Below, one piece after another: positions 1-32,115 of a stretch of 32,115 bases of DNA. The position numbers were made by a program, and so were the translations under genes. The notes below the pieces were generated by a model. The model was not told where the DNA came from, did no database searches, and saw nothing but the letters and a program-made list of their open reading frames with translations. Every line of letters starts with the position of its first letter. Position 1 is the stretch's first letter. Source of the DNA: a virus; IMG/VR virus record IMGVR_UViG_3300031699_000007, positions 1-32,115 of that record; one strand, written 5' to 3'.

Positions 1-794
1 TAACCATCACCAACAAAGAAGAGCTTGAAAAAAAAGTAGAGGATTGGGGAGAGGACAGCGATTATATACGCATAAGGGTCCGTGGAGTATTCCCGAGACA
101 ATCAGACCGTCAATTCATTTCTGGCGAATTGGTATTTAATGCTTCCAAGGTAAAACTAAGAGAAGATCAATACAATTTTGAACCTGTTATTATTGGGGTC
201 GATGCAGCCATTTACGGCAATGATGAGTTTACAATTTATTTGAGGCAGGGGTTATTTTCTAAGAAGCTGGCCGCTGTGCGGAAGATCAACGACGATTTCG
301 CGGCGGCTGCCATGATAAGAAATTACGAAAAGGAATACAATGCGGATGCTGTTTTTGTCGATATGGGTTCAGGTACGGGGATTGTAAGCGCCGGTAGGCA
401 GCTTGGGCGCAATTGGACGCTGGTACCGTTTGGTGGTGAATCAATGGATAAATCATGCCTAAACAAGCGCGCCGAAATGTACGTCAAACTAAGAGACTGG
501 CTGAAAATGGGTGGGAGAATTGAGCCTGACCCTATACTTGAATCTCAGTTGACGGCCCCGGAATATGAGATAAAACTAACCAAGCAAGGCGATAAGTTGA
601 AGCTTGAAGCAAAAGCCGATATGAAGGCGCGCGGCCTCGAATCTCCCGACCGGGCGGATGGTCTTGTCCTGACGTTTGCCTATCCCGTAACCAAAAACAG
701 TGCCGGACGTGGTTATAATCGGTATTCATCCGGCAACATAAAAAGTTATGATCCATTAAGAGATGTGGACGAAAATTACAACCCCGTGGGGTAA
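1..794 (+). CDS. Terminase large subunit, C-terminal part (5' end outside window)
   Basis: The reading frame is open from the left edge (first full codon at base 3) to the stop at 794, so about 263 C-terminal residues are present. The large terminase packages DNA into the prohead: an N-terminal ATPase (missing here) drives translocation and a C-terminal RNase H-fold nuclease cuts the concatemer. The visible part starts near the end of the ATPase region (SDYIRIRVRGVFP, typical of the junction). The nuclease core follows, with GVDAAIYGND carrying a first metal-binding Asp, VFVDMGSGTG as second acidic strand, and the C-terminal SPDRADGLVLTFA, a common terminase ending. A TTG at 129 could be taken for a start, but the protein clearly continues upstream. 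Family assignment is from motifs only; confidence is high. Confidence 0.93.
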   Translation, partial: TITNKEELEKKVEDWGEDSDYIRIRVRGVFPRQSDRQFISGELVFNASKVKLREDQYNFEPVIIGVDAAIYGNDEFTIYLRQGLFSKKLAAVRKINDDFAAAAMIRNYEKEYNADAVFVDMGSGTGIVSAGRQLGRNWTLVPFGGESMDKSCLNKRAEMYVKLRDWLKMGGRIEPDPILESQLTAPEYEIKLTKQGDKLKLEAKADMKARGLESPDRADGLVLTFAYPVTKNSAGRGYNRYSSGNIKSYDPLRDVDENYNPVG

Positions 795-809
795 GGATGG
801 TCAAATTAA

Positions 810-1196
810 ATGGACAATAAAAACATAATAACACTGAAAAGATTGGCGCAAAGCGAAAGCGGAACGGCAGGAATGATGATAGACGAAACTGGCTGGCCGA
901 TTTGCTGTACGCTGGAACCTCAGCAGCCCATCATCCCTCCCACGCTTTATAATGTTATCCCTTATTTTTCGCCACTTCATAAGCATGATGTCTTTTTGCT
1001 GGAAAATGTCCCGGGTCGGGAAGGGGTTGAAATACATATCGGGAATTATTTAAAGGACACGACCGGTTGCATCCTCGTCGGCAGTGAATTTTCTTATAGT
1101 TTCAAGATGTTGTTAAATAGCGCCGATGCGTTCAATCGTCTATGGAATACATATAAAACTATTGGATTTATTTTGGATGTTAGGAATGAAGGATAA
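810..1196 (+). CDS. DUF5675 family protein
   Basis: A 128-residue protein starting 15 bases after the terminase stop. The pattern of a conserved Cys-Thr-Leu-Glu segment near residue 30, a Pro-Thr-Leu-Tyr-Asn-Val-Ile segment, then ENVPGREGVEIHIGN and TTGCILVG matches the DUF5675 family of small phage and bacterial proteins. The biochemical role of DUF5675 is not established to my knowledge. The His in EIHIGN and the Cys in TGCILVG are the most conserved polar residues and could form an active site, which is inference. It sits as the last gene of the terminase transcript, before the oppositely oriented island, where lysis or packaging accessories are common. Confidence 0.8.
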   Translation: MDNKNIITLKRLAQSESGTAGMMIDETGWPICCTLEPQQPIIPPTLYNVIPYFSPLHKHDVFLLENVPGREGVEIHIGNYLKDTTGCILVGSEFSYSFKMLLNSADAFNRLWNTYKTIGFILDVRNEG

Positions 1197-1234
1197 AAAT
1201 TGATAGTATCTTTTGTACAGGATTTTTACCAAAC
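1196..1234 (+). repeat. Imperfect direct repeat, copy A
   Basis: Begins with AAAATTGATAGTATC and ends with CCAAAC. It matches copy B (1332-1370) at the first 15 bases without mismatch and again at the terminal ACCAAAC, with about half of the bases between conserved. Both copies are 39 bp and have the same orientation, 136 bp apart. Copy A begins at the stop codon of the DUF5675 gene. Each copy contains TTGATA, which could serve as a -35 box, but neither has a good -10 box at the right distance, so the function is open: protein-binding site, phage-specific promoter or recombination remnant. Confidence 0.7.
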
Positions 1235-1331
1235 TTGTAAAATAACGATGCAGTAGTAAATTACAATATTGAAATATTATGGTTGATATTGCAATAATCA
1301 TGATTTTATTTAGGAATATAATAAATTGGCG

Positions 1332-1370
1332 AAAATTGATAGTATCGTCTATGCGGAAGTTTAACCAAAC
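1332..1370 (+). repeat. Imperfect direct repeat, copy B
   Basis: Second copy of the 39-bp repeat described at 1196-1234. It overlaps the left arm of the GC-rich folded element at 1358-1428. The region between the copies (1235-1331) is very AT-rich and holds no gene. Confidence 0.7.
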
Positions 1371-1428
1371 CGGGCTTGGGACCGGTGCGCGCATTAACCA
1401 GGCCGGAGCCTGGCCCCTCTGCTAAACT
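1358..1428. other. GC-rich folded intergenic element, possible terminator between convergent transcripts
   Basis: An island of high GC in an AT-rich gap between the rightward DUF5675 gene and the leftward gene at 1442-1726. AGTTTA (1358-1363) can pair with TAAACT (1423-1428), enclosing a hairpin CCAGGC-CGGA-GCCTGG (1398-1413) and a weaker one around CCGG repeats (1371-1385). No long T run follows on either strand, so a classical intrinsic terminator is only weakly supported. Its place between converging genes still makes transcription termination the simplest guess. The length and closing stem recall a tRNA, but no T-arm or anticodon arm fits. Confidence 0.4.
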
Positions 1429-1441
1429 GATCGTCAGGAGG

Positions 1442-1726
1442 TTAGATTTTATCGATGTTAGTTAAATAGTCGATTAAATCATTTTTTGACCATTTTTCTG
1501 ATTTTACTGATTCAATTACATCTCTGATTTCTGATCCGTCATAGCCATAATCCAGGATAACAACGTCAGTTTCATTCAATCCATGCAACGATGATGTCAG
1601 GTGGAATTTATTGCCGTCAAATAAAACCACTGGATTGCTCGGCAAATTGTTTTCGTCTGCGTTCAAAAATGTTTCATTCCAGCTACATAAAGCCGATTCT
1701 GTAATTTCTTTTTCTGCCGTTTTCAT
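1442..1726 (-). CDS. Small acidic protein of unknown function
   Basis: A 94-residue, rather acidic protein on the minus strand. I chose the start at 1726 because GGAGGG lies just upstream at proper spacing; an in-frame start at 1786 would add 20 residues but has no such site. The sequence holds a Trp-Asn-Glu-Thr segment, a central stretch NPVVLFDGNKFHLTSS and a run VVILDYGYDG that looks like a beta-hairpin, followed by C-terminal helices rich in Asp, Glu and Lys. I do not recognise a family. It is the second gene of a two-gene leftward unit with 1802-2029, sharing the promoter at 2069-2097. Confidence 0.7.
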   Translation of the reverse strand: MKTAEKEITESALCSWNETFLNADENNLPSNPVVLFDGNKFHLTSSLHGLNETDVVILDYGYDGSEIRDVIESVKSEKWSKNDLIDYLTNIDKI

Positions 1727-1754
1727 GTTGCCCTCCGTTTGATTTATTTCCGCG

Positions 1755-1790
1755 ACCGTCTCACGACGGTTTCGGCCGGATTCCACGGCC
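1755..1790. other. Two tandem hairpins between the minus-strand genes
   Basis: ACCGTC-TCAC-GACGGT (1755-1770, six pairs) is followed by GGCCG...CGGCC (1774-1790, five pairs). They lie in the 75-base gap between the two leftward genes. They are not followed by T runs on the minus strand, so they may protect or split the transcript rather than end it. Confidence 0.4.
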
Positions 1791-1801
1791 TCGTCAGGCG
1801 G

Positions 1802-2029
1802 TTATCTAACTATCCCACATTGGCAATCAGATATGCCGCACAATGCCCTACGTACCCGATTATACTGTTTCCTGTCAGGCTTGGTCGATACCGGATAAGC
1901 CTTTTCCTGTATATATGCCCATGCATCCTCTTGTGATCCGGCCGCATATTCCGGCACTCCCACACTTACAGACGTGCCGTGAAAGCTGTTGGTTAGTGTA
2001 ACCGTTTTCATTTTAATTTCTTTTTTCAT
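1802..2029 (-). CDS. Small phage protein with conserved Cys-containing C-terminus
   Basis: A 75-residue leftward gene with GGGAGGG just before its ATG. The C-terminal pattern VRRALCGISDCQCG and the N-terminal TLTNSFHGTSVSV match a small family I recall from many phages and mobile elements (a thr-leu-thr-asn-x-phe-his start, and an arg-rich helix then LCG-x-x-DC-x-CG). Its function is not known to me. The three clustered Cys residues could bind a metal, but only three are present, so this is uncertain. It is the first gene after the strong promoter at 2069-2097 and is likely expressed early, independently of the virion genes on both sides. Confidence 0.75.
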   Translation of the reverse strand: MKKEIKMKTVTLTNSFHGTSVSVGVPEYAAGSQEDAWAYIQEKAYPVSTKPDRKQYNRVRRALCGISDCQCGIVR

Positions 2030-2068
2030 ATCGCCCTCCCGTTTGATTTACTCTCAACCTCTATTGTT

Positions 2069-2097
2069 ATTATCGTCCCGATACCAGTTTTTGTCAA
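2069..2097 (-). promoter_or_regulatory. Sigma-70 promoter of the minus-strand island
   Basis: On the minus strand: TTGACA (2092-2097), 17-base spacer, GATAAT (2069-2074), preceded by an AT-rich tract resembling an UP element. The tract, both boxes, spacing and flanking bases are nearly the same as in the early promoter at 22712-22740, including a 17-base identical run in the upstream tract and GATAATAACA around the -10 box. Host RNA polymerase should recognise it. Confidence 0.8.
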
Positions 2098-2197
2098 GCA
2101 AAATTTAATTTATTTTTTAAATTATTTTGTGTGAGATAAGGGCGAGGGGGGAATAGGCGCCAAAACATTTGGCTACATTTTTGAAATAAATAAGGGG

Positions 2198-2226
2198 TTG
2201 CAACTATTTTTTGGTTGCATTTTAAA
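2198..2226 (+). promoter_or_regulatory. Possible promoter or operator ahead of the virion operon
   Basis: TTGCAA (2198-2203), 17 bases, then TTTAAA (2221-2226), 45 bases before the first virion gene. The spacer ends with GTTGCA, which makes an inverted repeat with TGCAAC at the -35 end, so a dimeric regulator could bind here; alternatively the inverted repeat plus the following T run is a weak hairpin. The rest of the 242-base gap (2030-2271) holds the leftward promoter and no gene. Confidence 0.35.
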
Positions 2227-2271
2227 GATTTTTGTGATGGGATTATGTAAACAAAATAGCGAGGTGGCGTA

Positions 2272-2703
2272 ATGTGCATCAACATCGGTGGTGGCAGCAA
2301 CGGATCGGCAAATAAAAGCGCTCCCCCTGCCGTGAATTTCTCCACGATACAAAAACCGATTAACTCCGATGCGCTCGCAGGCCCGTTGCCCTCTGTGCTC
2401 GATCCTGAAAAATCAATTAACGCGTTATCTACTCGCCGCCGGCAGTTGATAGACTCTTTCCGCTATGGGCTGGCCGGATCATTCGGTCAGTCAACTAATC
2501 TGCCGTATCGGATAAACAAAAACTACGCCCCGCTGATTGGTCAAAAGGACACTACCCTAATAGCTAAAAACATAGCAAAACCGAATAACCCGAACCTGAC
2601 TACCATGGACCCGGGCCAGCTTTTGGATTATGTGTCAAGGATGCTGAAACTTCCAAAGGAAACTGTTAACCAATCCAAGCAAAGCAAAAGGCAGTTTTTC
2701 TGA
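2272..2703 (+). CDS. Virion-operon protein of unknown function (before portal)
   Basis: A 143-residue protein, first gene of the rightward virion operon, with GAGGTG before the ATG. It starts with a flexible MCINIGGGSNGSAN segment, then a Pro- and Asn-rich middle and a C-terminal helix ending in Lys, Gln and Phe. No enzyme motif is visible. Its stop overlaps the portal start (TGATG), so the two are translationally coupled. Position suggests a small head or ejection component. The Met-Cys-Gly-rich start is like that of some phage internal virion proteins, which is suggestive only. Confidence 0.7.
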   Translation: MCINIGGGSNGSANKSAPPAVNFSTIQKPINSDALAGPLPSVLDPEKSINALSTRRRQLIDSFRYGLAGSFGQSTNLPYRINKNYAPLIGQKDTTLIAKNIAKPNNPNLTTMDPGQLLDYVSRMLKLPKETVNQSKQSKRQFF

Positions 2704-4370
2704 TGATGACATTAATTGAGATAGCAAAAAAAAATAATGCCTCGCTGTATGCAGAACAAGCCAAATGGGTGCCATCATGGCGAGAATTGCGCGATTATTT
2801 CGCGCCGTCCCGCGGTATGTTCCCGGGCGATAGGCCAAACGACGGGCGAATGATAGATCACAAAAAAATCCTAAACGGCAAACCGATGCAGGCTGCCGCA
2901 TCCCTGGCCGCGGGATTGACGGCCAACATGACAAGCCCGTCACACCCATGGTTTGATCTGAGTCTGCTTAACAAAGAACTGCTGAATTTTCCAAATGTTA
3001 AACTTTGGATAAGCGCCATCAAGGACAATTTATATTCGATTTTCAAAAAAGCGAATACTTATTCCGTCCTAAATTGGCTGTACTTGGAGTTCGCCGTGAT
3101 CGGCACCGGTGCCGTGATGGTTTTGGAAGACCCCGAGAATGTCATCAAGTACCGGACGTTTACGGTCGGAGAATTTGCATTTGGAGTAGATGCAAACGGT
3201 AAGCCGAACCGTTTTACGCGCAATTTCAAAATGACAGTAAAGCAAATGATTGACGAATTTGGGCGCGAGAATGTATCGCAAACAGTACGCAACCTTTACG
3301 ACAATTACAATTATGACGCCTCAATAGATGTTTGTTTCCTGATTTGCGATAACGAGAAGCGAATCCCGGAAATAAAAAATAATCGCAATATGCCGTTCCT
3401 GTCACTCTATTGGGAGACAGCAGAGAACGGCGGTAAATTTTTGTCAATATCCGGATTCGAGGAATTTCCCGTCCTGATACCGCGGTGGGAAATAAAAAAC
3501 TCAACGGCTGCATATGGTGTTGGCCCTGGATGGGATGCCCTGGGCGATGCCAAAACCCTGCAAAAACTTGAGCGTGACCTTTTGCTTGCCAATGCAAAAA
3601 TAATCGATCCGCCTATGATGATTGACTCATCCGTAACGGGCGATTTTAACCGGCTGCCCGGTGGCGTCACGCGTTTCAATGCCGCGTCTGGCCCTAACGC
3701 CGGCGTTAAACCGGCCTATCAAATTGACATACGAGTCAACGAGTTACAGGACAAAATCAACCAAACCCAACAGCGGATTGACTCGATGTTTTACGTCAAT
3801 CTGTTTTTGTTGCTCAGCCAGCGTCAAACTACCCAGAAAACGATTTCAGAAGTCGAAGAATTGAAAGATGAAAAGCGCATCTTGTCGCCGGTGCTTGAGC
3901 GCATGGATGCGGAAATACTCACCCCCCTGCTGGACCGCACGATCAATATCATGCACCGCATGGGCAAAATGCCGATACCTCCCAGGGAGATACAGGGGCA
4001 GGAACTGGTGTACGATTACGTTTCAGTATTGGCCATGGCGCAAAAAGCCATCCGCACTGGTGTCGTTGATTCAATTTTGCAGTTCTCCGCCCAATATGCG
4101 CAGATATTCCCAGAGTCGCTGGATAAAATTGACATGGATGCGGCGATCGATGTTTACTCAGACCTGATTGGCGTTCCGCCTCAGATTATACGTGATCCAG
4201 CAAAAGTTGCCATGATCCGCAATCAACGTCAGCAGGCGCAGCAACAACAGGAGCAATTGCAACAAGCGCAGATGGCCATACAGGGGGCGAAGTCGTTATC
4301 ACAAACACCGGTAAGCAATGATCAAAATGCATTACAAAGGGCCGGGGAGTTGAGTGGGTTGCCGGTATGA
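2703..4370 (+). CDS. Portal (head-tail connector) protein, T7 gp8 family
   Basis: A 555-residue protein forming the dodecameric ring at the capsid vertex through which DNA enters and leaves. Residues 63-88 contain QAAASLAAGLTANMTSP followed by PWF, the hallmark of the bacteriophage head-to-tail connecting protein family (PF12236) found in T7 and BPP-1-like podoviruses. The length fits the family, which usually runs 500-560 residues. The C-terminal 60 residues are Gln-rich (QQAQQQQEQLQQAQ), as often seen at the barrel end of connectors. It overlaps the upstream gene by one base and the downstream Bbp19-like gene by four. Start: the first of two tandem ATGs was kept; the second is equally possible. 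Confidence 0.93.
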   Translation: MMTLIEIAKKNNASLYAEQAKWVPSWRELRDYFAPSRGMFPGDRPNDGRMIDHKKILNGKPMQAAASLAAGLTANMTSPSHPWFDLSLLNKELLNFPNVKLWISAIKDNLYSIFKKANTYSVLNWLYLEFAVIGTGAVMVLEDPENVIKYRTFTVGEFAFGVDANGKPNRFTRNFKMTVKQMIDEFGRENVSQTVRNLYDNYNYDASIDVCFLICDNEKRIPEIKNNRNMPFLSLYWETAENGGKFLSISGFEEFPVLIPRWEIKNSTAAYGVGPGWDALGDAKTLQKLERDLLLANAKIIDPPMMIDSSVTGDFNRLPGGVTRFNAASGPNAGVKPAYQIDIRVNELQDKINQTQQRIDSMFYVNLFLLLSQRQTTQKTISEVEELKDEKRILSPVLERMDAEILTPLLDRTINIMHRMGKMPIPPREIQGQELVYDYVSVLAMAQKAIRTGVVDSILQFSAQYAQIFPESLDKIDMDAAIDVYSDLIGVPPQIIRDPAKVAMIRNQRQQAQQQQEQLQQAQMAIQGAKSLSQTPVSNDQNALQRAGELSGLPV

Positions 4371-4735
4371 TGGACCGGGTACAAAGCCAAGAATACATGG
4401 AAAAGCTTGCCATCAAAAAAAAGCAGCGGAATGTTGATGACATTAAATTCATTGCCAAACATCCCGCCGGGCGCCGCTTTCTGTGGAGGATTCTGTTTAT
4501 GTCCGAGTTCTACAATGTAGGATTTCTGGACAATGAGAAACTCATGTATTACCATGCGGGGAAACGTGAGGTAGGCAAACTCATTTTAGATGATATGCAG
4601 CAAGCCGATCCCGCGCTGTTCGCTCAATTACAAGCGGAATATTATTCCGAAGTCAGGAGTGAGCGGAACACATCCGAGCGACTGCTCGAAGAGGATATAA
4701 AAAACGGGGCAGTAAATGACCCCAATGAATTTTAA
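4367..4735 (+). CDS. Bbp19-like head-region protein
   Basis: A 122-residue protein with a conserved core: HPAGRRFLWRIL at residues 37-48, then FYNVGFLDNEKLMYYHAGKREVG. This matches the Bbp19 family named after Bordetella phage BPP-1, whose gene lies in the same place between portal and scaffold. The precise role is unknown; packaging or head assembly is assumed from synteny. ATGA overlap with the portal gene and immediate overlap of its stop with the scaffold ribosome site show tight coupling. Confidence 0.85.
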   Translation: MMDRVQSQEYMEKLAIKKKQRNVDDIKFIAKHPAGRRFLWRILFMSEFYNVGFLDNEKLMYYHAGKREVGKLILDDMQQADPALFAQLQAEYYSEVRSERNTSERLLEEDIKNGAVNDPNEF

Positions 4736-4748
4736 GGAGATGCAAAAA

Positions 4749-5474
4749 ATGGGTAATGAGGCTAATGCACAGGGTGGACAAGCTGGTCAAGGTGGTCAAG
4801 GCCAACCAGGCGCTCAAGCAGGTCAGTCAGGTCAGGCAGCACAAGCTGGTCAAGGTGAACAAGGTGGACAACAGGGCCAGGGCGGTAACATTTTAGGCGA
4901 AGGCGGCAGCGCAGGTCAGGGTGGCAATGGCAGCATTTTGGGTGAGGGTGGTCAAGCAGGTCAAGGCGGCCAGCCCGGTAATGTCCAAGGTGATGGTAAT
5001 GCCGACCAAGGCGCGCCAGAAAAATATGAGTCATTTAAACTTGGTGAGGGAATGGTTATGCCGGAAGCGCAACTTAATGCGTTTACGTCATTGGCCAAAG
5101 AGATAAACCTATCACAAGCTAATGCTCAAAAGTTGGTCGATTTCCAGTCCAAAATTGTTAAGGATGCACATGATTCCCAGATGCAAGCCAGCAGTCAGTT
5201 GGTGGAGTCCTGGAAGCAAGAGACCCTTAAGATGTTGGGCAATAATAGTTCGGCTGACATTGCGGTTGCTAATCGGTTTCTTAACACCCGCGCTGATTTG
5301 AAAACCATTTTATCGGATACCGGATTGATCAATAATCCGGCGGTCTTTAAAATGGTGCTCGATTTTGGTAAAATGACGACAGAAGACAGTTTGAAGGGTG
5401 GAGGCGGAACGAGTTCCGGGGCAGAGGGTTTGCCGTTGGAGCAGCGTTTATACCCAAGCATGACAAAAAAATAG
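4749..5474 (+). CDS. Capsid scaffolding protein with long Gly-Gln-rich N-terminal tail
   Basis: A 241-residue protein. I chose ATG 4749 because AAGGAG (4734-4739) lies nine bases upstream; in-frame starts at 4716 and 4740 fit worse. Residues 1-90 are low-complexity Gly/Gln/Ala (GQGGQ-like units and a doubled ILGEGG-AGQGG unit). From about residue 95 comes a helical region with ESWKQETLKMLG, an ANRFL segment, then DLKTILSDTGLINNPAVFKM...TTED. That pattern (Trp-x5-Leu, then Asp-Leu-x-x-x-Leu-x-x-x-Gly-Leu-x-Asn-x-Pro) is shared by scaffolding or capsid-assembly proteins of BPP-1- and T7-like phages. The place directly before the major capsid gene fits. It would template prohead assembly and leave the head later. 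Confidence 0.82.
   Translation: MGNEANAQGGQAGQGGQGQPGAQAGQSGQAAQAGQGEQGGQQGQGGNILGEGGSAGQGGNGSILGEGGQAGQGGQPGNVQGDGNADQGAPEKYESFKLGEGMVMPEAQLNAFTSLAKEINLSQANAQKLVDFQSKIVKDAHDSQMQASSQLVESWKQETLKMLGNNSSADIAVANRFLNTRADLKTILSDTGLINNPAVFKMVLDFGKMTTEDSLKGGGGTSSGAEGLPLEQRLYPSMTKK
4771..4980 (+). repeat. Degenerate tandem repeat region encoding GQ-rich tail
   Basis: Repeated GGTCAAGG and CAGGTCAGG units with irregular spacing, inside the scaffold gene. The later part contains two copies of a 45-bp unit coding for ILGEGG-x-AGQGG. Such repeats can expand or contract by slippage. Confidence 0.75.
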
Positions 5475-5501
5475 GCCATTTTATTTCATGAGGTGACTAT
5501 A

Positions 5502-6533
5502 ATGGGAGCTCTAGGTAGTGCATGGCCCACGTTGGTGGACGTGGCAAAATCAATCAATCCGGACGGCTCGATCGCGGCAGTATCAGAAGTGCTTAACCTG
5601 GCAATGCCGATGCTCGATGACATCCCCTGGGTGGAATGTAACAACGGGTCGAGCCACACCTCGACCTTGAGGGCATCATTGCCAACCCCGACGTGGCGCT
5701 TGTTTAACCAAGGTGTCATTCCGGTAAAATCGACCAAAAAGCAGATTCAGGATTCATGCGGTATGATGGAAGCATATTCCGAAGTTGACGAGGCATTGGT
5801 TAAAATCAACTCTAATGCCCAGGCGTTCAGGGCATCAGAGGACAAAGCCTTCATTGAGGGCATGGGTCAATCGCTTATGAGCACGCTGCTTTACGGTGAC
5901 ACCGATGTCGACCCCGAAAAATTCATTGGTCTTTCACCGCGCTATTATGCTCTCAGCGGGGCAACAACTTCCAGCCGATTGTTGACTGCTGGCGGGACGG
6001 GAGACGATAACACCTCAATGTGGTTGATCGGTTGGGGACCTGAGACCGTCCACGGCATCTACCCCAAGGGGACTCAAGCCGGTCTTGAATATAATGATAA
6101 AGGAGTTCAAACCATCATCGACACAGACAACAACGGGAAATACGAGGCCTATGTTAGCCATTACCGGTGGTTTGCAGGCCTAACGGTGCGCGATTGGCGC
6201 GCCGTTGTCCGTATTCCCAACATTGACGTGTCCGACGTTTTGACGGCTGGTGATTCTACCGATACCTCGGCCAATCTGATCAAGCTGATGGTTCGGGCAC
6301 TGCACAAGCTGCCACCTGTCGGCAATATTCGCCCGGTGTTCTACTGCAATGAGACAGTCCTGGCAATGCTGGATATTAAGCTGCAGGACAAGGGCAACGT
6401 GTATCTGTCGATCAAAGACCTAGTTGGTGCCGACGGAGTTCCTCGCCCTGACACGCTGATGTTCCGGGGCTATCCTGTGCGCCGGATCAGTGATGATATT
6501 TTGCTCAATTCGGAGTCTGCCATCACTGCCTAA
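5502..6533 (+). CDS. Major capsid protein, BPP-1 (Bbp17) type
   Basis: A 343-residue protein. Start ATG 5502 has GAGGTG six bases upstream; a GTG at 5493 lies inside that ribosome site. It begins MGALGSAWPTLVDVAKSINPDG and contains IPWVECNNGSSHTSTLR and the LPTPTWRLFNQGVIPVKS block, which are characteristic of the major capsid proteins of BPP-1-like podoviruses. The BPP-1 capsid protein is known from cryo-EM to have an HK97-like fold with a distinct topology and to be held by a separate cement protein, here encoded next (6633-7034). The C-terminal half includes VFYCNETVLAMLDIK and the GYPVRRISDDIL ending typical of the family. It assembles the icosahedral shell. Confidence 0.9.
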   Translation: MGALGSAWPTLVDVAKSINPDGSIAAVSEVLNLAMPMLDDIPWVECNNGSSHTSTLRASLPTPTWRLFNQGVIPVKSTKKQIQDSCGMMEAYSEVDEALVKINSNAQAFRASEDKAFIEGMGQSLMSTLLYGDTDVDPEKFIGLSPRYYALSGATTSSRLLTAGGTGDDNTSMWLIGWGPETVHGIYPKGTQAGLEYNDKGVQTIIDTDNNGKYEAYVSHYRWFAGLTVRDWRAVVRIPNIDVSDVLTAGDSTDTSANLIKLMVRALHKLPPVGNIRPVFYCNETVLAMLDIKLQDKGNVYLSIKDLVGADGVPRPDTLMFRGYPVRRISDDILLNSESAITA

Positions 6534-6544
6534 GTTCTGACCAG

Positions 6545-6605
6545 TGGCGACACCTGCCAATTTTAGTGGTGCGACCAGGGGGAGAGTCCCCCAACCCTTA
6601 GGGGT
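6545..6605 (+). other. Three consecutive hairpins after the capsid gene
   Basis: Hairpin 1 (6545-6577) pairs TGG/CCA, CG/CG and CACC/GGTG, with single bulged A residues. Hairpin 2 (6578-6592) is GGGGGA-GAG-TCCCCC. Hairpin 3 (6594-6605) is ACCC-TTAG-GGGT. None is followed by a T run. They lie in the 99-base gap between capsid and cement genes. A role in RNase processing, transcript stability or partial termination after the most abundant gene is likely. TATAAT at 6605-6610 follows, but without a good -35 box. Confidence 0.6.
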
Positions 6606-6632
6606 ATAATCAAAATTAGTGAGGTGCGTAAA

Positions 6633-7034
6633 ATGCTGAAAGATAAAAACACGATGTTTTCTGACGATCAGGCAGTAACTACTACTGCGGCATCAACCAG
6701 CTACCTGGACCAATTGGCGGCCGGCAATGCTGTGGCGCCCGGCATTTGGCTGGACGTGCGGGTTAAAACAACGTTCACTGGCCAGGGTTCAACGACACTG
6801 ACGATTGCCCTTGAATGTGATGACAATACTAGCTTTAGCAGCGCAAAAACTCTTTTCACCACGGCGGCACTGGATGAATCCGTTCTCGTTGCAGGGTATC
6901 ACATCCGGGTAAAAGTGCCCATTGGAGCCGAACGGTATTTGCGTATGACTTACACCGTGGGCAGCGGCCCGATGACGGCAGGCAAAATCGATGCCTCCAT
7001 GCAGATGGATGTTGATATTACGGTGGAGGACTAA
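6633..7034 (+). CDS. Bbp16-like capsid cement (decoration) protein
   Basis: A 133-residue protein; ATG 6633 is preceded by GAGGTG at 6621-6626, better than the GTG at 6624 that lies within it. The opening (TMFSDDQAVTTTAAST) and the alternating beta-strand pattern with STTLTIALECDDNTSF resemble BPP-1 Bbp16. That protein was seen as a jelly-roll cement protein on the BPP-1 capsid. The location directly after the major capsid gene agrees. It should bind the outer shell and stabilise it after DNA filling. Confidence 0.82.
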   Translation: MLKDKNTMFSDDQAVTTTAASTSYLDQLAAGNAVAPGIWLDVRVKTTFTGQGSTTLTIALECDDNTSFSSAKTLFTTAALDESVLVAGYHIRVKVPIGAERYLRMTYTVGSGPMTAGKIDASMQMDVDITVED

Positions 7035-7060
7035 TCAATAAAAGAAAGAGGTGACTGTAT

Positions 7061-7417
7061 ATGTTTTATAAGGTTGTGCGTAATTGTTACGGATTTCTCG
7101 GGCGCCATTGGACTGCTGGGGCGGTAATAAATCCGTCTGATTTTGGCAAGAAATGGCCCAAGGATGTAAAAAAAATCCCTCGGCATATTCTGCCGCTGGA
7201 CGAAGCAGGACATGTTGTAGAACCGGAAATAAATGATCGGATTGCAATGAGCGACATGGCGCGCAAGATGCCAATGCGCCCGGAAACTGTCAACAATACC
7301 GGAAAGCAAGACCAGGAAGAAGAGGCAGAAGATGTTATGGGTAACTCCGTACCAGATGAAGCGGACGGATCACCTACTGTTGTAAAAGTAAAACGGGCGT
7401 ATAATAAACGCACCTAG
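7061..7417 (+). CDS. Small virion-operon protein of unknown function
   Basis: A 118-residue protein with GAGGTGA before the ATG. The N-terminal half has a short basic, aromatic region (MFYKVVRNCYGFLGRHW...) followed by a segment on Pro and Lys (WPKDVKKIPRHILPL). The C-terminal half is acidic, with a run of Glu and Asp near residue 85, and ends in a basic tail. The pattern of a small folded head followed by a charged tail is common in the gene between cement protein and adaptor in BPP-1-like phages. I do not assign a function. Confidence 0.7.
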   Translation: MFYKVVRNCYGFLGRHWTAGAVINPSDFGKKWPKDVKKIPRHILPLDEAGHVVEPEINDRIAMSDMARKMPMRPETVNNTGKQDQEEEAEDVMGNSVPDEADGSPTVVKVKRAYNKRT

Positions 7418-7429
7418 AAAATAATAATA

Positions 7430-7458
7430 GCCCAGGGGTACAATGGGTGCCCCTGGGC
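7430..7458 (+). other. Nine-base inverted repeat before the adaptor gene
   Basis: GCCCAGGGG (7430-7438) and CCCCTGGGC (7450-7458) are perfectly complementary with an 11-base loop. The stem ends 14 bases before the ATG of the adaptor gene. No T run follows. It may be a processing or attenuation site in the virion transcript. Confidence 0.7.
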
Positions 7459-7472
7459 GGGAAGCGCAGAAG

Positions 7473-8183
7473 ATGGCAACCACGTATGGCAGAACAGACA
7501 AAATTGACATTTTCAACCTGGTTGCCGTGCATCTATCAGCTGAGCCGATTACGGATGCTGAATTTTCCAGCCCAACACTAAAAATTACCAAAGCGATCAA
7601 AGCCGTTTTTAGACTGGCCAGAAATTCTCTGTTGCGTGAGCACAACTGGCGCTTTGCCAGGGTAACGACCGCCCTCGTATCCGCGCCGGCTACGGTAACA
7701 CTTCCCGGGTGGGATTACTTTTACTACTACCCTGGATATAGCCATCTGCCAGATTCAGGGAATATGCCACAGGGTTCGGTATACCTCAGAAAGATTTTTA
7801 CAGATACAGATTCACAAATACCGGAACCGATAGATTATAAGCTTTTCAACTTTGTTGATCCCGACAATAATATCAACGGCGTTTTTATTGCCACGATGGA
7901 GTCAGATGCCTACGCCGAGTACACCAATTTTGGGTTTGATGATGACGCCGATTCTTCCTACGCAGGCGTTAAATCGCTGGATTATGATCCTATGTTTTCA
8001 GAGGTGCTGTCGTTCAAGATTGCTGCCATGATTTGCAAAAAGATTACGGGTGACAAAACTTTAGCAGCCGGATTGTCTGCAACGTATGCCGACCGGTTAA
8101 GCAAAGCAGAAATAGCTGATTTGAACGAGGAAAAAATAACCGATCCAAAATATAAAACCAATGACTACATAGACGCGAGGTAA
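7473..8183 (+). CDS. Tail adaptor protein, T7 gp11-like (tail tubular protein A)
   Basis: A 236-residue protein. Start ATG 7473 gives the usual family opening (MATTYGRTDKIDIFN); an upstream ATG at 7443 lies inside the hairpin and would add ten Gly/Arg-rich residues. The family pattern is an N-terminal helical part with LARNSLLREHNWRFAR (residues 51-66 approx.), a middle beta part with WDYFYYYPGYSHLPD, and a C-terminal helix with SEVLSFKIAAMICKKITGD. In T7 the gp11 ring sits below the portal and joins it to the nozzle. Gene order (head, gp11, gp12) supports this. The ribosome site is weak, so translation may depend on the neighbouring hairpin or on coupling. Confidence 0.85.
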   Translation: MATTYGRTDKIDIFNLVAVHLSAEPITDAEFSSPTLKITKAIKAVFRLARNSLLREHNWRFARVTTALVSAPATVTLPGWDYFYYYPGYSHLPDSGNMPQGSVYLRKIFTDTDSQIPEPIDYKLFNFVDPDNNINGVFIATMESDAYAEYTNFGFDDDADSSYAGVKSLDYDPMFSEVLSFKIAAMICKKITGDKTLAAGLSATYADRLSKAEIADLNEEKITDPKYKTNDYIDAR

Positions 8184-8186
8184 AAA

Positions 8187-10883
8187 ATGGCCGCTCGATT
8201 TATCAAAAACGACTTTTCCAAGGGCGTAGTTTCCCCGGCCATCCAAGCTAACCAATCTTCCCCCAAATATGTCCAGGGCGTAAAAGATTTAAAAAACATG
8301 ATTGTGTTGCCGAATGGTGGCGTAGCCAATCGCCCTGGCACCCAATACATTAATATTCAAAAGTCTCAATCTGACAATTCCATTACGCGCCCGTTTATTT
8401 ATGGAGAAAACAATTATATTCTGGAATTTGGTGATCAATATGTTAGGTTCTACAAGGATGGCGCACAAATTACATCAGGGGGCACGCCATATGAATTGGC
8501 CACCCCATTCAAGCTTGTAAATGATTTATACAAATTGAACTTTGCACAAACCGGTGACGACCTATACATTTTTCATCCAGACTATATTACCCAAATATTA
8601 ACAAGAAACGCTGATGCCGATTGGTCGATTGCAGATTATGATTATGTTTCCGGACCATTTATGCCGCTCAATGATGCAGCCAGCGAAACCATAACCCCGA
8701 GCGGAACTACGGGCAATATCACATTAACTGCCGTGAGTGCGATATTTTCCAATGTGACAGGTGCCAAGCATTCCACCGGTAAAACGTTATGGCAATTAAA
8801 CGAGGTCATACCGGCACAGCATTTAAATGTTTCGATCGCGGCAGCAAGCACGGCATCAACCAATATTAAAAGTGGCGGGTCGTGGAGAATTATTACCCAT
8901 GGTACTTGGACTGGTACCCTGGCAATCGAAATTAGTTCCGATGGTGGCAGCACGTGGAAGGCCATCAGATATTTATCAAGCGCAGGGTCTGGGTCAAATT
9001 ATGATACGTTTGGGTCAGAGGACGGAGGATTTTATTATATCCGGGTGGCATCAACAAGTGATGCATGGACGGGAACCGCGGTAATTGATCTTTGCTCCGA
9101 CTCGTTTTTATGGTCTGGCTATGTCAAAATAACCCAGGTGCCAGCCGGTGGTGGTGGGTCAAGCCAGCTTTACGACACATGCGACGCAACGGTTATAGAC
9201 GAACTGGCATCGACAAGCGCCACAAATGATTGGGCTGAGGGTTCGTGGTCTGCCGTCCGAGGGTATCCTTCCACCGGTACATTTTATCAGGACCGACTTT
9301 GCTCTGCCGGGACAGTATCAGAACCGCAGACTGTTTGGATGACAGAATCAGGATTTTACAATAGTTATAAACGAAATTCACCGTTGCTTGACAGCGACGG
9401 AATAACCGTAAATTTGCCAAGCCGAATGGTTAATAAAATATACCACCTAGTCGGAATGGATGATCTTATTGTTTTCACGCAGCTTGGCGAATGGCTGGTC
9501 ACATCGGCCGATGGGATTATGACGCCAACCACCGTGGTCATAAAAAGCCAAAGTAATAACGGGTGCAACCAGGTTAAACCGGTAATCATAGGCAACAGGG
9601 CCATTTATATAGACAAGACCGGTGCCGTCATTAGGGATATAGGTTATGATTATAATGTGCGCGGATATATCGGTAATGACCTATCATCTGATGCGATTCA
9701 ACTTTTTAAGGGTTATTCTATCATCGACATGGATTACCAATCCAGCCCTTATCCTATAGTGTGGTGCGTGCGAAATGATGGAGTAATTTTGACTATGACA
9801 TATACCGATAATGGTCAGTCCTGGGGATGGGCTAGGCAAGAAACACCAGAGGGATTATTTAAATCATTGGCCATCATTCCGGGAGACAATGGCGATGAAA
9901 TTTGGTTTTTGGTTTATCGTAAAGGGTGGATAGGTTTGGATTCTAGCGGTGTTCCTTATTATATTGAGAGATTGCAGTTTTTTACCGACGATGAAATGTA
10001 CAAGCAGAAATTTTTAGATAGTTATGCGGAATATTCAAATTCAAGCTTGGTGAGCTTGCTTGATCAGGATCAACCAATAATTAGTTATTCAGGCGATTAT
10101 TATTTGCAAACGGAATCAGTTTCCGGGATTGGATCAAACAGCAAAATAAGATTGTTTGGATTATATAATGATTTAAACTCTTCTGGAAATATTTCAAATT
10201 ATTATACTGTTATCACGCAAGTTGATAACAAAAAATTCAGAATAAAAGATATTCAAGGGGACGAGATAGATTTAACCCAGGCGTTTAATGACATTATCAT
10301 TGATGGGATTAAGTTTAAAGATGATGCTAAAATAGGGGAAATCGTAAATGTCTCCGGCCTTAATGCGGCCAACCGATTCAGGAGGTGGATAACTCCTTCT
10401 GTCAGTCTCAGTATTTTAACAACGGTTGATGTTTTGGGAGATGGCAATTTTATTCCTTTAAATAGCATCGACGGTGATGATAATATAACATTAAACGACG
10501 GCTTTTACGCTTGCGAATGGATTTATGGTATTCATTACAATTGCGACATTGAATTGCTGCCACCAGTTTTCAATCTGAATGATGGTCCCATGCAAGGAGT
10601 AAAACACTCCATTGTAAAGGCCATGGTCGGCTTGATAAATTCATGCGGTGGCAAGATTGGATATGATGATGAAAACCTATCGCCCATTTTCGAAGAAGGG
10701 CAGGACAACCATTTCGGGAAAGATTACGACGGGTACCCAGAATATTATTCTTCTACCGGGAATGGAGAAAGTAGTATAGGCTCGAACATGCAAAAAACCA
10801 TAAATCTTTTATTGCGCCAAGACGAGCCTTACCCGTTTGAAGTTGCTAACATTATCATGTATATTGATTTAGGCGGTGATTAA
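8187..10883 (+). CDS. Tail nozzle / tail tubular protein B-like protein (T7 gp12 family)
   Basis: An 898-residue protein with GAGGT four bases after the adaptor stop. The N-terminus (NDFSKGVVSPAIQANQSSPKYVQG, then LPNGGVANRPGTQYI) is the usual start of gp12-like nozzle or stabilisation proteins of BPP-1-like podoviruses. Near residues 350-420 it has GYPSTGTFYQDRL...WMTESGFYNSY and later VFTQLGEWLV, matching the family's central propeller-like part. Two regions look like insertions: residues 180-310, Ser/Thr/Gly-rich and beta-like, and about 610-745, with no clear counterpart. The protein should form the hexameric nozzle closing the short tail. As no separate fibre gene is visible, these insertions could carry host-facing surface, which is inference. 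Confidence 0.82.
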   Translation: MAARFIKNDFSKGVVSPAIQANQSSPKYVQGVKDLKNMIVLPNGGVANRPGTQYINIQKSQSDNSITRPFIYGENNYILEFGDQYVRFYKDGAQITSGGTPYELATPFKLVNDLYKLNFAQTGDDLYIFHPDYITQILTRNADADWSIADYDYVSGPFMPLNDAASETITPSGTTGNITLTAVSAIFSNVTGAKHSTGKTLWQLNEVIPAQHLNVSIAAASTASTNIKSGGSWRIITHGTWTGTLAIEISSDGGSTWKAIRYLSSAGSGSNYDTFGSEDGGFYYIRVASTSDAWTGTAVIDLCSDSFLWSGYVKITQVPAGGGGSSQLYDTCDATVIDELASTSATNDWAEGSWSAVRGYPSTGTFYQDRLCSAGTVSEPQTVWMTESGFYNSYKRNSPLLDSDGITVNLPSRMVNKIYHLVGMDDLIVFTQLGEWLVTSADGIMTPTTVVIKSQSNNGCNQVKPVIIGNRAIYIDKTGAVIRDIGYDYNVRGYIGNDLSSDAIQLFKGYSIIDMDYQSSPYPIVWCVRNDGVILTMTYTDNGQSWGWARQETPEGLFKSLAIIPGDNGDEIWFLVYRKGWIGLDSSGVPYYIERLQFFTDDEMYKQKFLDSYAEYSNSSLVSLLDQDQPIISYSGDYYLQTESVSGIGSNSKIRLFGLYNDLNSSGNISNYYTVITQVDNKKFRIKDIQGDEIDLTQAFNDIIIDGIKFKDDAKIGEIVNVSGLNAANRFRRWITPSVSLSILTTVDVLGDGNFIPLNSIDGDDNITLNDGFYACEWIYGIHYNCDIELLPPVFNLNDGPMQGVKHSIVKAMVGLINSCGGKIGYDDENLSPIFEEGQDNHFGKDYDGYPEYYSSTGNGESSIGSNMQKTINLLLRQDEPYPFEVANIIMYIDLGGD

Positions 10884-11360
10884 ATGGAATATCGCAAGGG
10901 AAATATAACAGTTAAGCCAACCAAAAAAAGCGATTCCTCCTTTGTGGCTGAAAATATGCGTCGTTCCGACGTGATCGAGGTACGCATGAGTGACGGGTTA
11001 AGCGGCAAACTTGCGCTTGATTTATCTGTGGAACGATCAGATGAAGCTTATACCATCAAAATATCAGATGTTCCTATAGCCATTTTTGGTATTGCCGGAA
11101 ATAAAATGGCAATGGAACGGGCGGCAATTTGGATGTTGGGAACCTATGCGATAGAAAAAAACGTCAAGGCATTTCATGATGTAACCAAAAAATATTTGGA
11201 TTATTTTCACCGCAGCCATAAAATACTTTTTAATTTTGTGATGGCAGAGAATAAAACATCTTTGACGTGGCTTAAAAAGTTGGGCGCTGAGTTTAGCAGT
11301 CCCAAGGAGTATGGGCATTATGGCGCCCTATTCAGATACTTTGAACTGCGGAGGGCATAA
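10884..11360 (+). CDS. GNAT-like phage protein, T7 gp13 position
   Basis: A 158-residue protein whose ATG follows the nozzle stop directly. The sequence reads like the GNAT-fold phage proteins that stand at the gp13 position: a beta-rich N-terminal half, GIAGNKMAMERAAIWMLGT in the middle, and FNFVMAENKTSLTWLKKLGAEF near the end, a typical acetyltransferase-like closing motif (Asn-x-x-Ser-x-x-Trp-Leu-x-x-x-Gly). Whether it is an active acetyltransferase is unknown. In T7, gp13 is needed for assembly of the internal core proteins. Ribosome site is poor (GGCGGTGA), so coupling to the upstream gene is likely. Confidence 0.72.
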   Translation: MEYRKGNITVKPTKKSDSSFVAENMRRSDVIEVRMSDGLSGKLALDLSVERSDEAYTIKISDVPIAIFGIAGNKMAMERAAIWMLGTYAIEKNVKAFHDVTKKYLDYFHRSHKILFNFVMAENKTSLTWLKKLGAEFSSPKEYGHYGALFRYFELRRA

Positions 11361-11362
11361 AA

Positions 11363-11917
11363 ATGTGCAGTGCCGTTGCAGTAGGAGTTGCCGGGATTGG
11401 TTTAAATGTCATTGGCTCGATAATGAAAAATGTGTCCAATATCAAGGCCAAAAATGCCAATTCCGATTATCTCAATAGCATGGCTGACACCAGTGAGCAG
11501 CAAGCACAAGAAGTGCTCAATGCCGCTGAAATCCAGTCTAAATATATCGTGACAAGTGCCGCCAAGCAAAACCAGCAAAGCCGGGAAAACTTCAAGCGCA
11601 CCATTGGTACTCAAAAAGTGGTATTCGCTTCCAATGGCATTGGCGGCGGTTCTGTTACTGCTCAGGATGTGGCTTTGGATTCTCTTGCTCGGTCCCAGGA
11701 GGACGAGGATTTAATACGCTATAATGCCGACGTACAATCAGGCGAGATTTTCAGAAACTCGTCATTTCAGGCAACACAACTACGCACCCAGGCGGCGCAT
11801 TATCGCACGGCAGCCAAAAACGAATTGGCTTCAATCCCGATGGACAATGCCGCCAGTTTGATAAATTTTGGTGCAAATGCATCGGGCAGCATATTGCAAT
11901 TAAGCAAATATTTATAG
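11363..11917 (+). CDS. Internal virion protein, gp14-like
   Basis: A 184-residue protein with GGAGGG before its ATG, two bases after the gp13-like gene. The N-terminus is a hydrophobic segment (VAVGVAGIGLNVIGSIM) that could cross or enter a membrane. A long helical, Ala- and Gln-rich region with FASNGIGGGSVTAQDVALDS in the middle follows, a motif I recall from gp14-like proteins of podoviruses. Such proteins are ejected first and help form the channel through the outer membrane. Gene order before a gp15-like and a gp16-like protein supports this. Confidence 0.8.
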   Translation: MCSAVAVGVAGIGLNVIGSIMKNVSNIKAKNANSDYLNSMADTSEQQAQEVLNAAEIQSKYIVTSAAKQNQQSRENFKRTIGTQKVVFASNGIGGGSVTAQDVALDSLARSQEDEDLIRYNADVQSGEIFRNSSFQATQLRTQAAHYRTAAKNELASIPMDNAASLINFGANASGSILQLSKYL

Positions 11918-11925
11918 GGGACGCC

Positions 11926-13767
11926 ATGGCCAGGGTACCAGTTTATGAAAATCAAATAGGGGTTAGCACTCCAAATGTTCAAACCAACACTATCCTAGCG
12001 ACGCCGCGGGAAACATTTCCACTTGCTCAGTCCCAGGCTATGGGCAACCTCGGAAATTCCGTGAGCAATGCCGGAAACGCCATTACCACTTTTGCAATCC
12101 GCAAGCAAAAAGAGGACGAGGAAAAAGACGCCCTTAAACGGCAACTTGATTTTAAAAGCCAGCTTAACCAGGCTCTGTATTCAAATGAAAATGAAACAAT
12201 TCAGGATGCCCAGGGCAATATTATTACCCGCCCGACGGGACTAATGAACCGAAAGCTTTCCCAGGTAAAAAATTCAGCTATAGATTTTGATAAGACCTTC
12301 CGATCCCTATATGACAATACCATGGATGGCATGACCAATTACCAGCAGGAGATTTTGCACCCGGCATTATTGTCGAGTTATGAATCTGGCCGTGATGCTG
12401 TGGTTAATCATCAGGCAACGGAAGAGATGAAGGACTATCAACAAACATTTAATTCGGCGGTTGATCAAATTGTATCTGATGCTGCCAGTTATGACAAACC
12501 AGCGGACGTAAACAATGCTATTTCTCAGGCTGTCAATCTGGTAAATACCGGGATGCGGCGCATGGGAGTTAATGACAAAGCTACAATTGCCACTAAGGCC
12601 ATGGACGTAGCCGGGAAAATTGCCGATAACAATATCAGCGCCTTGCTGGATAAAAACCCGGAAAAAGCACAAAACGTTTTTGATGCCATAAAGGACAAAT
12701 TGCCAAACGATACCAAGGAAGTTTTGAATGCAAAAATTAATGACAAGCTTTTTTTAATGCGCCGGTCGGCAATTTGGGATACTCTCAGCCCGGAGCATCG
12801 GCAGTCAGATGGCAGCTATGATATGGAAGCATTTCGTAAAGAAATAGATACGTTGCCCAATTTCACACAGCAACAGAAGGATAAACTTTATAGTTATTTG
12901 GAAGGCCGGGCCAACGACGCCGAGCAAAATTATAAAACCAAAAAAGCAATAAATTATAAAAATTTCCTTAACGATGCCATCACCGCAAAAAAGTCAGGGC
13001 AATCATATGACGACATTCTGAAACTTGCAGCCAAATATTCCGCCGATCCCAATGAACAGCAAAAAATGGAGCTAGATGTAAAAAAACTTTTTGATAACAC
13101 CAAAACAGACCCGGCAGTATATGCAATGCTTTATCAAGAGATGAAGACCGGCGAACTAACCCAGGACCGGCTTAATGGGTTTCGAAACAATATTTCTTCG
13201 GCAGATTTTAAAACGTTTAACGATGGCCTGGTAGATCAGGTTGTAAATCCTCAAACAAACACCGCCTACAAAAACGCCATTTCAACTATAAATGTAATGC
13301 TTTCAAAGAAATTTGGAAGCAACAAGCAAAAAAAAGATGATTTTCTTACTGCGCTATTTGAACAGCACGAAAAAACGGGCGGAGGAAGCCCCGAGAAATT
13401 GCTCCAAAGTGCCCAGGAATTGATGAAAACCGTCCAGGTTAACCCTTGGCCCATCATAGGGAGAAAACCAAAATTTGAGGTATTAGCGGGCCAAATAAAG
13501 CAAGATAGAGAGTTCAAGGCCATGCTCGAAAACGAGATAGGCCAAGATGCCGTTTCGGCCATTGGCCGTGGAATGATGCGCTCGAAAGGGGCAAAATCTT
13601 TTACTGCCGGTGACATAAAAGAATTTGCTGACAAATTTGGAGGTTACGAAAATATCAAACCTGGCACCGATGCGTACAATGCCATCCAGTTTTTAATAAA
13701 AAACAATCGTATTGTTACCCCCAATACAGTACAATCCGTTATTGATTACTTTAAAAAGCGACAATAA
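11926..13767 (+). CDS. Internal virion protein, gp15-like
   Basis: A 613-residue, almost entirely helical and charged protein without membrane segments. It lies exactly between the gp14-like and gp16-like genes, as gp15 does in T7, and has a length near that of T7 gp15 (about 750) though shorter. Opening residues MARVPVYENQIGVSTPNVQTN and the following LAQSQAMGNLGNSVSNAGNA stretch are typical of this group in BPP-1-like phages. It would be ejected into the host and form part of the periplasmic conduit. GGGGA precedes the ATG at 11926. Identification rests mainly on position and composition. Confidence 0.75.
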   Translation: MARVPVYENQIGVSTPNVQTNTILATPRETFPLAQSQAMGNLGNSVSNAGNAITTFAIRKQKEDEEKDALKRQLDFKSQLNQALYSNENETIQDAQGNIITRPTGLMNRKLSQVKNSAIDFDKTFRSLYDNTMDGMTNYQQEILHPALLSSYESGRDAVVNHQATEEMKDYQQTFNSAVDQIVSDAASYDKPADVNNAISQAVNLVNTGMRRMGVNDKATIATKAMDVAGKIADNNISALLDKNPEKAQNVFDAIKDKLPNDTKEVLNAKINDKLFLMRRSAIWDTLSPEHRQSDGSYDMEAFRKEIDTLPNFTQQQKDKLYSYLEGRANDAEQNYKTKKAINYKNFLNDAITAKKSGQSYDDILKLAAKYSADPNEQQKMELDVKKLFDNTKTDPAVYAMLYQEMKTGELTQDRLNGFRNNISSADFKTFNDGLVDQVVNPQTNTAYKNAISTINVMLSKKFGSNKQKKDDFLTALFEQHEKTGGGSPEKLLQSAQELMKTVQVNPWPIIGRKPKFEVLAGQIKQDREFKAMLENEIGQDAVSAIGRGMMRSKGAKSFTAGDIKEFADKFGGYENIKPGTDAYNAIQFLIKNNRIVTPNTVQSVIDYFKKRQ

Positions 13768-13781
13768 CGGGGGTATGAACC

Positions 13782-16700
13782 GTGGCTGATTACCAAGGAA
13801 ATATTGATTTAAACAACAGACCTATTGTAAAAAATGAGGACGGAACTTATAGCACTGTCAAATCGGCCAGCTTTAATATTGATGGAAAAGAAGTTTTACT
13901 CCCTACAATTGGCCCTAACGGGGAAAGATGGACCAATGACCAAGCAGTACAAAACTATTTCAAGACTGGTAAAAATTTGGGTATTTTTGATAATGTGGAG
14001 AGTGCCAATAAGGCGGCAATTGAGATACACAATCAACAAGCAAAAATATATGATAAAAAAGCTGATTACCAAGACTTACTTAATTCCTTGCCAACAGAAA
14101 GCACCGAGCTTCCAAAAAAAGCTGCGGAACCTGCGGTTGTGCAACTTTCGAAAGAAACACCGCAAAATGAAACCGATTTGCTAAACTCAATACCGGAAGA
14201 AACGACGCCTTTGGGCCAAGCCTATCAATCAATTCCAGAGCAAGACCCCGACAAAACCGCCAAAATATTGCAAGTTTCACATGAAACTCAGCAGCCAGAA
14301 GAATTTGTTCAAGAAAATCTTCCACAAATCGAAGCTGATGCAAAAAAGCCGACCGATGATTATTGGTATGATGTTCATGAAAACAGCCCGGCAACGGCAA
14401 GCTGGCTTATGAAAGACCCTAAAAATCTTGCCATTACCCATGACGACGTGGAGCCGCTTAGGAAAAACGAATCTATTTTTGATGATGCCAAAAGCGCTAT
14501 AAAGCTTATGCTTGATCCGTCAGAGAAAATTAACATTGCAAGCAATTTGATAAAAGGGCAAATAACTCCAATTAAAACAGGATTTACAACGGGCGTTTTA
14601 CAAGTGCAACAGGCACAGCTTGGATATAAACAAATGGTCGAGTCATTGGTTACGGGCAAGCATTCCGGGAAATATGACCAAGAACTTTATGGTATTGAAT
14701 CTAAAATGGCCGATCTTTCCAAGGACCAGCCGGGCTTTAATCCTTTCTATTTTGCGGCACAACAGGTACCAAACATGCTTTTTATGGGATTAAAGAGCGC
14801 CGAGCGTGGGGTTGAGGGTGGTTTGATTTTTGGATTGGGCGCCGCTGCCATTGGCCAAGTAGGTCCGCAAGCATTGACGCCCGAAGAAATCGTTACCGTT
14901 CCCGCAGCTACTGCCACCGGTATGCAAGTAGGAGGACGTTTGGGGGCATTGGAATCTGTCGCAATTCTTGAGGCAGGTTCAGCGTATAGACAACTAATTA
15001 ATTTAAAAGATAAAAACGGGAACGGAGTGGACGCAAGAAAAGCAGCCGAAGTGTCTCTGGCTGTCGGGTTAATTAATTCCGGGCTGCAATACATAACCCT
15101 AAAAGCATTGCTTAGAACAATACCGGGTGGGGATAAGGTATTGAATTACTTTGCCAAAGACTCAGGAATTTTTAAGGGTGTTTCACCGGGCGAGGCCGCC
15201 ATGAATGCCGCCAAAAATTATTTGTTGAGCATAGGAACGGCTACCACAACCGGGGTTGCTCAAGAAGCAGCAAGAGAAGCAGCGCCAGAAATATTAAAAA
15301 AAATAAGCCCAAATACTGATTTTGAAAAACCTGACTTAAAATCTTTTTTGTCAAATGTTTCTAAAATTATCAGCCCGGCTATGCAAGCGAGTATGTTATT
15401 GGGGGCTCCCGGCACACTCGGAACCATTGCTATGGAAATAAACCGCATTGGAAAGACTGATCTAAATCGTCAGGTTTACAATCATCTCGGAGAAAACGCC
15501 GATAATTCCAAGCTGGCCAGCAGGTCAAAAGAAGCCTATGCGGATCATGTTAATGATCTGGCTGTGGAAAATGGCAGGCCTGATACTATTATCCCTGTAG
15601 AAGCTTTTCAAAAAAAATCAGCCGATCTTGGCTTTTCGCCATTACAGTTGGCCGCGGAGCTTGGCATTGATCAGTATTATCAAGAGGCGACCAAAAACGA
15701 TGGCGGAGACATGACAATCCCCACCGGAACTTGGCTGGCCAACACAAAGGCACTTGAAAAAGATATAAAACAGCCGATTTATTCCAAGTTTTCCGAGGAT
15801 ATAAAATATAGTCATGATGACTATACGCCCAGGGAAAAGCAACAACTCGGAGAATATTATCAAAACCAAATTAAGAAAGCCGCCGATAATGCAGCCCAGG
15901 ATAAACCAGAAATACAGGATGCCAGGGTGAAGATACAACAAAAGGCTTTTGATGAGTTGGTTGCTGCCGGAACTAAAAAAGACGTAGCCAAGGCGCAATC
16001 CGAGCTTTACGCCGATATGGTGGCAACTACCGCTGGGCGCGTCAAGGATGCCACGCCGGACGAGGTGGCCCAGGGAATGGTGCGACAGATCATCGGGCAA
16101 GATGAAATTATCAAGCCGGCTGATTCCATGGCACAATTTGCCGGCCTTAAATCAATGACAGCTGATAATCTCAAGCTGGATGAAACCAAGACGAGGTTAA
16201 ATGCAGGCGAAAACGCCGATACCATCCGTAAGGAAACCGGCTGGTTTAAAGGTCCGGACGATAAATTCAGATATGAGATCAGCGACGATAAAGCGGCGTT
16301 TACATTTGATCCCAAGGGAGAACTTCCCAGGGATATAATTTATAAGTCGTCTAATGGAAACCTTAAGCTTGGGGATATTTTGGATCATCCGGAACTTTAT
16401 AGAGCCTATCCATGGTTACAGGATGCTCAGGTTAATTATGATCCCAACCTGAAGAATTTTGAGGGATTGACTGCCTATTTTCATCCAGGGTCAAAATCTT
16501 TTAATCTTTCTCCTGATGCCATCAAAAACAAGCCTGCCATCATGCACGAGGTTCAGCATGCCATACAAGATTATGAGGGCTTTGACGGTGCGGACATGAT
16601 CAGTTCCTTGGTCAAAAGCAAAGAGGATATTGAACAACTTGAGCAAAATGTTTCTGAAATGGAAGACGCATTTTTTAATCTTAAAAATTATCATGACCCA

Positions 16701-19700
16701 AACCGTAATGAAGATATTAGCATCTATAAAAGGATGGGTTTTCTTAATAAGCTTAATCGCGATCGTGCAATATTGGATCAGATAAAAAATCCTAAGCCGT
16801 CAGGAGAACCAGAGGCGGCTGCCACTGGCGCGAGAGCCGACTTGACGCTTAAAGAAAGGATGGATCAGGCCCCTGCCATTATGGTTGTTAATGGTAAAGA
16901 GATACCGGTTAAGAACCAGGAGCTTTACCAAGAGCAGAAAACAAATTTCCAGGGCGGAGGCAATCCACTGGGGGCATACAATCCCTTAACCAAGCAAATA
17001 ACCTTGGCCATGGAATCGGCCAACCCTTCCACCTTCCTTCACGAGATGGGCCACGCTTGGGTTACATTTACCTCCGACATGGCCAAGGCCGGCCGCCTGT
17101 CTGAGGATTACCAAAAAGATTGGAATACTCTTACTGACTGGCTAGAATACAAGCCTGACCAAACCGAACTTACCACCGCTCAGCAAGAGAAATTTGCCCG
17201 GGCATTTGAAGCATATCTGCAAGAAGGTAAGGCGCCTAAGATAGAATTAGCTAGTGTTTTTGCCAAATTCAAACGTTGGCTAATGCGCGTGTATGAGTCC
17301 GTAACCCATCCATCACTTGGGCTTATCAACAAAAGCAAAGTAGGGGATGAAGTTAAAAATGTCATGGATAGAATGTTTGCAAGCGAGGAAGAAATAAAAG
17401 CCTCTGAATATTTCATGAATTACAATAAAGAGCTAGAACTTTCCGGGGTGGACCCAAAGGTACAAGCAAAGCTTTCCGAATATCGGCAGCGTGCTCATGA
17501 TAGGGCAACCGCAAAACTCATGGCGGAACAAATGAAAGAATTGACTGCCGAGCGCAAACAAGAGATTGAAGATTACCGAAAGAAAGTAAAAGACACAGCC
17601 GAGAACAATATCAGGGGAAGCAATCTTTACCGTGCCATTGAGCTTTTAAATTCATGGAAAAAGCCGGAAGAAGAATCTGTCCAGGCACAGGCAGGGCAGA
17701 AATACCGCGAACGAACATCGGTCAAGACCATGGCGCAAAAATATATTGACGGTAGCCTTACCGATGCGCAAAAGCAAAAGTTTGACCTTGTGGCCGACTC
17801 ACTTGATTTTTACTCCGGTGAAGATTTGGCCAATAAAATTATTGATAAGAAAGTATTTAAGAAAGAAATTGATGCAATAGTAGAATCAGAAGTGACGCAA
17901 AAATACCCGGACCTAAAAAATACCGATGCCATCAGGGAGAAAGCGATTGAAGCCTTACACGGTGATCGGCAGCTAGAAGTTATGGCCACCGAGCGAGAAA
18001 TATATCGGAGTATGCTTGAGAATGCAGACGCCAGGGCCAAGGCACAACGTTATGGCCAGACTAAAGCATGGCTTGAGGCTGACATTGCCAAGCAGAAAGC
18101 AGAAGATTATCTTAACAGCATCCCGGTTGGAAAATTATCGGGAATTTCAAAATATATTACAGCCGAGCGCATGAATGCAATAAAGTCATTAAAAGCCTTG
18201 CAAAGAAACGATTATCAGGAGGCGGCAGGATATAAACAACAGCAAATGATAAGCCATTCCTTGGCCCTGGGCGTGATCAAATTGCAGAAAACCAAGGATT
18301 TTATAGATAGGCAATTCAGAAACATTCTTAAAAAGAAAATGCTCAGCTATGCCAATCAGGACGCATTCGAGCAGAGCCGGGAAATCATGAGACGCTTTGG
18401 CCTGATAGAAACACAAGAACGGCCTGCTGTCCCACTTGAAGATTATTTGAGAACTCTCAAAAACGCTTTCTTATCTGATGATGATGACGGCAGCCCGGTT
18501 GATGTGGCTGATTTTGTCACAAACGAATCATTCGAAAAGCCATTAAACGATTTAACTATGGAGCAATACCGTCAGCTTTTAAACTCAGTAAAAAATGTCA
18601 TTCATGTTTCGGCCAGTCTTAAAAAGTTTTTCCGGCTACAAAAACAGCAAGATATAGACGAAACAATTAATAACCTGGCGGATGTGGCCAAAAAGAATTT
18701 GAAACCGCGCAAACGACCAAGGGCCGTACAACGTAGATTTGATAATTTTAAAAATAATGTATCAGATTATCTTTTCAGTCTCGAACAAATTGACACTGTT
18801 CTTGGCCGGCTAGATGGTTGGGAAGATTTTGGACCATGGCATGATACTATTTCAAGCCCGGTCAGAGAAGCAGCGAATAACGAAAGCAATTTACGATTGG
18901 ATGTCATGGGAAAATTGCGGGATGTTTGGGGGAAATATACCAACAAGGAAATCAAGGACTTGTTTCACAAAAAAATACAAGTTCCGCAATTTGGGATTGA
19001 TACCGAAAACCCTATCACCAAACAGGAATTAATGGCCATAGCTTTAAATATGGGTAACGAAACCAACAGAGACAGAATTTTTGACACCACCCCGGTTGGC
19101 TTTTATCCACAGTTCAACTGGTCGCAGGATGGGCGTCCCGAGGCAGATGCTGCCATTCAGTCGGTTTTGGAGGAACACCTAAACGCCCGTGATTGGGATA
19201 CCGTCCAAAATCTTTGGGATGTTATTGATTCTTATTGGCCGCAGATAAAAGATGTCCATAAAGAGGTTACAGGGTTTGAACCGGAAAAGGTCGATGCCGT
19301 GCCGTTTGAAGTTACCCTGCATGACGGAAGCAAGAAAAGTATGCGTGGCGGTTATTATCCATTGGTCGGTGATCCGCGTTACAGCGAAAAAATAGCCGTC
19401 AGGGAATTAACCGGGCAACCTTTGTATGAAGAGAATAACCCGGCGTTTAAAGCCATGACCAAAACCAGTCATACTAAAAACCGTGTCAATGCAAAATATG
19501 CCGTTACTTTGAACCTGGACATCATCAACCGGCATTTGAATGATGTTATTCATGATATAGCATTCCGACCGCTTATTTATGATTTGCGCCGATTAATATC
19601 AAACAACAACTTTTCTGATACTGTGAAAAATTATACCGGTGAGCCGGGATACCGTTATATAAAACAATGGGTTTCTTCTGTGGCCAGTGGTGGAAATACC

Positions 19701-20804
19701 GAAAAATTTGCCACAGATCAGTTAAGCCGGTTTATCCGTTGGGCTAATAACCGAGTAACACGGACAATTATTTTAGGCCGGCTAAGTATTCTTGCTCAAA
19801 ACTTTTCGAATGTTTTTATGGCCCCTAACCGCGTCAAAGGATTTGGATTCAATGATACGCTCAATGGTTTTCTTGGGCGCGGCCTTCTTAATTATTGGCC
19901 TAAGACGGTTTTAAATTGGAAGGCTGCCGCAGAGATGCGAAATTTTGTTTTTGACAGATCGCCTTTTATGCGCGACCGAGCAGAAAACCCAGAATATACC
20001 CTGCGCGATTTTAAAGGCGTTAATGTTACAAGCAAAAAAGGAATATCTGATTTTCTTCTGGGATTGATCGGTGCCAGTGACGACATGACAAATATTCCTT
20101 TATGGCATGAGGCATACAACAAAAAACTGAACGAAACCAATGACACGGCAGAGGCAGTAAAATATGCTGATCTTTTGGTTTATCGCATTGTCGGCTCTGG
20201 TCGTAAATATGACATGGCAAAGATTTTACGGGGCACGGATATTGAAAAATTATTCGCAAAATTTTATAGCTTTTGGAATGTTGAGTATAATAATTGGGTT
20301 AGGGAGTTGGGACAACAGGGAAAAGAACCGATTGCAAATGCACCTAAATTTATGGGATTTGTGGCAAGCAGATTAATGTTTGTATATATGGGGTCTTTAC
20401 TTGCAAACCAGTTGCCCGACCCCAATGATACCGACAAGCGCAAACTTGGCCAATGGGTGCATTTATTCGCAACCTATCCGCTGTCATTTTATCCTTTTGC
20501 CAGGGAGATTGGGACCATGATGATTGATTCAGCCATGGGAAATTATGCAAGCGGCTATCGGCCAGCCCCGGCTGCAAGTTTGGCAACTGATTTTAGTAGG
20601 GCTGCCGGTAATTTTTCCAAATGGGCAAAAGGAGATGGTCAAACGCAAGATTTATTGGAAAGCGTAAGCAAAATTGTAGACTTCGGTGTTGGCATCCCCT
20701 ATCAATTTGACAATTGGTTCTGGAATGCTTATGATTATGTGGTGAATGGAATGGCACCAGAATTTAAAGATTTTTATAGAAGGAGACCACACAGCGAAAG
20801 ATAG
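13782..20804 (+). CDS. Giant internal (ejection) virion protein, gp16-like polyvalent protein with two HExxH motifs
   Basis: A 2340-residue protein, GTG start at 13782 with GGGGG upstream. Residues 1-90 form a small domain (GNIDLNNRPIVKNEDGTYS... to AIEIHNQQAKIYD) often found at the start of large phage polyvalent proteins. Residues 95-150 hold a Pro-rich linker with two DLLNS-(I/L)-P-x-E-(S/T)-T repeats. Glycine-rich hydrophobic stretches lie near 345-400, 415-450 and 530-560. HEVQH at 922-926 and HEMGH at 1087-1091 are two zinc-metallopeptidase-like motifs; the second is followed by EKFARAFEAYLQEGKAP. Long coiled helices run 1230-1600. A conserved phage block spans about 1685-1870 (LMAIALNMGNETN ... 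GGYYPLVGDP). Trp-rich, partly membrane-like segments occupy 2020-2260. The role would be to form the inner-membrane channel or core during DNA ejection. A lytic transglycosylase domain as in T7 gp16 was not seen. Confidence 0.85.
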   Translation: MADYQGNIDLNNRPIVKNEDGTYSTVKSASFNIDGKEVLLPTIGPNGERWTNDQAVQNYFKTGKNLGIFDNVESANKAAIEIHNQQAKIYDKKADYQDLLNSLPTESTELPKKAAEPAVVQLSKETPQNETDLLNSIPEETTPLGQAYQSIPEQDPDKTAKILQVSHETQQPEEFVQENLPQIEADAKKPTDDYWYDVHENSPATASWLMKDPKNLAITHDDVEPLRKNESIFDDAKSAIKLMLDPSEKINIASNLIKGQITPIKTGFTTGVLQVQQAQLGYKQMVESLVTGKHSGKYDQELYGIESKMADLSKDQPGFNPFYFAAQQVPNMLFMGLKSAERGVEGGLIFGLGAAAIGQVGPQALTPEEIVTVPAATATGMQVGGRLGALESVAILEAGSAYRQLINLKDKNGNGVDARKAAEVSLAVGLINSGLQYITLKALLRTIPGGDKVLNYFAKDSGIFKGVSPGEAAMNAAKNYLLSIGTATTTGVAQEAAREAAPEILKKISPNTDFEKPDLKSFLSNVSKIISPAMQASMLLGAPGTLGTIAMEINRIGKTDLNRQVYNHLGENADNSKLASRSKEAYADHVNDLAVENGRPDTIIPVEAFQKKSADLGFSPLQLAAELGIDQYYQEATKNDGGDMTIPTGTWLANTKALEKDIKQPIYSKFSEDIKYSHDDYTPREKQQLGEYYQNQIKKAADNAAQDKPEIQDARVKIQQKAFDELVAAGTKKDVAKAQSELYADMVATTAGRVKDATPDEVAQGMVRQIIGQDEIIKPADSMAQFAGLKSMTADNLKLDETKTRLNAGENADTIRKETGWFKGPDDKFRYEISDDKAAFTFDPKGELPRDIIYKSSNGNLKLGDILDHPELYRAYPWLQDAQVNYDPNLKNFEGLTAYFHPGSKSFNLSPDAIKNKPAIMHEVQHAIQDYEGFDGADMISSLVKSKEDIEQLEQNVSEMEDAFFNLKNYHDPNRNEDISIYKRMGFLNKLNRDRAILDQIKNPKPSGEPEAAATGARADLTLKERMDQAPAIMVVNGKEIPVKNQELYQEQKTNFQGGGNPLGAYNPLTKQITLAMESANPSTFLHEMGHAWVTFTSDMAKAGRLSEDYQKDWNTLTDWLEYKPDQTELTTAQQEKFARAFEAYLQEGKAPKIELASVFAKFKRWLMRVYESVTHPSLGLINKSKVGDEVKNVMDRMFASEEEIKASEYFMNYNKELELSGVDPKVQAKLSEYRQRAHDRATAKLMAEQMKELTAERKQEIEDYRKKVKDTAENNIRGSNLYRAIELLNSWKKPEEESVQAQAGQKYRERTSVKTMAQKYIDGSLTDAQKQKFDLVADSLDFYSGEDLANKIIDKKVFKKEIDAIVESEVTQKYPDLKNTDAIREKAIEALHGDRQLEVMATEREIYRSMLENADARAKAQRYGQTKAWLEADIAKQKAEDYLNSIPVGKLSGISKYITAERMNAIKSLKALQRNDYQEAAGYKQQQMISHSLALGVIKLQKTKDFIDRQFRNILKKKMLSYANQDAFEQSREIMRRFGLIETQERPAVPLEDYLRTLKNAFLSDDDDGSPVDVADFVTNESFEKPLNDLTMEQYRQLLNSVKNVIHVSASLKKFFRLQKQQDIDETINNLADVAKKNLKPRKRPRAVQRRFDNFKNNVSDYLFSLEQIDTVLGRLDGWEDFGPWHDTISSPVREAANNESNLRLDVMGKLRDVWGKYTNKEIKDLFHKKIQVPQFGIDTENPITKQELMAIALNMGNETNRDRIFDTTPVGFYPQFNWSQDGRPEADAAIQSVLEEHLNARDWDTVQNLWDVIDSYWPQIKDVHKEVTGFEPEKVDAVPFEVTLHDGSKKSMRGGYYPLVGDPRYSEKIAVRELTGQPLYEENNPAFKAMTKTSHTKNRVNAKYAVTLNLDIINRHLNDVIHDIAFRPLIYDLRRLISNNNFSDTVKNYTGEPGYRYIKQWVSSVASGGNTEKFATDQLSRFIRWANNRVTRTIILGRLSILAQNFSNVFMAPNRVKGFGFNDTLNGFLGRGLLNYWPKTVLNWKAAAEMRNFVFDRSPFMRDRAENPEYTLRDFKGVNVTSKKGISDFLLGLIGASDDMTNIPLWHEAYNKKLNETNDTAEAVKYADLLVYRIVGSGRKYDMAKILRGTDIEKLFAKFYSFWNVEYNNWVRELGQQGKEPIANAPKFMGFVASRLMFVYMGSLLANQLPDPNDTDKRKLGQWVHLFATYPLSFYPFAREIGTMMIDSAMGNYASGYRPAPAASLATDFSRAAGNFSKWAKGDGQTQDLLESVSKIVDFGVGIPYQFDNWFWNAYDYVVNGMAPEFKDFYRRRPHSER

Positions 20805-20814
20805 GGGGCATGAC

Positions 20815-21045
20815 ATGTTTGACGATTCCAAGCCTGAGGAATATTTATATAGGGATATAATTGTCGAGGCGGTACAAGTTAAAAGCGACCTTATTTTTGA
20901 AACTAGCGAATTATGCAAAATAGCATCTGCTGGCGATTGGTTGGTCGTGCATAAAAATGGCATTAAAAAAGTTGTCGATCCTAAAAAGTTCGCACATGAT
21001 TATACGAAGATCAGATCAGATAAGGAGATATTCAAAGATGAATAA
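20815..21045 (+). CDS. Small conserved phage protein with GDW-V-x-K-NG motif
   Basis: A 76-residue protein; ATG 20815 has GGGGGC just upstream, while an in-frame ATG at 20746 lies inside the preceding gene. The centre SAGDWLVVHKNGIKKVVDPKKFAHDY follows a pattern I recall from many small phage proteins (Gly-Asp-Trp-Ile/Leu-Val ... Asn-Gly ... Val-x-Pro-x-x-Phe-x-x-x-Tyr). The function of this family is not known. It lies between the ejection protein and the lysis genes. Confidence 0.75.
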   Translation: MFDDSKPEEYLYRDIIVEAVQVKSDLIFETSELCKIASAGDWLVVHKNGIKKVVDPKKFAHDYTKIRSDKEIFKDE

Positions 21046-21081
21046 GACAAATAATTTACTTTCTGATATTGGATCATAGAC

Positions 21082-21723
21082 ATGGAAGATAAACTTATTG
21101 AAATAAAGCTTATGGAATTAAAAAATGAGTTTGACGGATATTTCAGACGGATTATAAAAGAATTGGATGAGAAAGGGACTGAATATTCGCGATCGCTTAA
21201 AAGCGAACTTTCGTCCATGAAAGAAAAAGCCAAGCTTGAAATGGATGAGATATGGTCATATGTTAAAAGCCATCTCATTTCCATTGAACATGGTCAGAAT
21301 ATTTTATATGATCCCAAAGACGGCATTTTGACGGTGATCTTAAAGAAAGCGGAGCAGGCCATCAAATTTGCCGGTGAAAGCGCGGAATGCACCGCCGAAG
21401 CCGCCCATGCCGCCAGGGATGCCGAAGCGGCAGCAGCCAAGACGGAGTTGTCATCAAAAGCGGCTGCCGACGCCGCGGATGATGTGAAACGGTACTCTCG
21501 GGCATCTATTTTTGTTACGGCCACGACTTTTGTTGGCATTGTTATTACTGTATTAACTCTATATTTAACAATCGCCAACAGGGCCAAAGATGAGTTAAAA
21601 AATCAGGAGACCATGATCATTGCCCTGCATGATAAATTACAACAAGATTCCGAGAATCAAAAACAGACAGTTGAGATTATGGAAAAGCTTTACAAAACAT
21701 TAAAACAGGAGGATTTAAAATGA
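21082..21723 (+). CDS. Coiled-coil protein with one C-terminal transmembrane segment
   Basis: A 213-residue protein. Residues 1-70 are highly charged helix, 90-140 are an Ala/Glu-rich helix (CTAEAAHAARDAEAAAAKTEL), and one transmembrane segment lies near 147-170 (ASIFVTATTFVGIVITVLTLY). A charged tail follows, with a further coiled helix. The start is weakly supported (GGAT upstream). It directly precedes the holin candidate with an ATGA overlap, so it belongs to the lysis cassette. A spanin-like or holin-partner role is possible, but no lipobox or second spanin is seen, so function stays open. Confidence 0.72.
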   Translation: MEDKLIEIKLMELKNEFDGYFRRIIKELDEKGTEYSRSLKSELSSMKEKAKLEMDEIWSYVKSHLISIEHGQNILYDPKDGILTVILKKAEQAIKFAGESAECTAEAAHAARDAEAAAAKTELSSKAAADAADDVKRYSRASIFVTATTFVGIVITVLTLYLTIANRAKDELKNQETMIIALHDKLQQDSENQKQTVEIMEKLYKTLKQEDLK

Positions 21724-21914
21724 ATGCAATTAATGCAGTAATCAAATTTCTGAGCGGTAAAAAAACTTACATTTGCGCTTTGATGATTGGCATTACCGCG
21801 GTGCTTTATTCCCGGGGATTGATTGATGATTCCACCAGAGATATTTTGATGAGCGTTTTTGGAGCAGGTGGATTTATGGCTTTAAGGGCCGGTATTAAAA
21901 AGGTTGGGCAATAA
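21720..21914 (+). CDS. Holin candidate
   Basis: A 64-residue protein with GGAGG before the ATG. It has a short basic N-terminus (LSGKKTY), a hydrophobic segment ICALMIGITAVLYSRG, a short polar turn with DDSTRD, then a second hydrophobic segment ILMSVFGAGGFMALRAGI and a basic C-terminus. Size, two membrane segments and basic tail fit small phage holins. It is flanked by ATGA overlap with the coiled-coil gene and one-base overlap (TAATG) with the hydrolase gene. It would make holes in the inner membrane to release the hydrolase. Confidence 0.75.
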   Translation: MNAINAVIKFLSGKKTYICALMIGITAVLYSRGLIDDSTRDILMSVFGAGGFMALRAGIKKVGQ

Positions 21915-22564
21915 TGTTTACAACTATCATCCGCGCATTGCTTGGCGCATTTGGGATTATAAAGCGTACCAAAAAATTCACCACTGAACATAATGCGGAC
22001 TTTCTGCGAAGCCTGGAAAGCTGCGCCGTTATATGCACCGGAGCAGTTAATGCCGGTTTTATCCAGGGTGGCATCCAGGGAGCGGAGAACTCATTCTGGC
22101 AGCACACCATTATTTATATTGGGAAAACAGCCGGAGAGATGATGCGCTCGCTTTATCCTGATATTTTTAAGAAAAAAGGTCAGGCTCAATTGCACGAAAT
22201 CATCGAGGCCGAAAAAGAAGGAATAGTTATTTCGACTCTCGATAAATATGTTAATCCTGATCAGCAGATGGTGGCCTATAGCCGCCCGGTAAGCAATCTC
22301 GAAATGATAAAAATACTTAAACAAGCTTATAGCGACTTGGGGAAGCCTTATGATTTTCTGGAATTTATAGGGGATGCTTTCCCGGACCTGCCTATACCCA
22401 ACCCAGGCGCGTTAAATTGCTGTGCATCAGAGGTAACCAAATGCTGGCTGCCGGTTGAAAAAATAGTCCTTGACGGAGTTGATCCCAGGAAAGCCACACC
22501 GGCCCAAGTAAATGAATGCCTAAAACGAAAATTAAAATGGTCGCAGACACGTTATAATTGGTAA
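21914..22564 (+). CDS. Permuted papain-like (NlpC/P60 superfamily, YiiX-type) hydrolase, likely endolysin
   Basis: A 216-residue protein. After a helical N-terminus (to about residue 35) come FWQHTIIYIG with His64, HEIIEAEKEGI with His94/Glu95, and further on GKPYDFLEF, then NCCASEV with Cys169/Cys170. This order (His first, Cys late) and the Cys-Ala-Ser-Glu segment match the circularly permuted papain-like peptidases of the NlpC/P60 superfamily, which cleave amide bonds in peptidoglycan or lipids. Location just after the holin makes it the probable endolysin. The N-terminal segment MFTTIIRALLGAFGIIK is hydrophobic and could be a membrane anchor or signal-arrest helix. A shortened relative of this gene starts at 22775. 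A strong terminator follows. Confidence 0.78.
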   Translation: MFTTIIRALLGAFGIIKRTKKFTTEHNADFLRSLESCAVICTGAVNAGFIQGGIQGAENSFWQHTIIYIGKTAGEMMRSLYPDIFKKKGQAQLHEIIEAEKEGIVISTLDKYVNPDQQMVAYSRPVSNLEMIKILKQAYSDLGKPYDFLEFIGDAFPDLPIPNPGALNCCASEVTKCWLPVEKIVLDGVDPRKATPAQVNECLKRKLKWSQTRYNW

Positions 22565-22593
22565 TTGCGTTATATCAATAAATGAGGTATACT
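22565..22593 (+). promoter_or_regulatory. Possible sigma-70 promoter just before the terminator
   Basis: TTGCGT (22565-22570), 17 bases, TATACT (22588-22593). It stands immediately after the hydrolase stop codon and only about 40 bases before the terminator hairpin, so a transcript starting near 22600 would be only about 70 nt unless it reads through. Confidence 0.45.
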
Positions 22594-22599
22594 TTTTTT

Positions 22600-22669
22600 G
22601 CAGTTTGCCTACTTTCTGCGCGCCCGCCAGGGCATGGCCCGGTCTACCCTCCGAGATCGGGCCTTTTTT
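22600..22669 (+). ncRNA. Candidate small RNA of about 70 nt
   Basis: Between the possible promoter at 22565-22593 and the T run of the terminator. The predicted RNA could fold into GCAG/CTGC (22600-22603 with 22616-22619), GCCC-GCCA-GGGC (22622-22633) and the terminator stem. No open reading frame with a ribosome site lies inside. It could also be only the end of the lysis transcript; the possible promoter is the reason to consider an independent RNA. Confidence 0.35.
22636..22669 (+). terminator. Intrinsic terminator of the virion/lysis operon
   Basis: Ten-pair stem GGCCCGGTCT / AGATCGGGCC (one G-T pair) with an eight-base loop, followed at once by six T. It separates the late genes from the early promoter at 22712. 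Confidence 0.9.
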
Positions 22670-22711
22670 ATATCCCGATAAAACTAAATTAAAAAATAAA
22701 TTAAAAACATC

Positions 22712-22740
22712 TTGACAAAAGAATTTATTCTGCCGATAAT
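22712..22740 (+). promoter_or_regulatory. Strong sigma-70 promoter of the early operon
   Basis: TTGACA (22712-22717), exactly 17 bases, GATAAT (22735-22740), preceded by an AT tract from 22686 that resembles an UP element. It is near-identical in design to the minus-strand promoter at 2069-2097. Transcription would start near 22747 and run into the gene at 22775. Confidence 0.85.
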
Positions 22741-22774
22741 AACATCATAGACAATAAATAAAACGGAGGGCATG

Positions 22775-22984
22775 ATGAATAAAAAAATGCTTACAACTAT
22801 CTTACATTCATTGCTTGGAACATTTGGCATCATTAAAAAAACAAAGAAGTTAACGATAAAACCAAAGTTGGATTTTTTCCATAGCGGCATTCAGGGAGCA
22901 AAAAAATCATCTTGGGAACAAACATATGCTGGAATCAAGCGCATGCCAGATGTAAAAAATCAAGGAGGTCGAAATGACTTTTGA
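22775..22984 (+). CDS. Shortened duplicate of the lysis hydrolase N-terminus
   Basis: A 69-residue protein, first gene after the early promoter. GGAGGG lies five bases before ATG 22775; an ATG at 22772 is too close. The stretch LTTILHSLLGTFGIIKKTKKLT aligns with residues 2-23 of the hydrolase at 21914 (FTTIIRALLGAFGIIKRTKKFT). GIQGAKKSSWEQT aligns with GIQGAENSFWQHT further on; the 20-odd residues between are deleted and all catalytic residues are absent. It ends shortly afterwards in unrelated sequence. It is either a decayed copy or a small protein that kept only the N-terminal helix, for example an inhibitor or membrane partner. An intact frame, ribosome site and strong promoter argue that it is expressed. 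Confidence 0.7.
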   Translation: MNKKMLTTILHSLLGTFGIIKKTKKLTIKPKLDFFHSGIQGAKKSSWEQTYAGIKRMPDVKNQGGRNDF

Positions 22985-23186
22985 AGAAGTTTTTAAAATG
23001 GAAACCGTGCACGGTGTTTCGATTACTTCCAGGATGGCAGCCAGAAGAGAAAGCTTTTTTGAAGGATTGACAGACTTACAGGCGGAAGCGGTTAGTGGAA
23101 AATGGCATCATATGGTCGGAAGGTACATGAAATTCATTAGCCGATTTAAAATGAAAATGTGGGAAGAAAACAACAAACAAAACTAG
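22974..23186 (+). CDS. Small basic early protein of unknown function
   Basis: A 70-residue protein overlapping the previous gene by 11 bases, with GGAGG seven bases before the ATG. It is helical and basic, with Trp-His-His and MVGRYMKFISRFKMKMW near the end, an amphipathic basic helix. No family recognised. Gene size, position after a strong promoter and basic charge are typical of phage proteins that act on host targets early in infection, but nothing shows this directly. Confidence 0.65.
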   Translation: MTFEEVFKMETVHGVSITSRMAARRESFFEGLTDLQAEAVSGKWHHMVGRYMKFISRFKMKMWEENNKQN

Positions 23187-23197
23187 GAGGCAATGAA

Positions 23198-23530
23198 ATG
23201 AATGAGAAAAAAATCTTCGAAGAATATGTTTTCGGATTGATTAAACTTTGCAAGGAGATGGAGGTTGAATTTAATGCCATTAAAATATGGGACGAAAACC
23301 AAAAGCGCATTGGCTTCATTTTAATCAAGATCGAAAGCGATCTTAGATTCTTGGGTAATGTTTCCGATGCATTGCTTGTCGTAGAATTGATGAAGGATGT
23401 TTTTGATGACTTGTTAAAATGGGTTGAAAAAATAATTGACAATGCAATGACGTACAATGCTTTTAAGCCACTTGGATATATTGCAGCCACCATGAGAATG
23501 CAATTGCTATACATTAGTGGGCGAATGTGA
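23198..23530 (+). CDS. Early protein of unknown function, helical
   Basis: A 110-residue protein. ATG 23198 has GGAGG at eight to ten bases; an upstream in-frame start at 23159 would lie in the preceding gene. It is mostly alpha-helical and slightly acidic at the start (EKKIFEEYVFGLIKLCKEMEVEFNAI). No known domain recognised. It closes the first group of early genes; a further promoter at 23590-23618 follows. Confidence 0.65.
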   Translation: MNEKKIFEEYVFGLIKLCKEMEVEFNAIKIWDENQKRIGFILIKIESDLRFLGNVSDALLVVELMKDVFDDLLKWVEKIIDNAMTYNAFKPLGYIAATMRMQLLYISGRM

Positions 23531-23589
23531 ATCATGGAAAAAGTAAATATAGAAGTATAAACAAATTATTAAATTAATCCAAAAATAAC

Positions 23590-23618
23590 TTTTATTATTA
23601 AATTATTCGTGATATAAT
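23590..23618 (+). promoter_or_regulatory. Probable extended -10 promoter
   Basis: TGATATAAT (23610-23618) is a perfect extended -10 element in a 115-base gap. The -35 position 17 bases upstream (23590-23595, TTTTAT) is poor, as is usual for extended -10 promoters. It would serve the gene at 23646 and the recombination genes after it. Confidence 0.55.
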
Positions 23619-23645
23619 TTCACATCACAGAAAGGAGATTTTAAA

Positions 23646-23870
23646 ATGACGAGACGTTTAGAAACAGGATCGGAATACAAGCCAGGCATTACATTTTTCA
23701 TCACCGACGAGACTAGAAAACAGTACGACGATTTGGCCAAGCAATTCCGTGGATGCTATCCACGGTTGCGCTGGAAATTGCTGAACATGAGCATCAAGCT
23801 TATGGCCAAGACGGTCAAAGAAAGGAAATTGAAAGCCGGAGATGATTTGGAGGAAATTCTAGGAATTTAA
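23646..23870 (+). CDS. Small basic early protein of unknown function
   Basis: A 74-residue protein preceded by AAAGGAG. It is rich in Lys and Arg, with a Thr-Phe-Phe-Ile-Thr-Asp-Glu-Thr strand followed by two helices (RKQYDDLAKQF and KLLNMSIKLMAKTVKERK). A beta strand followed by two helices would suit a ribbon-helix-helix DNA-binding fold, and the position right after a promoter would suit a regulator, but this is a guess from pattern only. Confidence 0.6.
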   Translation: MTRRLETGSEYKPGITFFITDETRKQYDDLAKQFRGCYPRLRWKLLNMSIKLMAKTVKERKLKAGDDLEEILGI

Positions 23871-23880
23871 GGAGGGGCAA

Positions 23881-24006
23881 ATGATTGGAATAATTTCTTT
23901 AGCTGTAGGATTGACAGCGCTTCTTGTCTTAATTAACTCCATCAAGAAAACAAAAAAAAACATTGATCTTAAAACAAGGTACATTTTAAGGAGCAAATTT
24001 AAATAA
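23881..24006 (+). CDS. 41-residue single-pass membrane protein
   Basis: ATG 23881 is preceded by GGAGGGG at five bases. The product starts with a hydrophobic helix (MIGIISLAVGLTALLVLI), followed by a basic tail (SIKKTKKN... and RSKFK), so an inside-positive single transmembrane protein. No family is recognised. Fits exactly between the preceding stop and the ribosome site of the ERF gene. Confidence 0.6.
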   Translation: MIGIISLAVGLTALLVLINSIKKTKKNIDLKTRYILRSKFK

Positions 24007-24025
24007 ATCAAGCGGAGGAAATGTT

Positions 24026-24877
24026 ATGGAAAATGCGGAAATAGGCGAAGTGGCAATAATCAAAAATGAAAAAGTAGAACTGGCACAAACCGAAAGCCAA
24101 TCACTTTTGAGGCTGGCAATCGAAAAAAACCTTGATGTTGAAAAGCTCGAAAAGCTGATCTCTTTAAAGGTCGACGAAGAGAAACGCCAAGCGGAAAAAG
24201 AATTTAACTTCCGATTTGCAGAAATGCAGAAAGACTACATACCGGCCATTAAATCCAAGAGCGTTTCCACCAGTTCAGGCAAGGTGGCATATTCATATTG
24301 CCCATTACCTGAAATTCTCGCAGTTTATTCACCAATACTTTCAAAGCACGGTTTCTCATATTATTGGGAAGAAACCGAATTGAAAGAAGGAGAGAAAACC
24401 ATCACTTGTTTTCTCTCAGGTTTTGGACACACCAGGACTGCCAGCATTTCTCTTCCCTACATGATACCTGGGCAAATGACAAACATAATCCAGGCGAGGG
24501 GAGCAACTTCTGAATATGGTAGGCGCTATACTTTTATGAACGTTACCGGCTGCATTGTTGCTGATGGCACTGACACCGATGGGCGAATCCAGGAAAACAA
24601 AAACGGATCAGAAGAAATCAAAAAAGCAATTACTAAAACGCTGCCCCTGATTCCGGTCAAAATGAGAAACCAATATATTTTGCAAATGGGGAAAGCGAAA
24701 CTAACGGAAGAATTTGAAAATGTCCTTAAAAATGTTTTGTCCATGAAGGAACGCTGTAAAAAGCTTGCCGAAGACGCGACCAAAAAAGGTTTGCGTGATG
24801 AGCTTGCGACGGCTTGGAAAAAAATATCCACAGAGGATGAAATAATGGACTGGGAGGCCAAAATTGAAAGTCTATGA
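24026..24877 (+). CDS. erf: ERF-family single-strand annealing protein
   Basis: A 283-residue protein preceded by GCGGAGGA. The stretch around residues 100-185 shows the ERF family core: YCPLPEILAVYSPILSKHGF, then TNIIQARGATSEYGRRYTFMN and a final Asp-rich DGTDTDGR. ERF proteins bind single-stranded DNA and anneal complementary strands, working with a 5' exonuclease for end-to-end recombination and circularisation. The next gene encodes exactly such an exonuclease and overlaps by 14 bases. The C-terminal part (200-283) is a variable helical extension. Confidence 0.9.
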   Translation: MENAEIGEVAIIKNEKVELAQTESQSLLRLAIEKNLDVEKLEKLISLKVDEEKRQAEKEFNFRFAEMQKDYIPAIKSKSVSTSSGKVAYSYCPLPEILAVYSPILSKHGFSYYWEETELKEGEKTITCFLSGFGHTRTASISLPYMIPGQMTNIIQARGATSEYGRRYTFMNVTGCIVADGTDTDGRIQENKNGSEEIKKAITKTLPLIPVKMRNQYILQMGKAKLTEEFENVLKNVLSMKERCKKLAEDATKKGLRDELATAWKKISTEDEIMDWEAKIESL

Positions 24878-25475
24878 TGAATTAATCCAGGGCACAGATG
24901 AATGGCTGCGGGTTCGCGCCGGTAAATTTACAGCCAGCAAGGATTTTCAGCAATTGGTTAGTGGCCGCGCCGATACTTATCAAAAGCTTATCAGGCTAAA
25001 AGCAGCCGAGAAAATAACCGGTCAGCTAAAGCTAAACGATTTTACCAATGGTCACATTGAGCGTGGCAAGGAATTGGAGCAAGAAGCGCGCGAAGCTTTC
25101 GAGATGGAAACTGGCCTATCTATTCGCCAGGTGGGCTTTGTTGAAAATGACGAATGGTCCGGAGCTTCACCGGATGGTTTTATTGGTGATGACATGGGAA
25201 TAGAGATTAAATGCCGAGACATTGATACACACCTGGAATGTTTTTTAAGCGGATACGACAAAAGCTACAAATATCAAATTCAAGGTAATTTATGGGTAAC
25301 AGGCAGGAAGCAATGGTATTTTGTTTCCTACAATCCCTACTATGCCCATATTGGATATCATATTTACAAAGAAATAATCGAGAGAGACGAAAGTTTAATT
25401 TCCCAAATTGAAAATGGGGTTAAAAAGGGAATTGATGACGTAAAAAGAATGATCAAATTAATAGGAGGTATTTGA
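24864..25475 (+). CDS. YqaJ-type (lambda exonuclease-like) recombination nuclease
   Basis: A 203-residue protein starting with TTG at 24864; GGGAGG seven bases upstream decides this start, and the next residues (KVYDELIQGTDEWLRVRAGKFTAS) match the usual family N-terminus. Catalytic signature: SPDG with Asp104, then IEIKC with Glu114 and Lys116, the D-(x)-E-x-K core of PD-(D/E)XK nucleases of the YqaJ family. A Gln in YQIQGNLWVTG (approx. residue 138) is the conserved downstream helix. It resects 5' ends to give single strands for the ERF protein, so the overlap of the two genes makes functional sense. Confidence 0.9.
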   Translation: MKVYDELIQGTDEWLRVRAGKFTASKDFQQLVSGRADTYQKLIRLKAAEKITGQLKLNDFTNGHIERGKELEQEAREAFEMETGLSIRQVGFVENDEWSGASPDGFIGDDMGIEIKCRDIDTHLECFLSGYDKSYKYQIQGNLWVTGRKQWYFVSYNPYYAHIGYHIYKEIIERDESLISQIENGVKKGIDDVKRMIKLIGGI

Positions 25476-25477
25476 AT

Positions 25478-25687
25478 ATGTCTGATTTAATACAGGAAGC
25501 TTTAGAAGATATAAAAAATGGCAAAATGCCTTATCTTTGTCCAGAACATCCCAAAAGCGAAATAAGGCATGAATGGGATCAAGAAGTTTCTATAGTTAGA
25601 TTAACCGGAGCAAGTTTTAAATCGGGAAGAAAAAATCATAAATATTTATGTAATGCATGCGGTCGGGAATTGAGAGCAAATAGATAA
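25478..25687 (+). CDS. Small zinc-ribbon-like protein
   Basis: A 69-residue protein. GGAGG lies nine bases before ATG 25478; a TTG at 25472 is too close. Two metal-binding knuckles are visible: Cys-x-x-x-x-x in LCPEH near the middle and Cys-x-x-Cys-Gly in CNACGREL near the end; His of PEH may replace a Cys. The C-terminus is basic. It follows the exonuclease gene directly. No specific family recognised. Confidence 0.65.
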   Translation: MSDLIQEALEDIKNGKMPYLCPEHPKSEIRHEWDQEVSIVRLTGASFKSGRKNHKYLCNACGRELRANR

Positions 25688-25720
25688 CATAAACAAAAAT
25701 CAATTAACGGAGGGGTTAAA

Positions 25721-26665
25721 ATGAATGAGATTGTAGTTACTACACTGGACGAAAAAAACGCAATTCAAGAATATAACAAAATTCTTGATTATAAAATGAT
25801 TAAGGATTTATCCGACGAAGGAATGGCAATAATCGTCAATGACATTTCCCAGGTTGACCTTATGAACAGATCGCGGGAAATCAGATTGCAATTAAAAAAA
25901 GCGAGAACAGGTATCGAGACAAAGCGAAAAGAATTAAAAGAAGCTGTCAACCTAAGGGGCAAGGCTATTGATGGCATGGCCAACGCCCTGAAAGCTTTGA
26001 TCGTCCCGGCTGAACAGCACCTTGAGAACCAGGAAAAATATGCAGAAATCCAGGAAGAGAAAAGGCTTTCGGATTTAGAAACAAAAAGAATTTCCGAGCT
26101 TTCCCAATACGTGCAGGATTGCTCTTTTTATGATTTAAAAAAGATGCCGCAAGAAACCTATGAGCATCTCTTGAAAACATCAAGACTTGCATATGAGGCA
26201 GAGCAAGAAGCTGCCAAGAAAGCCGAGCAAGAACGGATAGCCAAGGAAAAAGCGGAAGTGGAAGAAAGGGAAAAAATAAGAATAGAAAATGAAAAACTAA
26301 AGAAAGAAAAAGCTGCCATGGAAGCCGCTGAGGCAGAACGTAGAAAAGAAGAAAATAAGCGCCTGGAAGCGGAAAGGGAAAAACGCGAAGAAGCAGAAGC
26401 GGAAATGAATAGGCTAAAACTGGAACAGGAAGAAAAGGCAAAAGCTGAAATTGCCAAGGCCAAAGAAGCGGAAGCCAAAGAAGCCGAAGAAAAGGAACGC
26501 TTAAGCAAAGCATCCGATAAAGAAAAGCTGAAACTATTATTGGATGAAATATTCAAAATTGAATTTCCAAAAGTAAAAAGCAAAAGTGCCAAGGAATTAA
26601 TCGAAAACATCAAAAACAAAAAAGCTGATATTTCAATGGCGATAGTTAATTATCTTAAAAATTAA
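25721..26665 (+). CDS. Long charged coiled-coil protein of the recombination cluster
   Basis: A 314-residue protein with CGGAGGG upstream. Residues 1-110 form a helical domain with LKKARTGIETKRKELKEAVN and KALIVPAEQHLENQEKY, a pattern seen in DUF1351-like phage proteins that stand near ERF or RecT genes. Residues 150-260 are one continuous run of Glu, Lys, Arg and Ala, predicted to form a single long helix or coiled coil. The end has a small helical cap. The function is not known; it may hold recombination proteins together. The base composition of the charged run is purine-rich, so the opposite strand shows long false reading frames. Confidence 0.72.
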   Translation: MNEIVVTTLDEKNAIQEYNKILDYKMIKDLSDEGMAIIVNDISQVDLMNRSREIRLQLKKARTGIETKRKELKEAVNLRGKAIDGMANALKALIVPAEQHLENQEKYAEIQEEKRLSDLETKRISELSQYVQDCSFYDLKKMPQETYEHLLKTSRLAYEAEQEAAKKAEQERIAKEKAEVEEREKIRIENEKLKKEKAAMEAAEAERRKEENKRLEAEREKREEAEAEMNRLKLEQEEKAKAEIAKAKEAEAKEAEEKERLSKASDKEKLKLLLDEIFKIEFPKVKSKSAKELIENIKNKKADISMAIVNYLKN

Positions 26666-26681
26666 AACCGGAGGGTTTATC

Positions 26682-26885
26682 ATGAATATTTTTGAGGTTA
26701 GAAAACTTTTCAAAAAACGCTATGGAGTTTTGCCAATAAAGCAATCTGAATATCATGAAATCCAAAAGAAATACAAAATAGAACAGGCGGCGAGCAATAA
26801 AACCCTGGCACTTATGAATGCAGAAAACAAAATCAGAACAGCATTTAAGTTTTATTGTGAAGCATACGGGATAGATATTAATTAA
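26682..26885 (+). CDS. Small basic protein of unknown function
   Basis: A 67-residue protein with GGAGG before the ATG and tight spacing to its neighbours. It is helical and rich in Lys, Tyr and Phe, ending FKFYCEAYGIDIN. No motif recognised. Confidence 0.6.
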   Translation: MNIFEVRKLFKKRYGVLPIKQSEYHEIQKKYKIEQAASNKTLALMNAENKIRTAFKFYCEAYGIDIN

Positions 26886-26904
26886 TATCAAAGGAGTTAA
26901 TTAA

Positions 26905-27210
26905 ATGAAAAAAAAATATTCAATTGAAGATGTACCCAAGGAAGTTGCTTTCGGATGGGGGGCGCCAAAATTAAAAGATCAATTCCCCATGTTGAATCAT
27001 AAAGAAATGGATAGATTGCAAGAATTTTCCAAATACATGATTTCATTACATCTTAATGATTATATATCAGATTCTATAAGAGATAAAATAAAGCAAAAAT
27101 TATCCAATAAAGTATCCAAACTGGTACGCGAATTTAAAAAACGTACAATTTATTGTGATAATTTAAAAAGAACGAAAATAAATTCAGATACAAAAGATGC
27201 AAAAAAATGA
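26905..27210 (+). CDS. Small early protein of unknown function
   Basis: A 101-residue protein, AGGAG eight bases before the ATG. N-terminal half includes EVAFGWGAPKLKDQFPML; the C-terminal half is strongly basic (KIKQKLSNKVSKLVREFKKR). Its stop overlaps the next start by four bases (ATGA), so it is coupled to the NinB-like gene. Nucleic-acid binding is plausible from charge alone. Confidence 0.6.
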   Translation: MKKKYSIEDVPKEVAFGWGAPKLKDQFPMLNHKEMDRLQEFSKYMISLHLNDYISDSIRDKIKQKLSNKVSKLVREFKKRTIYCDNLKRTKINSDTKDAKK

Positions 27211-27653
27211 TCAGCCGAAACGTTGAGTTAACAAAAATAAATTCTTCCGTGTTTGATATTCGGATTATCAGCCATGAGCTTGAAGATATTTATAAAAAGC
27301 ATGGTGGCTGGTGCAATGTCAAAATAACCAAGCCAGAGGCCAAGGGAACCGAAGCGCAAAACCGGGCCATGCATGCATTGCTTACGGAGTATTATATCAC
27401 CGGTTTCCATTCGGCCCCTGAAGGCTGCACGCTGTCAGAGTTTAAAATATTCATGAAGCTGCAATATGGCCCGGTTTACGATATGCATGTCGGAGTCAAT
27501 GATTATAAAATCCCAAAGTCATGGGCTGATTATTCAAAGGAAGAAAGAATGCATTTTATTGATGGATTGATCAGCGAAATTCACCAAAGCGGAGCCTATA
27601 ATCACAGCAAAAGAATAAGAGAAATAATCGAAGGGATGGAGGCAATAAAATAA
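27207..27653 (+). CDS. NinB-like (lambda Orf-like) recombination protein, tentative
   Basis: A 148-residue protein. The segment WCNVKITKPEAKGTEAQNRAMHALLTEYY resembles the NinB/Orf pattern of a beta strand followed by a Gln-Asn-Arg-x-x-His/Trp helix, which in lambda binds single-stranded DNA and SSB. The downstream part (LSEFKIFMKLQYG...PKSWADYSKEERMHFIDGLISEIHQ) has the expected helical layout. It lies directly before ssb with a one-base overlap. The similarity is short, so the call is tentative; an unrelated phage protein is possible. Confidence 0.5.
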   Translation: MISRNVELTKINSSVFDIRIISHELEDIYKKHGGWCNVKITKPEAKGTEAQNRAMHALLTEYYITGFHSAPEGCTLSEFKIFMKLQYGPVYDMHVGVNDYKIPKSWADYSKEERMHFIDGLISEIHQSGAYNHSKRIREIIEGMEAIK

Positions 27654-28036
27654 TGCAGAGATATTTTTTAATCGGAAATTTATCAAAGGATGTTGAACTG
27701 AAATACACAAAGGAAGGTACGGCATACGCCAATTTTTCTGTAGCTGATAATTATACCTATAAAAAAAAATCAGGAGAAAAAATGCAAGAAACAAGTTTTT
27801 TTGATGTGACAGTTTTTGGAAAACTTGCAGAAAACTGTGCAGAATATTTGAGCAAAGGTAAGCAGGTTGCGATCTCTGGGAGATTAAAACAAAATACATG
27901 GGAAACATCGGATGGATCAAAAAGAAGCAAGGTTGTTATAATTGCCACGGAAGTCAAATTTCTGACTCCCAAAGGTGGCACCTCCAATGCTTCTGTAGAC
28001 CAGGCTGCAATTTCTGACGATGACATACCATTTTAA
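27653..28036 (+). CDS. ssb: Single-stranded DNA-binding protein
   Basis: A 127-residue protein of the bacterial SSB type. OB-fold signature: LIGNLSKDVELKYTKEGTAYANFSVAD at residues 6-33, FFDVTVFGKLAENCAEYLSKGKQVAISGRL, and WETSDGSKRSKVVIIATEVKFL. The tail ends in DDDIPF, the acidic tip that recruits recombination and repair enzymes. It coats single strands during replication and recombination and should work with the ERF, exonuclease and NinB-like proteins just upstream. The codons of the tip are part of a 14-bp direct repeat (28023-28036). Confidence 0.95.
   Translation: MQRYFLIGNLSKDVELKYTKEGTAYANFSVADNYTYKKKSGEKMQETSFFDVTVFGKLAENCAEYLSKGKQVAISGRLKQNTWETSDGSKRSKVVIIATEVKFLTPKGGTSNASVDQAAISDDDIPF
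28023..28036 (+). repeat. 14-bp direct repeat, left copy (end of ssb)
   Basis: ACATACCATTTTAA, spanning the last codons and stop of ssb. An identical copy lies at 28564-28577, and both are followed closely by a GGAG ribosome site. Confidence 0.85.
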
Positions 28037-28048
28037 AAGGAGATTCAA

Positions 28049-28330
28049 ATGTGCGAAGACAAAATAATTGATGATGATATTAGAATAGTTATTTTACAGC
28101 GGGGATGGGTTTTTGTTGGTTATTTTAAACGAAACGGTGATGACTGCAAATTATCGAAGGCGAGCAATATAAGGCGGTATGGAACAACAAAAGGGCTTGG
28201 CGAAATAGCGCTTAATGGCCCAACCGAAGAAACGATACTTGATAAATGTCACGGTGTGGTTGAATTTGACAAATTGACAATTATTGCTACGATAGCATGC
28301 GAGGTGTCGAAATGGGAAAACGCACTATAA
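28049..28330 (+). CDS. Conserved small phage protein (WxxxG...GTTKGLGEIA type)
   Basis: A 93-residue protein with AGGAG before its ATG. The sequence IVILQRGWVFVGYFKRNGDDC and RRYGTTKGLGEIALNGPTEETILD matches a small protein I recall from many unrelated phages and plasmids, usually with Trp at the position of Tyr in RRYGTTKG. The function is unknown. It overlaps the next gene by 19 bases, and the two together lie between the 14-bp repeats. Confidence 0.78.
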   Translation: MCEDKIIDDDIRIVILQRGWVFVGYFKRNGDDCKLSKASNIRRYGTTKGLGEIALNGPTEETILDKCHGVVEFDKLTIIATIACEVSKWENAL

Positions 28331-28560
28331 ATTTTGATGAAAATAAACACACGCACGCACCCGCCTATGGCTCATCCGGAGGCGATGGTAAAGGCGATGG
28401 GTTCGGTTATGGTTACATGGATATGGGTTTCGGTGATGGTTCAGGTTTAGGTATCGCTATAGATTGCGGAGATGGTATGGGTTATGGTGACGGTGGTGGC
28501 GATGGTAAAGGAAATGGAGTAGGCAACTGGCTTGGTGACGGTTCCGGTATAGGATATTAA
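28312..28560 (+). CDS. Gly-Asp-Gly repeat protein
   Basis: An 82-residue protein; ATG 28312 with GAGG seven bases upstream (an ATG at 28297 lacks one). After a short polar start with His-rich HTHAP the rest is nearly all Gly, Asp and Tyr: GDGKGDGFGYGYMDMG and GYGDGGGDGKGNG. The repeats of G-D-G-x-G could bind calcium, as other Asp-Gly repeats do, or form a flexible or glycine-helix-like structure. Similar Gly-Asp-rich small proteins occur beside homologues of the preceding gene in other phages, as far as I recall. No function known. Confidence 0.72.
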   Translation: MGKRTINFDENKHTHAPAYGSSGGDGKGDGFGYGYMDMGFGDGSGLGIAIDCGDGMGYGDGGGDGKGNGVGNWLGDGSGIGY

Positions 28561-28563
28561 ATA

Positions 28564-28577
28564 ACATACCATTTTAA
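28564..28577 (+). repeat. 14-bp direct repeat, right copy
   Basis: ACATACCATTTTAA identical to 28023-28036, placed just after the stop of the Gly-Asp gene and just before the GGAGG of the gene at 28588. It does not code for protein here. Confidence 0.85.
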
Positions 28578-28587
28578 GGAGGGAAAA

Positions 28588-28839
28588 ATGACTAAACCAA
28601 TCGACTGGCATGCACCTAAAAAAGTTTTTTATGACGAGGCGATAACAACAAAAAATTGGAAAGATGAGAAGGCGTTTTGGGAAAAAGAACGGCTTAAAAA
28701 TGATATTGCCTCTGCAGCAATCTGGCTGAAAATACAGCGTCAGTCAAAATTGTTGCTTGATGCAATTAATGAGATTGATGACATAGAATGTGATAAACTT
28801 GAAAAAGAAATGGCAGACACTAACTTTTGGCTGTTTTGA
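28588..28839 (+). CDS. Small acidic protein of unknown function
   Basis: An 83-residue protein with GGAGGG before the ATG. It contains IDWHAPKKVFYDEAITTKNWKDEKAFWEKERLKND and is Trp-, Lys- and Glu-rich, all helical. It was probably the direct downstream neighbour of ssb before the two-gene cassette was inserted (see repeat). It is followed by the folded intergenic element. Confidence 0.62.
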   Translation: MTKPIDWHAPKKVFYDEAITTKNWKDEKAFWEKERLKNDIASAAIWLKIQRQSKLLLDAINEIDDIECDKLEKEMADTNFWLF

Positions 28840-28843
28840 AAAA

Positions 28844-29017
28844 AGCGCGTCGGTGTTGAGCGTGAAACACTCGGCGGTTAATGAAGTCCATGGTGCTTCA
28901 TCCGCTTAGATGCAGAGATTGACCAGGCCCGGCTACGGTAGCTCTGACAGCCTAATAAGCTGTTATCTGCGCGGTCATTAAAACAAGGGCTTGCCGGAGT
29001 AGCGCCCGGCCCGCGCT
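28844..29017. ncRNA. Structured RNA candidate of unknown class
   Basis: A 174-nt element in a 195-base gap of an otherwise gapless operon, clearly richer in G and C than its flanks. Possible helices: closing stem AGCGCG (28844-28849)/CGCGCT (29012-29017); GTGTT/AACAC (28853-28870); GCGG and ATGAAG with CTTCAT and CCGC (28874-28905, three-base bulge); TGACC/GGTCA (28920-28924 with 28973-28977) enclosing GCTA-CGG-TAGC (28932-28942) and TGACAGC/GCTGTTA (28945-28965); GCCGG/CCGGC (28993-29010). They are mutually compatible. On the minus strand the closing stem is followed by six T, as in a terminated RNA; on the plus strand it leads to the ribosome site of the YopX gene. No known riboswitch, ribozyme, tRNA, 6S or RNase P pattern fits. 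Confidence 0.6.
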
Positions 29018-29034
29018 AAGTTTAAGGAGGAAAA

Positions 29035-29433
29035 ATGAGAGAGATAAAATTTAGGATATTTAATAACGAAATACCATGCATAAGAGATGTAAAAAATATC
29101 AGAATGTCCATAGTCGATCTTAATGAAATGGATTTTGGTGATGCCGAACTTTTAACCTATGCTCCCATAATAGAACAATACACCGGTCGTAAAGATAAAA
29201 ATGGAAAAGATATTTACGAAGGGGATATACTTGCAACTTGGAATGAAGATAATTATCCAGACATAGACAATTGGGATTTTAGAAATAATCCTGTCATTGT
29301 AAAATGGTCAGACAAGCTTAGTGGCTGGGACTTTGGTGGCTTAATGGATGATGATGAGGATTCCATGTACCATGAAAAATATTGCGGAATAATTGGAAAC
29401 ATCCACGAAGAACCGACGACCGGGAAGAGATAA
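29035..29433 (+). CDS. YopX family protein
   Basis: A 132-residue protein with AAGGAGG before the ATG. YopX hallmarks are present: opening MREIKFRIFN, then IEQYTGRKDKNGKDIYEGDIL, VIVKWSDKLSGWDF, and the end CGIIGNIHEEP. YopX proteins are common in phages of many hosts; function unknown. The folded element 28844-29017 lies in its leader and might control it. Confidence 0.92.
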   Translation: MREIKFRIFNNEIPCIRDVKNIRMSIVDLNEMDFGDAELLTYAPIIEQYTGRKDKNGKDIYEGDILATWNEDNYPDIDNWDFRNNPVIVKWSDKLSGWDFGGLMDDDEDSMYHEKYCGIIGNIHEEPTTGKR

Positions 29434-29449
29434 ATTAAAGGATGGTAAA

Positions 29450-29611
29450 ATGAAAAGGCCGAGTAACTGTTTTTTGATTATATGGATTTTTATAATGCTC
29501 ATTTGGTTTTTTTCTCTTTTGTATTTTAATGATTTAATTCATTTCATTGATGATGCCAAATTTTATTTTGGTTTTGAAAATTATTGGACTCCAGAGAATT
29601 ACCAAAAATGA
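29450..29611 (+). CDS. 53-residue membrane protein
   Basis: ATG 29450 is preceded by AAAGGATGG; an upstream in-frame start at 29393 would lie in the YopX gene. The product has a basic start (MKRPSN), one strong hydrophobic segment rich in Phe, Ile and Trp (IIWIFIMLIWFFSLLYF), and a short soluble tail with Tyr and Phe. No family recognised. It overlaps the RusA start (ATGA). Confidence 0.62.
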   Translation: MKRPSNCFLIIWIFIMLIWFFSLLYFNDLIHFIDDAKFYFGFENYWTPENYQK

Positions 29612-29988
29612 AAGCACACATTTGGTTGCCAGACATGGAAGTTAAATCAAAGCAGCATTCCCGTTCTTACACCAGGACTGGAAGGACCTTCACCAATCAC
29701 TTATATGCAGGTGCAAGGGACACATTTGGAATTACCGCCAGGATGGCACTTGCCAGCGTCGGGTGGCGGGAACCGGTGAATGACAAGGTTGCCATGCGAC
29801 TGTCTTACCGCGGCCGTTTCGATGTAGATAATGCAGCCGGTTTCATTATGGACGCCCTGCAGGGGATCGCATACGTCCGGGACAGCCAGGTGATCACGCT
29901 GGCCGTCCGGAAGCGACTTAAGGGAAACATGGGCGTAGGAATTACACTTAGGACTTTGGATATAAAATTAAGACGTAAAATTGATTGA
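29608..29988 (+). CDS. rusA: RusA-like Holliday junction resolvase
   Basis: A 126-residue protein; ATG 29608 overlaps the stop of the membrane protein gene, and a TTG at 29584 lies inside that gene. The RusA core is clear: Asp72-Val-Asp74-Asn, IMDALQG, then VRDSQV with Asp92, and basic N-terminal segments. RusA resolves Holliday junctions by paired cuts, using Asp residues at these places for metal binding. The Lys four residues after the second Asp in E. coli RusA (Lys76) is Gly here (Gly78), so activity is not certain. Resolution would clear branched DNA before packaging by the terminase. Confidence 0.85.
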   Translation: MKAHIWLPDMEVKSKQHSRSYTRTGRTFTNHLYAGARDTFGITARMALASVGWREPVNDKVAMRLSYRGRFDVDNAAGFIMDALQGIAYVRDSQVITLAVRKRLKGNMGVGITLRTLDIKLRRKID

Positions 29989-30012
29989 CACATCCATTTA
30001 CAGGCATAAAAT
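29985..30012 (+). promoter_or_regulatory. Sigma-70 promoter at the end of rusA
   Basis: TTGACA (29985-29990), 16 bases, TAAAAT (30007-30012). The -35 box overlaps the rusA stop. Transcription would start near 30019 and serve the gene at 30063 and possibly the replication genes. Confidence 0.6.
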
Positions 30013-30062
30013 ATATCGTATTAATGCGAACTAAAATCGACGAAAATGAGCCGGGGGTACAT

Positions 30063-30281
30063 ATGACAGCCAGGACCACAAATTTTGAGGAAATACTCAA
30101 AGAAACGGGCATTCCCAGGGGGTCGTTTTCTTACTGGTGCTACCGGGCTGGAGTTAGCCCAATCGGGCCGCCTTATCAAAAGCCTGGGAAAAGTTTTTTG
30201 GTTTTAGACTATCCGGCTGATGCTATTGAAAAAATCAAAAAAATATATAAAGAATCGATGGACAAAAGATTGAAATATTAA
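30063..30281 (+). CDS. Small protein with helix-turn-helix-like pattern
   Basis: A 72-residue protein; GGGGGT lies three to five bases before ATG 30063. Longer starts (TTG 29985, ATG 30024) lie in the promoter or lack a ribosome site. The sequence ILKETGIPRGSFSYWCYRAGVSP looks like a helix-turn-helix with a short following wing, then FLVLDYPADAIEKIKKIYKE. A DNA-binding regulator is plausible, placed between two promoters and before the initiator gene. Confidence 0.6.
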   Translation: MTARTTNFEEILKETGIPRGSFSYWCYRAGVSPIGPPYQKPGKSFLVLDYPADAIEKIKKIYKESMDKRLKY

Positions 30282-30298
30282 TTTAAAACTGGTATAAT
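30270..30298 (+). promoter_or_regulatory. Extended -10 sigma-70 promoter of the initiator gene
   Basis: TTGAAA (30270-30275), 17 bases, TATAAT (30293-30298) with TGG directly before it, so it also has an extended -10. It overlaps the end of the HTH-like gene and would start near 30305. Confidence 0.7.
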
Positions 30299-30310
30299 AT
30301 TAGATCGTCG

Positions 30311-30395
30311 GATACCCTTTCACTTCCGTTTGAGGGTTTCTACCGGGGCGGGTGCTTATCCCACCCGCTCCACCATTAACCTGGATAAGAGGTTA
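30311..30395 (+). promoter_or_regulatory. Structured leader of the replication initiator gene
   Basis: Three hairpins in sequence between the promoter and the TTG start: GA-T-ACCCT with AGGGT-T-TC (30311-30340), a ten-pair stem GGGGCGGGTG/CACCCGCTCC (30345-30371, one G-T), and TAACCT/AGGTTA (30377-30395), whose loop and right arm contain the AAGAGG ribosome site. The last hairpin should lower translation unless opened. No T run follows the strong middle stem. Confidence 0.55.
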
Positions 30396-30399
30396 TCAA

Positions 30400-31278
30400 T
30401 TGAAACGCGATCAATTCTATTTTACCCATGACGCCGATGCCAAAGATGATCAAAAAATAATTTTGATGATTGAAGACCTCGGTCTTGAAGGATACGGTAT
30501 ATTTTGGGTGCTTGTCGAATCACTAAGACAAGCAGCAGAATACCGGTTGCCGATCAAAATTATTCCCGCAATCGCACGTCGATATAACACCTCAACCGAA
30601 AAAATCAAAACACTCATCGAAAAATATTCTCTTTTTGAAATTGATGAAAATCTCAATTTTTACTCCAAAAGTCTGATTGAACGCATGCAACTATATGATG
30701 AAAAAGTTGAAAAGAGAAGACTTGCGGCCAATTCAAGGTGGGAATGCAAAAGCAATGCAAATGCATTGCAATTGCAATCCAAAAGCAATGCTAGTAAAGT
30801 AAAGGAAAGTAAAGTAAAGGAAAGTAAAGGAAATAATAAAAGAAAAGAATTAAAACACTTTGTCGACACTTCTTGCGAAGTGCGACTAAGTGAAAAGTTA
30901 TTTTCGCTTATACTTCAAAAAAATCCCAATCACAAAAAACCTAATATACAGTCATGGGCAAGACAGATTGATTTGATGATCAGGGTAGACAAGAGACAGA
31001 TAGAACAGATTGAAACTATAATTGATTGGTGTCAAGCTGATAGTTTTTGGCAAAATAATATTTTATCAACAAAAAAATTAAGGGAAAAATTTGACCAACT
31101 TTTTATGAAAATGAATAATGGAACCACTAAACATCAATCAAAATATGATCACAACATGGACGTTGCTAAAAGGATGATCAACCAGGCCCGAGAGGAGGCC
31201 GAAAATGATGAACAAAGAAAACGTTTACAAAGCCCTTGGGATGCTTTCGATTGTATTCCAGGACAAGAAAACGAGTGA
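30400..31278 (+). CDS. O-like replication initiator with Lin1244/DUF4373-like N-terminus
   Basis: A 292-residue protein. I chose TTG 30400 because AAGAGG lies at 30388-30392 and the protein then starts KRDQFYFTHDADAKDD, the usual start of the Lin1244/DUF4373 domain of phage replication proteins; an upstream start at 30352 would lie in the leader hairpin. Residues 1-110 form the winged-helix-like DNA-binding part (LGLEGYGIFWVLVESLRQ...). Residues 115-150 are a repetitive linker (two KVKES units) encoded by iteron-like DNA, like the origin within lambda O. Residues 160-290 are a helical C-terminal domain with a Trp at WARQIDLMIRVD and IDWCQADSFWQNNILS, a common ending for loader contact. It overlaps the next gene by 74 bases. 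Confidence 0.78.
   Translation: MKRDQFYFTHDADAKDDQKIILMIEDLGLEGYGIFWVLVESLRQAAEYRLPIKIIPAIARRYNTSTEKIKTLIEKYSLFEIDENLNFYSKSLIERMQLYDEKVEKRRLAANSRWECKSNANALQLQSKSNASKVKESKVKESKGNNKRKELKHFVDTSCEVRLSEKLFSLILQKNPNHKKPNIQSWARQIDLMIRVDKRQIEQIETIIDWCQADSFWQNNILSTKKLREKFDQLFMKMNNGTTKHQSKYDHNMDVAKRMINQAREEAENDEQRKRLQSPWDAFDCIPGQENE
30747..30840 (+). other. Candidate replication origin inside the initiator gene
   Basis: CAAAAGCAATGC occurs at 30747-30758 and again at 30780-30791, 33 bp apart (about three helical turns). Between them lie the inverted GCATTGC (30763-30769) and a perfect 14-bp palindrome ATTGCAATTGCAAT (30765-30778). Downstream come two identical 15-bp units AGTAAAGTAAAGGAA (30793-30822) and a partial third, forming a purine-rich, A-rich strand. 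Repeats next to an A-rich, easily melted region within the initiator gene is the design of lambda-type origins. Confidence 0.5.
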
Positions 31279-31639
31279 GGAATTTTATGGAATTTATTAT
31301 TCTCTTCTTAATGATTTGCCGGATATTGTGATTATTGAGTCTGTTAAAGATTGTTTGAAAGAATGCCGTTTTTTCCCTACAATTTCAGAAATCAGGGATA
31401 GATCAGAAAAGCATTTAAAAATTTTAGAATACAAAAACAACTTAGACCAAACAAAAAACAAAAAAAATATTGAAGAAAAAAAAGAAAACTCGGAAAAATT
31501 AAATCAACTTAATTATTTGAAAATAAGGATTCGCGGATTGGAGGATAAAAAAACATATGGTAAAGCAAGCAGAGAAGAAATCGAATTATTGCAGCGGCTT
31601 AGAGAACAATCGGCGGAAATCAATCAAACGTTTTCATGA
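31205..31639 (+). CDS. Helicase-loader-like replication protein (P-like), tentative
   Basis: A 144-residue protein starting inside the initiator gene with GAGGAGG before ATG 31205. Residues 5-60 (VYKALGMLSIVFQDKKTSEEFYGIYYSLLNDL then ALKE-like helix and RFFPTISEIRDRS) resemble the N-terminal fold of the loader and inhibitor of phage G40P helicase and similar proteins: a short helix bundle ending in FP-T-I-x-E-I. The rest is a Lys/Glu-rich helix. It would bring the host or phage helicase to the initiator. Similarity is by pattern, so the call is tentative. Confidence 0.55.
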   Translation: MMNKENVYKALGMLSIVFQDKKTSEEFYGIYYSLLNDLPDIVIIESVKDCLKECRFFPTISEIRDRSEKHLKILEYKNNLDQTKNKKNIEEKKENSEKLNQLNYLKIRIRGLEDKKTYGKASREEIELLQRLREQSAEINQTFS

Positions 31640-31955
31640 TCTGTGCCAAGAAAATTTAAAGGATGCTGATGGAAATTATTTTTGCCCATTTTGCGGAGAA
31701 ATAAAAAAAGAGTTTCTTTCGCCATTGACTGACAAAATTGTTTTGCTTGATTGTGAGTGTGAAAGAAAAATAAAACATTTAAGAGAAACTTACAAAAGTT
31801 ATCGTGAATGCAAACATAACGGGATTTTTTACTCTGATCTTATAGACGGGAAACGGAGGCCTGTAAATAGTGATGAAAATCAAATACTTATTTTTGGAAC
31901 AAAATTAAAAGATTCATTATCATGGGCAGAAAAGAAATTAGAAAATCAAAATTAA
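31557..31955 (+). CDS. Zinc-finger-like protein of unknown function
   Basis: A 132-residue protein with GGAGG twelve bases before ATG 31557, overlapping the previous gene by 83 bases. CPFCG (residues 43-47) and CECE (residues 68-71) could together hold a zinc ion. The N-terminus is basic, and the C-terminus is helical (GTKLKDSLSWAEKKLENQN). No family recognised; position in the replication module suggests a DNA- or protein-binding accessory. Confidence 0.65.
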   Translation: MVKQAEKKSNYCSGLENNRRKSIKRFHDLCQENLKDADGNYFCPFCGEIKKEFLSPLTDKIVLLDCECERKIKHLRETYKSYRECKHNGIFYSDLIDGKRRPVNSDENQILIFGTKLKDSLSWAEKKLENQN

Positions 31956-31970
31956 ATAAAGGGGTGCAAA

Positions 31971-32115
31971 ATGAGAGAAGCAAAATTTATCGGAATGATA
32001 AAAAAGGTGACGAGAAAAACAAATGCAAACGGAGATCAGGAATTGCAAATTGACTTTAGAGTTCCAAACGATCATGCACACAGTGCGGATTTACAGATTT
32101 TGAAAAATAATTTAT
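31971..32115 (+). CDS. Truncated gene at right edge, unknown
   Basis: Starts at ATG 31971 with AAAGGGG upstream and runs off the window with 48 codons present. The visible protein (MREAKFIGMIKKVTRKTNANGD... then FRVPNDHAHSADLQ) is basic with beta-strand character, recalling an OB-fold or small DNA-binding protein, but too little is visible for a call. Confidence 0.6.
   Translation, partial: MREAKFIGMIKKVTRKTNANGDQELQIDFRVPNDHAHSADLQILKNNL

Follow-up and report, generated by a model that had tools for sequence, protein, structure and literature searches.

The window analysed here is a 32,115-nt stretch of viral DNA, and a non-coding gap of 195 nt, from a stop at 28839 to the start of a yopX gene at 29035, raises the question of whether this locus encodes a structured RNA and, if so, from which strand and in what relation to the adjoining genes. 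A first-pass annotation made from the sequence alone had described the gap as geneless, GC-rich and closed by the pairing of its own ends (AGCGCG/CGCGCT). This description holds: no open frame spans the gap on either strand in any of the six frames, its GC content is 53% (57% for 28844-29017) against 42% for the whole window, and the complementary ends are present in the sequence and correspond to a covarying helix, P1, in the family described below.

The gap and its folding potential

The 83-aa ORF that precedes the element (Table 1) is an orphan, its product having no relatives in viral or genome contigs and no Pfam match. No tRNA was detected in the window with ARAGORN or on the element with Rfam, and no promoter of the element's own was evident. 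Elsewhere in the window we recorded a type-P5 twister ribozyme in a gap of the structural region (1370-1423, minus strand; 57.4 bits, over the Rfam gathering score), a strong terminator-like hairpin upstream of the early region (22636-22663, plus strand; 10 pairs, then six T) and an 87-aa ORF of mostly Gly/Asp repeats (GDGKGDGFGYGYMD...) that overlaps the preceding gene (28297-28560, plus strand).

Folding energy was discarded as evidence, with no gain over shuffles on either strand or at any window size. For the element itself, the minimum free energy on the plus strand was -61.7 kcal/mol, compared with -60.3 +/- 4.6 in dinucleotide shuffles (z -0.32), and the fold of the minus strand was equally ordinary (z -0.57). 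Because the folding energy is ordinary, a structured RNA is not demonstrable from this single sequence; it is the relatives that, on comparative grounds, demonstrate one. Two features of the locus do stand above chance, namely the end pairing and the hairpin GCCGG-AGTAGCGC-CCGGC at 28993-29010, and both are parts of the covarying family. The bulged ten-pair hairpin noted earlier can indeed be drawn from the sequence (GCGG 28874-28877 and ATGAAG 28881-28886 with CTTCAT 28896-28901 and CCGC 28902-28905), but it is absent from the plus-strand minimum free energy fold, lies in the unconserved middle of the element and has no comparative support.

Relatives of the element and their common architecture

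The neighbouring genes did not lead to homologues. The portal protein of the window phage has about 37% identity at best to its relatives and no relatives in genome contigs, the relatives of YopX share only about 40% identity over most of the protein, and the element was absent from all 50 records reached through relatives of neighbouring genes; this route, with an orphan ORF on one side and YopX and portal relatives lacking the element, was dropped. Searching with the element itself by blastn gave two weak-looking matches, one of 24 identical bases in Roseomonas mucosa plasmids and one of 23 of 24 bases in Pseudomonas phage PotUPM1, where the motif lies at the end of an element of 200 bases whose termini form a long inverted repeat. 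When 20 conserved bases from near the 5' terminus of the PotUPM1 element were scanned over IMG/VR, they were found in at least 120 contigs, and a separate scan by one of the family's two hairpins (hairpin Z, see below) brought in members that differ in the stem of the other (hairpin A).

The resulting family is present in more than 120 IMG/VR contigs and extends over phages of Pseudomonas, Ochrobactrum and the cyanobacterial host Synechococcus, as well as Roseomonas plasmids. About a dozen of 50,697 cultured-phage records carry the element in the searches run here; by blastn these are phages of Pseudomonas, Ochrobactrum and Synechococcus only, and no match to the family was found in E. coli genomes. 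The blastn queries are blind to diverged members, so that the cultured-phage and genome counts are lower bounds. Blastn matches in JBD44 and Eidolon were rejected, as neither contains an element. Two elements can lie close together, sometimes near-tandem (L203:1078-1468, L166:228-618, L154, L188, L348 and L334), and the whole records G072, G078, G086 and G088 have two family matches each.

Nearly every member follows one plan, which from 5' to 3' comprises P1, a CG linker, hairpin A, a middle domain, hairpin Z and the 3' strand of P1 (P1'). P1 has about 9 bp and no common sequence. Hairpin A has 5 bp and usually the loop GAAAGCAGA, reading GCGUG-GAAAGCAGA-CACGC in most members, and hairpin Z, also of 5 bp, has the loop AGUAGCGM and mostly reads GCCGG-AGUAGCGM-CCGGC. 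The CG linker occurs in 120 of 126 members, and the junction is spaced by 2 nt on its 5' side and 0 nt on its 3' side in nearly all of the 94 two-hairpin members. The middle, of about 44 to 193 nt, is different everywhere and cannot be aligned across members, and the flanks outside P1 are not conserved. For a helix closing the middle there is aggregate support only (9.17 vs 7.46 +/- 0.28).

Two further proposals for this architecture were rejected: a pseudoknot formed by the A-middle linker with the middle, which looked good by eye in several members and was only 1.1 sd over swapped controls, and a CsrA sponge, for which the GGA at the Z loop is lost when the Z stem varies (GCCTC/GAGGC, ATCAG/CTGAT). 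The sequence TTAAAACRAGG or a near form of it was observed in the window middle (28977-28987) and in L168, L265, L266 and L172; three of these four other carriers are interrelated, and it is perhaps a sub-motif.

The stems are supported by compensatory changes. With 44 members, 14 of 22 pairs had changed on both sides and the covariation score was 0.501 against 0.125 shuffled; with 56 members, picked for variety, 19 of 22 pairs had done so and the score was 0.535, compared with 0.129 after shuffling and no more than 0.113 after sliding. Double changes affect 11 of 12 P1 pairs, and the Z stem covaries at 5 of 5. Pairing had played a part in picking both sets. For a third set, of 139 members, the criteria were the loop sequences and the stem of A, and P1 and Z did not have to pair; its cells are Watson-Crick in 1024 of 1112 cases for the inner eight P1 pairs and in 675 of 695 cases for Z. 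The A stem covaries too, since members selected by Z carry the alternative stems GCGGG/CCCGC, GCGCT/AGCGC and GCACG/CGTGC. All these counts are of sequences and not of independent events, the IMG/VR contigs being related to unknown degrees. A covariance model of gaps before yopX in related phages had been proposed as a check of the locus, and the stems do show compensatory changes, in a family found by motif and not via such gaps.

The 139-member set also bears on the strand. Among the inner seven P1 pairs there are 23 cases of G-U and 4 of A-C, and since this excess is unexpected for DNA or for the opposite strand, we infer an RNA of the plus strand. The suggestion that the RNA might be transcribed from the minus strand, antisense to the operon, is contradicted by the same excess and by a model match confined to one strand; the six T that follow the minus-strand closing stem exist, but no terminator-like site was called there.

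Covariance models from which the window had been excluded (R1, 44 members; R2, 56 members) both recovered its element. R1 gave a single match in the window, at 28839-29022 on the plus strand (30.6 bits, E 6e-6), and no match at E<=10 in 100 other phage loci totalling 908 kb. R2 gave 38.1 bits (E 1e-6), to which hairpin Z alone contributes about 22.5 and P1, the linker and A add about 16. The six P1 pairs of the window member are followed by a U-C mismatch at the innermost position and then by CG, there is no gap between Z and P1', and a 5-bp hairpin stands at the place expected for A, with the loop GAGCGTGA (8 nt) instead of GAAAGCAGA; variant A loops are also found in other Z-selected members. 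The diverged A loop, one mismatch inside P1 and a score drawn mostly from Z are its weak points, and judged from its sequence the window element clearly belongs to the family, though it has diverged.

Table 1. Positions in the window of the putative RNA element, its parts and the adjoining genes
Feature	Position	Strand	Remarks
Orphan ORF, 83 aa	28588..28839	+	Directly upstream of the element
Whole RNA element, 174 nt	28844..29017	+	Model envelope 28839-29022; sole R1/R2 match in the window
P1 5' strand, AGCGCG	28844..28849	+	Pairs with 29012-29017
U (mismatched innermost P1 position) and conserved CG linker	28850..28852	+	From the model alignment
Hairpin A, GUGUU-GAGCGUGA-AACAC, diverged loop	28853..28870	+	Assigned by position and 5-bp stem
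Variable middle domain, 122 nt	28871..28992	+	Unalignable across the family; includes the bulged ten-pair hairpin 28874-28905
Hairpin Z, GCCGG-AGUAGCGC-CCGGC, most constant part of the family	28993..29010	+	Only full-stem Z in the window
P1 3' strand, CGCGCU	29012..29017	+	Pairs with 28844-28849
YopX-family gene	29035..29433	+	Directly downstream; Pfam PF09643, 59 bits

Gene context and alternative explanations

Gene context was determined for 118 members with codon-bias gene calling, a naive ORF survey being unreliable in GC-rich contigs. Both neighbours lie on the strand of the element in 59 of the 118 members and both on the opposite strand in 16, and an ORF overlaps the element in only 5. 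Members on the same strand as their neighbours are often separated from the following start by under 50 nt. Several opposite-strand members have an extended -10-like box that runs up to the 5' edge of P1 (for example TGTGCTATCGT in L206, GTGTATATT in L247), and across all members the ten bases before the element contain 31 -10-like hexamers, with about 13 expected.

The neighbouring proteins are diverse, including RecE, terminase, portal, integrase, SSB, endolysin and methylase, and no neighbour family recurs in more than two of 87 proteins; the wider neighbourhood often contains CI-type repressors or SSB. The element follows the cI region in PotUPM1, the terminase in cyanophage Ssp-JY40 and the integrase in Persinger, where it faces a convergent gene; in Orimi01 it adjoins a repressor-like gene and in POI1126 it lies in an inverted block between the capsid and portal genes. 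Such a context is that of an accessory gene, not of a leader. In L169, about 0.9 kb before the element, a group I intron (1231-2035, plus strand) was matched at 39.8 bits (E 9e-7), short of the gathering score of 50 bits.

Because no neighbour family is shared and 16 members are antisense to both neighbours, several of them with a -10 box, we read the element as an independent RNA and not as a YopX leader. The latter role, which the first-pass annotation had assigned to a plus-strand transcript, would make the element a cis-acting leader or riboswitch, that is, a 5' UTR structure controlling the translation or transcription of the next gene. In the window only 17 nt separate its 3' end from the start codon of yopX, a gene of the same strand, and in about half of the members both neighbours share the strand of the element, often at a similarly short distance; but the ribosome-binding site of yopX lies in the window 3' of the element, outside P1, no downstream family recurs, 16 members are opposite to both neighbours, and others face a convergent gene. 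We consider a cis-acting leader unlikely. A self-cleaving ribozyme or processing element, whose conserved loops would form a catalytic core cutting the phage transcript, appears improbable too: two conserved loops, a constant junction and a variable domain are what a catalytic RNA might have, and a twister ribozyme is present elsewhere in the window, but no Rfam ribozyme model matches the elements and independent promoters at P1 are unfit for a pure processing signal.

The presence of SSB, recombination and integrase genes among the neighbours would be compatible with a structure of single-stranded DNA, used as a replication, recombination or packaging site, and not with an RNA at all; we regard this as very unlikely, given -10-like boxes at the 5' edge and a G-U over A-C excess inside P1 that DNA does not predict. 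It is scarcely tenable, finally, that the match to Z is accidental and that the locus holds the remnant of a degraded gene. Such a chance resemblance would be consistent with the ordinary folding energy, the diverged hairpin A and a score owed mostly to Z, but P1, the CG linker, the position of A and Z are all in place, the score exceeds that of Z alone and the control loci gave no match.

The explanation that we prefer, and hold to be probable without being secure, is a widespread family of autonomous phage non-coding RNAs of which the window element is one member; its function is untested and there are no expression data. The alignments show a predicted plus-strand RNA made up of P1, a 2-nt linker, A, a variable middle and Z directly on P1', and the evidence supports that the element is its own gene product, with no control of a neighbouring gene.

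No known class that we compared accounts for this RNA. The Rfam scan suggested for the locus gave nothing at the gathering cut-off on the window element and, at E<=10, three chance-level matches, all below gathering, and Rfam 15 gave no match on the scanned family elements, including at permissive E-values. The signature sequences are absent from 5.39 million open papers and no description of the family was found in the open literature, subscription journals and most preprints being outside the scope; a prior description cannot be excluded. With this reservation, the results support a previously unnamed and undescribed family of putative phage RNAs, and the initial idea of an undescribed structured RNA closed by its own ends is borne out by the compensatory changes, the recovery of the window element by models that excluded it and the lack of an Rfam match.

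Ties to tRNA and comparison with known RNAs

L175, L191 and L273 have a tRNA gene immediately adjoining the element, and in Ochrobactrum phage POI1126 one begins with the first base that follows the modelled P1'. Five members have T-arm hairpins whose ends lie 9, 10, 11, 18 and 22 nt upstream of P1 as placed by the model, and a T-arm lies inside the middle in 7 of 126 members, compared with 0.07 in shuffles. The topology of nearly all of the 94 two-hairpin members can likewise be described in tRNA terms, with an acceptor-like stem, a 2-nt linker, a D-like arm and a gapless T-like arm. Together with the adjoining tRNAs and the T-arms inside some middles, this layout suggests a connection with tRNA biology. 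Contrary to such a link, most middles have no tRNA-like content and most members are not near tRNAs, and a four-way junction could have the same layout by coincidence. The tRNA-like reading is one of layout and company, not of sequence, since the loops are not tRNA loops. Directly before P1 of the L211 element (6899-7007, minus strand) we also observed a second closed RNA-like unit (ATGCATCAGG/CCTGATGCAT), with two T-arm hairpins inside.

How such an RNA would be made and act can only be inferred. Transcription of some members would begin at a promoter of their own, next to the 5' side of P1; others, including the window member, may be part of a longer operon or tRNA-array transcript and be released from it, probably by processing of the tRNA type. 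Hairpins A and Z would form a compact core, whose docking and binding of a host factor are inferences only, and the exchangeable middle could have an effect particular to each phage, such as that of a tRNA decoy, for which there is no experiment or expression data. We tentatively propose, on weak inference, that A and Z build a tRNA-elbow-like core bound by a conserved host factor that takes part in tRNA or RNA metabolism and that the middle supplies a phage-specific activity, most likely that of a decoy or mimic protecting translation or tRNAs from host enzymes. A doubtful, wider version would be an RNA platform with the build of a tRNA, a fixed frame, tRNA-like maturation, a conserved host factor and middles that differ in activity, for instance as tRNA decoys that counter the nucleases of host defence.

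The occurrence of a covarying family across Pseudomonas, alphaproteobacterial and cyanobacterial phages would point to a shared but so far overlooked phage function, and the fixed frame, exchangeable middle and ties to tRNA genes together suggest a general tool directed at translation or RNA metabolism in the host. Pseudomonas phages Persinger and PotUPM1, Ochrobactrum phage POI1126 and Synechococcus phage Ssp-JY40 are culturable members, and a covariance model built from the alignments would allow the element to be annotated in genomes.

Among known systems, we group tRNA (RF00005) with tmRNA and the bacterial Y RNA YrlA, which are tRNA-like RNAs, as the closest. The family resembles tRNA in having a closing stem, a 2-nt linker, a first hairpin, a middle, a 5-bp second hairpin and a gapless junction, but differs from it in a P1 of about 9 bp without common sequence and in the loops GAAAGCAGA and AGUAGCGM, which are not D or T loops; no Rfam tRNA match covers a family element. 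The int-alpA RNA (RF02996) is likewise a small structured RNA of phage-type regions, but has a separate place and model and does not match the element; one such RNA was observed at L192:5542-5608 (minus strand), in a contig that also carries a family element. The nearest phage RNA class that we considered is the C4 antisense RNA of phages P1 and P7 (RF01695), a non-coding RNA class of Proteobacteria and phages identified by comparative genomics (PMC2864571). The family shares with it the character of a phage non-coding RNA found by that approach, but the RF01695 model does not match family members. A C4-like local antisense target was considered and rejected, as no complement of both loops is enriched in the flanks. 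Finally, GOLLD, ROOL and OLE are, according to PMC12286853, structured and covarying bacterial or phage RNAs of unknown role that form RNA-only assemblies. To that extent they are comparable to the family, but they are far larger and give no Rfam match to its elements, whereas the phage family is distinguished by a small fixed frame around an exchangeable middle.
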